Shown in pieces: positions 1 through 64,000 of a stretch of 64,000 bases of DNA. The stretch lies in assembly GCF_014926585.1 (NCBI RefSeq), contig NZ_CP045422.1, positions 310,001 through 374,000 on the forward strand, written 5' to 3'. Numbering within the stretch: position 1 is the stretch's first letter; each line of letters opens with the position of its first letter. Under the pieces are notes generated by a model that was not told where the DNA came from, did not search any database, and saw only the letters and a program-made list of their open reading frames with translations. Origin of the DNA: Devosia beringensis. Its GTDB lineage: Bacteria > Pseudomonadota > Alphaproteobacteria > Rhizobiales > Devosiaceae. The position numbers were made by a program, and so were the translations under genes.

Positions 1-408
1 GTGGGCCTGTGGTCGCTGTGGTCGCGCTATCGCAAGACGCTCTTCACCAATAGCTGGCTGCATCGCGCGGCGCTGGTGATGGGGCCGTCGGGCTTTGTGG
101 CGGTGCTGGCGGGCTGGTTCACCACCGAGGTGGGGCGGCAGCCGTTCACGGTCTATGGATTGATGCGGACCTCGGAAAGCCTGTCGCCGGTGGATGCGCC
201 GGCGGTGGGCGCCTCGCTGGTGGCCTTTGTGGTGGTCTATTTCGTCGTGTTCGGCGCGGGCGTCTTTTACCTCTTCCGCCTGTTCCGCCGCCCGCCCGTG
301 CTGGACGACGATCACGAGCTCGACAAGGGCCCGACCCGGGCCGCCGGCATCATGCCGGGACCGGCACAGGAAGACAGCATTCGCGAAGGAGCCGACCGTG
401 GCCATTGA
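1..408 (+). CDS. cydA: Cytochrome bd-type quinol oxidase subunit I, C-terminal end (partial)
   Basis: C-terminal 135 residues of the haem-bearing subunit of a cytochrome bd-type oxidase, which oxidises quinol and reduces O2 to water at the cytoplasmic membrane. The gene enters from outside the window, so the GTG at base 1 is not claimed as its start. The conserved GWFTTEVGRQPF segment of the family is seen at fragment residues 38-49, followed by a final membrane helix near residues 69-93 and a charged cytoplasmic tail. The stop overlaps the start of cydB by 11 bases, so the two are co-translated. Whether this is the cyanide-insensitive short-Q-loop type cannot be judged, because the Q-loop lies upstream. 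Confidence 0.93.
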   Translation: MGLWSLWSRYRKTLFTNSWLHRAALVMGPSGFVAVLAGWFTTEVGRQPFTVYGLMRTSESLSPVDAPAVGASLVAFVVVYFVVFGAGVFYLFRLFRRPPVLDDDHELDKGPTRAAGIMPGPAQEDSIREGADRGH

Positions 409-1402
409 CCTGCCGACAGTCTGGGCTGGCATCATCGCCTTTGCGGTGCTCGCCTATGTGGTGCTGGACGGGTTCGACCTGGGGGTGGGGATCCTCTTCC
501 CGTTCTTCCCCGAGCGGCACGACCGCGACGTGATGACCAATTCCATTGCCCCGGTCTGGGACGGCAACGAGACCTGGCTGGTGCTGGGCGGTGGCGGGCT
601 GATGGCGGTGTTTCCGGTGGTCTATGCCACGGTGCTGCCGGCGCTCTACATGCCCATCATCCTGATGCTGCTGGCCTTGGTGTTCCGCGGCGTGGCGTTT
701 GAATTCCGCCACCGCACCATCCGCGGCTCGATCTGGTGGGATGTCGGGTTCTGGCTGGGGTCGACCATTGCCGCCTTCTGCCAGGGCATTGCCCTGGGCG
801 CGCTGGTGCAGGGCATCACCATTGTCGACAATGCCTATGCCGGCGACTGGTGGGAGTGGCTGACGCCGTTCTCGCTGGTGACAGGCTGTGCCGTGACGGT
901 GGGTTATGCGCTGCTGGGGGCCACCTGGCTCAACCTCAAGACTGCGGGCGAGCTGCAGGCGACGGCGCGGCGGCTGGCCATGATCAGCGGCGCGGCTACG
1001 GTGGTGCTGATCGGCGTGGTCTCGCTGTGGAGCCCGTTCATCGACGCGGTCTATTTCGAGCGCTGGTTCCAGTGGCCGACGGCCTTCTTCTCGGCCTTCG
1101 TGCCCATGCTGCTGGCCGTCTGCGTGTTTGCGCTGTGGCATGGCCTGACCACCGACAAGCACCTGCAGCCGTTCCTGGCGGCCCTGGGCCTGTTCGTGCT
1201 CAGCTTTGTCGGGGTGGGGATCAGCTTTTACCCCTATATGGTGCCGGGGGCGCTGACGATTGCCGAGGCGGCGGCGCCGGAAAGCTCGATGGTCTTCCTG
1301 CTGGTCGGCGCCAGCGTGCTGATCCCGGTGATCCTGATCTATACCGGCTACGCCTATTGGGTGTTCCGCGGCAAGATCGACCCCGAGGAGGGTTACCACT
1401 GA
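398..1402 (+). CDS. cydB: Cytochrome bd-type quinol oxidase subunit II
   Basis: 334-residue multi-spanning membrane subunit that pairs with CydA. The family signature APVWDGNETWLVLGGGGL lies near residues 48-65 and the N-terminus carries the usual VLDGFDLGVGIL motif. The start chosen is the GTG preceded by AAGGAG at about 7 bases. The longer open frame that begins at 194 runs through cydA in another frame and is not protein-like. The stop overlaps the next start as TGATG, giving a cydA-cydB-small peptide operon. Family membership is secure; oxygen affinity and cyanide sensitivity are not determined by the sequence. Confidence 0.96.
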   Translation: MAIDLPTVWAGIIAFAVLAYVVLDGFDLGVGILFPFFPERHDRDVMTNSIAPVWDGNETWLVLGGGGLMAVFPVVYATVLPALYMPIILMLLALVFRGVAFEFRHRTIRGSIWWDVGFWLGSTIAAFCQGIALGALVQGITIVDNAYAGDWWEWLTPFSLVTGCAVTVGYALLGATWLNLKTAGELQATARRLAMISGAATVVLIGVVSLWSPFIDAVYFERWFQWPTAFFSAFVPMLLAVCVFALWHGLTTDKHLQPFLAALGLFVLSFVGVGISFYPYMVPGALTIAEAAAPESSMVFLLVGASVLIPVILIYTGYAYWVFRGKIDPEEGYH

Positions 1403-1512
1403 TGGCGGTCAAACCGGTGCTGTCCCGGCTCGGCTGGTTCATCGGCCTGTGGCTGGCCGGGGTGCTGAGCCTGACCGCGGTGGGGCTGGTGATCAGGGCG
1501 TTCCTGAGCTGA
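1402..1512 (+). CDS. CydX-like small membrane protein (DUF2474 type)
   Basis: 36-residue peptide too short for ordinary gene calling. It has a basic N-terminus (MAVKPVLSRLG), a single hydrophobic helix and a C-terminal LVIRAFL, matching the DUF2474/CydX-like pattern of small subunits encoded directly after cydB. Its ATG overlaps the cydB stop by one base, which supports translational coupling. Known CydX-type peptides stabilise the haems of bd oxidases; the same role is inferred here. The next gene on the other strand ends 28 bases further on, so transcription converges. Confidence 0.8.
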   Translation: MAVKPVLSRLGWFIGLWLAGVLSLTAVGLVIRAFLS

Positions 1513-1540
1513 CCCCTGCCCCGCCGCGCGACGCTCCCGG

Positions 1541-2095
1541 TCAGGGCGCGTCGCGGTCGGCGGCCTGCAGCAAAGCCAGCACATAGGGGGCGAAAGAGCG
1601 CCAGACCTCGAGACGGAAGGCCTCGGGTCCGGTGCGCCAGAGCACGATCTCGGCCTTTTCGAAGATGGTGCGGGTGACCATGCCGGTGGGAAAAGCCGCC
1701 TGTGACAGGTCGAGCGGCACGCCGGCATTGAGCACGGCGGCGGCTTTGGCGCCTTCGATCAGCAGCGCCGTCTGGCGGTGCGAGACGTCCACCAGTGCGC
1801 CGGCAATGCCGTCCAGCGCGGCCGTGAGCGCCCGATAGAGCGCGGCGGTTTCCGTGGCCGGGGCCAGCAGCAGAAACTCATCGGGGCCGAGCCAGAGGGC
1901 GGAGCGATCCCCGGCCGTGGCGGAAGTCAGCGGGCGGCTGGGAATGGCCAGGCCAAAGGCGGCGCCCACGGCCGCCGTCGCGTCCGCGCCGCGCAGCACG
2001 AAGCGGGCGGATGGCGCGGCCGGGGTCAGTGTCACATTGATTGCGGGGATGGCGATGGGCAGGCTGCCGGTGCGGGCTGAGCTGAGGTCAAGCAT
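1541..2095 (-). CDS. soxG: Sarcosine oxidase gamma subunit
   Basis: 184-residue gamma subunit of heterotetrameric sarcosine oxidase, which converts sarcosine plus O2 and tetrahydrofolate to glycine, H2O2 and methylene-tetrahydrofolate. It has the WLGPDEFLLLAP and DVSHRQTALLIEG segments typical of this GcvT-like family. The ATG overlaps the soxA stop by 8 bases. An open frame extends further upstream but only as a shadow of soxA. It is the last gene of the long minus-strand operon that starts at gbcA. Confidence 0.93.
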   Translation of the reverse strand: MLDLSSARTGSLPIAIPAINVTLTPAAPSARFVLRGADATAAVGAAFGLAIPSRPLTSATAGDRSALWLGPDEFLLLAPATETAALYRALTAALDGIAGALVDVSHRQTALLIEGAKAAAVLNAGVPLDLSQAAFPTGMVTRTIFEKAEIVLWRTGPEAFRLEVWRSFAPYVLALLQAADRDAP

Positions 2096-5048
2096 TGATG
2101 CGGCCCCCTTCCTTGTCAAAGAAGATCGGTTCGGTGACGGTGACGGCGATGCCGCCCTGGGGCATGGGGACATGGAGGGTTGTGCCCAGCCGTTCCTTGC
2201 CGCTGGCGACCAGGGCCATGGCGATCGAGCGGCCCAGCGTCTCGCTCCAATAGGAGGACGTGACGTGGCCCAGAGCCGGCGTGCCGGTCTTGGGTGAGGC
2301 TTCAAGGGTGATCTGAGCGCCCTCCTCCAGCACGATCTTGGGATCGGCCGTGAGCAGGCCGACCAGGTGCTTGCGGTCGGGCTTGAGCAGGTCGGACCGG
2401 CGCAGCGAGCGCTTGCCGACAAAATCGGCCTTGGTCTTGCCGATGGCCCAGTCGAGCGCCAGGTCGGATGGCGTCACCGTGCCGTCGGTCTCCTGGCCGA
2501 TGATGATGTAACCCTTTTCGGCGCGCAGCACGTGCATGGTTTCGGTGCCATAGGGCGTGAGCCCGTGCGGGGCGCCGGCGGCGTGAATGGCTTCCCAGAC
2601 GGCGCGGCCGTAATCGGCCGGGACGTTGACCTCGAAACCCAGCTCGCCGGTGAAGCTGACGCGGAACAGCCGTATCGGGACGCCCAGAATGGTGCCCTCG
2701 CGCAGGCTCATATGCGGCAGAGCCTCGTTGGACATGTCCACGCCCTCGACCAGCGGCGCCAGGATCTCGCGGGCCTTGGGCCCCTGGATGGCGATGACGG
2801 CCCATTGCTCGGTGGTGGAGGTCAACCAGACCTTGAGCTCGGGGAACTCTGTCTGCAGATAATCCTCCATATGCGCCAGCACGCGGGGGGCGCCGCCGGT
2901 GGTGGTGGTCACGTGAAAACGATCGGCGGCCAGGCGGCCGATGACGCCATCGTCCATGACAAAGCCGGCCTCGTTGAGCATCAGGCCATAGCGGCAGCGG
3001 CCGATACCCAGCTTCTGCCAGGGATTGGTATAGAGCCGTTCCATGAAGGTAGCGGCGTCGGGGCCGACGACCTCGATCTTGCCCAGGGTAGTGGCGTCGA
3101 AGAGGCCAGCCGACGTGCGGGCGGCGCGGCATTCGCGGTTGACGGCGGCGTGCATGTCCTCGCCGTCTTTTGGGAAATACCAGGCGCGCTTCCACTGCCC
3201 AACATCCTCGAACACGGCGCCATTGGCGGCGGCCCAGGGATGGATCGGGGTTTGGCGAACCGGATCAAGCAGTTGGCCGCGGGCATGGCCGGCCAGGGTG
3301 CCGAAGGTGACCGGGGTGAAGGGCGGGCGGAAGGTGGTGAGGCCGATATCGGGGATGGGCTTGTCGAGCTCGGCCGAGGCGATGGCGAGGCCATTCATGT
3401 TGGAGGTCTTGCCCTGATCGGTGGCCATGCCGGTGGTGGTGTAGCGCTTGATATGCTCGATGGAATGCATGCCCTCGCGCACGGCCAGCTTGATGTCCTT
3501 GGCGGTAACGTCGTTCTGGAAATCGACGAAGGCCTTGATTTTGCTCAGGTCCTGCGTGGTCGGCACGGCGCCGTGGAAACCGCCGGACGGGGCGATGGCG
3601 CTCGTGGCGTGGTATTGCCTGGTCCCGTCGGCGCCTTCGTTTAGGGCGGCGGTGAGATCGAAAGTGCCGTTGCAGGCGCCGGCCGAGCGGGCCGCCTGGG
3701 CAGAGATGCCGGGGAGGTAGATCTGCCGGGCGGCATCATAGGTCAGCTTGCCGCGCGACTGGGAGAAGAGGTGCACGGCCGGAGTCCAGCCGCCCGCCAT
3801 CAGCACCAGATCGCAGTCGGCCTGGTGAAGATTGGTGAGCACACTGTTAGCATCGAGTGTCCCCAATTGAACGCCGGTGACGCGCTGGCGGCCAGAAACG
3901 GCGTTGATTGCCAATGAATTAGCCATGGGGAGGCCAGCCGCCTTGGCGGCAGCATAGCCGGGACCTTCCGCTTTGGGGCGCAGGTCGGCGATCATGGCGA
4001 TGGCGACGCCCGCCTGATGCAGATCGAGCGCGGCGGCATAGCCGGTATCGTCGGCGGTAAAGACCACGGCGCGGTTGCCGGGCAGAACGCCGTAGCGGTT
4101 AGTATAGGTCCGCGCGGCCGAGGCGAGCATAATGCCGGGGCGGTCATTGTCGGGGAAAACCAGCGGGCGCTCGATGGCGCCTGTGGCGAGGACCACTTGC
4201 TTGGCACGCACCTTCCACAGGCGCTCACGCGGCTGACCCGCCGACGGCGCGGCCAGGTGATCGGTGAGGCGCTCGGCCAAGCCGAGCAGGTTCTGCGCGT
4301 AATACCCGAAGGCCTGGGTGCGCGGCAGCAGGGTGACATTGGCCATCGACGCCAGGCGGGCCAGCGTCATCGCCAGCCAGTCGGCAGCGGGGACGCCATC
4401 GATCAAAGCATGGCGCTCGTCGAGCAGGCCACCGCCGAGCTCGGCCTGTTCATCGGCCAGCATGACCGAGGCGCCGGTTTCGGCCGCGGCCAGGGCTGCG
4501 GCGAGGCCGGCAGCGCCGGCGCCCACCACCAGCACGTCGCAATGGGCATATTGCTGGGCATAGTGGTCAGGGTCGGCGACTTTGGGCGCCTTGCCGAGGC
4601 CGGCGGTGCGCCGGATGGCCGGCTCGTAGAGCTTGTGCCAGAGCGTAAAGGGCCACATGAAGGTCTTGTAGTAAAAGCCGGCGCCGAGCAGGCCGGCGGG
4701 GGCCAGATCGTTGACCTCGAGCAGATCGAAGCCCAGCGAGGGCCAATGGTTCTGGCTGCGCGCGACAAGGCCCTCATAGAGTTCGACCTGGGTGGCGCGC
4801 AGGTTGGGCGCCGAGCGACCCTTGCCGCGATCGATATCGACCAGGGCATTGGGCTCTTCCGAGCCGGCAGCGAGGAAGCCACGCGGGCGGTGATATTTGA
4901 ACGAGCGGCCCACGAGGTGGACGCCATTGGCGAGCAGCGCCGAGGCGAGCGTATCGCCCTCGACACCCTGTAGGGCCCTGCCGTCAAAGGTGAAATTGAT
5001 GGTCTTGCCTCGATTGACGCGGCCGCCGGAAGGGATCCGCATGGTCAT
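2088..5048 (-). CDS. soxA: Sarcosine oxidase alpha subunit
   Basis: 986-residue alpha subunit. An N-terminal ferredoxin-like fold (residues about 15-60, with FKYHRPRG) is followed by a Rossmann dinucleotide site, VLVVGAGAAGLAAALAAAE, at about 172-190, and by a C-terminal GcvT-like folate-binding half (about 600-980). This is the usual domain order and length. NAD binding, electron transfer from the beta subunit and folate-dependent capture of the methyl-derived carbon are known for the family. The start overlaps the soxD stop as ATGA; a second in-frame ATG two codons later is possible. Gene order soxB-soxD-soxA-soxG is conserved. Confidence 0.97.
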   Translation of the reverse strand: MTMRIPSGGRVNRGKTINFTFDGRALQGVEGDTLASALLANGVHLVGRSFKYHRPRGFLAAGSEEPNALVDIDRGKGRSAPNLRATQVELYEGLVARSQNHWPSLGFDLLEVNDLAPAGLLGAGFYYKTFMWPFTLWHKLYEPAIRRTAGLGKAPKVADPDHYAQQYAHCDVLVVGAGAAGLAAALAAAETGASVMLADEQAELGGGLLDERHALIDGVPAADWLAMTLARLASMANVTLLPRTQAFGYYAQNLLGLAERLTDHLAAPSAGQPRERLWKVRAKQVVLATGAIERPLVFPDNDRPGIMLASAARTYTNRYGVLPGNRAVVFTADDTGYAAALDLHQAGVAIAMIADLRPKAEGPGYAAAKAAGLPMANSLAINAVSGRQRVTGVQLGTLDANSVLTNLHQADCDLVLMAGGWTPAVHLFSQSRGKLTYDAARQIYLPGISAQAARSAGACNGTFDLTAALNEGADGTRQYHATSAIAPSGGFHGAVPTTQDLSKIKAFVDFQNDVTAKDIKLAVREGMHSIEHIKRYTTTGMATDQGKTSNMNGLAIASAELDKPIPDIGLTTFRPPFTPVTFGTLAGHARGQLLDPVRQTPIHPWAAANGAVFEDVGQWKRAWYFPKDGEDMHAAVNRECRAARTSAGLFDATTLGKIEVVGPDAATFMERLYTNPWQKLGIGRCRYGLMLNEAGFVMDDGVIGRLAADRFHVTTTTGGAPRVLAHMEDYLQTEFPELKVWLTSTTEQWAVIAIQGPKAREILAPLVEGVDMSNEALPHMSLREGTILGVPIRLFRVSFTGELGFEVNVPADYGRAVWEAIHAAGAPHGLTPYGTETMHVLRAEKGYIIIGQETDGTVTPSDLALDWAIGKTKADFVGKRSLRRSDLLKPDRKHLVGLLTADPKIVLEEGAQITLEASPKTGTPALGHVTSSYWSETLGRSIAMALVASGKERLGTTLHVPMPQGGIAVTVTEPIFFDKEGGRINA

Positions 5049-5329
5049 TTCGCGCTCTCCGGGCGGGGTTCACCGGCCTTGTAGGTGGTGACGATCTTGT
5101 CGGTAATGGTGTCGCGCACGCAGTTGAAGAAGCGGCCGCAGCCATTGGTATGGCGCCAGCGCTCGGCATGCAGGCCCTTGGGATTGGATCGCAGATAGAG
5201 GAAGTGGCTCCAGTCCTCGTCGCCGATGGCTTCCGGATCGGTGGCGCGGACGACATGGGCCTCGCCGGCATAGCGGAACTCCAGCTCGGGCCGTTCCATC
5301 TCGCAGTAAGGGCAGTGAATGAGCAGCAT
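5045..5329 (-). CDS. soxD: Sarcosine oxidase delta subunit
   Basis: 94-residue delta subunit. Zinc-site candidates are seen as IHCPYC near the N-terminus and NGCGRFFNC near residue 63, as expected for this family. It lies between soxB and soxA with an 11-base gap on one side and a 4-base overlap on the other. The delta subunit is a structural, zinc-binding part of the heterotetramer and has no separate catalytic role known to me. Confidence 0.95.
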   Translation of the reverse strand: MLLIHCPYCEMERPELEFRYAGEAHVVRATDPEAIGDEDWSHFLYLRSNPKGLHAERWRHTNGCGRFFNCVRDTITDKIVTTYKAGEPRPESAK

Positions 5330-5340
5330 TTGTTTGGTCC

Positions 5341-6591
5341 TTAATGCGCGACGGCGGCGGCGGCGGCTTCATCGATCAGCCGGCCAGTGCGGAAGCGGTC
5401 GAGCGTGAAGGGCGCAGCGATCTTGTGGGGTTCGCCGGTGGCGACGGTGTGGGCAAAGACATTGCCCGAGCCTGGCGTGGCCTTGAAGCCACCGGTGCCC
5501 CAGCCGCAATTGACGAACAGGCCCGGCACCGGCGTCTTGCCGATGATCGGCGAGCGATCGGGGGTGACGTCGACAATGCCGCCCCAATTGCGCAGCATGC
5601 GCAGGCGGCGGACGGTGGGGAAGAGCTCGCAAATGGCTTCGAGCGTGTGGGTGGCGATATGGAGCGCTCCGGTCTGCGAGTAGGACGTGTAGGCGTCGGT
5701 GCCGGCGCCGATGACCAGCTCGCCCTTGTCGGACTGGGACATATAGGCGTGGATGGTATTGCTCATGACGACGCAGGGCATGATGGGCTTGATCGGCTCG
5801 GAGACCAAAGCCTGCAGCGGATAGGATTCGAGCGGCATGGAGACACCGGCCATTGCCATCAGCACGCTGGTATGGCCGGCAGCAACCACGCCGACGCGTT
5901 TGGTGGCGACCGGGCCGCGCGTGGTTTCGAGGCCAGTGACGGCGCCATCAATGCCGCGGGTAATGCCCTTGACCTCGCAGTTCTGGATGATGTCGACGCC
6001 CATGGCCGAGGCAGCGCGGGCATAGCCCCAGGCCACGGCATCGTGCCGGGCGGTGCCGCCGCGGCGCTGCAGCGCGGCGCCAATGATGGGATAGCGCACA
6101 TCGGGGTCGATATTGAGGATCGGGCAGAAATCCTGCGCCTGCTGCGCCGTCAGCCATTCATTGTCGATGCCGGCAAGGCGGTTGGCATGGACGTGGCGCT
6201 TGAACACCTGCACGTCATGGATGTTGTGCGCCAGCATCATCACGCCGCGCGGGGAATACATGACGTTGTAATTGAGCTCGAGGCTGAGGTTCTGCCACAG
6301 CTTCATGGCGTGCTCATACATCGCTTCGGACTCTTCCCAGAGGTAGTTGGAGCGGATGATGGTGGTGTTGCGCCCGGTATTGCCGCCGCCCAGCCAGCCC
6401 TTTTCCAGCACGGCGATGTTTCTCATCCCGTGTTCCTTGGCCATGTAATAGGCGGCGGCCAAGCCATGGCCACCGGCGCCGACAATGATGGCGTCGTAGC
6501 TGGCCTTCAGTTCGGGCTGGCGCCATTGCTCGGGCCAGCCGCTATTGCCGGTCAGCGCTTGCTTGAGCAGGTTGGGGAAGGAAAAGCGCAT
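5341..6591 (-). CDS. soxB: Sarcosine oxidase beta subunit
   Basis: 416-residue flavoprotein that oxidises sarcosine. The FAD dinucleotide motif AIIVGAGGHGLAAAYY is at residues 35-50. The RRGGTARHDAVAWGY segment carries the His (about 183) that holds covalent FMN in characterised homologues. The ATG giving MRFSFPNLLKQAL was chosen because homologues begin this way and a GGTGA sequence precedes it. A GTG 12 bases upstream overlaps the etf stop and cannot be excluded. Sarcosine would be delivered by the dimethylglycine demethylase encoded just upstream. Confidence 0.96.
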   Translation of the reverse strand: MRFSFPNLLKQALTGNSGWPEQWRQPELKASYDAIIVGAGGHGLAAAYYMAKEHGMRNIAVLEKGWLGGGNTGRNTTIIRSNYLWEESEAMYEHAMKLWQNLSLELNYNVMYSPRGVMMLAHNIHDVQVFKRHVHANRLAGIDNEWLTAQQAQDFCPILNIDPDVRYPIIGAALQRRGGTARHDAVAWGYARAASAMGVDIIQNCEVKGITRGIDGAVTGLETTRGPVATKRVGVVAAGHTSVLMAMAGVSMPLESYPLQALVSEPIKPIMPCVVMSNTIHAYMSQSDKGELVIGAGTDAYTSYSQTGALHIATHTLEAICELFPTVRRLRMLRNWGGIVDVTPDRSPIIGKTPVPGLFVNCGWGTGGFKATPGSGNVFAHTVATGEPHKIAAPFTLDRFRTGRLIDEAAAAAVAH

Positions 6592-6599
6592 GTTGGGGG

Positions 6600-8537
6600 T
6601 CACCAGTCGATCAGGTTATGGGTGCGAAGATAGGCCAGGATCGCCTGGGCCTTGTCGGCGGGAGAGCCGGTCGCGATGACCGCCCCGCCCCTGGTTTCGG
6701 CCACGATGGCCGAGAGCATGCGGGCATGGCCGGTCTTTTGGTCTTTGGCCTTGAATTTTACCGGGCGTTTGGCCGGCTCGAGGCGCCAGGCGGTGTCGAG
6801 CGCCGGTGTGGCAGTCGGCTCGTGCTGGACCACCTGCCCCGCCGTGCGGCGGGCAAAGGCGTAAAACGGGGTCACCGGCGCCCTTGGATCAACGGCGATC
6901 ACCGCCGGCAGGCGCACGCGGACATGGCGGCGCTGGCCCTTGGGCAAAGCCTGGGTGATGTCGGCATGGCCGTCACTGACCGTCACGGCGATGGCCTGGG
7001 TGACGACGGGCCAGCCAAGGCGTTCGGCCACCAGATAGGGCACGAGGCCGGAGCCCTCGCCGCCCTCGGCACGGCTGCCGGTGAGGATGAGGTCATGGCC
7101 AGCGGCCTGGGCGACGAGGGCCTCGGCAATGTCCTGGCCGGGGACGGCCGGCACGACGTCAATTGTGGTGGCGCCATAGGCGAGATAGTCGCCGATCGCG
7201 GCTTCGTCCGGATTGCCGGCATGCAGCATTGTGGTCTCGCCCAGGCCGCGTGCCATTTCCAGCGCCAGCAGATCATCGCGATTGGGGCGGGCGGCGCCGT
7301 TGACGGGGTTGCGGCCGAGGGATGCGAGGACGAGGACGCGGGGGTTGGCCAGGTCGGGTGTTGGGGCACGCCCCCTCCTAACATCCCCCTGCAAGGGGGC
7401 GGGACCGGCCGGTGTCTGGGGCGGCATGGCGTTGGCGTCGTCGGCAAAATTGCGCCCCCGGGTGGCCGCCAGCAGTTCGGTCATCACCGCTTGGGCGTCG
7501 TCGACCAGGGTGAGATCGGCGCGGCCGGCGATCGGGGCGCTGGCATCGGTGTTGATGGCGATGACGTGGCGCACCGCCTTGATGCCCTGCAGGTGCTGCA
7601 CGGCGCCGGAAATGCCCAAGGCGAGATAGACGCTGGCGCTGACCGTCTTGCCGGTGGCGCCGACCTGCTGCTCGCGGGTGAAGCGGCCATCGTCGACGGC
7701 GACGCGGCTGGCGCCGATGGCGGCGTCGAAGGTTCTGGCCAATGCCAACACACTGGGCACGTCGGTGACCCCATTGCCGGCGGCGACGATGAAATCGGCC
7801 TCTTCGAGACCCAGACGAGTGGCATCGACCGGCGGGGTGCCGCGATCGGCATAGAGGCTTGCGGTCGGCTGCGGGGCGTCGAGCGGGGTGAGCATGCCGG
7901 CGCCGCGGAAGGGCAAGACGGTATCGGTGGTATCAGCATCGAGCAGGATGAGGCGTGGCAGGTCGCGCCGCGCCAGTTGCGCGCCGCCCTGGCGATAGGT
8001 GGCGACGGCGTCGGGGCGGAGCTCGACGACATGGGCGGCTGTCGCGGCCCCGAGCCGCGCGGCCAGACGGCGGCCGAGATCGCCGGTGCCAATGGCGGTA
8101 TCGGGCAAAATGATGTGGCGCGGGTCGAGACGGGCGATGAGGTCGGTTGCCACCGCGAGGTCGCGGTCGGGTTGGAACAGGGTGCCGTCGCAGGCTGGGG
8201 CCACGTGGACCTGGTCGGCGCCCGGCGCGGCCAAATCCTCGGTCAGCTCGCCGAGGACGAGTACGGCCACGGCGGTCGCCGGATCGGCCAGCAGCGCCGC
8301 GGCGGCGATAGCCTGGTGCGCCTGGGCGTCGAGGCTACCGCGGCTGCTGTGGGCGATGACGAGGATGTGGGCCTGTGGCGCGCCGAGCAGGCGCAGCGGC
8401 TTGGGGGCGTCAGCGCGATGGGTGGCGAGGTGGACGGCGCCGCCCTGCCCGGCTTCGCCCAGCACGATGCGTTTCAGGCCCTCGGCGGTGACGCTGAAGG
8501 GCCGGCGCGGATTGATGCGGGCAATTGTGTCGCTCAT
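6600..8537 (-). CDS. Electron transfer flavoprotein, fused alpha-beta polypeptide
   Basis: 645 residues. The first ~372 form an EtfA, ending in its FAD domain (VVAAGNGVTDVPS-like start, then REQQVGATGKTVS, ALGISGAVQHLQG and AINTDASAPI). The last ~249, from ANPRVLVLASLG at about 397, form an EtfB (NRDDLLALEMA, LILTGSRAEGGEGSG). Related betaine loci, such as the dgc region of Pseudomonas aeruginosa, have two separate genes. The ~18-residue linker is encoded by a GC-rich palindromic repeat, and no in-frame ATG or GTG restarts EtfB. Expected role: carry electrons from DgcA to DgcB. It overlaps dgcB by four bases. A sequencing-level join is possible but the frame is clean. Confidence 0.88.
   Translation of the reverse strand: MSDTIARINPRRPFSVTAEGLKRIVLGEAGQGGAVHLATHRADAPKPLRLLGAPQAHILVIAHSSRGSLDAQAHQAIAAAALLADPATAVAVLVLGELTEDLAAPGADQVHVAPACDGTLFQPDRDLAVATDLIARLDPRHIILPDTAIGTGDLGRRLAARLGAATAAHVVELRPDAVATYRQGGAQLARRDLPRLILLDADTTDTVLPFRGAGMLTPLDAPQPTASLYADRGTPPVDATRLGLEEADFIVAAGNGVTDVPSVLALARTFDAAIGASRVAVDDGRFTREQQVGATGKTVSASVYLALGISGAVQHLQGIKAVRHVIAINTDASAPIAGRADLTLVDDAQAVMTELLAATRGRNFADDANAMPPQTPAGPAPLQGDVRRGRAPTPDLANPRVLVLASLGRNPVNGAARPNRDDLLALEMARGLGETTMLHAGNPDEAAIGDYLAYGATTIDVVPAVPGQDIAEALVAQAAGHDLILTGSRAEGGEGSGLVPYLVAERLGWPVVTQAIAVTVSDGHADITQALPKGQRRHVRVRLPAVIAVDPRAPVTPFYAFARRTAGQVVQHEPTATPALDTAWRLEPAKRPVKFKAKDQKTGHARMLSAIVAETRGGAVIATGSPADKAQAILAYLRTHNLIDW
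7364..7400. repeat. GC-rich palindromic repeat inside the ETF fusion
   Basis: A short palindromic element lies exactly at the EtfA-EtfB junction. Its core is CCCCCT, a 3-base GCA loop and AGGGGG (7385-7399), flanked on the left by a GC-rich GCACGCCCCCTCCTAACAT segment. It resembles the small C-rich/G-rich palindromes common between rhizobial genes (family comparison from memory). Read on the minus strand it stays open in the gene frame and encodes the proline/arginine-rich linker at about residues 379-392. Confidence 0.65.
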
Positions 8538-10423
8538 GCCGGCACCGGCAGGCTCTGGGCGACGAGTTCGGCGATGTCGAGCACTTCGGGGCGCTCACCC
8601 ACCACGCCTTCGAGCATGGCGGTGCATTGCGGGCAGCCGACGGCGACGATGCCGGCGCCGGTGGCGCGGGCGTCATTGATGCGGATATCAGGGATGCGCT
8701 GCCTGCCGGGAATGTCGGTCAGTGGGGCACCGCCGCCGCCGCCGCAGCAGCGGCCGCGCAGGCCGGAGCGTTCCATTTCCCTGATCTCGATACCGATGCC
8801 TGCGAGCAGGTCGCGCGGCGCCTGGATCTCGCCATTGTAGCGGCCGAGATAACAGGGATCGTGCCAGGTGACGGCGCGCCGGTCGGGCGTCGGCCCGAGC
8901 TTGAGCTGGCCGGATTTGGCGAGTTGGGCCAGCAGCGTCGAGTGATGCAGCACGGTGAAGTGGCCGCCCAAAGCCGGATAGTCGTTCTTGAGGCTGTTGA
9001 GCACGTGCGGATCGGGCGTGACGATGCGCGTGAAGCTGAAGCGGGCCAGATTGGCGATGGTGCGCTGCGCCAAAGACTGGAAGGTGGCCTCGTCGCCCAG
9101 GCGCCTTGCGGTGTCGCCGGTGTCGAACTCGCTGTCGGCCAGCACGGCAAAGTCGATATTGGCGGCGCGCAGGGATTTGACCAGAGCCCGCAGCGTGCGC
9201 TGGTAGCGCATGTCGAAGGCGCCCTCGCCCACCACCAGCAGCACGTCGATTGGCTGGCCCGGGCGGGCATGCGGCACGTCGAGATCGACGGCCCAGTGCT
9301 GGCGGGTGGTGATGTCATGGCCGCCCACGGTGGCGGTTTCGCGCAGATTGGCCAGGGTCTCGGGTGCCTTGCCGGGCAGCGCGCCGGTGGTGAGGGTGAT
9401 GTTGCGGCGCAGGTCGACAATGGCGTCAACATGCTCGATCAGCATCGGGCATTCCTCGACGCAGGCGCGGCAGGTGGTGCAGGAAAAGAGGGTTTCCGGC
9501 TCGATGAGGAAGGGCACGATGGGCTGGTCGGGCGCGCCGGCATGGGTGCCGAGCGGAATGCCCGGATAGGGACTGCCGGCGAAATGGGCATCGCTGCCGG
9601 TTGCCATGCCGACCACCAGGTCCTGGATCAGCTTTTTGGGGTTGAGCGGCTGGCCGGCGGCGAAGGCGGGGCACGCGTCCTCGCACTTGCCGCATTGCAC
9701 GCAGGCGTCAAAGCTCAGCAGCTGGTTCCAGCGGAAGTCCGCGGGCTTTGAGACGCCATAGTCGGCGGCCTCGAGGTCGAGCGGCCGCAGGCCGACGGAG
9801 CGCTCGACGAAACGCTGCTGGCGCGGGTGGAAGCCCAGATGCAGCAGGCCGGCGACCGCGTGCTTCATCGGGCCACCTGCGCCGATGCCGAGCGCCAATT
9901 CGGCCGAACCCAGGATCAACAGCAGCAGGAGTGTCAAAGCAAAGGCGGCTGTCATGGCCGAGGCCGGGACCATGGCCACCAGGGTAAGACCGATCAGGGC
10001 GAGGGCAAAGGCGGCCAGGGTATAGGGCAGCCGCGACCATGGCCCTTTTGACAGGCGGGAAGGCGGGGAGCGGCGGCGCAGCCAGACGAAAAGGCTACCG
10101 GCGAGCATGACGGCGGCCGCGGCCAGGATCAGCCAATCGAGCCAAGGCTGGTAGAGCATCAGGCCATAGTTGAGCGCGACCAGCACCAAAGCGGCCACGG
10201 CGCCGCCGGCAACGGCCATATGGGTGTTGGCGATATAGCTGTCGCGGGCGACGACGTGGTGGATGTCGACCAGGTAGCGTTTGGGAATGGCAAGCAGCCC
10301 GGCCCAGTCGGTCGGGGCGTCACGGCCATTGCGCCATAAGGCGACGCGCCGGAGCAGCCCGGTGCCCAGGGTGGCGACGGCCACCCAGAACACGAGTGTG
10401 ACGGCGAGCTGGACCCAGAGCAT
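8534..10423 (-). CDS. dgcB: Dimethylglycine demethylation Fe-S membrane protein
   Basis: 629-residue protein with several N-terminal hydrophobic helices (to about residue 190), two ferredoxin-type cluster motifs (CVQCGKCEDACP near 240 and CTTCRACVEECP near 315) and a C-terminal cysteine-rich CCG region (DPCYLGRYNGE and RCCGGGGG near 554). This is the HdrD/GlpC-like architecture of DgcB, which is needed with DgcA for dimethylglycine to sarcosine conversion in Pseudomonas. It probably passes electrons from ETF to membrane quinone (inference). It lies 3 bases after dgcA and overlaps the etf fusion. Confidence 0.93.
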   Translation of the reverse strand: MLWVQLAVTLVFWVAVATLGTGLLRRVALWRNGRDAPTDWAGLLAIPKRYLVDIHHVVARDSYIANTHMAVAGGAVAALVLVALNYGLMLYQPWLDWLILAAAAVMLAGSLFVWLRRRSPPSRLSKGPWSRLPYTLAAFALALIGLTLVAMVPASAMTAAFALTLLLLLILGSAELALGIGAGGPMKHAVAGLLHLGFHPRQQRFVERSVGLRPLDLEAADYGVSKPADFRWNQLLSFDACVQCGKCEDACPAFAAGQPLNPKKLIQDLVVGMATGSDAHFAGSPYPGIPLGTHAGAPDQPIVPFLIEPETLFSCTTCRACVEECPMLIEHVDAIVDLRRNITLTTGALPGKAPETLANLRETATVGGHDITTRQHWAVDLDVPHARPGQPIDVLLVVGEGAFDMRYQRTLRALVKSLRAANIDFAVLADSEFDTGDTARRLGDEATFQSLAQRTIANLARFSFTRIVTPDPHVLNSLKNDYPALGGHFTVLHHSTLLAQLAKSGQLKLGPTPDRRAVTWHDPCYLGRYNGEIQAPRDLLAGIGIEIREMERSGLRGRCCGGGGGAPLTDIPGRQRIPDIRINDARATGAGIVAVGCPQCTAMLEGVVGERPEVLDIAELVAQSLPVPA

Positions 10424-10426
10424 GGC

Positions 10427-12493
10427 TCAGAAGTCCTTGCAGAGGCGCAGGGCGTCATAGATGGCGCCGTGGATATTGTGCTGAGAGATGCAGTCGCCGA
10501 CGCGAAACAACAGGAACTTGTCGCCGGAGAGGTCTTCGCTCAGCGATGGCTGCGGCTCGGCGGCAAAGAGGCTGGCATTGTCGGTCTGGCCGAAATTGAC
10601 CGCGCGTTCCTTGAGGTCCCAGTAGAGACCGTCATTGGGCAGGATGCCGTTTTCGATCACCACCTGGTCGACGACACGCTCTTCGAGCGCCTCGGTATAT
10701 TCGTTACGCAGCACGGCGATCAGCTTGTCGCCCTCGCGATAGACGCGGTCGAGCCAGTAGTTCGGCGTCATCACCACATCCCGTGCGTAGAGGCGGCGGT
10801 AGAAGATCGGGAAAGTGGTGCCGCCGACGTCGTCGGCGACCTTGACGTCGGGGGTGACGATTTCGACCGTGCTGCCGCGGGTGGCGAGGAAGTCGGCGGT
10901 ACCTGAACCAGAATGGGCGCTGATCACGTCATAGACGAGAACGTTCTGGCCGGGGGCGACCTTGCCGGAGAGGATATCCCAGGCGCTGACCGACAGGCCC
11001 TGGTCAAAACCCCAGCCTGCCACCTGCCCCATATTGGAGCTGCCGCCGGTGGCGAGGACGACGATGTCGGGGTTTTCGGCCAGGATCATGTCCGCGCTGG
11101 CCTCGGTGCCGAGGCGGCGATCGACGCCGAGCCGCCTGGTTTCCATGTCGAACCAGCGGACGATGCCGGCCATCTGCTCGCGCTGCGGGGCCTTTGCGGC
11201 GAGATTGATCTGGCCGCCGACGGCGTCGGCTTTTTCAAACAGCACCACGTCATGGCCGCGTGAGCGGGCGACGCGGGCGGCTTCGAGGCCCCCCGGCCCG
11301 CCGCCGACCACGACGACCTTGCGCTTGGGGCCGGTCGATTTGGTGATGATATGCGGCATGGTGGCTTCGCGGGAGGTCGCCGCGTTCTGCACGCAGAGCA
11401 CGTCGAGGCCATTATACTGGCGGTCGATGCAGTAATTGGCGCCGACGCATTGCTTGATCTCGTCCTCGCGCCCGTCCCGGATCTTTTCCACCATATGCGG
11501 GTCGGCGATCTGGGCGCGGGTCATGCCGACCAGATCGATCATGCCGGCGGCGAGCAGGCGCTCGGCCTGGCCGGCGTCGCGGATCGACTGGGCGTGCATG
11601 ACCGGGATATCGAGCACGGACTTGATGCCGGCGGCCAGGTGCACGAAGGGCTCGGGCGGCAGCGCCATGGGCGGCATGCAATTGGCCAGAGTATTGTGCG
11701 TGTCGGCGCCCGAGCCGACGACGGAGATGTAGTCGATCAGCCTGGTCTCGCCCATGGCATGGGCGATTTCCTTGAGGGTCTCGTGGTCGAGCCCGTCCTC
11801 GTGGAATTCGTCGCCACACATGCGCAGGCCAACGACGAAGTCGGGGCCGACAGCCTCGCGCACCTCATGGAGCACTTCGCGGCCGAAGCGCATGCGGTTT
11901 TCCAGGCTCCCGCCCCATTCGTCGGTGCGGAAATTGGAGCGCGGGCTCCAGAACTGGTCGATCAGGTGCTGATGAGCCGCCGAGATCTCGATGCCATCCA
12001 TGCCGGCGGCCTGGACGCGTTTGGCGGCGACGCCGAAGTCCTTGATGATACGCCTGATTTCCTCGATCTCGATGATCTTGGCATTGCCGCGATGCACCGG
12101 CTCGCGAATGCCCGAGGGGGTCATCAGATGCGGCCAGTTTTCGCCGTGAAAGGCATTGCGGCGGCCCATATGCGTGGCCTGGATCATGATCTTGGCGCCA
12201 TGGCGATGCATGGTCTCGGCCAGGCGCGCCAGCGGGTCGATGATGCGGTCATTGCTGAGATTGACCGACTTCCACCAGCCCTGGGGGCTGTCGATGGAAA
12301 CGGGGCTCGAGCCGCCGCAGATCGCCAGGCCGACGCCGCCTTTGGCCTTTTCCTCGTAGTAGCGGATGTAGCGATCCCCGGGCAGGCCACCGGGCTCGGC
12401 ATAGACCTCGGCATGCGCCGTCGAGACGACGCGGTTGCGCAGGGTCAGCTTGTTGAGCGTGATCGGGGCGAGCAGATGGGGATAGGATGCCAT
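10427..12493 (-). CDS. dgcA: Dimethylglycine demethylase flavoprotein (TMADH family)
   Basis: 688 residues. An N-terminal old-yellow-enzyme FMN barrel (LLAPITLNKLTLRNRVV near the start) is followed by a 4Fe-4S cysteine cluster around residue 347 (CVGANYC, then a later CVQNAA) and a dinucleotide-binding half beginning VVVVGGGPGGLEAARVA near 392. This is the trimethylamine-dehydrogenase layout. The context (gbcAB upstream, dgcB, ETF and sox downstream) supports N-demethylation of dimethylglycine to sarcosine. The ATG chosen (MASYPHLLAP) overlaps the previous stop as TAATG; the frame upstream of it is shadow. Confidence 0.94.
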   Translation of the reverse strand: MASYPHLLAPITLNKLTLRNRVVSTAHAEVYAEPGGLPGDRYIRYYEEKAKGGVGLAICGGSSPVSIDSPQGWWKSVNLSNDRIIDPLARLAETMHRHGAKIMIQATHMGRRNAFHGENWPHLMTPSGIREPVHRGNAKIIEIEEIRRIIKDFGVAAKRVQAAGMDGIEISAAHQHLIDQFWSPRSNFRTDEWGGSLENRMRFGREVLHEVREAVGPDFVVGLRMCGDEFHEDGLDHETLKEIAHAMGETRLIDYISVVGSGADTHNTLANCMPPMALPPEPFVHLAAGIKSVLDIPVMHAQSIRDAGQAERLLAAGMIDLVGMTRAQIADPHMVEKIRDGREDEIKQCVGANYCIDRQYNGLDVLCVQNAATSREATMPHIITKSTGPKRKVVVVGGGPGGLEAARVARSRGHDVVLFEKADAVGGQINLAAKAPQREQMAGIVRWFDMETRRLGVDRRLGTEASADMILAENPDIVVLATGGSSNMGQVAGWGFDQGLSVSAWDILSGKVAPGQNVLVYDVISAHSGSGTADFLATRGSTVEIVTPDVKVADDVGGTTFPIFYRRLYARDVVMTPNYWLDRVYREGDKLIAVLRNEYTEALEERVVDQVVIENGILPNDGLYWDLKERAVNFGQTDNASLFAAEPQPSLSEDLSGDKFLLFRVGDCISQHNIHGAIYDALRLCKDF

Positions 12494-13017
12494 TACGCCG
12501 CCTTGGGACTGACGCTGAAGATGCAGTGCTCGTGGCCTTCGGCGGCGCACTGGGTCTCGCGGCTCACCGTCTGGTAGCTGTTACCGGAATCCTGGCCGAC
12601 CCAATCCATGGCGCCGGCGAACCAGCCCTCGAACATGTAGCAGAGCTTGCCCGAGACACCGGGCTGCTGCAGCACGAAGGAGGAGTGGCGAAGCGCAATC
12701 TGGGCGTTACCGGTTTCGACATCGGCCGAGACGAAGCTGAACAGGCCCCAGCCGCGCTGCGACAGGCGTTTGAGATAATGCTCGAACACGGCGAGGCCCG
12801 TCAGGCCATGCGTCGCCGCTTCCTTTTCGCACCAGAAATAAGCCGACTTGTAGCCGGCCGGGTAGAGGATTTCGGCGTACTTCTCCCGGCCAAGCGCGGC
12901 TTCCACCGCGAGATGGTTGTTGGTGAAGAAGTGGCGCGGCACATAGAGCATGGGCAGACCGTCGGTGGTCCATACGCCGGTCTCGTCATCGACTGCGATG
13001 GGCAGTTGCGGACCCAT
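12493..13017 (-). CDS. V4R-domain protein of the betaine operon (DUF5943 type)
   Basis: 174-residue protein that keeps company with dgcA in betaine loci (PA5397-like). The C-terminal half looks like a V4R small-molecule-binding domain: GKLCYMFEGWFAGAMDW near 123-139 and a closing CAAEGHEHC (C157, C165). Its biochemical role is not known to me. The ATG was chosen because it overlaps the dipeptidase-like stop as TGATG; a GTG four codons earlier is in frame. Co-translation with the M19-like protein upstream suggests the two act together, possibly on a pathway-linked small molecule (inference). Confidence 0.85.
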   Translation of the reverse strand: MGPQLPIAVDDETGVWTTDGLPMLYVPRHFFTNNHLAVEAALGREKYAEILYPAGYKSAYFWCEKEAATHGLTGLAVFEHYLKRLSQRGWGLFSFVSADVETGNAQIALRHSSFVLQQPGVSGKLCYMFEGWFAGAMDWVGQDSGNSYQTVSRETQCAAEGHEHCIFSVSPKAA

Positions 13018-13988
13018 CAGGCGCCCCACACGGTCTTGAAGGTGCGCAGCCAGTTGCCGCCAATGGTCTTTTGGATTTTCTCGGTGCTCCAGCCGGCCGC
13101 TTCCATGGCGGCGGTCAGGTTCGGCCAGTCGCCGATCTTGCGCATGCCTTCGGGGTTCTGCACGGTGCCGAAATCGGTGAGGCGGCGATGGCGGCCCTTG
13201 TCATGGGTGATCCAGTCGAAGAACGGTCGGTCATAGCCCTGGGTGAAGTCGGTGCCGACGCCGACATTGTCCCAGCCGACGATGTCACCGATGTAATCAA
13301 GCGCCTCGACATAATCGACGACGGTGGCATCGGTGCCGCGTTTGAGGAAGGGCGGGAACATGGTGACGCCGACAAAGCCGCCATGGTCGGCGATGAACCT
13401 GAGCTGTTCGTCGGTCTTGTTGCGCGGATGCTCCTTGAGCCCCATGGGCAGGCAGTGCGAATAGGTGACGGGCTTCTTGGAGGCCAGAATGGTCTCTTCA
13501 GAGGTCTTGGGGCCGACATGGCTGAGATCGACCAGGATGCCGGTCCGGTTCATTTCGGCGACGACCTCGTGGCCATAGCCGGACAGGCCCCCGTCCCGCT
13601 CGTAGCAGCCGGTGCCGATCAGGTTCTGCGTGTTGTAGCAGAGCTGGACGACACGCACGCCCATGTCCCAGAAGGCTTCGATATAGCCCAGATTGTCCTC
13701 GAAGGCGGCGGCGTTCTGGAAGCCCAGGATAATGCCGGTCTTGTTGTCCTTTTTGGCCTGCTCGATATCGGCCGTGGTGCGGATGAGGGTCAGGATATCG
13801 CTGTTGTCGCGAATGGCCTGCTTCATGGTGGCGATATTGTCGACGGTGGCCTGGAAGCCCTCCCAGACCGAGACCGTGCAATTGGCGGCGGAAATGCCGC
13901 CCTTGCGCATGTCCTCGAAGACCGAGCGGTCCCATTTGGAGATGATGAGGCCATCGATGACCAGGCTTTGACTGTGGAGCGCGCTCAA
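13017..13988 (-). CDS. M19 membrane-dipeptidase-like protein, metal site degenerate
   Basis: 323-residue renal-dipeptidase (M19) family member in the same place as PA5396 of the Pseudomonas betaine cluster. The family fold is clear: LVIDG at the start, GVRVVQLCYNTQN, LVDLSHVG (H157), TYSHCLPM (H178), EHPRNKTDE and GVGTDF (D247). The usual HxD metal ligands after IDG are Leu14 and Ile16 here, and the usual metal-bridging Glu appears to be Gln91. Ordinary dipeptidase activity is therefore doubtful. It starts with TTG after GGGGGATA; no better start is seen. It is probably an accessory enzyme of betaine or one-carbon metabolism. Confidence 0.85.
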   Translation of the reverse strand: MSALHSQSLVIDGLIISKWDRSVFEDMRKGGISAANCTVSVWEGFQATVDNIATMKQAIRDNSDILTLIRTTADIEQAKKDNKTGIILGFQNAAAFEDNLGYIEAFWDMGVRVVQLCYNTQNLIGTGCYERDGGLSGYGHEVVAEMNRTGILVDLSHVGPKTSEETILASKKPVTYSHCLPMGLKEHPRNKTDEQLRFIADHGGFVGVTMFPPFLKRGTDATVVDYVEALDYIGDIVGWDNVGVGTDFTQGYDRPFFDWITHDKGRHRRLTDFGTVQNPEGMRKIGDWPNLTAAMEAAGWSTEKIQKTIGGNWLRTFKTVWGA

Positions 13989-14019
13989 GAGATATCCCCC
14001 GTTACGGACAGACTGACAA

Positions 14020-15153
14020 TTATCGTTCGATCACCAGGTCGCTGGTGGGTTTGGAGCAGCACAGCAGCACCATGCCGGCGTCGATCTCGCGCTGGCGGAT
14101 GCCGCCCTGGTGGCTCATGTCCACCGTGCCGGAGAGCTTTTTTGACTTGCAGGTGCCGCACATGCCCTGGGTGCAGGACGAGGGCAGCCGCATGCCGGCG
14201 CGCTTGGCGGCCTCGAGCACGGTCATGTTCTCGGGCACGTCGATGGCGCGGCGGGTCTTGGTGAATTCGACCTTGAAGGTCTTCACCTCTGGCGCGGCTT
14301 CGAGCATGGCCTCGCCCAGAACGACATCTGCCTGAACCGGCTCGGATAGCGCCTCGAAGTTGAAACTCTCTTCGTGATAATGCGCCATGTCGAAGCCGGA
14401 TTTGATCAGCAGGTCGCGTACTGCCGCCATATAGGGGGCCGGACCGCAAACAAAGATCTCGCGTGTGCGGAAATCGGGCGCGATCATTTCGAGCATCGGC
14501 GCCGAGAGGCGACCACGCAGCCCGAAGGTGGGCGACAGCGGGGTGATACCTTCGACGATGGGAATGAAGCGGAAATTGACGCTGAGCCGGCTCATCAATT
14601 CGAGCTCTTCGCGGAAGATGATATCGGCAGGCGTGCGTGCATTATGGACGAAGATGATGTCTTCCTGCTCGCCCAGATCGTGGAAGGTCCGCGACATCGA
14701 CATCAGCGGGGTGATGCCGCTGCCGCCCGACAGGAAGAGGTAGCGGGGCGCCGGATGGGCGTAACAGGTGAAGGCACCCATCGGTCCCAGTGCCTTGAGC
14801 TGCATGCCCGGCACCAGATTGTCGTGCAGCCAGTTGGAGACCGGCCCACCGGGCACCCGCTTGACCGTGATTGAGAAGGTGTCCGGACGGGTCGGCGACG
14901 ACGAGATGGTGTAGCAGCGGTTGATGATCTCGCCGCCGATCTCGAAGGCATAGGTCATAAACTGGCCGGGCTGGAATCGCATGCGTCGAGGCAAGACGGG
15001 CCGCAGCACAAAGGTCTTGACGTCCGGGGTCTCCTGCCGGACGGCCTGACAGATCAGCGCGTCGTCATTCTCGCTGTCCCATAGCTCATCGGGCAGCCGG
15101 AGGGCTGGGGCCGTCTCGTCATGGGGGCCAAAGCCGCCTTCAAGAACCTTCAT
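14020..15153 (-). CDS. gbcB: Glycine betaine monooxygenase reductase subunit
   Basis: 377-residue ferredoxin reductase. The flavin site INRCYTISSSP is followed by an NAD-binding region (LFLSGGSGITPLMSM) and a C-terminal plant-type 2Fe-2S domain with SSCTQGMCGTC and a later CC near residue 321 onward. It feeds NAD(P)H electrons to the Rieske oxygenase GbcA, which removes one methyl of glycine betaine as formaldehyde, giving dimethylglycine. The ATG overlaps the gbcA stop by four bases. A longer frame upstream reads into gbcA and was rejected. Confidence 0.94.
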   Translation of the reverse strand: MKVLEGGFGPHDETAPALRLPDELWDSENDDALICQAVRQETPDVKTFVLRPVLPRRMRFQPGQFMTYAFEIGGEIINRCYTISSSPTRPDTFSITVKRVPGGPVSNWLHDNLVPGMQLKALGPMGAFTCYAHPAPRYLFLSGGSGITPLMSMSRTFHDLGEQEDIIFVHNARTPADIIFREELELMSRLSVNFRFIPIVEGITPLSPTFGLRGRLSAPMLEMIAPDFRTREIFVCGPAPYMAAVRDLLIKSGFDMAHYHEESFNFEALSEPVQADVVLGEAMLEAAPEVKTFKVEFTKTRRAIDVPENMTVLEAAKRAGMRLPSSCTQGMCGTCKSKKLSGTVDMSHQGGIRQREIDAGMVLLCCSKPTSDLVIER

Positions 15154-16406
15154 GCGCCGACATGCTCGGCCATGCGGCCGATATACCAACGGACGAATTT
15201 TTCGACCAGCATCTCGGTATTGGGCGAATAGGGACCGGGCTCATAGGCCGGGTTCTCGGCACCGCGCTGGCACATCTCGACCAGGGCCGCGTCCTGCAGA
15301 TTGGTAGCAGTCCAGACCTCGATGAGATTGGCGAGGTCGTAGTCGACGCCCTCGACGGCATCCTTGTTGACCAGCCATTTGGTGCGCACCAAGGTGCGGC
15401 CAGCATCGAGCGGAAATACGGCGAAGGTGACGATGTGGTCGCCGAGGAAATGGTGCCAGGAATTGGGCTGGGTCCAGAAGCTCAGGCCACCCAGCTTGGC
15501 ATTGGTAAAGGCGCCCAGCGGCAGGCGGCAGGCGGCGCGAGTGTCCATGGTATGGCTTTCGCCATTGCCGTCGAGCGGCAGGCGCTCGGTGCGGAAGCCG
15601 GTGACGCGGCTGTCGAGCTCATCGATCTCGCGCGAGGGCAGGCCCATGGCCTCCCATTCCGTGTGGCTGACCTGGCGCAGCGCCTCGTAGCGCTGGGCAT
15701 TGGCGAGATCGATGGGGTCCATCTCCTCGGGGGCAAAGCCGAAGCCATAGGCAAACAGCGGCACCGTCAGTTCGGGATGATTGGCCTCGCAGTGATAGCA
15801 CTCGCGATTGTTCTCCAGCGTCAGCTTCCAGTTACCCATTTCGATCAGGTCGCTCTGATAGGCGATCTTGGTCTCGCGCACCTTGTGCGGGGCGATATAG
15901 GGGCCCATGCGGGCGGCCATGTCGTCGAAATCCTCGGGAGGATCATCGGAAAGGCAGATGAACAGCAGCCCCTCGAGCGAGCGCAGGTTGACCGGCTTCA
16001 ATCCCTTGCAGGAGCGGTCGAAATCGGCACCCATATGGGGCGCATGCACCAGGTCGCCGTCGAGATTGTAGGTCCAGGAATGGTAGCGACAGACCAGGTT
16101 GCCCACCGTGGTCTTTTCGTCGTCGATCAGCCTGGCGCCGCGATGGCGGCAGACATTGTGGAAAGCTTTGACGGCGTTGTCGTCGTCGCGGACGATGAGA
16201 ATGGAACTGGGACCGATGTCGATGGTCATGACATCGCCCGGCTCGGGCACATCGGGCTCGACGCCAACATAGATCCAGTGGCGGGAGAAGATCGCGTCCA
16301 TATCCGCCGCGAAGACTTCGGGCGAGGTATAGAAGGGGGCATCGAGACTATGTCCCGGCTGGCGGCCCTGCAGCAGCGCATGTAGATACGAAGCCTTGTC
16401 CAGCAT
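15150..16406 (-). CDS. gbcA: Glycine betaine monooxygenase, Rieske oxygenase subunit
   Basis: 418-residue ring-hydroxylating-type oxygenase alpha subunit. Rieske ligands are visible as CRHRGARL near 86 and CRYHSWTY near 106. The mononuclear-iron segment reads NNRECYHCEANHPEL. Together with GbcB it oxidatively demethylates betaine. It is the first gene of the minus-strand operon, with a strong GAGGAGAGG ribosome site, and faces the GbdR-like regulator across 139 bases, so that gap should carry the operon promoter. Confidence 0.95.
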   Translation of the reverse strand: MLDKASYLHALLQGRQPGHSLDAPFYTSPEVFAADMDAIFSRHWIYVGVEPDVPEPGDVMTIDIGPSSILIVRDDDNAVKAFHNVCRHRGARLIDDEKTTVGNLVCRYHSWTYNLDGDLVHAPHMGADFDRSCKGLKPVNLRSLEGLLFICLSDDPPEDFDDMAARMGPYIAPHKVRETKIAYQSDLIEMGNWKLTLENNRECYHCEANHPELTVPLFAYGFGFAPEEMDPIDLANAQRYEALRQVSHTEWEAMGLPSREIDELDSRVTGFRTERLPLDGNGESHTMDTRAACRLPLGAFTNAKLGGLSFWTQPNSWHHFLGDHIVTFAVFPLDAGRTLVRTKWLVNKDAVEGVDYDLANLIEVWTATNLQDAALVEMCQRGAENPAYEPGPYSPNTEMLVEKFVRWYIGRMAEHVGA

Positions 16407-16545
16407 AGATGCCTCTCCTCAACAGAGACACGAGGCATGATCGACCTCGATTGGCCGCGACAGTTCACCGTTCTTCATCGACCAGCTTGAACCGGCGCGA
16501 CAAGCGCTTTAGGTTTTCCGACATTGTTCGTTGGCGAGGGAACAG
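16407..16545. promoter_or_regulatory. Divergent gbcA / gbdR control region
   Basis: 139-base gap between two divergent starts. It must hold the promoter of the 15-kb demethylation operon and that of the regulator. No convincing -35/-10 pair or strong dyad was recognised by eye. GbdR-type activators bind upstream of gbcA in Pseudomonas, so a site is expected here, but the motif was not identified. Confidence 0.55.
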
Positions 16546-17508
16546 ATGGCAGGCACTGCTCAAAATATAGGCTTCATGCTGACCGAGCAGTTCTCGATGA
16601 TCGCCTTCACGGCGGCGATCGAGCCGCTGCGCCTGGCCAACCGGGTCACCGGCAAGACCCTCTATCAGTGGCAGCTGCATTCGGCCGACGGCGTCACCGC
16701 GGAGGCCTCCAATGGGGTGCAGGTCAAGGTCGACCGTGCCTTCAAGGACGCCAGTGCGATGGATGCGGTGGTGGTCTGTTCGGGGGTCGAGGTGAAGCGG
16801 ATCGACCATCGCGCCCTCATTACGGTGCTGCGCCGGCTGACGCGGTCCGGCGCCGCCGCCGGGGCGGTCTGTACGGGCGCCTATGTGCTGGCCAAGGCCG
16901 GCCTGCTCGAGGGCTACCGCTCGACCATCCACTGGGAAAACCGGCCCGGCATGCAGGTGGACTTTCCGGACCTCGAGATCGGCGAAGACCTGTTCGAAAT
17001 CGACCGCGACCGCTTCACCTGCGCCGGCGGCGTGGCGGCGGCCGACATGATGCTCAGCCTGATCAAGCGCGACCACGGCGATCCGGTCTCCAAGGCCATC
17101 ACCGACCAGTTGATCCATCACCGCATCCGCGATGCCGGCGAACGCCAGCGCATCGATCTGCGTACACGGCTGGGGGTGTCCCATCCCAAGCTGCTGCGCG
17201 TGGTCAGCCTGATGGAGCAGACCATCGACCACCCGCTGACCATGAGCCAGTTTGCCAAGAGCGTGGGGCTGTCCAACCGCCAGCTGGAGCGATTGTTCTG
17301 GAAGCATCTCGGGCATCCGCCGAGCCGGCACTATCTCAAGCTGCGGCTCGACCATGCTTGCCAGTTGCTGCGGCATACGGCGATACCGGTGCTGGAGGTG
17401 GCGGTGGCCTGTGGCTTCAACTCGGCGTCGTATTTCTCACAGAGCTATACGGAGTTTTTCGGGCACAGCCCGAGCGTCGAGCGCAAGGGCGCGGCGGTGG
17501 CAGCCTAG
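16546..17508 (+). CDS. gbdR: GbdR-like AraC-family transcriptional regulator
   Basis: 320 residues: an N-terminal DJ-1/PfpI (GATase-1-like) domain (residues about 8-170, with GAVCTGAYVLAKAGLL) and a C-terminal AraC double helix-turn-helix (about 215-310, MSQFAKSVGLSNRQLERLFW and VAVACGFNSASYFSQSY). This is the layout of GbdR, which senses betaine and dimethylglycine and activates their catabolic genes. Position opposite gbcA supports the assignment. ATG at 16546 follows a GAGGG at good spacing; an upstream TTG adds five residues. It ends tail-to-tail with a small minus-strand frame. Confidence 0.9.
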   Translation: MAGTAQNIGFMLTEQFSMIAFTAAIEPLRLANRVTGKTLYQWQLHSADGVTAEASNGVQVKVDRAFKDASAMDAVVVCSGVEVKRIDHRALITVLRRLTRSGAAAGAVCTGAYVLAKAGLLEGYRSTIHWENRPGMQVDFPDLEIGEDLFEIDRDRFTCAGGVAAADMMLSLIKRDHGDPVSKAITDQLIHHRIRDAGERQRIDLRTRLGVSHPKLLRVVSLMEQTIDHPLTMSQFAKSVGLSNRQLERLFWKHLGHPPSRHYLKLRLDHACQLLRHTAIPVLEVAVACGFNSASYFSQSYTEFFGHSPSVERKGAAVAA

Positions 17509-17693
17509 CGGGTCACGTCGCGCAGCTTCTGCATGATGGCCCAGCGCAATGCCGATTCACCGCGCGGCCGGGCCGCGAGGCGAATGCTGGAGACCACGGT
17601 GGTCAGGCAGGCGCCGATGCGGGCCGTCGCATCGAAATGCAGCAGCATGGTCACCGGGTCAAAGTCTGCGCGCGAAATCCTGATCAATCCCAT
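17505..17693 (-). CDS. Small hypothetical protein, 62 residues
   Basis: Unrecognised 62-residue frame between gbdR and betA. It begins with ATG seven bases after a good TGGAGG site. The protein is basic and amphipathic (MGLIRISRADFDPV, SALRWAIMQKLRD). Its stop shares the CTAG tetranucleotide with the gbdR stop on the other strand, so the two genes are fully convergent. A 71-residue plus-strand frame overlaps it but lacks an equally good ribosome site. Expression is unproven. Confidence 0.45.
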   Translation of the reverse strand: MGLIRISRADFDPVTMLLHFDATARIGACLTTVVSSIRLAARPRGESALRWAIMQKLRDVTR

Positions 17694-17801
17694 TGCTGGC
17701 CTCCATGGTCTAGCAACGCAGAAAATCAGGCGAGAGTTGTACGCAAACTGAACGGCGAGCGGTTGCGGCCGTCACGATCGGGTGAGCAGTTGGGTGGCTG
17801 A

Positions 17802-19463
17802 CTAGCGGTCCGAGGTTTGCCAGCGCGGGTTGATCCAGGGGACGTCGTTGTCCGCCGGCAGCATGGGCTTGCCCAGGATGTGGTCGGATGCCTTTTCGCC
17901 CACCATGATGGAGGGGCCGTTGAGATTGCCATTGGTGATGCGCGGGAAGATCGAGCTGTCGGCTACCCGCAGGCCATCGACGCCGATGACGCGCAGTTCG
18001 GGATCGACCACGGCCATGGGATCGCTGGCGCTGCCCATCCGGCAGGTGCCGCATGGGTGATAGGCGCTTTCGGCGTGGCGGCGGATATGGTCGTCAAGCT
18101 CGTCGTCGGTCTGGTAGGACTCCCCGGGCAGGATCTCCTTGCCCCGATAGGGGTCGAAGGCGGGCTGGCCGAAAATCTCGCGGGTAATGCGGATGCAGTG
18201 GCGGAAATCGGCCCAGTCCTGCGGCGCGGACATGTAGTTGAACTGGATGCGTGGCGGCTCTTTCGGATCTGGCGACCGCAATGTTACCGCGCCGCGCGAG
18301 GCCGAGCGCATGGGGCCGACATGGGCCTGGAAGCCATGGCCCTCGGCGGCGGCCTGGCCGTCATAGCGCACGGCGATGGGGATGAAGTGGAACTGGATAT
18401 CGGGATATTTCACCCCTGCCCTGGAGCGGATGAAGGCGGCGCTCTCGAACTGGTTGGAGGCGCCCAGGCCTTTCTTGAAGAACAACCATTGCGCGCCGAT
18501 CAGCGCCTTGCCGAGCAGATTCCAGTGCTTGTATAGCGTAATGGGCTGAATGGAGGCCTGCTGGATATAGAGCTCCATATGGTCCTGCAGGTTCGCCCCG
18601 ACGCCGGGGCGGTCGGCCACCAGGGGAATGCCATGCGCGGCCAGCTGGGCGGCCGGGCCGATGCCCGAGAGCAGCAGGAGCTTTGGGGAATTGATCGATG
18701 ACGCCGCGACGATGACCTCGCGCCGGGCCCTGACCACCTCGACCTGGCCGCCGCGCTCGATCTCGACGCCGACGGCACGGCCCTGCTCGATCACTATCCT
18801 GCGGGCCAAGCATTTGAGCAGCGTGAGATTGGCTCGTTTCAGCGCCGGCTTGAGATAAGCATTGGCGACCGACCAGCGCCGGCCCTGCCAGACCGTCTGC
18901 TCCATCGGGCCGAAGCCTTCCTGCTTTTCGCCATTATAGTCGTCGGTCAGTTCGAACCCGGCCTGCCGGCCGGCCTCGACAAAGGTCTTGAATAGGGGAT
19001 TGTCCCGCTTGCCGCGCGTCACATGCAGCGGGCCGGCCTTACCGCGGCGATCCGGGTCGCCGCCATGGGGGCCTGCGTGCCAGTGTTCCATGCGCTTGAA
19101 ATAGGGAACCACGTCGGCATAGCCCCAGCCGGTGGCGCCGCTTTGAGCCCAGTGGTCATAGTCCTCGGCATGACCGCGCACATAGACCATGCCATTGATC
19201 GAGGACGAGCCGCCGATCACCTTGCCGCGCGGCACGCCCAGGGTGCGGCCGCCCAGATGCGGCTCGGGCTCGGTGCGGAAGCCCCAGTCATAGCGCGGCA
19301 TGTTCATCGGATAGCTCAGGGCCGCCGGCATCTGGATCAGCGGCCCGATATCGGAACCGCCGAATTCGAGCACGATGACAGAATGCTTGCCGTCTTCGCT
19401 CAGCCGCGCCGCCATGGCGCCGCCGGCCGAGCCCGATCCGATGATGACGAAATCAGCTTCCAT
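17802..19463 (-). CDS. betA: Choline dehydrogenase
   Basis: 553-residue GMC-family flavoprotein that oxidises choline to betaine aldehyde, normally membrane-associated with electrons going to the respiratory chain. The N-terminal FAD site [17 protein letters not shown], the GMC signature region [21 protein letters not shown] and the C-terminal active-site [12 protein letters not shown] are all seen, and the length is normal. It is the last gene of the minus-strand betI-betC-betB-betA operon, 11 bases after betB. Confidence 0.96.
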
Positions 19464-19474
19464 GCCGAACGCTC

Positions 19475-20941
19475 CTAATAGGCGGCCGCAACGGGATTGC
19501 TGGCGACATAGACCGATTTGATCTGGCTGTAGTGATCGAGGGCGGCACGCGAGTTCTCGCGGCCGACGCCGGACAGCTTGACGCCGCCGAAGGGCGCCTC
19601 GACCGGGGTGATATTGTAGGTGTTGATCCAGCAGGTGCCGGCCTCGAGCCGGGCGATGACGCGGTGCGCCCGCGCCAGATCGGCGGTAAACACGCCGGCG
19701 GCAAGGCCGAATTCGGTGGCATTGGCGCGGGCGATGACATCGGCCTCGTCGGCAAAACCGAGCACGGCCATGACCGGCCCGAAGATTTCCTCGCGGGCAA
19801 TGGTCATGTCGTCGGTGACGTCGGCAAAGACTGTCGGCTCGACATAGAAGCCCTCATTCTGGCTGGGCGGCACCCTGCCCCCGATCAGCAGCCTGGCGCC
19901 CTCGGCCTTGCCGGTCTCGATGAAGCCGAGCACCTTGTTGCGCTGAGCTTCGGAGACCAGCGGCCCGACCTGGGTTGCCGCGTCGAGCGGATCGCCGATA
20001 ATGGCTGTGGCGGTGCGTGCGACCAGGCGCTTGAGGAAGGCGGGACGGATGGCGTCGTGTACGAAGACCCGGGTGCCATTGGAGCAGACCTGGCCGGAAG
20101 AGTAGAAATTGGCATTGATGGCGGCGCTGACGGCGCTGTCGAGATCGGCGTCATCAAAGATGATCAGCGGGCTCTTGCCGCCCAGCTCCATGGTGACGTG
20201 CTTCACGCCGGCAGCGGCGGCAGCATAAACCTTCTTGCCGGTCGGTACCGAGCCGGTCAGCGAGACCTTGGCCACACGGGGATCGGTCACCAAAGCGGCG
20301 CCGACATCGCCATAGCCCTGCACGACATTGAACAGGCCCGGCGGGGCGCCGGCCTCGATGAGGATTTCGGCCAGCTTGAGCGCGCCGAGCGGGGTCAGCT
20401 CGGAGGGCTTGAAGATCATAGAATTGCCGGCGGCCAGAGCCGGGGCAGCTTTCCAGCAGGCGATCTGGGTGGGGTAGTTCCAGGCGCCGATGCCGACGCA
20501 GACGCCGAGCGGTTCGCGGATGGTATAGACGAAGTCGCCGTCACCGACGGGCATGGTCTCGCCGGTCATGGTGGCGGCGAGACCGGCGAAATATTCGAGC
20601 GCATCGGCGCCCGAGGCGGCGTCCGCCACAAGGGTTTCCTGGATCGGCTTGCCGGTATCGAGGGTCTCGATCTCGCTGAGTTCCTGGTTGCGGGCGCGGA
20701 TGATATCGGCCGCCTTGCGCAGCACGCGGCCACGCAGGACGGGCTTGAGCGCGCCCCATTCGCGTTGCGCCCTGACGGCGGAAGCCAGCGCCGCCTCGAT
20801 GATCGAAGGCGTGGCGGAATGGAGACTCGCTATGACAACGTTCTTGGCCGGGAAGATGCTCAGAATCGACTGTCCTGCGACGTCTTCCACATAGCGGCCG
20901 TCGATGAAGTGGCTGGCGGTCGGCTGTACGTCGCGCATCAT
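19475..20941 (-). CDS. betB: Betaine aldehyde dehydrogenase
   Basis: 488-residue NAD(P)-dependent aldehyde dehydrogenase making glycine betaine. The general-base Glu is in [10 protein letters not shown], the nucleophile Cys in [11 protein letters not shown], and the cofactor region reads GVGAWNYP-like ([15 protein letters not shown]). Two adjacent ATGs (MMRDVQ) follow a GAGGGG site; the first overlaps the betC stop as ATGA and was taken. A much longer open frame upstream is shadow of betC. It is coupled with betA downstream. Confidence 0.96.
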
Positions 20942-22455
20942 TCGCCCCTCGGGTAACGCTTGTTCTCTTCGAGCACATTGAGGTCCATGTGATTGCGCAT
21001 GTAGCGCTCGGAGGCCTGCTGCAAGGGCTGGAAATCCCAAGGATAATAGGCGCCATTGCGCAAAGCGGCATAGACGACATGGCGCCGCGCCTGGCTGGCG
21101 CGGATGTCGGCGTCAAAGGCATCCAGATCCCAGATCTCCCGGGCCCTGGCCGCGAAACCGGCAAGCGTTTCGGCATGGGCGGGATCGCTGGCCAGATTGG
21201 TCAGCTCGTGCGGATCACGTGACAGATCAAACAGTTGAGTCGGATCGGCCGCGCATTCAATGTACTTCCACTTTCCCTCGCGTAGGCAGACCAAGGGGGC
21301 AATCGAGCCCTCGGCGGCATATTCGAGCAGCACGGGTGTCGTGCGGGCCACGCCATTGGCCAGCGGCAGCAAGGTCTCGCCATCGGTCCAGGGCGCGATC
21401 TTGTCGAGCGAAATGCCGGCCAGATCGCAAAGCGTGGGGGTCAGATCCATGGTGCTGACCGGGGTGTCGACGCGGCCTGCCGGCAGGCCGGGCGCGGCGA
21501 TCATCAGCGGCACGCGCGCCGAGCCCTCGAGGAAGTTCATCTTGAACCACAGGCCGCGCTCGCCCAGCATGTCGCCATGGTCGGAGACGAAGACCACGAT
21601 GGTATTGTCGACCTGGCGCGTGCCCTCCAGAGCCTGCAGAATTTCGCCAATCTTGTCATCCACATAGGAGATGTTGGCAAAATAGGCCCGGCGCGAGCGG
21701 CGCACGTCGTCGGCACTGATGTCGAGCCCGCGGAAGTCGCAGGCATCCATCAGGCGCTGCGCATGCGGGTCCTGATCTTCATAGGCGATGGGCGCCGTTT
21801 CCGGGTCGAGATGCGCGCAGTCCTCGTAGAGATCCCAGTATTTCCGGCGGGCGACATAGGGGTCGTGCGGATGGGTGAAGCTAACCGTCAGCATCCAGGG
21901 CCGCTCCTCGAGCCGGCGGCCGAGGTCGTAGATCTTGCGCGTGGCGTTGAAGGCGACTTCGTCGTCATATTCGAGCTGGTTGGTGATCTCGGCTATTCCG
22001 GCGCCCTTGACCGAGCCCAGATTGTGATACCACCAGTCGATGCGCTCGCCGGGCTTGTCATAGTCCGGGGTCCAGCCGAAATCGGCCGGGTAGATGTCGG
22101 TGGTCAGCCGCTCCTCGAAGCCATGCAGCTGGTCCGGGCCGACGAAGTGCATCTTGCCCGACAGCGTCGTGGCATAGCCGGCGGCGCGCAGGTGATGGGC
22201 ATAGGTGGGAATGTCGGAGCCGAATTCGGCCGCATTGTCATAGACCCGGGTGCGATGCGGCAATTGCCCGGACATGAAGCTGGCCCGGCCCGGGGCGCAG
22301 AGCGGCGAGCCCGTATAGGCATTGGCAAAGCGGGCGGAGCGTTGCGCCAGCGCCTTGAGATGGGGCGCGTGCAGCCAGGGGACGGGGCCATCTGGAAACA
22401 GCGTGCCGCTGAGCTGGTCGACCATGATGATGAGGATGTTAGGCTGCGCGGACAT
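20938..22455 (-). CDS. betC: Choline-sulfatase
   Basis: 505-residue sulfatase that hydrolyses choline-O-sulfate to choline and sulfate. The formylglycine signature C-x-P-x-R appears as [11 protein letters not shown], with Cys53 as the residue to be converted. Other family elements are [10 protein letters not shown] at the start and [13 protein letters not shown] in the middle. The C-terminal ~60 residues ([15 protein letters not shown]) are typical of choline sulfatases. Start at MSAQPN; it overlaps the betI end by 17 bases. Its presence extends the usable substrate range of the locus to the plant and fungal osmolyte choline sulfate. Confidence 0.95.
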
Positions 22456-23041
22456 GAATGCCTTTCCGGGCGAGGCTGAGTTCAAGATAGTCGAAAACCA
22501 TGGCGCGCACTTCGGCCCGAGCCGGGGCGAAGTCCTGCAATGCATGGCGGATGTAGAAGCCGTCGATCAGCGCGGCGAGCCCCTGGGCCAGTGACTCGGC
22601 AGTCGCCGGGTCAACGAGTTGGCGCAGGTTGTATACCAGATTGGAGTGCAGCCGGCGCGCATAGACTTGCAGCAGCCGGCTGGCTTCGGGTGATTGCAAC
22701 GCGCGGACATAAAAGGTAAGCCACGCCGCGACGACGTCCCGGTGAAACTGATCCGGGGCGAAACTGGCATCGATGATGGCGTCGATGCGCCCGATGGGCG
22801 AATCAATTCCGGCGCTGCGGCGGCGGACACTTGCACCATAGAGACGCAGGATGTGCCGCATTGCGGCGAGAAACATCTGGTCCTTGCTGCCAAAATAATG
22901 ATGGGCCAACGCTGGCGACATACCTGCCCGACGGGCAATCTGGCTCACCGTGACGTCGAGGCTTCCAGCTTCGCCGATCTCGCTGATGGCCGCTTCCACC
23001 ATGGCTTTTCGCCGGATTGCCTCTGCACCGATTTTTGGCAT
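22439..23041 (-). CDS. betI: Choline-responsive TetR repressor
   Basis: 200-residue TetR-family regulator. The N-terminal helix-turn-helix reads VSQIARRAGMSPALAHHYFG, matching BetI proteins, which release DNA when choline is bound. The start was set at MPKIGAEAIRRK because BetI homologues begin MPKxG; an ATG six codons earlier is possible, and neither has a clear ribosome site. First gene of the bet operon, divergent from choX. A perfect 8-base inverted repeat in the gap is the likely operator. Confidence 0.92.
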   Translation of the reverse strand: MPKIGAEAIRRKAMVEAAISEIGEAGSLDVTVSQIARRAGMSPALAHHYFGSKDQMFLAAMRHILRLYGASVRRRSAGIDSPIGRIDAIIDASFAPDQFHRDVVAAWLTFYVRALQSPEASRLLQVYARRLHSNLVYNLRQLVDPATAESLAQGLAALIDGFYIRHALQDFAPARAEVRAMVFDYLELSLARKGIHVRAA

Positions 23042-23091
23042 TTCAGGGGGGCTGCCCATAATTTAAGTTTACATTTGCGATTGTCTCGCTT

Positions 23092-23111
23092 TTGATTGAG
23101 CCGTCAATCAA
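23092..23111. promoter_or_regulatory. Candidate BetI operator
   Basis: Perfect inverted repeat TTGATTGA - GCCG - TCAATCAA between betI and choX. The arms resemble the ATTGA...TCAAT core I associate with BetI operators (from memory). It lies 46 bases before the choX start and 50-70 bases from the betI starts, so a repressor bound here could control both the bet and cho operons. Confidence 0.7.
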
Positions 23112-23157
23112 GAAAAAGACTTCGCCTCACTTACCCGCAAACAGGAGACGACGGATT

Positions 23158-24084
23158 ATGAGAAAGACCACCCTCACTCTGAGCAGTGCCTTGGCGCTGT
23201 CGCTGCTGGCGGGAACCGCTTTTGCAGCCGAATGCGATACCGTGATTTTTTCCGATGTGGGCTGGACCGACATCACCACCACCACCGCGACCACCAAGCA
23301 CATTCTCGAAGCGCTGGGCTACGAAGTCGACGTGAAGGTACTGTCGGTGCCTGTGACCTATGCGTCGCTGGAAAGCGACGACGTCGACGTGTTTCTGGGC
23401 ACCTGGCTGCCCGCGCAGCAGGGCGCCATCGGCCCCTATCTCGAGAGCGGTGAAGTCGAAAAGGTCGCCACCAACCTCGAAGGCACCAAGTATACGCTGG
23501 CCGTGCCCACCTATACCTATGACAAGGGTCTGACCGACTATTCCAAGATTGCCGAATTTGCCGAAACGCTCGACAGCACCATCTATGGCATCGAGCCGGG
23601 CAATGAGGGCAATGGCTACCTGATCAGCCTGGTCGATGCCGATACGCATGGCCTGGGCGGCTTCAAGGTGGTAGAAAGCTCGGAACAGGGCATGCTGGCC
23701 GAAGTGGAGCGGGCCGTGCGCGAGAGCAAGGACGTGGTGTTCCTGGGCTGGGAACCACACCCCATGAACGCCAAGTTCGACCTCAAATACCTGCCGGGCG
23801 GCGAGGACTTCTTCGGCGGTGAAGGCGTGGTCGATACCGTGACCCGCAAGGGCTATGCCGCCGAATGCCCCAATGTGGGCGCACTGCTGGCCAATCTGAA
23901 GTTCACCCTGCCCATGGAAAACGAGATCATGGGCAAGATCCTCAATGACGGCACCGATCCGGCCGACGCGACGATGGAATGGCTCAAGGCCAATCCGGAA
24001 ACGGCTCTGGGCTGGGTCGAGGGTGTGACCACGCTCGATGGCGGCGATGGCGCCGCGGCCGTCCAGGCGATGCTGGGCAGCTAG
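23158..24084 (+). CDS. choX: Choline-binding periplasmic protein
   Basis: 308-residue solute-binding protein of the OpuAC/ChoX type. A signal peptide of about 23 residues ends AFA before AECDTV. The mature part contains DVGWTDITTTTATTKHILE and FLGTWLPAQQG, as in the choline-binding ChoX of Sinorhizobium. The ATG follows AGGAGA; a longer frame upstream has no support. First gene of choXWV, divergent from betI. Ligand specificity for choline (possibly also acetylcholine) is inferred from family and context. Confidence 0.94.
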   Translation: MRKTTLTLSSALALSLLAGTAFAAECDTVIFSDVGWTDITTTTATTKHILEALGYEVDVKVLSVPVTYASLESDDVDVFLGTWLPAQQGAIGPYLESGEVEKVATNLEGTKYTLAVPTYTYDKGLTDYSKIAEFAETLDSTIYGIEPGNEGNGYLISLVDADTHGLGGFKVVESSEQGMLAEVERAVRESKDVVFLGWEPHPMNAKFDLKYLPGGEDFFGGEGVVDTVTRKGYAAECPNVGALLANLKFTLPMENEIMGKILNDGTDPADATMEWLKANPETALGWVEGVTTLDGGDGAAAVQAMLGS

Positions 24085-24093
24085 AATTAGCCA

Positions 24094-24123
24094 GAGGGCC
24101 CGGTCGGCAACGACCGGGCCCTC
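24094..24123 (+). terminator. Strong stem-loop between choX and choW
   Basis: Perfect 13-base-pair stem (GAGGGCCCGGTCG paired with its complement) closed by a GCAA tetraloop, nine bases after the choX stop. There is no T-tract, only GTGCTTTC. It is probably an mRNA-stabilising or attenuating hairpin that keeps binding-protein mRNA in excess of permease mRNA. Confidence 0.75.
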
Positions 24124-24144
24124 GTGCTTTCGGGGAGATGAACC

Positions 24145-24978
24145 GTGGATTGGCTGACAGATTACAAGATTCCGGTGGGGCGCTGGGCGAGCGACTTCTT
24201 CATCCTGCTGCGCGATAATTTCCGCGGTGTGTTCGACGCCATGTCGGACGCCGCCGAGGCACTGATCGACGCCCTGCTGTGGATATTGCAGACGCCGCAT
24301 CCGCTGATCATCGTCGCCATTTTCGTCGGTATCACCTGGTGGCTGCAGCGCAGCTGGACCACCTGCCTGATCACCCTGCTGGGCATGCTGTTCATCCTCA
24401 ACCAGGGCTATTGGGAACAGACCACCGAGAGCCTGACGCTGGTGATTTCTGCCTGCGTGGTGTGCATGGCCATCGGCGTGCCAATCGGCATTGCCACGGC
24501 GCACCGGCCGCGGCTCTACCAGTTCCTGCAGCCGATCCTTGACCTGATGCAGACGCTGCCGACCTTCGTCTATCTCATTCCGGCCATCGTGTTCTTCGGC
24601 ATCGGCATGGTGCCGGGGCTGATCGCCACGGTGATCTTCGTGCTGCCGGCGCCGATCCGCATGACGCATCTGGGCATATCATCGACGCCGCCGGCCCTGC
24701 TCGAGGCGGTGGAGGCCTTTGGCGGCACGCCGCACCAGAAGCTGTTCAAGGTCGAGCTGCCCTTCGCCCTGCCCCAGGTCATGGCGGGCCTGAACCAGAC
24801 CATCATGCTGTCGCTGTCCATGGTGGTAGTTGCCGCACTGGTCGGGGCGGATGGTCTCGGGGTGCCGGTGGTGCGGGCACTCAATTCGGTCAATACCGCG
24901 CTCGGCTTCGAGAGCGGACTGGTGATCGTGGTCGTGGCCATCGTGCTCGACCGCATGCTGCGCATCCGGAAGGAATAG
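24145..24978 (+). CDS. choW: Choline ABC transporter permease
   Basis: 277-residue inner-membrane permease of the proline/glycine-betaine (OpuAB) class with about six hydrophobic helices. The cytoplasmic EAA-type loop reads ALLEAVEAFGGTPHQKLFKVELP. Start is GTG after GGGGAG; an ATG a few bases earlier is in another frame. It follows choX after the stem-loop and is separated from choV by four bases. It would form the channel for ChoX-delivered choline. Confidence 0.94.
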   Translation: MDWLTDYKIPVGRWASDFFILLRDNFRGVFDAMSDAAEALIDALLWILQTPHPLIIVAIFVGITWWLQRSWTTCLITLLGMLFILNQGYWEQTTESLTLVISACVVCMAIGVPIGIATAHRPRLYQFLQPILDLMQTLPTFVYLIPAIVFFGIGMVPGLIATVIFVLPAPIRMTHLGISSTPPALLEAVEAFGGTPHQKLFKVELPFALPQVMAGLNQTIMLSLSMVVVAALVGADGLGVPVVRALNSVNTALGFESGLVIVVVAIVLDRMLRIRKE

Positions 24979-24982
24979 AGCG

Positions 24983-26032
24983 ATGGACGACGCCGTCATC
25001 TTCGACAAGGTCAATATCGTCTTCGGCGCCCATCCGACCCTGGCGCTGCCGCTGATGGACGAGGGCAAGACGCGCCAGGAAATCCAGCAGGAGACGCGGC
25101 AGATCCTGGGCGTGCATGACTGCTCGCTGAGCGTCAAGAAGGGCGAGATCCTGGTGCTGATGGGCCTCTCGGGCTCGGGCAAATCGACCCTGCTGCGGGC
25201 GGTGAACGGGCTCAACCCGGTGGTGCGCGGCTCGGTCACCGTCATCGATCAGGGCCGGTCGGTCAATCCGGCCGCCTGTACGCGCGAGGAACTGCTGCAA
25301 CTGCGGCGCAAGTCGGTGGCCATGGTGTTCCAGCAGTTCGGCCTCCTGCCCTGGCGCAGCGTACTCGACAATGTCGCGCTGGGCCTGGAACTCGATGGGC
25401 TGTCGAAATCGCAGCGCGAGGCCAAGGCGCGCGACCAGCTCGAGCTGGTGGGCCTGACCGATTGGGCGGACCGCAATGTGGGTCAGCTGTCGGGCGGCAT
25501 GCAGCAGCGCGTCGGGCTGGCGCGGGCCTTTGCCACCGAAGCGCCGATCCTGCTGATGGACGAGCCCTTCTCGGCGCTCGATCCGCTGATCCGGTCGCGG
25601 CTGCAGGACGAGCTGCTCGAGCTGCAGGCCAAGCTCAAGCGCACCATCATCTTTGTCAGCCATGACCTCGACGAGGCGTTCAAGCTGGGCAATCGCATCG
25701 CGCTGATGGAGGGCGGGCGGATCGTGCAATGCGGCACGCCGCAGGAGATCATCGCCAATCCGGCCGATGACTATGTCGAAGATTTCGTGGCCCATATGAA
25801 CCCGCTCAACGTGCTGCGCGCCATGGACATTATGTCGCCGCCGATCGGCAATGGCGAGAACGCAGTGGCGGCGGACAGTTCGCTGGCCGGGGTGATCGAG
25901 CAATTGTCTGCCGGCGCGCCATCGGTCTGCGTGCGCGGGGCAGACGGGCAGCTGGTGGGCAGCATCTTCAACGCCAACGTCGTGTTGGCGCTGCGGCGCA
26001 AGCCGGCGCGCGACAATGCCGGCGTGCACTGA
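24983..26032 (+). CDS. choV: Choline ABC transporter ATP-binding protein
   Basis: 349-residue ATPase of the OpuAA/ProV class. Walker A is GLSGSGKST (about residues 59-67), the signature is LSGGMQQRVGLARAF and Walker B ILLMDEPFSALD. A C-terminal region of about 80 residues (from DIMSPPIGN) probably corresponds to a reduced CBS-type regulatory part. Last gene of choXWV, 30 bases before a prolyl-tRNA editing gene that may be read through. Confidence 0.95.
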   Translation: MDDAVIFDKVNIVFGAHPTLALPLMDEGKTRQEIQQETRQILGVHDCSLSVKKGEILVLMGLSGSGKSTLLRAVNGLNPVVRGSVTVIDQGRSVNPAACTREELLQLRRKSVAMVFQQFGLLPWRSVLDNVALGLELDGLSKSQREAKARDQLELVGLTDWADRNVGQLSGGMQQRVGLARAFATEAPILLMDEPFSALDPLIRSRLQDELLELQAKLKRTIIFVSHDLDEAFKLGNRIALMEGGRIVQCGTPQEIIANPADDYVEDFVAHMNPLNVLRAMDIMSPPIGNGENAVAADSSLAGVIEQLSAGAPSVCVRGADGQLVGSIFNANVVLALRRKPARDNAGVH

Positions 26033-26062
26033 TCGGCAGCGCTTATTTCAGGTAGCCAGAGC

Positions 26063-26581
26063 ATGACCCTTCCGGATCCGTCCGCCGCACTCGCCGCGCT
26101 GTTTGCCCGGCTTGGCATCACGCCCATCATGATCGAGCACCCGCCCGTGCATACGGTGGAGGAGGCCCTGCCCTACTGGTCAGCGCTGGAGGGCATGCAT
26201 ACCAAGAACCTGATGCTCAAGGGCGCCAAGGGCGGGCTGTGGCTGGTCTGCGTGCCGACCGACCGGCGCCTCGACCTCAAGGCGCTGGCGGCGCATCTGG
26301 GCGCCAAGAAGTTCTCCTTTGCCAGCGCGGAGACGCTGGATGCGGCTTTGGGCGTGGTCCAGGGCTCGGTGAGCCCACTGGCCCTGACCAACGACAAAGA
26401 TCACGCTGTGCAGCTGGTGCTGGCCGCCGACATGATGGCGCAGCCCCGCATCACCTGTCACCCGCTGACCAATCTGGCGACGGTGTCGCTGAGCAGCGCC
26501 GAGCTGCTGCAGGTGCTGGACGCACTGGGCCACCGGCCGGAAATCGTCGACTTCGATGCGCTGGCGACGCCGGCAGGATGA
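26063..26581 (+). CDS. Prolyl-tRNA editing protein (ProX/YbaK family)
   Basis: 172-residue free-standing editing domain that hydrolyses mischarged aminoacyl-tRNA(Pro), in this subfamily usually Ala-tRNA(Pro). Family features are HPPVHTVEEA, the K-N-L-x-L-K segment (TKNLMLKGAKG), a central SVSPLALTND and a C-terminal CHPLTNLATVSL. Length is typical. Its place after choXWV with no promoter seen in the 30-base gap suggests co-transcription, but no functional link to choline is known to me. Confidence 0.9.
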   Translation: MTLPDPSAALAALFARLGITPIMIEHPPVHTVEEALPYWSALEGMHTKNLMLKGAKGGLWLVCVPTDRRLDLKALAAHLGAKKFSFASAETLDAALGVVQGSVSPLALTNDKDHAVQLVLAADMMAQPRITCHPLTNLATVSLSSAELLQVLDALGHRPEIVDFDALATPAG

Positions 26582-26587
26582 GGTATC

Positions 26588-26605
26588 CGGCGGCCGGAGC
26601 CGCCG
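26588..26605. terminator. Hairpin between convergent genes
   Basis: Stem CGGCGGC - CGGA - GCCGCCG in the 34-base gap between the tRNA-editing gene and the sugar permease that ends on the other strand. No T-run follows on either side, so it is at best a weak bidirectional terminator. Confidence 0.45.
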
Positions 26606-26615
26606 AGCACAGGGA

Positions 26616-27500
26616 TCAGCCCTTGACGCCGGCCGAGAGCATGATGGCCTGGGTGACGCGGCGCTGGAAGATCAGGTACAGCACGGCCACCAGCAAGGCC
26701 GCCATCATGGCGCCGGCCAGTTCGCGGGCATATTGCACGCCAAAGGCGTCGTTGACCTGGGTGATGCCGACGGCAACGTTCATCATTTCCGGCTTGGATA
26801 CGGCGAGGAACGGCCAGAGGAAGTTGTTCCAGGCGCCGATGAAGATGACGATGGACAGGGCAGTGGTGACGCCCCAGTTCATCGGCAGGTAGATGCGGCT
26901 GAAGATGCGCCATTCGCTGGCCGAGTCCATCATGGCGGCTTCGCGATATTCCTTGGGCACGGAGTCAAAGAAGTTCTTGTAGACGATGATCACCACGGGG
27001 TGGATCAGCTGGGGCAGGATGACGCCCATCCAGGTATTGATCAGCGACAGCTGCGCCATGAGGATGAAGTGGTTGACGATCAGGGCGGTGAGCGGAACCA
27101 TGAAGCTGGCCAGGATCAGGTACCACAGCACGGTGCGGCCGGGAAAGCGGAGCTGGGACAGGGCATAGGCGGTGAGTGCGCTGGTGGCCAGGGTGATGAC
27201 CGTGACGCCCAGCGAGGTCACCAGCGAGTTGATGTACCAGCGGCCGATCATGGTGTTGACCATGACATGCCAATAGGCCTCGATCGACCAGGTGCGCGGC
27301 AGGAATTCCACGGTGTCGGAAATGACCTGGGATTCCGGCTTGAGCGACGTCACCACGCCCCAATAGATCGGGAAGGCCCAGAGCAGGGCAAAGATCACCG
27401 TGATCGCGGTCAGGACCAGGCCGCCGATATCGAGCGACCGGCCGGTACCAAAGCGGGCTGGAGCGGCTGCCGCGGCGCGCGGGGTTTCAAGGACGCTCAT
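26616..27500 (-). CDS. Sugar ABC transporter permease, MalG type
   Basis: 294-residue carbohydrate-class (CUT1) permease with six predicted helices. The EAA loop reads EYREAAMMDSASEWRIFSRIYLP. It overlaps the upstream MalF-type permease by four bases. With its partner it forms the membrane channel of an importer that also includes the binding protein, the ATPase and, in the same cluster, a GH2 glycosidase. The transported sugar cannot be read from sequence. Confidence 0.92.
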   Translation of the reverse strand: MSVLETPRAAAAAPARFGTGRSLDIGGLVLTAITVIFALLWAFPIYWGVVTSLKPESQVISDTVEFLPRTWSIEAYWHVMVNTMIGRWYINSLVTSLGVTVITLATSALTAYALSQLRFPGRTVLWYLILASFMVPLTALIVNHFILMAQLSLINTWMGVILPQLIHPVVIIVYKNFFDSVPKEYREAAMMDSASEWRIFSRIYLPMNWGVTTALSIVIFIGAWNNFLWPFLAVSKPEMMNVAVGITQVNDAFGVQYARELAGAMMAALLVAVLYLIFQRRVTQAIMLSAGVKG

Positions 27501-28375
27501 TTCTCACCTCGCGCACGCAGGAACTGGAACTGCAGGATGGAAAAGACAATGACGATGACAAACAAAGCCACCGAGATCGCCGCGGCATAGCCGCCCTCGT
27601 TCTTCTGGAAGGCCTGGCTGTAGATATATTGCACCAGAACCATGGAGGGGTCGGGACGGCCACCCTGGACGAAGAGATAGACCTGATCGAAGATCTTGAG
27701 CTGCAGGATCAGCTGAATGGTCAGCACCAAAGCGGTGACCGGCCAGATCAGAGGCCAGGTGATGCGGCGGAAAATGGTCCAGCGATTGGCATTGTCGAGC
27801 GCCGCCGCCTCATAGATATCGGTCGAGATCGAGCGCAGCCCGGACAGGAAGAGCAGGATATTGAAGCCGCAAGTCCACCAGATGGTGACGAAGGCCACGG
27901 CCGGCATGAACATCCACTGGGTGCGGAAGACAGGCGTCTTCTCGCCAAATATCCAGGTCAGTGGATATTGCATGATGCCGAACTGCAAGTTGAACATCCA
28001 GTTCCAGATCCGGTAGACGACCGAAACCGGCAGGATATATGGCAGGAAGAACATGGCCAGGATGATGCTCTGCTGCCAGCCCTTGAGGCGCGACACCATC
28101 ATGGCAATGGCCAGTCCGATCAGCGTATTGGGGACCACCGTCAGGGCGACGAAATAGGCGGTGTTGCGCACCGACGTCCAGAAGCGGCGGTCATCGAACA
28201 TTTCGATGTAGTTTTCCAGCCCGATCCAGCTGCCGGGCCCGATCAGGGGTGCATCGGTGAAGCTGAGATAGACCATCTGCACGGTCGGCCACAGGAACAG
28301 CACGCCATAGGTCAGCACGAAGGGAAGAATGAGAAGATAGGCGACCACTACTTCGCGGCGTTGGTTCCTGATCAT
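27497..28375 (-). CDS. Sugar ABC transporter permease, MalF type
   Basis: 292-residue carbohydrate-class permease. It has an N-terminal helix (VVAYLLILPFVLTYGVLFLWP), the GLENYIEMF segment usual in this family and an EAA loop (DIYEAAALDNANRWTIFRRITWP). It follows the solute-binding gene after a strong stem-loop and overlaps the MalG-type permease. Confidence 0.92.
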   Translation of the reverse strand: MIRNQRREVVVAYLLILPFVLTYGVLFLWPTVQMVYLSFTDAPLIGPGSWIGLENYIEMFDDRRFWTSVRNTAYFVALTVVPNTLIGLAIAMMVSRLKGWQQSIILAMFFLPYILPVSVVYRIWNWMFNLQFGIMQYPLTWIFGEKTPVFRTQWMFMPAVAFVTIWWTCGFNILLFLSGLRSISTDIYEAAALDNANRWTIFRRITWPLIWPVTALVLTIQLILQLKIFDQVYLFVQGGRPDPSMVLVQYIYSQAFQKNEGGYAAAISVALFVIVIVFSILQFQFLRARGEK

Positions 28376-28397
28376 GGGTGCTCCGACCTTGATTGGG

Positions 28398-28424
28398 GGT
28401 CCGGCGGGGTTGAACCGCCGGACC
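28398..28424 (-). terminator. Stem-loop between binding-protein and permease genes
   Basis: Perfect 10-base-pair stem GGTCCGGCGG / CCGCCGGACC with a 7-base loop, 14 bases after the solute-binding-protein stop on the minus strand. No T-tract. Its placement parallels the choX-choW hairpin, suggesting transcript processing or attenuation rather than full termination. Confidence 0.65.
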
Positions 28425-28437
28425 AGTTGCGGAAGAC

Positions 28438-29715
28438 TTAGTCAGCCTGGTCCTGCAGGTCGGCCTTCATCTCGTCGATGGCTTCCTGCGCACCCATTTC
28501 GCCATTCATGGCAGGGGCGATGTAGTTGGCCACGGCGTCGTAGACGGGCGAAGCCACACCGGCCAGGGTCGACTTGGGATCGAACACGGCGGTATCGGCC
28601 AGGACCGAATAGGTCGCATTGGGCTGCATGGTCTTGAACTCTTCGCTTTCGCGGGTCGGCGAATAGGCCGGGATATGACCGGCATTGGCCCAGGCGAGCG
28701 AGTTCTTGTTCATCCAGGAGATGACTTCGAGCACGGCGGCCTTCTTTTCGGGAGTGACTTCCTTTCCGACATTGGCGGGAATGGCAAAGCCATGCGAGTC
28801 AGCCCAGGTCGCGGGATGGTCGTAGAAGGTGGGGATGGCGATGGCGCCCCATTCAAAGCCCAGCTCGCCCTTGGCCGCCAGATCGGTCATGGTGGGGACT
28901 TCCCACACGCCATTCATGTGCAGCGCGGCCTGGCCGGAGGTAAACAGGGCCACCGAGCCTTCATATTCGGTCAGGGCTGGCGCGAGGCCGGCTTCGACCC
29001 AGCTGGCCATGGTTTCGACGGCCGCAACTGCCTTGGGAATGCTGTCATCGGGCAGGAAAGTGCCGTCTTCGCCGAGGAAGACGCCGTCCTGCTGGCCGAA
29101 CAGCGAGTAGAAGACGCGCCATGGCGTGCCGTCACCCGAGGTCTGCAGCGAGAGGGCATATTCCGACCCGCCACGGAGCTTTTCGAGCGCGGCGGTGAAG
29201 TTGTCGACGCCGTCGAGGCCCATGGGCAGGCCGTCGTCGCCGAGCAGGCCGGCTTCAGCCAGCTTGTCCTTGTTGTAGTAGAGAATGATGGAGTGGATAT
29301 CGAACGGCACGGCATACTGGATGCCATCGCGCTGACCGGCTTCCCAGTTGGCAGGCGCGAAGGTGTCGGGCCCGAGGCCGACGCTGGCCAGGTCGGCCGG
29401 ATCGATCGGGGCGAGTGCGCCCGATTCAACGCCAAGCGGCACGCGCGACAGATGATAGGTCATCACGTCTGGGCCTTCGCCAATCGCCGCCGAGGTCTGC
29501 ACCTTGGTGTAGAAGGGGGTACCCCATTCGAGCGTGGTGGCCTCGATGGTGATCTTGCCGGCATGTTCGGTATTGAACTGCTCGATCAGCGATTTCATGC
29601 GGACGCCGTCGCCGCCGCCCAGAAAGTCCCACCAAACCACATTTTCCTGGGCTTGCGCGGCACCGACCGACAGCAGTGCCGTCGACAGCAATGCGATCTT
29701 GAAAAGATTCTTCAC
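28438..29715 (-). CDS. Sugar ABC transporter solute-binding protein
   Basis: 425-residue extracellular solute-binding protein of family 1 (MalE/UgpB-like). The signal peptide is 22 residues (ending AQA), then the mature protein starts QENVVWWDF. The start taken is the GTG giving (M)KNLFKIALL, which has an AGGGAGG site at ideal distance; the frame continues upstream to an ATG without support. Features include YAVPFDIHSIILYYNKD and HMNGVWEVP. It probably binds an oligosaccharide released or processed by the neighbouring GH2 enzyme (inference). Confidence 0.92.
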   Translation of the reverse strand: MKNLFKIALLSTALLSVGAAQAQENVVWWDFLGGGDGVRMKSLIEQFNTEHAGKITIEATTLEWGTPFYTKVQTSAAIGEGPDVMTYHLSRVPLGVESGALAPIDPADLASVGLGPDTFAPANWEAGQRDGIQYAVPFDIHSIILYYNKDKLAEAGLLGDDGLPMGLDGVDNFTAALEKLRGGSEYALSLQTSGDGTPWRVFYSLFGQQDGVFLGEDGTFLPDDSIPKAVAAVETMASWVEAGLAPALTEYEGSVALFTSGQAALHMNGVWEVPTMTDLAAKGELGFEWGAIAIPTFYDHPATWADSHGFAIPANVGKEVTPEKKAAVLEVISWMNKNSLAWANAGHIPAYSPTRESEEFKTMQPNATYSVLADTAVFDPKSTLAGVASPVYDAVANYIAPAMNGEMGAQEAIDEMKADLQDQAD

Positions 29716-29874
29716 GTTATCCTCCCTTGGGGTAAACCCCGCCGCCATTCCTTGGGCATAGCCTCCGCTGGCGAAGCAGAAGCGCCATAATCAGAAGCCG
29801 ATTGCGGCCCTGAACTCCTCCTCAAGCCCGGTCCGAAGACAGGGCTCATACCGGCTCGACCATCAGCCCCCTTG

Positions 29875-30960
29875 TCAGGCGACGGCGTGATAGGCCTTGC
29901 CGGAATCGTCAAAAACCATGGCCGCGTGGCCATCGAGCGCGATGTGCACCGTCTCGCCCGGCTGGATCAGGCTGACGCCCTTGTCCTCGGCCACCAAAGT
30001 GGTGCCATCGGGCAGGCGCGTATAGACCAGCGTGCGCTCGCCGAGCCGCTCGACGACGTCGACCACGCCCTGGATGCCGGTGCCATCCTGGCTGATGCGT
30101 GCCGCTTCGGCGCGGATGCCGAAGGTCAGGCCCGTCGCGGGCAGCCCGGCAAAGGGCACGGCGGTCTGCACCGGCGGCTGGCCGGCAAAGGTGAAAGACG
30201 CCTTGCCGCCCATATCGGCGACGGCGGCGACCGGCACGAAATTCATCGCCGGCGAGCCAACGAAGCTGGCGACAAAGCGGGTGGCTGGACGCGCATAGAC
30301 TTCCATGGGCGTGCCGATCTGCTCGATCTGGCGGTTGTTCATCACCACGATCCGGGTGGCCAGGGTCATGGCCTCGGTCTGATCATGCGTCACGAAGATC
30401 ATGGTGGCCTTGATGCGGTGGTGCAGCTGGGCCAGTTCGAGCCGGGTGCGCACGCGCAGGCCAGCATCGAGATTGGACAGCGGCTCGTCTAGCAGGAAGG
30501 CCTTGGGATCGCGCACGATGGCGCGGCCGATGGCGACACGCTGGCGCTGCCCGCCGGACAGCTGGGCCGGCTTACGATCGAGCAGGTGTTCGATTTCGAG
30601 CATGCGGGCGGCATCGTCCACCCGCTGGGTGATCTCGGCCTTCGGCGTGCCGATATTCTGCAGCCCGAACGACATGTTGTCGCGCACCGTCATATGCGGA
30701 TAGAGCGCATAGTTCTGGAACACCATGGCGACACCGCGCTCGCTGGGCGGCAGTTGATCAACCCGGCGACCGCCGAGGTGGATCTCGCCCTCGGTGACCT
30801 CTTCGAGGCCGGCGATCATGCGCAGCAGGGTCGACTTGCCGCAGCCCGAGGGCCCCAGGAAGACAATGAACTCACCGGACTCGATGTGCATGGACACCTT
30901 GTCCAGGACGTTCACCACGCCAAAGGACTTGCTGACCTGTTTCAGGACGATCTCGGACAT
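29875..30960 (-). CDS. Sugar ABC transporter ATP-binding protein (MsmK/UgpC type)
   Basis: 361-residue ATPase with Walker A GPSGCGKST, signature [14 protein letters not shown], Walker B FLLDEPLSNLD and a C-terminal TOBE region (GIRAEAARIS, VDVVERLGERTLVYTRLPDG). The ATG is preceded by GAGAGG. It precedes the binding-protein gene on the same strand with a 159-base gap that may hold a further promoter. This ATPase class often serves several sugar importers. Confidence 0.94.
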   Translation of the reverse strand: MSEIVLKQVSKSFGVVNVLDKVSMHIESGEFIVFLGPSGCGKSTLLRMIAGLEEVTEGEIHLGGRRVDQLPPSERGVAMVFQNYALYPHMTVRDNMSFGLQNIGTPKAEITQRVDDAARMLEIEHLLDRKPAQLSGGQRQRVAIGRAIVRDPKAFLLDEPLSNLDAGLRVRTRLELAQLHHRIKATMIFVTHDQTEAMTLATRIVVMNNRQIEQIGTPMEVYARPATRFVASFVGSPAMNFVPVAAVADMGGKASFTFAGQPPVQTAVPFAGLPATGLTFGIRAEAARISQDGTGIQGVVDVVERLGERTLVYTRLPDGTTLVAEDKGVSLIQPGETVHIALDGHAAMVFDDSGKAYHAVA

Positions 30961-31147
30961 AAATTTCCTCTCCCGGCGACGTTGATCACGCCACGTGCCG
31001 CCGGCTCGGGGTCGGGCCCCGGCCAGCAGTCATTTGTATTATTTTTCAGACGGATCGCTCGGGCAGTCAATCCCATTCAGCATCATAAAAGCGGATAAAT
31101 ATCGCAGAAGCTGCTATTGACGAAATGCCCAAAAATCGCCTGCCCCG
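30961..31147. other. Intergenic region between GH2 gene and ATPase gene
   Basis: 187 bases, AT-richer than its surroundings in the half near the GH2 stop. A TTGACT hexamer lies on the minus strand near 31072, but no well-spaced -10 was found. A GC-rich hairpin (GGGG/CCCC arms) lies near 31010-31022. No copy of the LacI-type dyad seen upstream of the GH2 gene was found here. Confidence 0.35.
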
Positions 31148-33001
31148 TCAGTCGATCGGCGTGGGATCCTGCGCGGCCAGGCGCGCCTTGCGCCGGGCAT
31201 TGTCAATCTGCTCGTGCGGCAGGGAGGCGGCCGGGAGCGTGGTGATGTCGTGGAAGGTGGCAAAGGGCAGCTTGGGTTCGCGGGCGGCGGTGAGCAGGCC
31301 GTTGACCTCCTGCTCGGTATCGGTGACCTGGGTATAGCAGTAGCCAGCGATATGGGGCATGGCGGCGATGGCGGTGAAGATGTCGCGCAGGCGCTCCTCG
31401 AACTCCTGCGGATCCGCCACGGTGGAATAGCCGTGCCACTTCTCGCCCTGCTTGGGCAGGTAGCTCAACCCGCCAAACTCGGTCAGCATGACCGGCGCAT
31501 CACCCAGTTCGCGATCGCCCAGGACGATGCGGCGGCGCGCCGGCCCCATGCCGGTCAGCATGGCCTCGATATCGGCCTGATCATGGAAACGGCTGGTCAG
31601 CCCGGCGCCATCGGGGGCGTAATCGTGCACCGACCAGATATCGCTTTCGACCAGTTCCCAGCCGTCATTGGAAATGACGGGGCGGCTGGTGTCGAGCGCC
31701 TTGGTCAGATGATAGAGGGCGCTGGCATAATGGGCCTGGTCGGGCCGATCGGCGATCTGGGACACGCCCCAGCTTTCGTTGAGCGGGACCCAGGCGACGA
31801 TGCAGGGATGGCTCTTGTCGCGCCGGATGGCCGCCATCCACTCCTTGGACAGGCGCTCGATGGCTGAGCTGGAAAAGGCGTAGGCGCTGGGCATTTCTTC
31901 CCAGACCAGCAGGCCGAGCACGTCGCACCAATAGAGGAAACGTGGATCCTCGATCTTTTGATGGATGCGCACGCCGTTAAAACCCATCTGCTTGATCAGT
32001 TCGACCTCGCGTCGCAGCGCATCCGGGCTTGGCGCGGCCAGGTGAGACTCCGGCCAGTAGTTCTGGCCCAGGATCATGCGCAGATAATAGGGAAGCCCGT
32101 TGAGCAGGAAGCGTTGCGCGCCGACGCCGACGCTGCGCAGGCCCAGATAGGTCTGCACCCGATCGGGCCGCTCCCCGCCCAGCACGACCTCGACATCGAC
32201 GAGGTTGGGCTTTTCGGGCGTCCAGAGCAAGTAATCGCGATGCACGCCGTTCTCGAGCTGGGGCACCGGAATGTCGAAGCCGAGTTCGGCATCGTCGAGC
32301 AGCGTGGTCTGCTCGGCCAGCGGCTTGCCGCCGGCGCTGAGCCGGATGGTCACGGTTGTCGCGGCGGTCGGCACGGTATTGAGGCGGATGTCGCAGCGGA
32401 CGCGGGCATGGGCGAGATCGGGGACGAGGTGAATATCGGTCAAGTACAGGTCAGGGACCACGCTCAGCCAGACCGGCTGCCAGATGCCGCTGGTGCGATG
32501 GTACCAGATGGAATGGGGCGCCTCGAGCCAGTCCTGCTTGCCACGCGGCATGCGGACATCCTGCGGCTGGTCCTCGGCGCGGACCACGACGACCTGCTCG
32601 CCCTGGCTCAGGGCGTGGGTGACATCCAGTGAGAAGGGGACGTGGCCGCCTTCATGGCTGCCGACGCACTGCCCGTTGACCCAGACCGTGGCGGCGTAAT
32701 CGACGGCGCCGAAATTGAGCAGCAGCTTTTCGCCCGACTGTAGCGCCGGCGCGGTGAAAGCGCGGCGATACCAGATGACGGGATGAAAGCCGGTTTCGCG
32801 CAGGCCGGAGAGTTCGCTTTCGGGTGGGAAAGGCACCAGGATCTGCCGGTCGAAGACTTCCGGCCGCTGCCACCAGTTGCCCGCGACACCGGCATCGGCA
32901 TCATCATGGGCAAAGCCCCATGAACCGCAAAGATCGATCCAGCCGTCGCGGCGGAATTGCGGATTGGGCGGAAGTGTGGTGTCAGCTTGGGTGATCGGCA
33001 T
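31148..33001 (-). CDS. Glycoside hydrolase family 2 (beta-galactosidase/glucuronidase-like)
   Basis: 617-residue retaining beta-glycosidase. The N-terminal sugar-binding jelly roll (WYRRAFTAPALQ, VNGQCVGSHEGGHVPF) is followed by an immunoglobulin-like part and a TIM barrel. The acid/base is Glu409 in VPLNESWG, and the nucleophile Glu508 in MLTEFGG. No signal peptide is seen, so it acts in the cytoplasm on imported sugars. GGAGGAACG precedes the ATG. It is probably controlled by the divergent LacI-type regulator. Substrate is not determined; galactosides, glucuronides and mannosides are all possible in GH2. Confidence 0.9.
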   Translation of the reverse strand: MPITQADTTLPPNPQFRRDGWIDLCGSWGFAHDDADAGVAGNWWQRPEVFDRQILVPFPPESELSGLRETGFHPVIWYRRAFTAPALQSGEKLLLNFGAVDYAATVWVNGQCVGSHEGGHVPFSLDVTHALSQGEQVVVVRAEDQPQDVRMPRGKQDWLEAPHSIWYHRTSGIWQPVWLSVVPDLYLTDIHLVPDLAHARVRCDIRLNTVPTAATTVTIRLSAGGKPLAEQTTLLDDAELGFDIPVPQLENGVHRDYLLWTPEKPNLVDVEVVLGGERPDRVQTYLGLRSVGVGAQRFLLNGLPYYLRMILGQNYWPESHLAAPSPDALRREVELIKQMGFNGVRIHQKIEDPRFLYWCDVLGLLVWEEMPSAYAFSSSAIERLSKEWMAAIRRDKSHPCIVAWVPLNESWGVSQIADRPDQAHYASALYHLTKALDTSRPVISNDGWELVESDIWSVHDYAPDGAGLTSRFHDQADIEAMLTGMGPARRRIVLGDRELGDAPVMLTEFGGLSYLPKQGEKWHGYSTVADPQEFEERLRDIFTAIAAMPHIAGYCYTQVTDTEQEVNGLLTAAREPKLPFATFHDITTLPAASLPHEQIDNARRKARLAAQDPTPID

Positions 33002-33060
33002 CGTTCCTCCGGTTCAGCGCAAGCTCGTTGGTCGAGCTTTTGTCCCGCCTCGCGCCGGAC

Positions 33061-33080
33061 TTGCTAAATTTGTTTAGCAA
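33061..33080. promoter_or_regulatory. LacI-family operator candidate
   Basis: Perfect dyad TTGCTAAA - TTTG - TTTAGCAA in the 130-base gap between the divergent GH2 and LacI-type genes. It lies 60 bases before the GH2 start and 52 before the regulator start. Even-length AT-rich dyads of about 20 bases are the usual targets of this regulator family, so autoregulation plus control of the GH2 operon is likely. Confidence 0.75.
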
Positions 33081-33131
33081 ACTGATACAGGATCACGACC
33101 GTGTCAAGGATATCGCAGACCGGGAGGGCAC

Positions 33132-34136
33132 ATGAAAAAACGGGTGAAGATGGTGGACGTGGCGCGCGCCGCCAATGTGTCGCGCACCGCCGTGTCGCTG
33201 ATTCTCAACCAGGTGCCCGGCATGCGCATCGCCGAGGTCACGCGGCAGCGGGTGCTGCAAGTGGCGCGGGAACTGGGCTACGATCCCGGGCCGCGGCTGG
33301 ACGCGCTGGGACAGGCGCCAAGGCGGCTGTACGGCGTGCTGATCAACGAAATTTCGTCGGCCTATCCGATCGACCTGATCTACGGGCTGCAGGGCTGGGC
33401 CAATGCGCAGGGCCTGCAGGTCATCATCCAGGTATCGGATGGCACGCTCGACCGGGAACTCGCAGCACTGGACAATTTCAGCCGGTTCGGCGTCGAGGGC
33501 GTCGTCTATGCCAGCAGCTTTTCGGCCATCGCCACGCCGCCCGAGGCGCTCAATGCCTTTCGCCACGTGCTGCTCAACTGCCGGCGCGAGGACAGTTCCG
33601 GGCTGGCCGTGCTGCCGGCGGAACGCCATGGCGGCGCCGTGGCAGCGCAGCACCTGCTCGATATCGGCTGCCGGCGCATTGCCACCATTACCGGGGAGCC
33701 CTGGCAGTTTGCCAGCAAGGAGCGCCTGGCGGGCTACCACCGCACGCTCAACAAGGCCGGGCTCAACCTGGGCAAGGCCTATGAGCGGACCAGCGACTGG
33801 GGGCATGCCAGCGGCTATGATGCTGCACGGGAGCTGTTCGCGCTGGCCGAACCGCCCGATGCCATTTTCGGCCAGAACGACATCATCGTGCGCGGGGTGA
33901 TGGCGGCGGCGCGGGAGGCCGGGCTGCGGGTGCCGGACGACCTGGCGGTTATCGGTTATGACGACCGCGAATTTGCCAAGGACCTCGAGATCAGCACCGT
34001 CACCTTGCCCTATGCGGAGATGGCCGAACGCGCGCTGGGAGAACTCGCCAGCGACCGGGCGCTCGGCGACAAGACGTTGTTCGTCGCGGGGGAACTGATC
34101 ACACGGGCGACGACGCGACGACTGAATGTCGGCTGA
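33132..34136 (+). CDS. LacI-family transcriptional regulator
   Basis: 334 residues. The N-terminal LacI helix-turn-helix reads MVDVARAANVSRTAVSLILN (residues 7-26), followed by a periplasmic-binding-protein-like sensor (GRR-type effector domain, VLINEISSAYPIDLIYGLQ onward). The C-terminus has the usual GYDDREFAKDLEISTVTLP. GGGAGG precedes the ATG. Divergent position and the dyad in the gap make it the probable sugar-responsive regulator of the GH2/ABC operon. Confidence 0.93.
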   Translation: MKKRVKMVDVARAANVSRTAVSLILNQVPGMRIAEVTRQRVLQVARELGYDPGPRLDALGQAPRRLYGVLINEISSAYPIDLIYGLQGWANAQGLQVIIQVSDGTLDRELAALDNFSRFGVEGVVYASSFSAIATPPEALNAFRHVLLNCRREDSSGLAVLPAERHGGAVAAQHLLDIGCRRIATITGEPWQFASKERLAGYHRTLNKAGLNLGKAYERTSDWGHASGYDAARELFALAEPPDAIFGQNDIIVRGVMAAAREAGLRVPDDLAVIGYDDREFAKDLEISTVTLPYAEMAERALGELASDRALGDKTLFVAGELITRATTRRLNVG

Positions 34137-34297
34137 GGGAGACGGCCCCTGCCCCGAAGATGGCGTGTGCGGTGCGGGGAAGTTGCAGATGGAGGCAAGC
34201 GCGCGAGCGCGTTCGACGAGCTTTAGCCCTACCCCACGGCGTTACGATCCCGCATTACGAGTGTCGTTCATCCATTGATTTCATTTAATGAGAGATT

Positions 34298-34371
34298 TGG
34301 CTGGGGAACCTGGATTCGAACCAAGATCGACGGAGTCAGAGTCCGCTGTTCTACCATTGAACTATTCCCCA
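34298..34371 (-). tRNA. tRNA-Gln (anticodon CUG)
   Basis: 74-base tRNA with the CCA end encoded. The acceptor stem TGGGGAA pairs with TTCCCCA. The anticodon loop CTCTGAC places CTG at positions 34-36, and the T-arm contains GGTTCGAATCC. It reads CAG glutamine codons. It stands alone between the LacI regulator and the arabinofuranosidase regulator. No clear T-tract terminator follows it. Confidence 0.95.
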
Positions 34372-34646
34372 GCAGGCCGTGACCGGCTGGCGCCGGAGAC
34401 GGATCGTCCGGCGCGGGGTCTGCATAGACAATGCGGCGGGCAATTGCAAGCGGCTGCTCGGCTATTTGCAGCGGCTATTGCCGCGGGCCTGCAAGTGGCG
34501 ACGGCGGCGTGGGGCGGCAAGGCCTTCACGGGCGGCGTGATGGGGCCGCGCCCGCGTGCCTGGCGGGGCCAGAAGGGCTATTATTGATTGCATCACAATC
34601 TGTGATAGACAGTAAAACCGCATCCATCCCGCCCGAAAGACCCCCG
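34372..34646. other. Region upstream of the ArsR-type regulator
   Basis: 275 bases between the tRNA and the next gene. Open frames that cross it lack ribosome sites and are GC-rich shadows. The tRNA promoter should lie at the left end and the regulator promoter at the right, where the DNA turns AT-rich and holds the dyad described separately. Confidence 0.4.
34592..34606. promoter_or_regulatory. Dyad upstream of ArsR-type regulator
   Basis: Inverted repeat ATCACA - ATC - TGTGAT, 41 bases before the regulator start, in the only AT-rich part of this gap. The TCACA/TGTGA half-sites recur in the dyad downstream of the arabinofuranosidase. Likely an autoregulatory site (inference). Confidence 0.5.
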
Positions 34647-35576
34647 ATGAGCCGCAATTTTCTGGTCGTTGATCCCGAAGAGAACATGGATGTGCTCAAG
34701 GGACTGGCCTCGCCGATCCGGGTCAAGATCCTCAAGCTGCTGCATGTCGAAGGGGCGATGAACGGCAATGACATTGCCGAGCGGCTGAGCCTGCCGCAGT
34801 CGACGGTGTCGACCAATATCGGGATCCTCGAAAGCGCCGGACTGATCCGCACCGAAACGCAGCGGGCACGCAAGGGCAACCAGAAGATCTGCCACTCGAT
34901 GTTCGACGAGGTGATGGTGATGTTCAAGGAAGACATCAAGCCATTGCGGTCGAACACGATCGAAGTCGCCATGCCGCTGGGGCTCTATACCAGTTGCGAA
35001 GTCTCGGCGCCGTGCGGGCTGTGCTCGACCGATGGAATCATCGGGCTGCTCGACGTGCCCGACACGTTTCTTGATCCGGACCGGATGAAGGCGGGCCTGC
35101 TCTGGTTTACGCGCGGCTTTCTCGAATACCAGTTTCCCAACAATGCCAAGCTCAGCCAGACGCGAATCGAGGCGATGGAATTTTCCATGGAGCTCAGTTC
35201 GGAGGTGCCAGGCACCTCGGCGGACTGGCCGAGCGACATCACGCTGTCGGTCAATGGCACGGAAATCGGCACCTGGATGAGCCCGGGGGATTTCGGGGAC
35301 AAGCGCGGCGTCTATACGCCGGACTGGTGGAAGCTCAAGGGCAGCCAGTATGGCAAGCTCAAGAGCTGGCGGGTGACGACGGACGGCACCTATGTCGACG
35401 GGATGAAGATATCCCCGCTATCGCTGGGTGACCTGGACCTTGCCAACCACCATTCGATCCGGCTGCGCATTGCCGTCAAGCCGGATGCCAAGCACCCTGG
35501 CGGCATCAATATTTTCGGACGCGGCTTCGGCAATTACGATCAGGAAATCATCATGCGGCTGCAGACCGAGCGCTGA
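34647..35576 (+). CDS. ArsR-type winged-helix regulator of the arabinofuranosidase locus
   Basis: 309 residues. The N-terminal winged helix (DVLKGLASPIRVKILKLLHV, then IAERLSLPQSTVSTNIGIL) spans about 12-85. A long C-terminal domain (to 309) with four cysteines between about 113 and 129 (TSCEVSAPCGLCSTDG has three of them) and a beta-rich end (WMSPGDFGDKRGVYTPDWW) is unlike ordinary small ArsR proteins. Regulators of this extended type are found beside glycosidase genes. It probably senses a sugar and controls the GH51 gene 107 bases downstream. The frame upstream of the chosen ATG is not protein-like. Confidence 0.82.
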   Translation: MSRNFLVVDPEENMDVLKGLASPIRVKILKLLHVEGAMNGNDIAERLSLPQSTVSTNIGILESAGLIRTETQRARKGNQKICHSMFDEVMVMFKEDIKPLRSNTIEVAMPLGLYTSCEVSAPCGLCSTDGIIGLLDVPDTFLDPDRMKAGLLWFTRGFLEYQFPNNAKLSQTRIEAMEFSMELSSEVPGTSADWPSDITLSVNGTEIGTWMSPGDFGDKRGVYTPDWWKLKGSQYGKLKSWRVTTDGTYVDGMKISPLSLGDLDLANHHSIRLRIAVKPDAKHPGGINIFGRGFGNYDQEIIMRLQTER

Positions 35577-35643
35577 GATTATCGATCATATTCACGGCAC
35601 CTCCCCTTGCGTGATCCGTTCCGCTTCGTTTACAACGGGGCAA

Positions 35644-35657
35644 CTGATATAAATCAG
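35644..35657. promoter_or_regulatory. Small dyad before the GH51 gene
   Basis: CTGAT - ATAA - ATCAG, 27 bases before the GTG start, in an AT-rich stretch of the 107-base gap. It could be an operator or part of the promoter. It does not match the TCACA dyads, so the assignment is weak. Confidence 0.3.
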
Positions 35658-35683
35658 AAAAACGGGATCACTGGGAGGATAGA

Positions 35684-37195
35684 GTGAAAGCATCGGTCGT
35701 CGCGCATAAGGATTTTACGGTCAGCAAGATCGACGACCGGGTGTATGGGGCGTTTCTCGAACATCTCGGCCGCGCCATCTATGAGGGGATCTACGAGCCG
35801 GGCCACCCCACCGCCGATGCCGATGGCATGCGCGGTGACGTGGCCAAGCTGGTCAAGGACCTCAACGTGCCGGTAGTGCGCTATCCGGGCGGCAATTTCG
35901 TCTCCGCCTATAACTGGGAAGATGGCGTCGGGCCGCGCGAAGACCGCCCTACCCGGCTCGACCTGGCCTGGCACACGTCGGAGAGCAATGCCGTCGGCGT
36001 GCATGAATTTGCCGACTGGTGCGCAACGGTCGGCACGGAGATGATGCTGGCGGTGAACCTGGGGTCGCGCGGCGTCGACGAGGCGCGCAATTTCCTCGAA
36101 TATTGCAACCATCCCGGCGGCACCTATTGGAGCGACCTGCGCATCAAGAATGGCCGCAAGGAACCGTTCAATGTCAGGATGTGGTGCCTGGGCAATGAAA
36201 TGGACGGGCCCTGGCAGGTCGGCCACAAGGATGCCCATGAATATGGCAAGCTGGCCGCCAATACGGCGCGGGCCATGCGCATGTTCGATTCCAAGCTCGA
36301 ACTGATCGTCTGCGGATCATCGAATTCGGATATGGCCAGCTATCCCGACTGGGAGCGCATCGTGCTCGAACATACCTATGAGCATGTCGACCATATCAGC
36401 CTGCACATGTATTTCGCCAATCGCGACGACAACACGCCCAACTATCTGGGCCTGGCGGAAAAACTCGACACCTATATCGAGACCGTCGCCGCGACCATCA
36501 AGCAGGTGAAGGCCAAGAAGAAGTCCAAGAAGGACGTGTTCATCTCCTTTGACGAATGGAATGTCTGGTACCATTCCAACAAGAAGGACCGGGAAATCCT
36601 GGACGGCAATAGCGGCTGGCCGGAAGCGCCGGGCCTGCTGGAAGACATCTACAATTTCGAAGACGTGCTGATGGTGGGGCTGATCCTCAACACCTTCATT
36701 CGCCGTTCCGACGTGGTCAAGATTGCCTGCATTGCCCAGCTTGTGAACGTCATCGCCCCGATCATGACGGAAAAGGGCGGCCCGGCCTGGGCGCAGACCA
36801 TCTATTACCCCTACTATTTCGCCTCGGTCTTCGGTCGCGGCACGGCGCTGCAGCTGCGCACGAGTTCGCCCGGCTACGAGACGCCCCATGCCAAGGACAC
36901 AGCCTTTGTGGACGTGTCGGGCGTGCATAATGAAGTCGAGGGGACGCTCAGCTTCTTCCTGGTCAACCGCCACAGCAGCGACAGCATCACCACCGAAGTC
37001 AGCCTGCAGGGCTTCGGCGCCGGCACGATCATCGATCACCAGGTGATGACCCATACCAACCTAAAGGCCGTCAATACGGCGGGCAAGCAGGACGAAGTGG
37101 CACCGCGCAAGGGCGATGGCGCCCGCATCGAGGGCGGCACGCTGACCGTGACCCTGCCGCCCTATTCGTACCAGATGGTGCGCGTGAAGGTTTAG
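35684..37195 (+). CDS. Alpha-L-arabinofuranosidase, GH51
   Basis: 503-residue intracellular retaining arabinofuranosidase that removes terminal arabinofuranose from arabino- or arabinoxylo-oligosaccharides. The acid/base is Glu172 in CLGNEMDGPW and the nucleophile Glu291 in SFDEWNVWY; spacing and length fit GH51. The N-terminus VYGAFLEHLGRAIYEGIY is characteristic. GTG start after GGGAGGATAGA. No signal peptide, so substrates must be imported, presumably by the transporter encoded next. Confidence 0.95.
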   Translation: MKASVVAHKDFTVSKIDDRVYGAFLEHLGRAIYEGIYEPGHPTADADGMRGDVAKLVKDLNVPVVRYPGGNFVSAYNWEDGVGPREDRPTRLDLAWHTSESNAVGVHEFADWCATVGTEMMLAVNLGSRGVDEARNFLEYCNHPGGTYWSDLRIKNGRKEPFNVRMWCLGNEMDGPWQVGHKDAHEYGKLAANTARAMRMFDSKLELIVCGSSNSDMASYPDWERIVLEHTYEHVDHISLHMYFANRDDNTPNYLGLAEKLDTYIETVAATIKQVKAKKKSKKDVFISFDEWNVWYHSNKKDREILDGNSGWPEAPGLLEDIYNFEDVLMVGLILNTFIRRSDVVKIACIAQLVNVIAPIMTEKGGPAWAQTIYYPYYFASVFGRGTALQLRTSSPGYETPHAKDTAFVDVSGVHNEVEGTLSFFLVNRHSSDSITTEVSLQGFGAGTIIDHQVMTHTNLKAVNTAGKQDEVAPRKGDGARIEGGTLTVTLPPYSYQMVRVKV

Positions 37196-37202
37196 GCGGA
37201 CC

Positions 37203-37224
37203 GTCACATCCCATTGGATGTGAC
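37203..37224. promoter_or_regulatory. Perfect dyad after the GH51 gene
   Basis: GTCACATCC - CATT - GGATGTGAC, starting 8 bases after the GH51 stop. It can form a hairpin but no T-run follows, and its TCACA/TGTGA ends match the dyad upstream of the ArsR-type gene. It is either a processing hairpin or a regulator site for the transporter operon; sequence alone does not decide. Confidence 0.5.
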
Positions 37225-37252
37225 ACCACCTATTCCGCCAAAATGCTAACAG

Positions 37253-37270
37253 ACTGTCAGCATTGACAGT
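37253..37270. promoter_or_regulatory. Second dyad in the transporter leader
   Basis: ACTGTCA - GCAT - TGACAGT, a perfect 7-base inverted repeat about 180 bases before the binding-protein gene. Possible operator; regulator unknown. Confidence 0.4.
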
Positions 37271-37356
37271 AACGCAATGCCGTCGGGAGGCGCATCAGCA
37301 ATGGTGCGCCTCTCTGTTTTGTGTATCACGCTTTCAGATTCACATCACAATGCGCG

Positions 37357-37387
37357 TTGACATGAGGAGTCACCCCGTTAGTATGAT
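37357..37387 (+). promoter_or_regulatory. Possible sigma70-like promoter of the dipeptide-type transporter
   Basis: TTGACA hexamer followed 19 bases later by TATGAT (or 16 bases later by TAGTAT), about 66 bases before the binding-protein start. Both elements are good but the spacing is not ideal. Confidence 0.4.
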
Positions 37388-37452
37388 TTTTAACGGCGCC
37401 GAATGGTGTCGAATGGAACCCGGGAGGGGTTCTGCCATGGGAGGAAAAGGAT

Positions 37453-39378
37453 ATGGATAGACGCAGCTTCATGCTGGGTACCGCCGTCAGTGCCCTTATG
37501 CTATCGGCCAAGGGACTGGCTTTTGCACAAGAAGCCCAAGGCGTGGCGCCTGATCTGGCGCAGTTTCCCCGCAACGAAACCCTGATCATCCATAATCCGG
37601 AAGGCGTGATCCGCAATCCGGGCTGGTTCAACAACTGGGTGGTGGGTGCCGGTTCGGGCATTTCCAACGGACTGCACCAGCTCACAACCGACACATTCTG
37701 GCTGATCGACCCGGATGCGGGCATCGAAGGCGCCAGCGAGAACGCCATCTACAATTCACTGGCCGACGGGTTGTGGGACTATAATGACGACTTCACCGAA
37801 ATGACGGTGAAGCTCAAGCAGGGCATCTACTGGAGCGACGGCGTCGAATTTACCGCCGACGACGTGGTGTTCACGGTCGAAAAGCACAAGGCAACCCCGG
37901 GCCTGTCCCAGAACGGCGCCTATAATGCCCAGGTCGAAACGGTGGAAGCCGTCGACCCCTACACCGTCCACTTTACCCTCAAGGGCCCGAATTCGCGCTT
38001 CCATACACTGTTCGCGGTGCGCTGGACCGGCGCCTGGATCATGGCCAAGCACCATTTCGAGGGCGTCGAGGATATCCTGAGCTTCCCCAACGATCCGCCG
38101 CTGAGCCTGGGGCCCTATACGCTGCATTCCTACGACCCGAACGGCACCTGGTATATCTGGCAGCGCCGCGAGGACTGGGAGCGCACTGCGCTCGGCATGA
38201 TCGCCGAGCCCAAGCCCAAATTCATCATCTATCGCAACAATATCAGCCCGGACAATCGCCTGATCGAGATGCGCAATGGCAATCTCGACATGGTCCACGA
38301 TCTGTCGCCGGAAGCCACGTTCTCGATCATCGAGCAGGATCCGCAGATCCAGGGCTGGTTCCCCGGCTTCCCCTATGCCCATCCCGATCCGACGCTGGTG
38401 ATGGCCATCTTCAACCTGCAGAAGCCACTGTTCACGGACAAGCGTGTCCGCTGGGCGCTGGCCCTGATGCTCGACGCCCGCGCCATGTCCATGGCCTCCT
38501 ATCGCGGTGCGGCGACGCTATCAGCGATATCGGTGCCACCGACCGGCACCCATCCGCGGGACTACCATGCTCCCCTGCAGGAGTTCTTGACCAATTACGA
38601 GATCACGGCAGGCGGCAATACCGTCAAGCCCTATGATCCCACGATCGGCATGCAGATTGCCGACATGGTTCGGGGCCAGTTCCCGGATGCGCCGACCGAC
38701 GAAGATGCGGTTCGCAACGCTTTTGGCTATGGCTGGTGGAAGCAGGACCTGGTGACGGCGGAAGCACTGCTGATCGAAGCCGGCTTCAGCAAGAACGGCA
38801 ATCAGTGGATGATGCCGGACGGGCAGCCGTTCAGCTTCTCGGTGATGGTGCCCACCGACGGCGTGGTCAACCGGCTCGGGGCGATCATCGCCCAGACCTG
38901 GGCGCAGAACGGCATCGGCGCGGAAGTGGAAGCGGCCTCGGACACCTGGGACCGCCAGCGTATCGGCAATTACGACGTCAATATATCGTGGGCCGTGGAA
39001 ACCTGGGGCGGTCACCCCGACCTCAGCTTCTTCCTCGACAGCTACCATTCGGAATATATCCAGCCGCTGGGCACATCCCAGCCGGACCGCAACTGGATGC
39101 GCTGGCAGGATCCGCGGCTCGACGAGATCATCGAGAAGATCCGCGCCAGCGACTTCAATGATCCGAAGGGCATCGAGTATGGCCATGAATTCGTCAAGCT
39201 CCACCTCGAGGAGATGCCGAACATCCCGATCATGTCCTACAACGTGTTCTCGGTACAATCGAACCGGTTCTGGACGGGCTGGCCCAATGCCGACAACCCC
39301 TATGCCAATCCGGTGACCAACTGGTCGAACGGACGGTACATCTTCACCCAGATCAGCCCTGTCGAAGGGGCTGTGTAA
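37453..39378 (+). CDS. ABC transporter binding protein, dipeptide/oligosaccharide class (family 5)
   Basis: 641-residue solute-binding protein. The N-terminus DRRSFMLG followed by a hydrophobic stretch ending AFA (residue 25) is a twin-arginine-type signal. The family 5 core is clear (TVKLKQGIYWSDGVEFTADDVVF). It is larger than most dipeptide-binding proteins, as are homologues that bind plant oligosaccharides. Flanking GH51 and GH43-like genes make an arabinose-containing oligosaccharide the likely ligand (inference), rather than a peptide. Confidence 0.88.
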   Translation: MDRRSFMLGTAVSALMLSAKGLAFAQEAQGVAPDLAQFPRNETLIIHNPEGVIRNPGWFNNWVVGAGSGISNGLHQLTTDTFWLIDPDAGIEGASENAIYNSLADGLWDYNDDFTEMTVKLKQGIYWSDGVEFTADDVVFTVEKHKATPGLSQNGAYNAQVETVEAVDPYTVHFTLKGPNSRFHTLFAVRWTGAWIMAKHHFEGVEDILSFPNDPPLSLGPYTLHSYDPNGTWYIWQRREDWERTALGMIAEPKPKFIIYRNNISPDNRLIEMRNGNLDMVHDLSPEATFSIIEQDPQIQGWFPGFPYAHPDPTLVMAIFNLQKPLFTDKRVRWALALMLDARAMSMASYRGAATLSAISVPPTGTHPRDYHAPLQEFLTNYEITAGGNTVKPYDPTIGMQIADMVRGQFPDAPTDEDAVRNAFGYGWWKQDLVTAEALLIEAGFSKNGNQWMMPDGQPFSFSVMVPTDGVVNRLGAIIAQTWAQNGIGAEVEAASDTWDRQRIGNYDVNISWAVETWGGHPDLSFFLDSYHSEYIQPLGTSQPDRNWMRWQDPRLDEIIEKIRASDFNDPKGIEYGHEFVKLHLEEMPNIPIMSYNVFSVQSNRFWTGWPNADNPYANPVTNWSNGRYIFTQISPVEGAV

Positions 39379-39391
39379 GCGTCCTCCCGGG

Positions 39392-39413
39392 CGGCCCGGC
39401 TACGGCCGGGCTG
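39392..39413 (+). terminator. Stem-loop between binding-protein and permease genes
   Basis: Nine-base stem with core GCCCGGC - TACG - GCCGGGC, 14 bases after the binding-protein stop. Only a short CTTC follows, so partial attenuation or mRNA stabilisation is more likely than full termination. It is the third such hairpin after a binding-protein gene in this window. Confidence 0.55.
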
Positions 39414-39483
39414 CTTCGGGTGGGAATCGTGGGGAGTGATGGGCGGCGCCGCGGGAACCCCGGTGCAGCGGCTGGGAGTTCGT

Positions 39484-40488
39484 ATGCATAGTTATTTATG
39501 GTTTTTCGGAAAGCGGGTGCTGCAATTGTTCGCAGTCGTCTTCTGCGGCATCTCGGCCACCTTCCTGGTGACGCATCTGTCACCGATCGACCCGGTCGAG
39601 CAGGTATTGGGGCGACTTTCGGCCCGATCGAACCTGTCCCCCGAAGCCATTGCGGCGACACGCGCCGCGCTGACGGAAATGTATGGCACCGGGCAGCCCA
39701 TGCTGCAGCAATACTTCAACTTCTGGGCGCGGCTGCTGCGGGGCGATCTTGGTCCGTCACTGCTGGCCTTCCCGACCCCGGCCATGGATCTGGTGACACG
39801 GGCGATGCCCTGGACGCTGGGCCTGCTGGTCACCTCGACACTGATCACCTTTGTCGTCGGCAATTTGCTGGGCGCGCTGGCCGGCTACAATCCGGACAAC
39901 CGGTTCTTCAAGGCCTTCGGGCTGATCGCCATGGCGGTGCAGCCGATCCCCTATTACATCGTCGCCTTCATCCTGCTGATCGTGTTCGGCTTCCTCTGGC
40001 CGGTGCTGCCGATTTCGGGCGGCTTTGCCATGGATGTGCGGCCTGCCCCCACCTGGCAATTCGCCGGCTCAATCCTGGCGCATTCGATCCTGCCGGCGCT
40101 ATCGCTGGTGCTGGTCGGCTTTGGCGGCTGGTTCCTGGGCATGCGGGCGCTGGTCAGCAATGTCGTCAATGATGACTATGTCACCTATGCCGAGCTGGCC
40201 GGCGTCGCGCCACGGACCATTGTGGGCGCCTATGTGATCCGCAACGCACTGGTGCCGCAGCTGACCGCTTTGGCCATGGCGCTGGGCGGCGTGTTTTCGG
40301 GCACTGTCATCACCGAGCAGGTCTTCAACTATCCCGGTATCGGCTCGCTGCTGATCGACGCGGTGAACTATGGCGACTATTCGCTGGTGCTGGCGGTATC
40401 GACCGTGTCGATCACCGCGGTGGCCTTCTCCATCTTCATCATCGACATGCTGCACCCGCTGCTCGATCCACGCGTACGAGCGGAGTAG
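39484..40488 (+). CDS. ABC transporter permease, DppB type
   Basis: 334-residue permease of the dipeptide/oligopeptide class with six predicted helices. The DppB-like N-terminus (FFGKRVLQLFAVVFCGISATFLVTHL split by the first helix) and the EAA-type loop (DDYVTYAELAGVAPRTIVGAYVIRNALVP region) are present. ATG chosen after GGGAG; the longer frame upstream has no ribosome site. Pairs with the DppC-type permease four bases downstream. Confidence 0.9.
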   Translation: MHSYLWFFGKRVLQLFAVVFCGISATFLVTHLSPIDPVEQVLGRLSARSNLSPEAIAATRAALTEMYGTGQPMLQQYFNFWARLLRGDLGPSLLAFPTPAMDLVTRAMPWTLGLLVTSTLITFVVGNLLGALAGYNPDNRFFKAFGLIAMAVQPIPYYIVAFILLIVFGFLWPVLPISGGFAMDVRPAPTWQFAGSILAHSILPALSLVLVGFGGWFLGMRALVSNVVNDDYVTYAELAGVAPRTIVGAYVIRNALVPQLTALAMALGGVFSGTVITEQVFNYPGIGSLLIDAVNYGDYSLVLAVSTVSITAVAFSIFIIDMLHPLLDPRVRAE

Positions 40489-40492
40489 GCCC

Positions 40493-41350
40493 ATGTTCAG
40501 CGTTATCCGCGATCTCACGCGCTACAATATCGAGTTCACCATCGGCATGATCCTGGTCAGCCTGGTGGTGGTGTTTGCCGGCATGAGCTTTTTCTCGCCG
40601 GTCGACCCGACCCTGATCTATATGGCCATTCCGGACCAGCCGCCCTCGGGGCAATACTGGTTCGGCACCAATTCGCGCGGCCAGGACCTGTTCTGGCAAT
40701 TGTCGGCCGCGTTCCGCAACAGCCTGATCTTCGGCATTACCGTGGCGGTGCTGAGCCGCATCATCTCGATCACCGTCGGGTTGCTCAGTGGCTATGTCGG
40801 CGGCTGGGTCGACCGGGCGCTGATGTTCATCAACGACATCTTCGTGGCCGTGCCGATCTTTCCGATCCTGGTGCTGTTCTATTTCGTGCTGCGCAACGAC
40901 ATGGACAGCTTCACCTTGGCCTTGATCATGGCCTGCTTCGGCTGGCCATTCGATGCGCGGCTGATCCGCTCGGTGGCGCTGGGCCTCAAACAGCGCGAGT
41001 TCACCCGGCACGCCACCTTTGCCGGCATGAGCACGCCGAAAATCCTGCTCGAAGAGCACCTGCCCTATGTGATGCCGATCATCTTTGCCACCTTCATGAA
41101 CAACATGCTGTGGTCGATCGGGCTTGAGGTGACGCTGGCCGTGCTGGGCTTCACCAATCTGAACAATCCCACCATCGGGACCGTGCTGTACTGGGCCATT
41201 TCGCACTCGGCGATCGTGGTGGGCGTGTGGTGGTGGATCGTCATCCCGGTGATCCTGATCGTCATGACGTTCCTGGGCCTGTTCCTGCTGGCGGTCAGCA
41301 TGAACGAATATATCGACCCCCGAAGCCGGCTGCGGAGGATGGGCGCATGA
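40493..41350 (+). CDS. ABC transporter permease, DppC type
   Basis: 285-residue permease with five or six helices. The DppC-like HLFGTDxxGRD motif appears as YWFGTNSRGQDLFWQL, and the EAA loop as KQREFTRHATFAGMSTPKILLEEHLP. Start at the ATG after GGAG and a stop overlap; an earlier open frame is shadow. It overlaps the following ATPase start as ATGA. Confidence 0.9.
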   Translation: MFSVIRDLTRYNIEFTIGMILVSLVVVFAGMSFFSPVDPTLIYMAIPDQPPSGQYWFGTNSRGQDLFWQLSAAFRNSLIFGITVAVLSRIISITVGLLSGYVGGWVDRALMFINDIFVAVPIFPILVLFYFVLRNDMDSFTLALIMACFGWPFDARLIRSVALGLKQREFTRHATFAGMSTPKILLEEHLPYVMPIIFATFMNNMLWSIGLEVTLAVLGFTNLNNPTIGTVLYWAISHSAIVVGVWWWIVIPVILIVMTFLGLFLLAVSMNEYIDPRSRLRRMGA

Positions 41351-42384
41351 CCCAGGACAGAAACGACATTCTGACGGTCGACGGGCTCAAGGCCTATTAC
41401 CAGATGGACTATTTCGGCGTGCATCGCGAGGTGCGGGCGGTCGACGACATCACCATGACGGTGCGGCGCAACGAGGTCTATGGCATTGCCGGCGAGAGCT
41501 CCTCGGGCAAGACCAGCTTCATCAAGGTGCTGGCGGCGGCGATACGGCCGCCGATGCGGATCGTGGCCGGCACAGCCAAATATGACTTCAAGGGCAAGTC
41601 CTTTGACGTGGCGGACGCCACCGAGGCGCAGATCGAGGCGGTGCGCTGGAAGCATCTGAGCTACATCATGCAGGGCTCGATGAGCGTGCTCAACCCGGTG
41701 CGGCGCATCGGCAAGACCTTCGAGGACTTTGCCAAGCGACCGCTGGGGCTGAGCGGGACGGCCTATAAAGAGCGGGTGCAAAACCATCTCGAGCGGCTCA
41801 AGCTGCCGGCCGATGTGCTGAGCGCCTATCCGCATGAGCTCAGCGGGGGCATGCGGCAGCGCGTGACCATCGGGCTGGCCACGGTGTGCCACCCCGAATT
41901 CGTCATTGCCGACGAGCCGACCACGGCGCTCGACGTGGTGGTGCAAAAGGAAGTGCTCGGGCTGATCCGGGAGATCCAGCAGGACATGGGATCGTCCGTG
42001 GTTTTCGTCACTCATGACATGAGCGTGCACGCCAATATGGCCGACCGGGTGGGCATAATCTATGCCGGGCGGCTGGTGGAGGAAGGGCCGACGCGGGACA
42101 TGTTCTTCGCCCCCAAGCATCCCTATACCGCCCATCTGGTGGCCAGCCTGCCGCGCATCGGCGATACCACGCAGCGCCCGGCGCTGGAGGGACGGCCGCC
42201 GAGCCTGGCCGAGCCGCCCGCGGGCTGCCGGTTTCACCCGCGCTGCCCGCTGGCGATCGATAAATGCAAGACCGACGTGCCGCCGCTGGAAACCGTGGCG
42301 CCCGACCACCGCACGGCCTGCTGGCGCTGGCGGGATGTCGAGCCGCTGGTGGCGCCGCAGCGGGTCAGCGAGGTGATGGCATGA
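41347..42384 (+). CDS. ABC transporter ATPase, DppD type
   Basis: 345-residue ATPase with Walker A GESSSGKTS, signature LSGGMRQRVTIGLA, Walker B FVIADEPTTALD and the C-terminal oligopeptide/dipeptide ABC tail (AGCRFHPRCPLAIDKC), whose cysteines bind a 4Fe-4S cluster in some homologues. Overlaps the genes on both sides by four bases. It powers the transporter with the DppF-type partner. Confidence 0.92.
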   Translation: MTQDRNDILTVDGLKAYYQMDYFGVHREVRAVDDITMTVRRNEVYGIAGESSSGKTSFIKVLAAAIRPPMRIVAGTAKYDFKGKSFDVADATEAQIEAVRWKHLSYIMQGSMSVLNPVRRIGKTFEDFAKRPLGLSGTAYKERVQNHLERLKLPADVLSAYPHELSGGMRQRVTIGLATVCHPEFVIADEPTTALDVVVQKEVLGLIREIQQDMGSSVVFVTHDMSVHANMADRVGIIYAGRLVEEGPTRDMFFAPKHPYTAHLVASLPRIGDTTQRPALEGRPPSLAEPPAGCRFHPRCPLAIDKCKTDVPPLETVAPDHRTACWRWRDVEPLVAPQRVSEVMA

Positions 42385-43301
42385 CGCCGCTATTGGAAGT
42401 GCGCAACGTGTCCAAGCGCTTTGCCATGGGCGGGGTGTTCGGGCGCAAGGTGGTCGATGCGGTGCAGGATGCCAGCCTGACGCTGAGCGCGGAAAAGCCG
42501 GAGATCTTCACCATCATTGGCGAGAGCGGCTCGGGCAAGACGACGCTGGCGCGGATGATCCTGGGGCTGGAACTGCCGACGAGCGGCGAGATCAGCTTTG
42601 CCGGCAAGACGGTGAGCCATCGGGTCGGGCGGCAGGAGCGGCTCGACTTCATGGCCAAGGTGCAGCCGGTGTTCCAGAACCCGTTCGAGGCGTTCAACCC
42701 GCTCAAGCGGATCGACCGGTATCTGGAATCCACCGCGCGGCAGTTTCTCAAGCTCAAACAGCAGGATGACCTCGATGGCGCGATGGATGGGGCGCTGCAG
42801 AAGGTCGGGCTGAGCCTGGCCGAGGTCAAGGGCCGCTATCCGAACGAAATGAGCGGCGGGCAGCTGCAGCGGGCGGCGATCGCGCGGGCGCTGATCCCCA
42901 ATCCGCCGCTGCTGGTGGCCGACGAACCGGTCAGCATGGTGGATGCCAGCCTGCGCATGAGCATCGTCAACCTGCTGCGCGAGCTGCGCGACAGCCTGGG
43001 CGTCTCGGTGATCTACATCACCCATGACCTGGCGACGGCCTATTACATTTCCAACCGGCTGATCATCATGCAGCGCGGGCGGATCGTCGAAATGGGCGAT
43101 GCGCGCACGGTGCTGGACAATCCCGAACACCCCTATTCGCGGCTGCTCAAGGCCAGCGTGCTGAGCACCGAGGATGCGGGGGCGGGCAAGCTGGCCACCG
43201 ATCCGGGCATGGTGGCGCTGGCCAGCGATGCGATGGGGCGGCCGGGCAGACTGGTGGACCGGGCGGATGGACGGATGGTGCGGGTCTATGAGGGTGTGTG
43301 A
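42381..43301 (+). CDS. ABC transporter ATPase, DppF type
   Basis: 306-residue second ATPase with Walker A GESGSGKTT, signature MSGGQLQRAAIARAL and Walker B LLVADEPVSMVDASL. The Cys-rich end of the partner ATPase is absent, as is common for DppF. The ATG overlaps the previous stop as ATGA and the stop overlaps the GH43-like gene as TGATG, so the glycosidase is a member of the transporter operon. Confidence 0.92.
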   Translation: MTPLLEVRNVSKRFAMGGVFGRKVVDAVQDASLTLSAEKPEIFTIIGESGSGKTTLARMILGLELPTSGEISFAGKTVSHRVGRQERLDFMAKVQPVFQNPFEAFNPLKRIDRYLESTARQFLKLKQQDDLDGAMDGALQKVGLSLAEVKGRYPNEMSGGQLQRAAIARALIPNPPLLVADEPVSMVDASLRMSIVNLLRELRDSLGVSVIYITHDLATAYYISNRLIIMQRGRIVEMGDARTVLDNPEHPYSRLLKASVLSTEDAGAGKLATDPGMVALASDAMGRPGRLVDRADGRMVRVYEGV

Positions 43302-44251
43302 TGAGTAAAGCGATCTATCGCGATCCGATCGAGGACGGCGCGGCGGACCCCACGGTGATCCGGCGCGAGGGCACGGACGAATGGTGGATGTTCTATACCA
43401 ACCGGCGGGCCAATGCGGGCGGACCGGGCTTCAGCTGGATCCATGGCTCGCCCATCGGGGTGGCGGTGTCGCGCGATGACGGCGCGAGCTGGACGTATCG
43501 CGGCACGGTGGCGGGGCTGGACGATCCGAAGGACGTCGGCCAGCTCAATACGCATTGGGCGCCCGAGGTGATCTGGGCCGAGGGGCAGTACCACATGTTC
43601 CTGAGCTATATTACCGGGGTGCCGGACGGCTGGAAGGTACCGCGGACCATCTTGCAGTTCACCAGCCCGGATCTGGAAACCTGGACGCGGGTGGGACCGC
43701 TGGCGTTATCGAGCGACAATGTCATCGATGCCTGCGTGTTGCGTAGCCCGGATGGGCTGTGGCGGCTGTGGTACAAGGACGAGGGCCAGGGCTCGAGCAC
43801 GTGGAGCGCCACCAGCACCGATATGCTCAACTGGACGCTCGAAGGGCTGGTGCTGCCGGGATCGCCCGACGCCCCGCCGCATGAGGGGCCCAATGTGTTC
43901 CAGATGGGCGGCTGGTACTGGCTGATCGTCGATGAATGGCGCGGCCAGGGAGTCTATCGCTCGGATGATACGATCAACTGGGTGCGGCAGGGGCTGATCG
44001 GCGATCAGCCCGGCGCCGCGCCCGACGACACGCGCTTCATGCGTCATGCCGATGTGGTAGTGGCCGGCAACCACGGGGCGCTCTACTATTTTACCCATCC
44101 CGAATGGGACGAGCTGGGCCAGCCCAAGGGGCCGCCCGATGCCGCGGCGCGGCGCACGGCGGTGCATCAGGGGCGGCTGACGGTGGTCGATGGGGTGCTG
44201 GTGCTGCATCGGGACGTGGCGGCGGATGTGGGATTGCTCAAGGCGTCCTGA
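43301..44251 (+). CDS. GH43-like glycosidase (five-bladed propeller)
   Basis: 316-residue cytoplasmic protein with the repeating beta-propeller pattern of clan GH-F (YHMFLSYI, WRLWYKDEG, YWLIVDEW, LYYFTHPEW). Candidate catalytic residues are the Asp in GAADPTVI near residue 16, the Asp in VIDACVL and the Glu in HEGPNVF, in the order expected for GH43. It probably acts on arabinose- or xylose-containing oligosaccharides together with the GH51 enzyme. Subfamily and exact activity are not certain. It ends 14 bases inside the convergent acetyltransferase gene. Confidence 0.8.
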   Translation: MSKAIYRDPIEDGAADPTVIRREGTDEWWMFYTNRRANAGGPGFSWIHGSPIGVAVSRDDGASWTYRGTVAGLDDPKDVGQLNTHWAPEVIWAEGQYHMFLSYITGVPDGWKVPRTILQFTSPDLETWTRVGPLALSSDNVIDACVLRSPDGLWRLWYKDEGQGSSTWSATSTDMLNWTLEGLVLPGSPDAPPHEGPNVFQMGGWYWLIVDEWRGQGVYRSDDTINWVRQGLIGDQPGAAPDDTRFMRHADVVVAGNHGALYYFTHPEWDELGQPKGPPDAAARRTAVHQGRLTVVDGVLVLHRDVAADVGLLKAS

Positions 44252-44780
44252 ACGAGCCTTCGTGCTGCCGTTCGAGCAGGATGGTGGGCGCGTCCTTATA
44301 GGTGCTGCGCGCATATTCGCGATAGCCGAGGGCGGCGGCGAGGCGCAGCGAGGGCGCGTTGGCGGGGTCGATGAGGCAGACGGTGCGCGTCAGCCCCTGC
44401 CCTTCCGCCCAATCAAGCAGACCGATCAGGGCTTCACGGGCCAGGCCGCGGCCATGCCAGGCAGGCAGCAGGACCCAGCCGGCCTCGGGGGCGCCACCCA
44501 AAGCCGGCTCAATGGCTCGCTGAAAATCGGCCAGGCCAAATTCGCCGACCAGGGCGCCGGTGGCCCGGTCGGTGGCCAAGAGATAGCCGTAACCGCAGAG
44601 TGACCAGAGGCCGGCATAGCGCAGCAGACGCGCCCAGACTTCCTCGGGCGTGCTCGGCCGACCGCCGATGAAGCGGACGACCGTCGGATCGGCCCAGAGG
44701 GCGCAACAGGCGCCAAAATCGTCAGCCGTATGGGGGCGCAGGATCAGGCGATCGGTGGTGATGACCGGCGCGACGCCCAT
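44238..44780 (-). CDS. GNAT-family N-acetyltransferase
   Basis: 180-residue acetyltransferase of the RimJ/RimL-like group. It begins ITTDRLILRPHTADDF, has the acetyl-CoA site region LLPAWHGRGLAREAL (Q/R-x-x-G-x-A pattern) and a C-terminal NAPSLRLAAALGYRE. Substrate unknown. The start overlaps the peptidase stop as TGATG, so the two are co-translated. Confidence 0.88.
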   Translation of the reverse strand: MGVAPVITTDRLILRPHTADDFGACCALWADPTVVRFIGGRPSTPEEVWARLLRYAGLWSLCGYGYLLATDRATGALVGEFGLADFQRAIEPALGGAPEAGWVLLPAWHGRGLAREALIGLLDWAEGQGLTRTVCLIDPANAPSLRLAAALGYREYARSTYKDAPTILLERQHEGSFRTP

Positions 44781-45880
44781 CAGCCGACGGCGACGGCCGT
44801 GCGGGGCATGTCGGAGAGGATTTCGGCGACGCCATTGCGGATGATGACGATTTCCTCGAGGCGCAGGCCGAAGCGGCCCTGCAGGTAGATGCCGGGCTCG
44901 ATGGAGAAGACCATGCCCTCCTCCAGCACGGTGTCTGAGCTGGCGGTGATATAGGGCGTTTCGTGGATGTCGATGCCCAGGCCATGGCCGGTGCGGTGCA
45001 TGAAATTGGGGCCATAGCCGGCGGCGGTGATGATGTCGCGGGCGGCCTTGTCGACAGCGCTGGCCGGGGCGCCGGGGACGGCCGCGGCAATGGCGGCCTC
45101 GACGGCGCGGTCGAGGATGGAATGGATCTGGCCAAAGCCCTCGGGGGCGGCGCCGAAATAGCCGACGCGGGTCATGTCGGAGGGATAGCCGGCAATGCGG
45201 CCGCCGGTATCGATCAGCACGGCGTCATCGGCTTTGAGCTGGGTCTCGCCGGTGTGGTGATGCGGGAAGGCGCCATTGGGGCCGAAGCAGACACTGGTGA
45301 ATTCGGGCGTGGCACCGTTGGCCTTGTAGAAATCGCGAATGACAGTGGCGACCTCGCGCTCGGTAATGCCGGGCCGCAGAGCGGCAAAGCCGGCTGCCAT
45401 GGCGGCGTCGTTGAGCACGGCGCTGGCCTTGAGAGCGCGGTATTCGGCCTGGTCCTTGCGCGAGCGCAGATAGCCAACCGTGTCATTGGTGAAGCGGCGG
45501 CTGGCGCCGGGCAGCGTATCGAGGACCAGGAGAGCAAAATCGGCGCGCATGGTTTCGTCGAGCACGATGGATGGCGCGCTGCGGTCAATGCCGGTGGCGG
45601 CCAGAATCTCGTCGAGCGCGGCGGCAGGACCATCGGCATCGGCCCAGGGGAAGAAGGGCAGATCGGTATGCTGGCGGGCGCTGTCGACATTGAGCGCGGG
45701 CATGAGGAAGCCGGCGAAGGTCGCCGAGACCATGAGCAGAACCGGGCGCTCGTCACCGTGGGGGGCGAGATCGGCCAGGTAGAGCATGTGGCTCGAGGGG
45801 CCGATGACGACCAGATCGGTATCGGTGGCGGCCATGCGGGCACGCAAAGCGGCAAGGCGGGCGGTGAGGATCGGGGTCAT
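44780..45880 (-). CDS. Xaa-Pro peptidase (M24 family)
   Basis: 366-residue metallopeptidase of the Xaa-Pro aminopeptidase/dipeptidase group. The five metal ligands are all visible: Asp in VLIDTGG, Asp in YPSDMTRVG, His in HRTGHGLGIDIHE, Glu in FSIEPGIY and Glu in LRLEEIV. The ATG (MTPILTARL) was taken; upstream frame is shadow. The neighbouring peptide-type transporter suggests that imported proline-containing peptides are cleaved by it (inference). The upstream binding-protein gene ends in a terminator 25 bases before this start. Confidence 0.9.
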   Translation of the reverse strand: MTPILTARLAALRARMAATDTDLVVIGPSSHMLYLADLAPHGDERPVLLMVSATFAGFLMPALNVDSARQHTDLPFFPWADADGPAAALDEILAATGIDRSAPSIVLDETMRADFALLVLDTLPGASRRFTNDTVGYLRSRKDQAEYRALKASAVLNDAAMAAGFAALRPGITEREVATVIRDFYKANGATPEFTSVCFGPNGAFPHHHTGETQLKADDAVLIDTGGRIAGYPSDMTRVGYFGAAPEGFGQIHSILDRAVEAAIAAAVPGAPASAVDKAARDIITAAGYGPNFMHRTGHGLGIDIHETPYITASSDTVLEEGMVFSIEPGIYLQGRFGLRLEEIVIIRNGVAEILSDMPRTAVAVG

Positions 45881-45904
45881 GGGGGGTCTCGAGCTAGTCA
45901 CTAA

Positions 45905-45947
45905 CAAAAAGGATCGGAGCCGCGCCAAAAGGCTAAGGCGCGGCTCC
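45905..45947 (-). terminator. Rho-independent terminator of the binding-protein gene
   Basis: On the minus strand an 11-base-pair stem (GGAGCCGCGCC / GGCGCGGCTCC, 10-base loop) is followed within five bases by TTTTT. It ends transcripts from the binding-protein gene upstream and lies directly before the Xaa-Pro peptidase gene, whose expression may depend on read-through. Confidence 0.85.
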
Positions 45948-46112
45948 AAGCTAGGGTGTCTTGGGGACCACCTTAGCTGTCTGGGTATCTTCACCCGCCA
46001 AGGGGAGAAGGTGGATCGAGCGTCTGGGACGTCCGGGCCATTCGGCCATAGGCCTCATGGCCTAGTGACCTCCAATCGCTCCACCGGAGCGATTGACCCG
46101 TTGGGACGGTCC
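45948..46112. other. Hairpin-rich trailer downstream of the binding-protein gene
   Basis: 165 bases without an open frame between the binding-protein stop and the terminator. It holds one perfect stem, a run of GGCC-rich half-palindromes (46038-46064) and a degenerate CACCCGCCAAGGGGAGAAGG segment that resembles rhizobial intergenic repeats. Function unknown; transcript-end processing is possible. Confidence 0.45.
46073..46095. repeat. Perfect inverted repeat after the binding-protein gene
   Basis: CAATCGCTCC - ACC - GGAGCGATTG, a 10-base-pair stem with a 3-base loop, 18 bases after the binding-protein stop. No T-run on either side. Probably an RNA hairpin or a dispersed repeat unit. Confidence 0.55.
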
Positions 46113-47699
46113 CTAGTCCTTGGTCACAAGGCGGTAGTAGACGAAGTCGGACGTCGCGCCGTTGACATAGCCTTCGACATTGTTGGCCATGGCAATGGTC
46201 AGGGCCGCCTGGAACATGATGACGATCGGGGAGGAAGCCTGGGCTTCCTTCTGGATCTCGATATACATGTCGTCGCGCTTGGCCTGGTCGGCTTCGGCCA
46301 GGGCTGCGGTGACCTTGTCGTTCAGTTCCTGGGGCACGGCCCAGGCGTTACGCCAAGTAGTGGTGGCCGTGTAGTTCTCGTCGGAATTGTCCGAATTGTA
46401 GGCGAAGGCCTTGGCGTTGGAGTGCGGGTCCATGAAGTCCGGGCCCCAATAGAGCAGCATGGCCTGGTGGGTGCGCTCGCGATACTTGGTGATCACCTGG
46501 GCGCCGGTGCCGGGCAGGATCTCGAAATTGATGCCGGCTTCGGCAAAACCGGCCTGCAGCGACTGGGCGATATCGGTGAACGGGGTCGAGTTGATCACGT
46601 CGAGGGTGACATTGATCGGGGTCTCGATACCCGCGTCAGCCAGGATCTGCTTGGCCTTTTCAACGTCATAGGTGAAGGGCGTCTCGTCATAGGAGCCGGG
46701 GAAGCCCTTGGGCCAGAAGGCCTGGTGCTTTTCCATCTGGCCCTTGAGGAAAGACTGGGTCATGCCGTCATAGTCGACGAGATAACGGGCAGCTTCCCAG
46801 ACGGCCGGCGGCGTCAGCGATTCCGTCTTCTGGTTGAAGGAGAGGAAGTGCACGGCCGCCTGCGGATAGGTCTCGACCTTGACTGCGTCGGTGCTGAGGC
46901 TGGTGATCTGGTCGGGCGTCAGGTTCTTGGCAATGTCGACGTCGCCCGAGGTCAGCAGCAGCTGCTGGGTGGCGGCTTCGGCAACGTGACGGATGATGAT
47001 CGACTTCATGGAGGGGGCGCCACGGAAATAGTTTTCGTTGGCGGTCAGGCGGACGATTTCGGCCGGACGGTAATCTTCCATCACGAAGGGACCGGAGCCC
47101 GCCGAATGGGTGTTGAGCCAGGCATTGCCCAGGTCGCCTTCGACCTCGTTTTCCATGACGAGGACTTCATCGACGATGGAAGCCGGGCGCGAAGCCAGCA
47201 CGTTGAGCACGAAGGCAGAGGAGAAATCGCCCTCATACTTCACGACCACCTTGCCATCGGCAATGGTGACCATGTCGGCCATGTTCTCGGGGGTCCAGCC
47301 GAGCTGGGCGAGAATGAAGGCCGGGGTCAGGTTGAGGGTGATGACGCGGTTGAAGGAGAACACCACGTCTTCCGGGCGCACCGGATTGCCCGAGGCGAAG
47401 CTGGCGTCGCGCAGGGTGAAGGTGATGGTCTTGGCCGCATCGTCGGCGACCCACTCGGCGGCGAGGCCGGGGGCCAGCACGGTGGTGTCCTCGGCTTCAT
47501 AGCCCACCAGGCGGTCATAGACGTTGGTGTTGATTTCACCCGAGGTGAATTCATAGGCCTGGGCGGGATCGAGGGCGACGATATCGTCGATATTCTGAGC
47601 CACGACCAGCGCATCGGCGGGGGTGGCGGCGAAGGCGGCAACACTGCTCAAGGGCAGCGCCAGCGCCGTCGCCAGCAAGGCAGCACGGAAGAGTTTCAT
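46113..47699 (-). CDS. ABC transporter binding protein, dipeptide class
   Basis: 528-residue family 5 solute-binding protein. Signal peptide of about 24 residues ends AFA. The core motifs YEFTSGEINTNVYDRLVGYE, FTLRDASFASGNPVRPEDVVFSF region and HSAGSGPF are typical. The rest of its transporter (two permeases, two ATPases) lies beyond the divergently read regulator gene, on the other strand. Peptides or amino-acid derivatives are the likely ligands given the adjacent Xaa-Pro peptidase. Confidence 0.92.
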   Translation of the reverse strand: MKLFRAALLATALALPLSSVAAFAATPADALVVAQNIDDIVALDPAQAYEFTSGEINTNVYDRLVGYEAEDTTVLAPGLAAEWVADDAAKTITFTLRDASFASGNPVRPEDVVFSFNRVITLNLTPAFILAQLGWTPENMADMVTIADGKVVVKYEGDFSSAFVLNVLASRPASIVDEVLVMENEVEGDLGNAWLNTHSAGSGPFVMEDYRPAEIVRLTANENYFRGAPSMKSIIIRHVAEAATQQLLLTSGDVDIAKNLTPDQITSLSTDAVKVETYPQAAVHFLSFNQKTESLTPPAVWEAARYLVDYDGMTQSFLKGQMEKHQAFWPKGFPGSYDETPFTYDVEKAKQILADAGIETPINVTLDVINSTPFTDIAQSLQAGFAEAGINFEILPGTGAQVITKYRERTHQAMLLYWGPDFMDPHSNAKAFAYNSDNSDENYTATTTWRNAWAVPQELNDKVTAALAEADQAKRDDMYIEIQKEAQASSPIVIMFQAALTIAMANNVEGYVNGATSDFVYYRLVTKD

Positions 47700-47768
47700 C
47701 TGCGTTTTCTCCTGTTGGCGGCGACTTGAGGGATTGGTTCAGACGAACCTCCCCTGCCCGCAAGGCGC

Positions 47769-48431
47769 CTATTTGACGAGTTTCTTCTTTTTGATCGGCA
47801 TGATGCCGATTTTTGCAACCGTCTCGGCCTGGCGGGTGGGCCGGGCCGAGGAACGGAAGAGCGCGAGCGTGCCTGTCCAGAGCAGGCGCGCGGGTTTGTC
47901 GGTATGGTTGGACCAGGAATGGGGGCGGTTGCCGCGGAAGTGGAGGCTGTCGCCGGCGCTCATGATCATCTCGTCGCCATCGAGCCGCTGGGTGATGGCG
48001 CCTTCGAGCACGTAGAGAATTTCCTCGCCCTCATGGGCCACTGTTTCGGAGCGATAGCCCGGCGGCACGAGCATGATGAAGCTCGAGAGCATGTTGCCGG
48101 GAAAATCGGTGCCCAGGCGCTCATAGATGATGGAGGAGCCATCGAGCGAAAACTGGCCGCGCTCGCCGGCGCGGGTCAGCGCCGTCTTGGTGCTGGGGGC
48201 GGAGACGAAATAGTCGATGCCGACGCCAAGCGCCCGGGCGATCTGGGCCAGCGTGCCCAGCGACGGGGTGGCATGATCGCGCTCGACCTGGCTGAGATAA
48301 CCGACAGAGACCTCGGCCGACTTGCCGAGGGCCTCGAGCGTCAGATGCAGCTGGCGACGACGGGCACGGATCAGCGCCCCTACCTTGGGGCGCCCCTCGC
48401 TCTGCGGTCTCTGCTGGGCTGCGTCTGTCAT
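47769..48431 (-). CDS. XRE-cupin transcriptional regulator
   Basis: 220 residues: an N-terminal helix-turn-helix (VGALIRARRRQLHLTLEAL, then VSVGYLSQVERDHATPSL) and a C-terminal cupin (VAHEGEEILYVLEGAI, GDSLHFRGNRPHSW), the PuuR-like class that senses small metabolites. A basic tail ends PIKKKKLVK. Start at ATG after GGTGG; the frame further upstream is shadow. It sits between the two halves of the dipeptide-type transporter and is co-directional with the binding-protein gene, 69 bases apart, so it is the probable regulator. Confidence 0.9.
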   Translation of the reverse strand: MTDAAQQRPQSEGRPKVGALIRARRRQLHLTLEALGKSAEVSVGYLSQVERDHATPSLGTLAQIARALGVGIDYFVSAPSTKTALTRAGERGQFSLDGSSIIYERLGTDFPGNMLSSFIMLVPPGYRSETVAHEGEEILYVLEGAITQRLDGDEMIMSAGDSLHFRGNRPHSWSNHTDKPARLLWTGTLALFRSSARPTRQAETVAKIGIMPIKKKKLVK

Positions 48432-48561
48432 CAGGCCACCATAATTTTTTTGATATAAGCAAAGTTTTCTGTATGGTGAAAGCGAAATGTGAAGGCGCTG
48501 ACGATCTGCAGATGATTCAATCTGCGGGCGTAGTTCCTTGTTTTCCCAAGGGGAAATTGCC
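48432..48561. promoter_or_regulatory. Divergent control region, regulator / permease operon
   Basis: 130-base gap, AT-rich near the regulator start (a run of seven T, then GATATAAGCAAAG). A short TTTG/CAAA dyad at about 48449-48463 could bind the regulator. No firm -35/-10 pair was recognised. Confidence 0.4.
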
Positions 48562-49635
48562 TTGAGCGTCACGTCGCAAAGTACCAGTGCAGAGGATAGC
48601 GGTTTTGTCACGCGCCGTCGCTGGCGGCGGCGTGTGACGGCCATTGCCGGCTTCGTGGCGACAGTTTTCCTCACCTTTCTGGGCCTCTTAGCCATTACCT
48701 TCTTCATCGGCCGCGTGATCCCGATCGATCCGGTGCTGGCGGTGGTCGGCGACCGGGCGAGCAATGAGGTCTATGCGGCGGCGCGCACGGCCATGGGGCT
48801 GGACCAGCCCCTGCCCGTGCAGTTCTTCCACTATGTGGTCAATGTGTTCTCCGGCGATCTGGGCCAATCGGTCAGCACCGGGCGCTCGGTGGTGGAGGAC
48901 CTCAGTCGCTTCTTCCCGGCGACGCTGGAAATGGCGACGATCGGCATCATCATCGGCGTGACGCTGGGCGTACCGCTGGGGGTGATCGCGGCGAGCCGGC
49001 AGGGCTCGGTGATCGACCAGATCATCCGCGTGGTTGGGCTATTGGGCTATTCCATGCCCGCCTTCTGGCTAGGACTGGTGGGTTTGGCGCTGTTTTATGC
49101 GCGGCTGCGCTGGGTCGGCGGGCCGGGGCGGCTGGACATTTTCTATGACGGGCTGGTGAGCCCCGTCACCGGCATGCTGCTGATCGACAGCCTGCTGGCG
49201 GGCGAAGTGGACATTTTCTGGAATGCGGTGACGCATCTGATCCTGCCCGCTTCGGTGCTGGGCTTTTTCAGCCTGGCCTATATTGCGCGGATGACGCGCA
49301 GCTTCATGCTCGACCAGCTCAGCCAGGAATTCGTGACCACAGCGCGGGTCAAGGGCGTGCCCGAGCGGGTGGTGATCTGGCGGCATGCGTTCAACCCCAT
49401 CCGCGTTCCCCTCATCACGGTGATCGGCCTCTCCTATGCCGGCCTGCTCGAAGGCTCGGTGATGATCGAGACGGTGTTCTCCTGGCCCGGCATCGGCAAT
49501 TACCTGACCACGGCTTTGCTCAATGCCGACATGAATGCGGTGCTGGGCTCGACGCTGGTGATCGGCGCGGTGTTCATCTTCATCAACAAGTTTTCGGACG
49601 TGCTCTATCGCGTCCTCGACCCGAGGGCCCGCTGA
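48562..49635 (+). CDS. ABC transporter permease, DppB type
   Basis: 357-residue permease. A basic N-terminus (FVTRRRWRRRV) precedes the first helix, and the EAA loop reads QEFVTTARVKGVPERVVIWRH. The start is uncertain: TTG at 48562 follows AAGGGGA at about 8 bases and was chosen; another TTG eight codons upstream is possible and no ATG fits. First gene of the plus-strand half of the transporter; it overlaps the next permease as TGATG. Confidence 0.88.
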   Translation: MSVTSQSTSAEDSGFVTRRRWRRRVTAIAGFVATVFLTFLGLLAITFFIGRVIPIDPVLAVVGDRASNEVYAAARTAMGLDQPLPVQFFHYVVNVFSGDLGQSVSTGRSVVEDLSRFFPATLEMATIGIIIGVTLGVPLGVIAASRQGSVIDQIIRVVGLLGYSMPAFWLGLVGLALFYARLRWVGGPGRLDIFYDGLVSPVTGMLLIDSLLAGEVDIFWNAVTHLILPASVLGFFSLAYIARMTRSFMLDQLSQEFVTTARVKGVPERVVIWRHAFNPIRVPLITVIGLSYAGLLEGSVMIETVFSWPGIGNYLTTALLNADMNAVLGSTLVIGAVFIFINKFSDVLYRVLDPRAR

Positions 49636-50534
49636 TGAGCACACGTGACTGGCTGCTGGAAGATTCGCCGCATTCGCGGTGGCAGGCCAATGCGGGGCGC
49701 GCCTATCGGGTGTTTACCGCGCTGCTGCGCAATCCCCTGTCGGTGCTGGGCGGGATCATCATCCTGGTGCTGATCCTGACAGCAGTGTTTGCGCCCTGGA
49801 TCGCCCCCTATTCCGCCACCGGCCAGGACCTGGCCAACCGGCTGGCGCCGCCCTCGGGCACGCATCTCATGGGCGCGGACGAGCTGGGGCGCGATATCTT
49901 TTCGCGGGTGATCTGGGGCAGCCAGATCACCCTGACCATTGTGGGCCTCGTAGCGCTGATCTCGGCGCCGCTCGGCCTGCTGGTTGGCGCGGTGGCCGGC
50001 TATTTCGGCGGCTGGACCGACCGGCTGCTGATGGGCTTTACCGATATCTTTTTGTCCATGCCCAAGCTGATCCTGGCTTTGGCCTTCGTGGCGGCGCTGG
50101 GACCGGGCATCAACAATGCCATCATCGCCATCGCCATCACCGCCTGGCCGGCCTATGCGCGCATTGCCCGGGCCGAGACGCTGACGATCCGCAATAGCGA
50201 ATTCATCGCTGCGGTGCAGCTGCAGGGCGCCTCGCCGCTGCGCGTGATCGTGGGGCATGTGCTGCCGCTGTGCACTAGTTCGATGATCATCCGCGTGACG
50301 CTGGACATGGCCGGCGTGATCCTGACCGCGGCCGGCCTGGGCTTTATTGGGCTGGGCGCCCAGCCGCCGCTGCCCGAATGGGGCGCGATGATTTCGCGCG
50401 GGCGGACCTTCATCCTCGACCAGTGGTGGGTGGCGACCATGCCGGGCTTTGCCATCATCATTGTCAGCCTGGGCTTCTGCTTCCTCGGCGACGGGCTGCG
50501 CGACGTGCTGGACCCCAAGAACGAGGGCAAGTGA
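49635..50534 (+). CDS. ABC transporter permease, DppC type
   Basis: 299-residue permease. The DppC motif HLMGADELGRDIFSRVIWG and the EAA loop (NSEFIAAVQLQGASPLRVIVGH) are present, with a long N-terminal segment before the first helix. It overlaps both neighbours by one base (TGATG). Confidence 0.92.
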   Translation: MSTRDWLLEDSPHSRWQANAGRAYRVFTALLRNPLSVLGGIIILVLILTAVFAPWIAPYSATGQDLANRLAPPSGTHLMGADELGRDIFSRVIWGSQITLTIVGLVALISAPLGLLVGAVAGYFGGWTDRLLMGFTDIFLSMPKLILALAFVAALGPGINNAIIAIAITAWPAYARIARAETLTIRNSEFIAAVQLQGASPLRVIVGHVLPLCTSSMIIRVTLDMAGVILTAAGLGFIGLGAQPPLPEWGAMISRGRTFILDQWWVATMPGFAIIIVSLGFCFLGDGLRDVLDPKNEGK

Positions 50535-51433
50535 TGACGGCTCCGGTGCAAGCTGCAGTACCCCCACCCTCGGTCCCTCCCCACAAGGGGGAGGGAGGCG
50601 CAAAGCCCATGCTGTCCGTGCAAAACCTGCGCGTCAGTTTTCCGACCCATCGCGGCCGCGTCGAGGTGGTCAAGGGGATTTCGTTCGAGCTCGGCCGCGA
50701 GCGGCTTGGCATTGTCGGCGAGAGCGGCTCGGGCAAGTCGATGACCGGGCGGGCGATCCTGAAACTGATCCGCAAACCCGGTCTGGTGACGGCCGACCGG
50801 CTGGAATTCGACGGCGTGGACCTGCGCGCCCAGAGCGAAAAGCAGATGCGGGCCATTCGCGGCGCGCGCATTTCCATGGTGATGCAGGACCCGAAGTTCT
50901 CGCTCAATCCGGTGATGACAGTGGGCGAGCAGATCGCCGAAGCGCTGGTGACGCATGAGAAACTGCCACGGCGGGATGTCGAGGCGCGCATCCTGGCCAT
51001 GCTGGACTCGGTGCGGATCGATGATCCCAAGCGGGTGGCCAAGCTTTATCCGCATGAAGTGTCGGGCGGGATGGGGCAAAGGGTGATGATCGCGATGATG
51101 CTGATCCCCGAGCCGGAGCTGCTGATCGCGGACGAGCCGACCTCGGCGCTCGATGTCAGCGTGCAGGCGCAGGTGCTTGATATCATTGACGATCTGGTGA
51201 CAAGAAAGGGCATGGGGCTGATCCTGATCAGCCATGACCTCAACCTCGTCAGCCGGTATTGCGACCGCATCCTGGTGATGAATGCCGGCGAAGTGGTGGA
51301 GGAATGCGCGGCGGGGCAGCTGGAGCAGGCCAGGCATCCCTATACGCGGGGCCTCCTGGCAGCGATGCCGACCATCAACGAAAACCGGGATGAGCTGCCG
51401 GTGCTCGACCGCAGCCAATGGGCGGGCACATGA
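50534..51433 (+). CDS. ABC transporter ATPase, DppD type, with repeat-encoded N-terminus
   Basis: 299 residues as started at the ATG that overlaps the previous stop. Homology begins only at MLSVQNLRVSF (residue 26). The first 25 residues (including VPPPSVPPHKGEGG) are encoded by a palindromic repeat and look non-native. ATG at 50609, preceded by GGGAGG from the repeat itself at 10 bases, is the alternative start. ATPase motifs: [38 protein letters not shown]. The Cys-rich oligopeptide tail is shortened. Confidence 0.9.
   Translation: MTAPVQAAVPPPSVPPHKGEGGAKPMLSVQNLRVSFPTHRGRVEVVKGISFELGRERLGIVGESGSGKSMTGRAILKLIRKPGLVTADRLEFDGVDLRAQSEKQMRAIRGARISMVMQDPKFSLNPVMTVGEQIAEALVTHEKLPRRDVEARILAMLDSVRIDDPKRVAKLYPHEVSGGMGQRVMIAMMLIPEPELLIADEPTSALDVSVQAQVLDIIDDLVTRKGMGLILISHDLNLVSRYCDRILVMNAGEVVEECAAGQLEQARHPYTRGLLAAMPTINENRDELPVLDRSQWAGT
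50574..50596. repeat. GC-rich palindromic repeat at the ATPase N-terminus
   Basis: Perfect 9-base arms TCCCTCCCC and GGGGAGGGA around an ACAAG loop. It lies either in the first codons of the ATPase gene or, if the later ATG is used, in the leader, where it supplies the ribosome site. Similar in type to the element in the ETF fusion. Confidence 0.75.
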
Positions 51434-52173
51434 GCGCGATCACGCTGGAAGATCTCAGCATTTCCTATGGCGACACCACGGTGGTGCATGGGATCAATCT
51501 CGACATTGCCGAGGGCGAGAGCTTTGCCCTGGTGGGCGAGAGCGGCTCGGGCAAGTCGACCATATTGCGGGCCATAGCCGGGCTGGCGCCGGACTGGACT
51601 GGGGCGATCTCGGTGCTGGGCCAGGCGCGCAGCCATGGCGTCGACCGGGCCGTGGCGCGGCAGGTGCAGATGGTGTTCCAGGACCCCTATGGGTCGCTGC
51701 ATCCGCGCAAGACCATCGACGCGACGCTGAGCGAACCGCTGGCCATCCATGGCATCGGCAATCGCGACAAGCGGGTGGAAGAGGTGCTGGCGCAGGTGGG
51801 GCTGGACCGGCGCTTCCGTTTCCGCTTTCCGCACCAACTGTCGGGCGGGCAGCGCCAGCGCGTTGCGATTGCCAGGGCGCTGATGCTGGAGCCCAAAGTG
51901 CTGCTGCTCGATGAACCGACTTCGGCGCTGGACGTCTCGGTGCAGGCGGAAATCCTCAACCTGCTCAAGCGGCTGCGGCGGGAACAGGGCCTGACCTATC
52001 TGCTGGTGACGCATAACCTGCCGGTGGTGAGCTTTTTGTGCGACCGGCTGGCGGTGATGCGGCAGGGCCGGATCGTCGAGGTGGCCGATGTGAGCCTGCT
52101 CAAGGCGGAGACGCTGGTGGAGCCCTATTCGCGCGAACTGCTGGCGGCGACCGAGGGGCGCAAGCCTGCCTGA
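51430..52173 (+). CDS. ABC transporter ATPase, DppF type
   Basis: 247-residue ATPase with Walker [10 protein letters not shown], signature [15 protein letters not shown] and Walker [15 protein letters not shown]. The ATG overlapping the previous stop (ATGA) was chosen; another ATG four codons earlier is in frame. It lacks the C-terminal extension of longer DppF proteins. Completes the second dipeptide-type importer. Confidence 0.92.
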
Positions 52174-52215
52174 TATTTGCCCCGCCTAGAATTTTTCAGA
52201 CCAAGGACTGACTTC

Positions 52216-52707
52216 ATGACTGACCATTCCCAAGCCATTGCCACCTTTGACGCCGCCATTGCCCAGGCCAAGGGCGTCGAGCAGGCGTTTGCGGCGCTGC
52301 AGGCGCTGACCGAGGCGACAGTGGGCACCAAGCTCTTTACCTATATGAGCGTGGACATGCAGGCCGAGCTGGCGCGGCGGGCCTATACCAGCGATCCCAC
52401 CAATTACCCGGCTTCGGGCACCAAGCCGATCCGCTATGACAGCTGGTTCGACGTGGTGCACAAGGAACACCGCTATTTCGTCGCCAATACCATCGCCGAT
52501 ATCGCCAAGGTGTTCCCGGACTATGAGCTGATCGACTCGCTGGGCTGCCAGAGCGTGGTCAATATGCCGGTGGTGATCGGCGGCGTGCTGATCGGCACGG
52601 TCAACATGCTGGACGTGGATGGCTATTATACGCCCGAGCGGGTGCAGATCATCCACGATGTGCTGGCGGTGCCGGCCAAGCTGGCGGCGCTCGTCGCGGC
52701 GCGCTAG
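52216..52707 (+). CDS. GAF-domain protein
   Basis: 163-residue single GAF domain (KLFTYMSVDMQAELARRAYT, then CQSVVNMPVVIGGVLIGTVN, then LDVDGYYTPERVQ). No output domain. It follows the ATPase gene by 42 bases and is closed by a terminator, so it probably belongs to the transporter operon. Single GAF proteins can sense or bind small molecules; the ligand here is unknown. It is not the free-methionine-sulfoxide reductase type as far as can be judged. Confidence 0.85.
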   Translation: MTDHSQAIATFDAAIAQAKGVEQAFAALQALTEATVGTKLFTYMSVDMQAELARRAYTSDPTNYPASGTKPIRYDSWFDVVHKEHRYFVANTIADIAKVFPDYELIDSLGCQSVVNMPVVIGGVLIGTVNMLDVDGYYTPERVQIIHDVLAVPAKLAALVAAR

Positions 52708-52731
52708 AGCGTCCCACAGACTGAAACGGCG

Positions 52732-52758
52732 AACCCGCGGCGCTGGCTGCGGGTTTTT
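52732..52758 (+). terminator. Rho-independent terminator
   Basis: Seven-base stem AACCCGC / GCGGGTT with a 10-base loop, then TTT (five T in all) and a further TTTT after CG. It lies 24 bases after the GAF gene stop and ends the peptide-transporter operon. Confidence 0.88.
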
Positions 52759-52863
52759 CGTTTTGAGAGTTGTGACCGGCGCCCCGCTTGCCAAACGACC
52801 GCCGGGCGATCAGTCTGGACGCAGAGGACGCGGGTCGGTGCCCGTCTGCGGGGATAGTCAGTG

Positions 52864-53556
52864 ATGATCAGAGGCAAGGGTATGGTCGAGACCGGCGGGG
52901 CAATCACGGCGTCGTCGCCGGGGCTGATGAGCCGGCGGGCGTTCATGGCCGGTAGTGCGGCCCTAGGCGCCCTGGCGCTGGCGGGCTGTGTCTCCGGCGG
53001 CATGAGCCTGGCGGAAGCGCAGCGGGTCTATGGGCCGCTCCCGGATGAGCGTTTCCCGGTCCCGGCCGTCAATCTCAAAAAGGTCGATCCGAAATATCTC
53101 CGGCGGACCGTGCGGTACCCGACCGAAGAAGCGGTGGGCACCATCATCGTCGATCCGCGGCACTATTACGTCTACCGCATCGAAGAAGACGGGAATGCCA
53201 CCCGCTATGGCGCCAATGTCGGTCGCGCCGGCTTTTTGTGGAGCGGCGAGGCCTATATCGGCCGCAAGGCGGAATGGCCGATCTGGACGCCGCCGAAGGA
53301 AATGATCCTCCGCCAACCCGAGGCGGCGCCCTATGCCAACGGCATGAAGCCGGGCCTCGACAATCCGCTGGGTGCCCGCACACTCTATCTCTACCAGGAT
53401 GGCGTCTATACGCTGTTCACGATCTACAGCACCATCATGCCCGAGACGATCGGCAAGGGCATTTCGAGCGGCTGTGTCGGCCTGCTCACGCAGGACATGA
53501 TCGACCTCTATGACAAGACGCCGGTCGACACAAAGGTCCTGGTGCTGAAGGCCTAG
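52864..53556 (+). CDS. L,D-transpeptidase (YkuD) family lipoprotein with altered active site
   Basis: 230 residues. SRRAFMAG followed by a hydrophobic run and the lipobox LAGC (Cys42) suggests a twin-arginine lipoprotein signal; ATG at 52927 is an alternative start. The YkuD domain spans about 90-230. The catalytic Cys is kept in ISSGCVGLL (Cys204), but the usual His-Gly 16 residues before it is Tyr188-Ser (FTIYST), and the Arg usual after the Cys motif is Gly. Activity as a peptidoglycan cross-linker is therefore uncertain. It stands alone between a terminator and convergent putA. Confidence 0.85.
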   Translation: MIRGKGMVETGGAITASSPGLMSRRAFMAGSAALGALALAGCVSGGMSLAEAQRVYGPLPDERFPVPAVNLKKVDPKYLRRTVRYPTEEAVGTIIVDPRHYYVYRIEEDGNATRYGANVGRAGFLWSGEAYIGRKAEWPIWTPPKEMILRQPEAAPYANGMKPGLDNPLGARTLYLYQDGVYTLFTIYSTIMPETIGKGISSGCVGLLTQDMIDLYDKTPVDTKVLVLKA

Positions 53557-53581
53557 CGTAGCCGCGGCAGCCTACCGCCCC

Positions 53582-56500
53582 CTACCCCGCCTGGGCCATC
53601 AGGCTGGCATTGCCGCCGGCGGCGGTGGTGTCGATGCAGACATGGCGTTCGAGCAGCAGGCGGCCGGCCTCATCGGCGCTGGTCAGCAGCGGGAGCAACG
53701 CGCCCTGGCGCTGGCTGAGGGCCAGTCGGATTGGGCGCAGCTCGGCATCGGCCGCGAAGGAAAAAACGGCGTCGAAGCTGTCGCTCTGCGCCAGGGCATC
53801 GAGATCGAGCTGGGCCAGCAGCGCGGTGCAGCCGAGGCTGGCGGCGAGGACGGCTTGTTGCTGCTGATCGGCCGGGGTCGGGCCCAGGCAGAGCACGCGG
53901 CCGCGCGGGGCGGTGTGCATGATATTGCTCTCGCCGGTCGGGCCCGGCAGGACCAGGGGCGCGCTGTCGCCGTGGACCGGCGCCAGGGTGAAGCGCGGCA
54001 CGTAGTGGGGGCCGCCGGCCTTGGGACCGGTGCCCGAGAAGCCCTCGCCACCAAAGGGCTGCGAGCCGACCACGGCGCCGATCTGATTACGGTTGATATA
54101 GATATTGCCGGCACGGACGGCGCGGGAGACGGCGCGGACCCGCGAGGAAATGCGGGTGTGCATGCCAAAGGTCAGGCCATAGCCGGCGGCATTGATATCG
54201 GCGATGACGCGGTCGATCTGATCGGCCTTGAAGGTGGCGATATGCAGTACGGGGCCGAATATCTCTTCTTTGAGCTCGCCGATGCCGGAGATGCGCAGCA
54301 CGGCTGGGGCGACGAAGGTGCCGTTGGCCGGCGCCTGCAGCTGGTGCACCAGCTTACCGGCCTGGGCATAGCCATCGATATGCGCCTGGATCCTGGCGCG
54401 AGCGGGTTCGTCGATGATCGGGCCGATATCGGTGGAAAGCTGCCAGGGATTGCCGAGAGTGAGCTCGTCCATGGCGCCCTTGAGCATCTCGATGGTGCGC
54501 TCGGCAGCGTCTTCCTGCAGGTAGAGGATGCGCAAAGCCGAGCAGCGCTGGCCCGCGGACTGGAAGGCGGAGGCCAGGATATCGCGCACCGCCTGTTCGG
54601 GCAAAGCGGTAGAATCGACGATCATGGCATTAAGGCCGCCGGTCTCGGCAATGAGCGGCGCGGTGGGGGCCAGGTTTGCCGCCATGGCCTGATCGATGCG
54701 GCGAGCGGTGGGGAGCGAGCCGGTGAAGACCACGCCGGCGACGGCCGGGTTGCTGGTGAGGGCGGTGCCGATCTCGCCGGCGCCGGGCAATAACTGGATA
54801 GCGTCGGTTACAATGCCGGCCTCGTGCATCAGCTGGACGGCGCGGAAGGCGATCAGCGGCGTCTGCGGCGCCGGCTTGGCCAGGACGGGATTGCCGGCGA
54901 CCAGGGCGGCGGCGATCTGGCCGGTGAAGATGGCCAGCGGGAAATTCCAGGGCGAGATGGCGGCGATAGGGCCGCGCGCGGCGGCCAGCGGCTGGCGCTC
55001 GGCCTCGTCGGCATAATAGCGCAGGAAATCGACGGCTTCGCGGACTTCGGACACCGCATCGGCCCAGGACTTGCCGGCCTCGCGAGCCAGCAGGGCAAAG
55101 AGCTCGGCGCTATGGGCCTCGTAGAGGTCGGCGGTGGCACGGAGCGCTGCGGTGCGGGTGGCGACGGGCGTCTGCGGCCAGGATGAGGCCGTGGCGGCGG
55201 CGATGGCGGCGGTCACGTCATCGAGGGTCGCATGGGTGACGGTGCCGATTGTGTCGGTGGGATCGGCGGGATTGGCGAGCGGGGTGGCAAGGCCCTTCCC
55301 GGCCGACTGCGCCAGCAGCGGCGTTGCCTGCCACTGCGTGGTGGCGAAAGCGTCGCGTGCGGTCTGCATGGAAGGGAAAGCGACGGGGTCGGTGAGGTCG
55401 AGGCCGGCGGAGTTGCGGCGCGGGGCGAAGATGGCCAGCGGCGCGGGAATGGCGGGGTTGGGGATGGCGTCGCCCAAAGCCAGGACCCGGGCGATGGGGT
55501 CTTCGGCGACCACGGATGCCGGGATGTCTTCATCGGCAATCTGGTAGACGAAGGAGCCATTGGCGCCGTTTTCGAGCAGCCGGCGGACCAAATAGGCCAG
55601 CAGGTCCTTGTGCGCGCCGACCGGGGCATAGATGCGGGTGCGGGTGCCGGCAGAGGTGCGCAGCACATCCTGCAGGCGCTCGCCCATGCCATGCAGGCGC
55701 TGGAATTCGAAGCTGTCCATGTCGCGCCCGGCGGCTTCGGCCAGATGCAGCACCGCGGCAGCGGTGTGGGCATTGTGGGTGGCGAACTGAGGATAGATAT
55801 TGGCGGCGCCGAACAGGCGCCGGGCAGCCGCGATATAGCTGATGTCGGTGGATGCCTTGCGGGTAAAGACGGGATAGTCGGGAACACCCAGCACCTGGGC
55901 GCGCTTGATTTCAGCATCCCAATAGGCGCCCTTGACCAGGCGCACCATGATGGTGCGATCCAGCGATTTCGCCGTGGCGTCGAGCCAGTCGATCAGCGGC
56001 AGGACGCGCTTGCCATAGGCTTGGACGACGACCCCGAAGCCGTCCCAGCCGGCCAGTTCGGGCGCGGCGAGGACTTCGGCGATGATGTCGAGCGACAGAT
56101 CAAGCCGGTCGGCTTCCTCGGCATCGATGTTGAAACCCATATTGGCGTTTTTGGCGGCGACGGCCAATTGCCGAGTCAGATCAACCAGTTCGGCCATGAC
56201 GCGGTCGCGCTGCGCGAACTCGTAGCGCGGGTGCAAAGCCGAGAGCTTGACGGAAATGCCGGGGTTGTCGCGGACGACGGCCGAGGTGGCGTGGGGCGCG
56301 AGGCTAGCAATGGCGCTGGCATAGGCGTCAAAATAGCGCGCGGCATCGGCACTGGTGCGGGCAGCCTCGCCGAGCATGTCGTAGGAATAGGTATAGCCGT
56401 TGGCTTCCTGCTTGCGGGCGCGGGTGACGGCCTCGTCAATGCTGCGGCCAAAGACGAACTGGCTGCCCAGCAGGCGCATGGCCTGGCCCACGGCGGAGCG

Positions 56501-56992
56501 GATCACCGGTTCGCCCAGGCGGGCGACGGCGCGGTGGAAGGCCGATTTTGGCGCGACTTCGGGATCGCCCAGCACTTCGGCGGTGAGGCTGAGCGCCAGC
56601 GAGGAGAAGTTGACCAGGTGATTGGACGAGGCGCCGAAATGGCCGGTCCAGTCGGAGCCGCCGACCTTGTCGTGGATCAGGGCATCGACGGTGTCGGCGT
56701 CAGGCACGCGCAGCAGGGCTTCGGCCAGCGACATCAGGGCCACGCCCTCGTCGGTGGCCAGGCCATATTCGGACAGGAAGCTTTCCATCAGACCCAGGCG
56801 ATTGCCCTTGCGCACGGTGGTGACCAAGGCCTCGGCGCGCGCCGAGATGGCGTTGCGCGCCGCCTCATCCAGTCCGGTATCGGCGATCAACTGGCCGACC
56901 AACGTGGTCTCGTCGGCGAGGTAGCGGGCTCGCAGGGCCTGGCGGGCGGCGGCCGTCGCGGCGACGGGATCGGCGGATGCGGTATCGGACAT
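53582..56992 (-). CDS. putA: Bifunctional proline dehydrogenase / P5C dehydrogenase
   Basis: 1136 residues. The proline dehydrogenase barrel spans roughly 130-490 (GISVKLSALHPRYE, RLVKGAYWDAEIKRAQ, FATHNAHT). The aldehyde dehydrogenase half (GPIAAISPWNFPLAIFTGQI, Cys in SAGQRCSALR) is followed by a C-terminal domain of about 150 residues. There is no N-terminal ribbon-helix-helix, so it does not regulate itself. It oxidises proline to glutamate, passing electrons to quinone and NAD. Start at MSDTASADP after AGGAAG; an upstream extension is unsupported. Divergent from the Lrp-type regulator. Confidence 0.96.
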   Translation of the reverse strand: MSDTASADPVAATAAARQALRARYLADETTLVGQLIADTGLDEAARNAISARAEALVTTVRKGNRLGLMESFLSEYGLATDEGVALMSLAEALLRVPDADTVDALIHDKVGGSDWTGHFGASSNHLVNFSSLALSLTAEVLGDPEVAPKSAFHRAVARLGEPVIRSAVGQAMRLLGSQFVFGRSIDEAVTRARKQEANGYTYSYDMLGEAARTSADAARYFDAYASAIASLAPHATSAVVRDNPGISVKLSALHPRYEFAQRDRVMAELVDLTRQLAVAAKNANMGFNIDAEEADRLDLSLDIIAEVLAAPELAGWDGFGVVVQAYGKRVLPLIDWLDATAKSLDRTIMVRLVKGAYWDAEIKRAQVLGVPDYPVFTRKASTDISYIAAARRLFGAANIYPQFATHNAHTAAAVLHLAEAAGRDMDSFEFQRLHGMGERLQDVLRTSAGTRTRIYAPVGAHKDLLAYLVRRLLENGANGSFVYQIADEDIPASVVAEDPIARVLALGDAIPNPAIPAPLAIFAPRRNSAGLDLTDPVAFPSMQTARDAFATTQWQATPLLAQSAGKGLATPLANPADPTDTIGTVTHATLDDVTAAIAAATASSWPQTPVATRTAALRATADLYEAHSAELFALLAREAGKSWADAVSEVREAVDFLRYYADEAERQPLAAARGPIAAISPWNFPLAIFTGQIAAALVAGNPVLAKPAPQTPLIAFRAVQLMHEAGIVTDAIQLLPGAGEIGTALTSNPAVAGVVFTGSLPTARRIDQAMAANLAPTAPLIAETGGLNAMIVDSTALPEQAVRDILASAFQSAGQRCSALRILYLQEDAAERTIEMLKGAMDELTLGNPWQLSTDIGPIIDEPARARIQAHIDGYAQAGKLVHQLQAPANGTFVAPAVLRISGIGELKEEIFGPVLHIATFKADQIDRVIADINAAGYGLTFGMHTRISSRVRAVSRAVRAGNIYINRNQIGAVVGSQPFGGEGFSGTGPKAGGPHYVPRFTLAPVHGDSAPLVLPGPTGESNIMHTAPRGRVLCLGPTPADQQQQAVLAASLGCTALLAQLDLDALAQSDSFDAVFSFAADAELRPIRLALSQRQGALLPLLTSADEAGRLLLERHVCIDTTAAGGNASLMAQAG

Positions 56993-57084
56993 GGCGGCTT
57001 CCTGTTGCTGGTGCGTCGCCCTGCCCTGTCGCATGCGGGTGACCGGGGTGCTGCACACCGGCAGGATCATGCCAGAAGTCCAGA

Positions 57085-57097
57085 AGGCGTTTCGCCT
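57085..57097. promoter_or_regulatory. Short dyad in the putA-putR gap
   Basis: AGGCG - TTT - CGCCT inside the 167-base divergent gap, 63 bases before the regulator start. Lrp-type activators bind short imperfect dyads, so this is a candidate PutR site, but so short a GC-rich repeat could be chance. Confidence 0.35.
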
Positions 57098-57159
57098 GAT
57101 TGTGTGGCCAAATGCTCCGCTCTAGCGTAGAATAGCGGCACTGGACAGGACAAACGCCC

Positions 57160-57627
57160 ATGAAAACCGTCAGCTACGAGACTTTGGACCAGATCGACCG
57201 ACACATCCTCGATATCCTGGCGCAGGATGGGAGGATCAGCGTGGCCGAACTGAGCCGGCGGGTGCATCTGAGCAAGACACCGTGCCAGACCCGGATCGCG
57301 CGGCTGGAAAAGGCCGGCTATATCCTGGGCTATCGCGCGGTGATTGACCCGCGGCGGCTGGGCCTGCCGCATGTGGCCTTTGTCGAGGTCAAGCTGAGCG
57401 ACACGCGTAAGGCGGCGCTGGCGGCCTTCAACAAGGCGGTGCGGGCAATTCCGGAGGTCGAACAGGCGCATATGATCGCCTCGAGCTTTGACTATCTGCT
57501 CAAGGTGCGGACCAAGGACATTGCCGGCTATCGCGAGGTGCTGGGGGAGCGCATCTCGGCGCTGCCGCATGTGGCCCATACGTCAACGCATGTGTCGATG
57601 GAGGCGGTGAAGGGCGACGAGGAGTGA
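57160..57627 (+). CDS. putR: Lrp/AsnC-family activator of proline use
   Basis: 155 residues: an N-terminal helix-turn-helix (LDQIDRHILDILAQDGRISV, then SRRVHLSKTPCQTRIARLE) and a C-terminal effector-binding domain (HVAFVEVKLSDTRKAALAAF, SFDYLLKVRT). Divergent from putA, as PutR is in rhizobia and Agrobacterium, where it activates putA in response to proline. Start at ATG MKTVSYETL. It converges on the TPR gene with a 15-base gap. Confidence 0.93.
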   Translation: MKTVSYETLDQIDRHILDILAQDGRISVAELSRRVHLSKTPCQTRIARLEKAGYILGYRAVIDPRRLGLPHVAFVEVKLSDTRKAALAAFNKAVRAIPEVEQAHMIASSFDYLLKVRTKDIAGYREVLGERISALPHVAHTSTHVSMEAVKGDEE

Positions 57628-57642
57628 GGGTGGCCGGACTAA

Positions 57643-58779
57643 TCAGGCGCGGCGCTGACCGGCACTAAAGACAGTCGGGGACGCGTATTGATCCTGCATG
57701 GCCTGGTCGCGGTTGCGGCGCAGCATGACATTGGCGCGCAGAATGGCGACGCGGTTCCGGCGCTGGGTGGCGGCGGCGGATTGCTCGAGGCAGAGAAAAT
57801 GATAGCGCTTGAACTGGGCCAAAGCGGCCGGCGCATCGCCCATGGCCTCCAGGATCTCGGCCAGTTTGCCGGCAGCGCTGACCTGCTGATCGAGCCGCCT
57901 GGCCGCCTCGGCCCGCCCAAGAGCGTCGACGATGGTCTGGCGGGCCTCCTCCAGGCGACCGACATGCAGCTGAACATCGCCCAGCGTGAGCAGATAGTGC
58001 AGATGCTGGCTGAGGCCGGGCTGATCGAGCAGTTCGGCCCACTGATCCAGCACGAGGAGTGCCGCTTCGCCGTTGCCCTGCAGCGCCAGTGCCCTGGCAT
58101 TGACGCCAAGAGCCAGGCGCAAGGTCCAGAAATCGTCGCCGCGCTGGGCATGCTGGATGGCCGCCGCGCTGAATTCAATGGCGGCTGCCCGTTCGCGGTC
58201 AGCTTCAGCGTGGTCGGCCCGACTTGACGCCTGTTCGGCAAGCATGGCGTGGCACATGCCCAAATTGAGCAGGTAGTAAGCCGAGCCGGCGGTATTGGCC
58301 TGACGGCCGGCAACGGCAACTGCCTGCTCCAGCAGGTCAACCGCCGGCTCGGGCTGCTGGCGGGCGAGCAGGACCAGGCCCTGCGCGTTGAGAACGAAGG
58401 CCAGCATGGACTCGTTGTCCTCCATACTGGCGGCCTGCAACGCTCTCGAAACGCAGTCCTGCGCCTCGTCGGCAAAATCGAGCTCGAGATAAAGCATGGC
58501 GGCGACCGACATGGCGCGCGCTGTTTCGAGCTGATTGCCCCGCCTTTGCCAAAGCCACTTGGCGCCGATGGCGCATTCGAGCCCCTGCTCGGCATCACCC
58601 AGGCGATGGCAGCTCCAGGCCATTTCGCACAGGGTAGCAGCCATCAGGTCCACATTGTCAGCGGCTTGGGCAGCGCTGTAGACGGTGCGAAAGGCGCCCA
58701 GGGCGGCATCGAAGCGCCCGGCACGCAGCAATTGCGTACCGCGGATAAAATCTTCCGGCAGGGCTAGGGGAGCAGACAT
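57643..58779 (-). CDS. TPR-repeat protein without an output domain
   Basis: 378 residues made almost wholly of helical tetratricopeptide-like repeats (about 10-345), for example GTQLLRAGRFDAALGAFRTVY and LLVLDQWAELLDQPGLSQHL (each a separate repeat). The C-terminal FKRYHFLCLEQSAAATQRR resembles the helix that links such repeats to GGDEF or kinase domains in larger sensor proteins, but the gene stops shortly after. No signal peptide. ATG at 58779 chosen; a GTG two codons earlier is possible. Function unknown; a protein-interaction scaffold is the safest guess. Confidence 0.75.
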   Translation of the reverse strand: MSAPLALPEDFIRGTQLLRAGRFDAALGAFRTVYSAAQAADNVDLMAATLCEMAWSCHRLGDAEQGLECAIGAKWLWQRRGNQLETARAMSVAAMLYLELDFADEAQDCVSRALQAASMEDNESMLAFVLNAQGLVLLARQQPEPAVDLLEQAVAVAGRQANTAGSAYYLLNLGMCHAMLAEQASSRADHAEADRERAAAIEFSAAAIQHAQRGDDFWTLRLALGVNARALALQGNGEAALLVLDQWAELLDQPGLSQHLHYLLTLGDVQLHVGRLEEARQTIVDALGRAEAARRLDQQVSAAGKLAEILEAMGDAPAALAQFKRYHFLCLEQSAAATQRRNRVAILRANVMLRRNRDQAMQDQYASPTVFSAGQRRA

Positions 58780-58920
58780 CGGCACTCGTGGTGTTGGTGG
58801 ACGTCACCCTAGCGCAATTGTCTGGTCAAACTCCTAATAACGGAAGTTAATATCGCGATAAGCTGCGCCCTTATTGCGCGCCTGGAGAATGATAGCGTGC
58901 CGACAGGGCGCGGCACGGGC

Positions 58921-59412
58921 TCAATCCTGCGGCGGCGACCAGAGCGGGGCTTCGCGCGCCAGCGGGGCCATGGTCTTGATGTCGTCGCCGCGGCGCAGGG
59001 CGATATTCATGCGGAAGCTGTTGCCGATGCGCTCGGAGCGCTCGATGAACAGGGCGGCGATATCGGGCGGGCAGAGGTCGGTGGCGGTGCGGCGGAACAA
59101 AGCCAGCCAGCGCTGGAAATGGGCGTCCGAGAGCTCGGGAATGGCCAGGTGCTTGGGCATGGGGCGGCCGGCATAGCGGCCGGTGCCCAGCAGCATGGAA
59201 CTCCAGAAATCGGCAATGGTGGCCAGGTGATGCGGCCAGGCCTCGGGGGCGATGACGCGGTTAAAGACCGGGCCGATCAGCGGGTCACGCCGGGCATCGT
59301 CATAGAAGGCGTTGACCACGGCGGCGATCATGGCTTCGTCGAGTCCAGCCGGGGTTTCCCAGCCGACGCGCTGGTGCTGCGTGCCGACGGGCGGGCGCGG
59401 ATTGTCGGTCAT
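58921..59412 (-). CDS. Group III truncated haemoglobin
   Basis: 163-residue truncated globin. It has AVVNAFYDDARRDPLIGPVF at the B-E region, FWSSMLLGTGRYAGRPM, and the proximal His in SDAHFQRWLALF. An extra C-terminal extension of about 35 residues is present. It follows the SufR-like regulator by four bases in the same transcript. Group III globins are linked to NO and O2 chemistry; the operon context suggests a role in redox or nitrosative stress. Confidence 0.88.
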   Translation of the reverse strand: MTDNPRPPVGTQHQRVGWETPAGLDEAMIAAVVNAFYDDARRDPLIGPVFNRVIAPEAWPHHLATIADFWSSMLLGTGRYAGRPMPKHLAIPELSDAHFQRWLALFRRTATDLCPPDIAALFIERSERIGNSFRMNIALRRGDDIKTMAPLAREAPLWSPPQD

Positions 59413-59416
59413 GGGG

Positions 59417-60103
59417 TCAGGCCTCGCGAATGACGTAGCTGCAGCGACGGCCGCCCGAGACGATATGCTCGGTACGGGTAACCTCGGCCGTGGGGCCGAG
59501 GACGGCACGAAAGACCTCGAGCTCGGCGCGGCAGAAGCCCTGGCAGGCGGTGGCGGCGGCGCAGATGGGGCAGTGGTTTTCCAGCAGCAGCAGCGAGCCA
59601 TCGTCCTGCTGGTGCCATTCGGCCATATAGCCCTCTTGGCTGCGCAGGTCGGCGAGGCAGGCGACGCGGTCGCTCAGGACGGTGGCATCGGCCATGGCGG
59701 CTTCATAGGCGGTGCGCGTGGCGGCTTCGCGAGTGGCGATGACGCTATCGAGGGCGCCCTCGCCCAGCGTGGTGCGGACAATGTCGAGCAGCTGCACGGT
59801 GAGCGCGGCATGGGTATCGGGGAAACGGGCCTGGGCGGCGGCGGTCAGCGCCCAGAGCTGGGTCGGCCGGCCGACGCCGCGCGCCTCGCTGGTGGCGATG
59901 ACGAGACCGGTCTCGGCCAGGCGGGCCAACTGCTGGCGGGCTGCCTCCCCGGAGGTACCCAGGGCCGTGCCGATGGCCGACGCCGACAGCGTGCCATGCA
60001 TCTTGAGCAGCATGAGCACACGCTCGGCCGGGTTGCGGGGCGACCAGGCCGAATTGTCCAAGGAGCGGCTTGACATATCAGACGCAAGGGTTTTCAAAGT
60101 CAT
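59417..60103 (-). CDS. SufR-like Fe-S transcriptional regulator
   Basis: 228 residues. The DNA-binding winged helix (RVLMLLKMHGTLSASAIGTA, then SGEAARQQLARLAETGLV) lies at about 30-80. The C-terminal half ends with cysteines in ENHCPICAAATACQGFC and later GGRRCSY, the pattern that holds a 4Fe-4S cluster in SufR. It is divergent from the superoxide dismutase gene and heads the globin operon, so it probably senses O2 or reactive species and controls both. ATG start overlaps a 12-base palindrome; a later ATG (MSSRSLDN) is possible. Confidence 0.85.
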   Translation of the reverse strand: MTLKTLASDMSSRSLDNSAWSPRNPAERVLMLLKMHGTLSASAIGTALGTSGEAARQQLARLAETGLVIATSEARGVGRPTQLWALTAAAQARFPDTHAALTVQLLDIVRTTLGEGALDSVIATREAATRTAYEAAMADATVLSDRVACLADLRSQEGYMAEWHQQDDGSLLLLENHCPICAAATACQGFCRAELEVFRAVLGPTAEVTRTEHIVSGGRRCSYVIREA

Positions 60104-60108
60104 GACTT
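60097..60108. promoter_or_regulatory. Palindrome at the SufR-like / sodB divergent gap
   Basis: Perfect 12-base palindrome AAGTCATGACTT, centred on the start codon of the SufR-like gene and 65 bases before sodB. A related GCATGAC occurs about 16 bases further on. Candidate autoregulatory operator. Confidence 0.45.
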
Positions 60109-60172
60109 GGAATTTAACCGGCATGACCGCCAAACGCAAGTGTGGCGCCGTGCCCAACGCTGGAGAACCCTG

Positions 60173-60775
60173 ATGGCTTTCGAACTCCCCGCTTTGCCCT
60201 ATGCCACTTCCGCCCTCACCGACCGCGGCATGGGCCAGGAAACCCTGGAACTGCATCACGGCAAGCACCACCAGGCCTATGTGACGGCGCTGAACGGTTT
60301 CGTCGAGAAGAACCCAGATCTACAGGGCAAGTCGCTCGAAGAGATCGTGCTGTTTGCCAAGGACAAGCCGGACCTGGCGCCGGTGTTCAACAATGCCGGG
60401 CAGCACTGGAACCACATCCACTTCTGGAATGCGCTGTCGCCAAAGGGCGGCCAGCTGGGCGGCAAGCTCGAAGCCAAGATCGTCGCGGATTTCGGCTCGG
60501 TCGCAGCCTTCAAGGACGCGTTCAAGACGGCGGCGACCACGCAGTTCGGCTCGGGCTGGGCCTGGCTGGTGCTGGGTACGGACGGCAAGCTCAAGACGGC
60601 CAAGACGCCCAATGGCAGCAATCCGCTCGCCACCGGCGAGGGCAAGCCGCTGCTCGGGCTCGACGTGTGGGAGCACAGCTATTATCTCGATTTCCGCAAT
60701 CGCCGGCCGGACTATGTGAGCAATTTCCTCGATACGCTGGCCAATTATGACTTCGCCGAAGCCAATCTGGGCTAG
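60173..60775 (+). CDS. sodB: Superoxide dismutase, Fe type
   Basis: 200-residue Fe/Mn superoxide dismutase. Metal ligands are in LELHHGKHH, GQHWNHIHFW and DVWEHSYYLDF. The Gln in NNAGQHWNH and the overall sequence favour the iron form, though cambialistic use is possible. ATG after TGGAGA. Cytoplasmic. Divergent from the SufR-like regulator, which likely controls it. Confidence 0.95.
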   Translation: MAFELPALPYATSALTDRGMGQETLELHHGKHHQAYVTALNGFVEKNPDLQGKSLEEIVLFAKDKPDLAPVFNNAGQHWNHIHFWNALSPKGGQLGGKLEAKIVADFGSVAAFKDAFKTAATTQFGSGWAWLVLGTDGKLKTAKTPNGSNPLATGEGKPLLGLDVWEHSYYLDFRNRRPDYVSNFLDTLANYDFAEANLG

Positions 60776-60791
60776 GCCAATCGACGTTGCC

Positions 60792-60815
60792 GGCGCTGCT
60801 CCAGGGAGCGGCGCC
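60792..60815 (+). terminator. Hairpin after sodB
   Basis: Ten-base stem GGCGCTGCTC / GAGCGGCGCC (one G-T pair) with a CAGG loop, 17 bases after the sodB stop. No T-run follows, so termination strength is doubtful. Confidence 0.45.
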
Positions 60816-60942
60816 CGCAGGTCCACTAGATCAGGCTGGTCATGGACCCCGGCGCGGGCCTAGATTGCTGCAGGTGCGCAAGGCCATGGCCAGCACCCCA
60901 CACGATACTCCGCCCGCTGTCGCGACAGTCCGGAGAAGGAAT

Positions 60943-61494
60943 ATGACTACACTCATGGCCGATTTTGACCTTCCCGACAGCATGAAGCTGCGCCCGCCCC
61001 GCCACCCGCTGGTGGGCAATGCCGAATTTCGCGCCGCCATGGCGGCCATGGCCGCCACTGTCAGCGTGGTGACGGCACAGCGCGGCGACGAGCGCATCGG
61101 GCGCACCGTGACCTCGATGCTGTCGCTGGCGATGGATCCGCCGACCATTCTGGTGTCGATCGACATCATGAGCCGGCTGGCCGATATCATCGCCAAGACC
61201 AATGGCTTTTCGCTGGTTATGCTGGCCGATGACCAGCAGGCGGTGGGCAATGCCTTTGCCGGCGGCCTGCCGGCAGCCGAGCGGTTCAGCGTGGGCGACT
61301 GGTCGAGCTGGCCGTCGGGGCATCCAATGCTGGCCGGCGCGGTGACGGCGCTGGACTGCGAGGTGATCGGGGCCATCGAGACGGGCACGCATGTGCTGTT
61401 TGCCGGGGCCATCATCGAGGCCGAGACCATTACCAGCCGCTCACCCCTGCTCTGGCAGCGGCACCATTATCACCGACTGGGCGGGCTCGACTGA
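60943..61494 (+). CDS. Flavin reductase-like FMN-binding protein
   Basis: 183-residue protein of the DIM6/NTAB flavin reductase family (HpaC/RutF-like): FRAAMAAMAATVSVVTAQ, GRTVTSMLSLAMDPPTILVS and a late HVLFAGAIIEAE. Such proteins reduce FMN with NAD(P)H for a partner monooxygenase, but no monooxygenase is next to it. ATG after GGAGAAGGA is well supported; the longer frame upstream is not. Its partner is unknown. Confidence 0.85.
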   Translation: MTTLMADFDLPDSMKLRPPRHPLVGNAEFRAAMAAMAATVSVVTAQRGDERIGRTVTSMLSLAMDPPTILVSIDIMSRLADIIAKTNGFSLVMLADDQQAVGNAFAGGLPAAERFSVGDWSSWPSGHPMLAGAVTALDCEVIGAIETGTHVLFAGAIIEAETITSRSPLLWQRHHYHRLGGLD

Positions 61495-61586
61495 GGGTCC
61501 GATTGCTGGCAGGCTGCACAAAAGCTTGCCGATAATGCCGCTTCGGCGCGGCGATGAGAGGTTCCGGGATCGCCCGGAAAGAGCGC

Positions 61587-61868
61587 GTGCCAAAATTCTA
61601 CTTTCACTACCGCACCGATGACGAACTGATCGAGGACAAGACCGGGAGCGAGCTGCCGGACCTGGAAGCAGCCGAGCACAATGCCGCGGCTTTGGCCAAG
61701 GCGATCGTCGAACGCGCCGCCAGCAAGGGCGACGATACGCGGGTGCCGCGCTCGATCGAGATTACCGACGCGGCGGGCGAGGAAGTGCTCTATCTGGTAT
61801 TCTGGGCCGGTCCGAAGCTGGGTGAAGACCCGGGGTCAGCCATGGACCCCGGCACGACGGTGCATTGA
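61587..61868 (+). CDS. DUF6894-family small protein with repeat-encoded tail
   Basis: 93 residues. The N-terminus PKFYFHYRTDDELIED and ELPDLEAAEHNAAALAKAI match the DUF6894 pattern of small alphaproteobacterial proteins of unknown function. GTG start after GGAAAGAGC. The last ~14 residues (EDPGSAMDPGTTVH) are encoded by a perfect palindrome and look added to the normal family end. Confidence 0.75.
   Translation: MPKFYFHYRTDDELIEDKTGSELPDLEAAEHNAAALAKAIVERAASKGDDTRVPRSIEITDAAGEEVLYLVFWAGPKLGEDPGSAMDPGTTVH
61830..61852. repeat. Palindromic repeat in the DUF6894 gene
   Basis: CCGGGGTC - AGCCATG - GACCCCGG, perfect 8-base arms inside the 3' end of the gene. A partial copy of its right half (ATGGACCCCGGC) occurs near 60842, between sodB and the flavin reductase gene, so it is a dispersed element. 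Confidence 0.7.
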
Positions 61869-61882
61869 CGGCAGACAGTAAA

Positions 61883-61987
61883 TCAGGCGTGGCCGGTGAC
61901 CGTGACGATCAGCACGAGGGATGCGGCCAGACCGGCATAGGCGAGAAACTTTGTGGTGTAGGTCAGAAACTTGGGCATGTTGGACAT
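61883..61987 (-). CDS. Small membrane protein, 34 residues
   Basis: Frame too short for routine gene finding: MSNMPKFLTYTTKF followed by a hydrophobic stretch AYAGLAASLVLIVTV and a stop. AGGAA precedes the ATG at six bases. The basic start and single helix fit a small inner-membrane peptide. Convergent with the DUF6894 gene, 14 bases apart. No family recognised; expression is unproven. Confidence 0.5.
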   Translation of the reverse strand: MSNMPKFLTYTTKFLAYAGLAASLVLIVTVTGHA

Positions 61988-62291
61988 GTGAGGTTCCTAC
62001 TCGCATCGCATGCCTAACACTACCACAGTGGTCGTGTATTGCAAGCGATGCCGATGGCCGCCAAACGGGCCCGGGAGAAACGCTTTGCTCGAATTGACGG
62101 CAAATCGGGAAAAACCACGCCGTTCTCATGCCCGAGCCGGCCCAAGCGCAACTTCATTCCAGAACCTTACCGGAGCCTTAATGCCGACACGGCGTCATCG
62201 GGGTTTGGTTTTGGCCTGATATTGGCCAAAGGCATGGCAGACAGGGGCGCGGACGGGCCCTAGAGTGGACGCGAAGCTGAGGAGTCGCCGG
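61988..62291. other. Intergenic region upstream of glutamate dehydrogenase
   Basis: 304 bases. Frames that cross it have basic, low-complexity translations and no ribosome site, so no gene is called. It holds an ACCAC-A-GTGGT mini-palindrome near 62021 and the larger dyad listed separately. The glutamate dehydrogenase promoter is expected in the right half. Confidence 0.5.
62210..62230. promoter_or_regulatory. Dyad upstream of glutamate dehydrogenase
   Basis: TTTGGCC - TGATATT - GGCCAAA, perfect 7-base arms, 61 bases before the start codon. A plausible operator overlapping the promoter; regulator unknown. Confidence 0.4.
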
Positions 62292-64000
62292 ATGAATGTG
62301 GTACTAGCCAATCGCCCTGTCCTGCTGGAACGCGCCGCGGCGCTGGCAAGCGAGGACGCCGGCTTTGCCCAGTTCTTCCGGGCGGCCGTGCTGGCCACCG
62401 ACAGCGAGGACCTGTCGCGGCAGGCGCCGGACCGGTTCGAGGCCATCCTGCGGCAGTCCTACGCGCATCTGCAGGCCTATGACGGCGCCGGCAGCCGCCT
62501 GAGCGTGACGCCGCCGGCCCAGCCGGGCGATCCGCTGGTGCTCGACATTGTCTCGCCGGACATGCCCTTCATTGTCGATAGCGCGCTGGCCGCGCTGCGG
62601 GCTGCCGGCGGCACGGTGCGGCTGTTTGCCCATCCGGTGGTGCGGCAGGCCAATGGGCAGGCGCTCAGCGTGCTGCATATCCACAGCGACCCGGTCAGCG
62701 ACGTGCCGGCGCTGGTAGCGGAAATCGACAGCACGATGGGGGACGTGGCCCGGGCCGTGCAGGGCTGGCAGCCCATGCTGGAGCGGCTGCGCCGCAGCAT
62801 TGCCGAGCTGGGCCGGCTCAAAGCCAGCCAGATCGATGAATCGCTGCGCTTTCTCGACTGGCTGGCCGAGCACAATTTTACGTTCCTGGGGATGCGGGAA
62901 TATCGCATTGCCGGCGACGCGCTGGTGCCGGTGGCCGGCAGCGGGCTGGGCATGCTGACCGACCCCGAGGTCAAGGTGCTGCGCAGCGGGCCGACCTTTG
63001 TGGAATCAACGCCGCAGCACGCCGCCTTCATCGCTTCGGCCGAACCGCTGCTGGTGACCAAGGCCAATGTGCGGGCGCGGGTTCACCGGCGCCAGCACAT
63101 GGATTATGTGGGCATCAAGATCTATGACGGCGCCGACCAGGCGGTGGGCGAGCTGCGCATTGTGGGCCTGTTCACGGCGCAGGCGCTGGCGACGCCGCAT
63201 ACCGACGTGCCGATCATAAGGCGCAAGATTGCCGAGGTGATGCGCAAATCGGGCGTGGACCCGATCGGCCATGACGGCCGTGCGCTGCTGAGCGCGCTCG
63301 ACTCCTATCCGCGCGACGAGTTGTTCCAGATCGGCGTCGACCAGCTGTTCGAATTCGCCACCGCCATTGCCGCACTTTACGACCGGCCGCGCGTGCGGGT
63401 GCTGCCGCGCATCGATCGGTTCGACAATTTCGTCTCCATCCTGGTCTATGTGCCGCGCGACCGCTATGACGGCGCCGCCCGCGAGCGCATCACGGCCTAT
63501 CTGGCCGAGGTCTATGACGGCCGCGTCTCGGCCTTTTATCCGCACTTCCCCGAGGGGGAACTGGTGCGGGTGCATGCCATTATCGGCCGGGTGGGCGGGA
63601 AAACGCCACAGCCCAGCCGCCATGAGCTCGAAGCCCGGGTCGATGCGCTGACCAGCAATTTCGGCGACCTGCTGATGGCCACGGCCGAGGATCCGGCGAC
63701 AATCAGCGACTACCGCATGGCGTTTTCGGCGGCCTACCAGTCGCGCAATTCTGCCGAGGTCGCGCATGGCGATATCGCCGTGTTGCGGGAACTGGGCGAC
63801 AGCACCCGGGTCGCGATCAAGCTGCGCGAGCGCGTGGGGGGCGACGGGGCGCTGGGGCTCAAATTCTACCACCGCGAGCACGCCATTCCGCTGAGTGACC
63901 GGGTGCCGATGATCGAGGCCTTCGGCTTCCGCGTGATCGACGAGCGCACCTATACGATCAACCCGCGTGACGGGGTGACGCGCTATCTGCATGACATGGT
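62292..64000 (+). CDS. NAD-specific glutamate dehydrogenase, N-terminal part (partial)
   Basis: First ~569 residues of the very large (about 1600 residues) NAD-dependent glutamate dehydrogenase, which runs off the window end. Family segments seen: SPDMPFIVDSALAALRAAGG near 94-113, FLDWLAEHNFTFLGMREYRI near 194-213, VRVLPRIDRFDNFVSILVYV near 372-391 and VYDGRVSAFYPHFPEGEL. These belong to the N-terminal ACT-like regulatory region; the catalytic domain lies beyond the window. GAGGAGT precedes the ATG. It deaminates glutamate to 2-oxoglutarate, downstream of proline use by PutA. Confidence 0.94.
   Translation, partial: MNVVLANRPVLLERAAALASEDAGFAQFFRAAVLATDSEDLSRQAPDRFEAILRQSYAHLQAYDGAGSRLSVTPPAQPGDPLVLDIVSPDMPFIVDSALAALRAAGGTVRLFAHPVVRQANGQALSVLHIHSDPVSDVPALVAEIDSTMGDVARAVQGWQPMLERLRRSIAELGRLKASQIDESLRFLDWLAEHNFTFLGMREYRIAGDALVPVAGSGLGMLTDPEVKVLRSGPTFVESTPQHAAFIASAEPLLVTKANVRARVHRRQHMDYVGIKIYDGADQAVGELRIVGLFTAQALATPHTDVPIIRRKIAEVMRKSGVDPIGHDGRALLSALDSYPRDELFQIGVDQLFEFATAIAALYDRPRVRVLPRIDRFDNFVSILVYVPRDRYDGAARERITAYLAEVYDGRVSAFYPHFPEGELVRVHAIIGRVGGKTPQPSRHELEARVDALTSNFGDLLMATAEDPATISDYRMAFSAAYQSRNSAEVAHGDIAVLRELGDSTRVAIKLRERVGGDGALGLKFYHREHAIPLSDRVPMIEAFGFRVIDERTYTINPRDGVTRYLHDM

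Follow-up and report, generated by a model that had tools for sequence, protein, structure and literature searches.

In some archaeal electron transfer flavoproteins (ETFs), the alpha and beta subunits are fused on one chain. The unfused EtfA and EtfB of dgc clusters (e.g., G131, Kaistia defluvii L042, and Paraburkholderia eburnea L043) share gene order and partners with the locus described here; in G131, the subunits are 71% (etfA) and 68% (etfB) identical to the fusion, with lower values in L042 and L043. They differ in being encoded by two genes in different frames, whereas our locus has a single frame. Electron transfer from ETF to DgcB is suggested in the available text of PMC13083937. 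Small palindromic repeats that also occur between genes can be translated in frame within genes, as described for Rickettsia palindromic elements and for repeat units of enterobacteria; in one case, a stop codon seems to have been lost to such a repeat, lengthening the protein (available parts of PMC2229807 and PMC2759123). REP elements are palindromes of 20 to 40 bp that occur in many copies (available part of PMC3733652).

The window analyzed here is a 64-kb stretch (64,000 nucleotides) of the Devosia beringensis genome. It contains a fused etfA-etfB gene that starts with ATG and runs for 645 codons without an internal stop (Table 1). Pfam matches above cut-off comprise PF01012 (ETF) in two stretches and PF00766 (ETF_alpha) at residues 244 to 320, which give an alpha subunit with an ETF domain and a C-terminal FAD-binding domain. 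The NCBIfam ETF alpha model matches residues 5 to 359 with 235.7 bits, below its curated cut-off of 600, and the ETF beta model matches residues 401 to 641 with 176.3 bits, below its cut-off of 350. The beta part is nearly full length, with model positions 3 to 251 of 254 matched (E = 7.9e-52, at a score below the naming cut-off). Both ends of the gene overlap their neighbors by 4 nt, dgcB at the start and the soxB-like gene at the stop. A conserved N-terminal RINPRRP motif precedes the ETF domain (window positions 8478 to 8537, residues 1 to 20); its R7 and R11 do not vary across 82 sequences. Elsewhere in the genome, a second ETF alpha (G000:C1:853547-854455) is 34% identical.

Table 1. Features of the window around the fused ETF gene
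Feature	Position	Strand	Basis and remarks
Sarcosine oxidase alpha family gene	2088..5048	minus	TIGR01372 above cut-off
Sarcosine oxidase beta family gene (soxB-like)	5341..6603	minus	TIGR01373 above cut-off; overlaps the stop of the fused gene by 4 nt
Fused etfA-etfB gene, 645 aa plus stop	6600..8537	minus	ORF list, Pfam, NCBIfam
Beta part, residues 401-645	6603..7337	minus	NCBIfam match, alignment, beta-half protein search
Linker, residues 365-400	7338..7445	minus	Alignment of homologues
Diverged unit of dispersed palindromic repeat	7369..7415	plus	Covariance model, E = 1.2e-5 in own genome; codes about residues 375-390
Alpha part, residues 1-364	7446..8537	minus	Domain matches, alignment of homologues
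dgcB-like gene	8534..10423	minus	DUF3483, 4Fe-4S, and CCG domains; shares 4 nt with the fused gene
dgcA-like gene	10427..12493	minus	Oxidored_FMN plus NAD(P)-binding domain
M19 dipeptidase	13017..13988	minus	Pfam; near dgcA in 20/21 relatives too
gbcB-like reductase and gbcA-like oxygenase	14020..16406	minus	Best NCBIfam matches, both below curated cut-offs

The fused gene sits in a gbc-dgc-sox cluster for betaine/dimethylglycine demethylation, in which the dgcA, dgcB, and ETF genes are adjacent according to the ORF list and Pfam; the dgc and gbc labels denote homology, and the gbc models matched below their cut-offs. The longest ORF of the dgcA-like gene begins with a GTG at 12550, an ATG lies at 12493, and the interval used in the tests was 10430-12502. 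The order M19, dgcA, dgcB, etfA is kept in 20 of 21 relatives. The run dgcA-dgcB-etfA is present in all 21, with etfB falling under the threshold in one (L058), and gbcA or gbcB lies within the stretch examined in 18 of them. Between G131 and our genome, DgcA and M19 are each 95% identical and SoxB is 91% identical. In this comparison (window 6603-12502 against L072), EtfA and EtfB have diverged much more rapidly than DgcA, with which they are partnered.

Protein searches found the same architecture elsewhere. The best nonself match, P0002, comes from another source and shows 90% identity across all 645 residues, and P0003 to P0009 and P0011 cover the whole query at 58 to 74% identity; the fusion is therefore not due to chance or a local error. 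Full-length fusions form ten clusters, our own included, and two of them (P0004 and P0011) are named as Devosia sp. Among the nine sister fusions, the two halves are conserved alike (alpha, 68 to 91%; beta, 66 to 90%), and the linker is far less conserved (18 to 36%, but 72% in P0002). The 645-codon EtfA-EtfB frame is thereby confirmed as a genuine fusion. That it reflects an error of sequencing or assembly, or a gene in decay, is hardly credible, given a single-contig genome of 4.05 Mb that is 99.8% complete, the same-length homologue P0002 from another source, and the even conservation of alpha and beta, although P0010, among the homologues, has the appearance of a frameshift artefact. P0010 was rejected as an eleventh fusion, as its alpha C terminus is out of frame and its linker is unlike the repeat described below. 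It is a metagenome protein and likely a false fusion, in which a frameshift near the alpha end joined otherwise overlapping genes. The other 74 genomes of the genus gave no match to the fused protein at E ≤ 1e-40, and 136 genomes of the family, our own included, gave two matches at E ≤ 1e-60, our own and the unfused G131.

In unfused relatives, etfA and etfB are separate and in different frames in all 24 distinct loci read (21 plus L206, L209, and L210; L208 is the same record as L042, and the distant matches L062 and L063 as well as G499 were left out of the junction count). A 4-nt overlap with the start codon inside it (ATGA or GTGA) joins the genes in 16 of 21 unfused loci. In the others, where as throughout the etfB starts are candidate starts and not annotations, the overlap is 1 nt (L046), the nearest etfB start lies 8 nt (L042) or 14 nt (L058) before the etfA end, or it lies 113 nt past that end (L060 and L061). 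G131 (identical to P0015), the closest of the unfused relatives whose DNA was read, has separate genes with an intact GTGA stop/start overlap. Alignment shows that unfused P0012 to P0015 end in short tails, as do other unfused ones; P0012 to P0014 are known as proteins and were scored as unfused from their protein ends. Because etfA and etfB occupy different frames, loss of the stop alone would not fuse the genes, and a net frame change is needed as well. An earlier note on this DNA had read the locus as one 645-residue frame holding alpha and beta (which the lack of internal stops and the PF01012, PF00766, and NCBIfam ETF beta matches bear out), had taken it for a natural fusion in a betaine demethylation cluster, and had held that comparable loci encode two proteins; the ten fusion clusters and the 24 two-gene loci agree with both statements. 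It had regarded a stop and restart in close relatives, together with an indel in the raw reads, as telling against the fusion. The former does exist, as GTGA in G131, but the close full-length fusions from other sources argue against a sequencing indel.

That account was incomplete in that it overlooked the likeness of the linker to a palindromic repeat. About half of the 36-residue linker is encoded by a diverged unit of this repeat, and a profile HMM match extends beyond the unit (7371-7459, E = 3.2e-9) to include, less certainly, the spacer of the repeat. The profile, which was built from 37 other units, five of them from our genome, found no second place in the window below E = 0.1 (next best, E = 0.19), and the reversed control of the window gave no match up to E = 10. 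A strict search of the window with 27 junction bases matched only its own place, and when 101 bases from the junction were searched against the genome at the nucleotide level, nothing but the query's own place rose above noise (next, E = 0.355). When compared with six-frame translations of the 37 repeat units, 9 of 11 linkers (our own and P0010 included) outscored all 200 composition shuffles; the exceptions were P0005, equalled by 3 of 200, and P0010, equalled by 102 of 200, and the margins were narrow for P0007, P0008, and P0009 (best scores of 49, 42, and 45 versus shuffle maxima of 46, 41, and 42). Random DNA from the same loci scored below the repeats for every linker except that of P0010. 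The repeat content of the nine sister fusions was judged from protein sequence, the DNA being that of our own copy only. By eye, the linkers hold repeat units in both orientations and in more than one frame, with several units in P0006 and P0011, and several linkers among P0003 to P0007 have a common layout of VDT/VDS, forward unit, spacer, and reverse unit. Much of the linker, as judged by these sequence comparisons, thus resembles, in translated form, a small repeat that usually lies between genes. A special mRNA structure at the linker was rejected, since the region folds worse than its shuffles (z = +1.95; all 200 at least as stable), and no known RNA family reached its gathering score at 7000-7800.

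The repeat is widespread in this and related genomes. A relaxed pattern, CCTAACNTCCCCCN{2,14}GGGGG, occurs at six places in our genome, the fusion copy included, and the relaxed palindrome pattern was found in 54 of 75 genus genomes, with a reversed control of 0 throughout. The covariance model, with which 150 of 802 first-look candidates were scored, recovered at least 36 units in our genome at E < 0.01, and the fusion copy ranked 22nd among those scored. Nine convergent repeat pairs, 66 to 68 bp apart, are present among the 36 units (e.g., G000:C1:197408-197521). By a codon-usage test that recognized 70 of 70 positions in known genes, these being its own training genes, the fusion copy is the only one inside a gene among the 30 best units of our genome. 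The same test placed none of the units from same-genus genomes inside a gene (0/32 and 0/65, i.e., 0/97), the units tested being the first listed and not a random draw, and the set of 65 coming from six genomes with shorter flanks and a looser threshold. The repeat is thus a coding palindromic repeat, dispersed and mostly intergenic, with one copy that is read in frame as part of a conserved gene. The REP-associated tyrosine transposase (Y1_Tnp) is present in 3 of 75 genus genomes; none was found in our genome, for which RAYT was accordingly rejected as the mover of the repeat.

We propose that the fused gene encodes a single-chain ETF that shuttles electrons from DgcA to DgcB and that was probably born of a repeat insertion at the etfA/etfB junction. 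In the ancestor, etfA and etfB would have occupied different frames, as a rule overlapping by 4 nt, and insertion of a repeat at the stop/start could delete the stop and put beta in frame in one step. About half of the linker would then derive from the repeat unit and the remainder partly from the repeat's spacer. The product would be a one-chain ETF that serves dimethylglycine demethylation. Its alpha and beta parts may fold like an ordinary ETF heterodimer tied by roughly 36 poorly conserved linker residues, and, judging from the protein families, electrons would pass from DgcA to the ETF FAD, to the iron-sulfur protein DgcB, and on to quinone. We infer that the insertion itself made the fusion, that one chain accumulates, and that the electron path leads from DgcA to DgcB. 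A fixed 1:1 stoichiometry in the cell and a tethering of the shuttle between DgcA and DgcB, both suggested in the earlier note, are conjectural. The linker is a tie of beta to alpha, not of the ETF to its partners.

The long frame might be translated while the working beta is also, or only, a separate protein, produced by internal initiation or by proteolysis of the linker. The linker does contain in-frame start codons (ATG at residue 371 and TTG at residue 382), and residues 327 to 395 have very low confidence in the AlphaFold model, which may reflect either disorder or poor modelling in a single-chain model that is weak overall (mean pLDDT, 60; pTM, 0.35). We consider this improbable, however. 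No Shine-Dalgarno-like stretch was seen by eye before either start, and no ATG, GTG, or TTG falls within residues 383 to 420, around the former start of beta; with the common start codons lost from this region and no ribosome-binding site ahead of the linker starts, a separately made beta is unlikely, and the fusion has been kept in ten clusters.

The phylogeny bears on whether the repeat caused the fusion or arrived later. In the EtfA tree, fused and unfused proteins interleave, with at least four changes in the Devosia-type group, two of them forced by starred branches. A single clade of the ten fusions was rejected marginally (AU p = 0.038). A single ancestral fusion by an ordinary indel, with a linker that later gathered repeats as passengers and unfused sisters that represent reversions or recombination, would account for the common layout seen by eye in several linkers of P0003 to P0007, and one clade is not rejected once P0011 is omitted (p = 0.179). 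Four members of the second fusion group, described below, also have palindromes inside alpha, away from the junction. This scenario is nevertheless rather unlikely, as unfused P0012 to P0015 have short tails and P0015 retains the GTGA overlap, unfused P0014 is the sister of fused P0011 on a starred branch, and, of the ten linkers that are not artefacts, nine score above every shuffle and the tenth above all except 3 of 200. Insertion of the repeat at the junction remains our preferred origin for the Devosia-type fusion.

A second group of ETF fusions emerged from an order-wide search of 397 genomes, of which seven had a match at E ≤ 1e-50, one of them a fusion (G252, 42%). Searching with the beta half of the G252 fusion retrieved 16 clusters, its own included, of 534 to 935 aa (P0121 to P0136; P0121 and P0124 have no N terminus), in which EtfA and EtfB are in one frame with alpha first (G252 locus, L207) and which are 34 to 37% identical to our protein, P0001 (13 of 16 clusters). 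The first beta-half protein search, with 8,000 candidates scored, had returned only the 11 Devosia-type clusters and missed this group, so the homologue searches are not exhaustive. Placing both fusion groups in one clade was rejected (AU p = 2.5e-5), and the present trees indicate that the second group arose separately from the Devosia-type group. The earlier note knew of no such fusion in this pathway: the fusion it described is real, but it is not unique. The second group may also have changed more than once, because the unfused ETF of G218 falls inside it, with weak support. Repeat-derived linkers were rejected for this group (15 tested; none beat all shuffles, the best being 4/200), and a fusion therefore needs no repeat. 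When 13 alpha-internal regions of the group were compared with translated palindromes (nine units from G252 and G218), only those of P0123, P0125, P0126, and P0127 outscored each of their 200 shuffles. The G252 palindrome had 144 matches versus 1 in the control, and the G252 contig starts inside a translated palindrome copy in alpha (L207:1-30). The contig does not extend to dgcA or dgcB; the unfused G218, of the same family as G252, has the whole cluster, with M19 absent. Members of the second group have a longer N terminus, with RPRRDPRAE-like motifs, often twice, where RINPRRP stands in our protein.

Dimethylglycine-type ETFs have thus acquired a covalent alpha-beta link more than once. As a tentative generalization, palindromic intergenic repeats might serve as ready-made in-frame linkers, and the etfA/etfB junction of these ETFs might be a repeated hot spot for them, beside fusions that are free of repeats. 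The second fusion group is likewise one chain with alpha first, and it differs from the present one in its separate origin and in linkers that are not repeat-like. The locus offers a route from operon to fusion protein that is concrete and can be tested, and sisters of both kinds, fused and unfused, are available for comparison. In the available text of the open-licence literature, no report was found of an ETF fusion like this one or of an ETF linker made from a repeat. Like REP elements, the repeat is a small multicopy palindrome, here in a genome without a REP-associated transposase. The Rickettsia and enterobacterial repeats, as described in the available parts of PMC2229807 and PMC2759123, include none that joins two neighboring subunit genes, unlike the case here. 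Translated palindromic repeats were known before as insertions in proteins or as tails; here, a repeat seems to make up a large part of the connection between alpha and beta in a respiratory electron carrier, at an insertion site where frame reset and stop deletion could occur at once.
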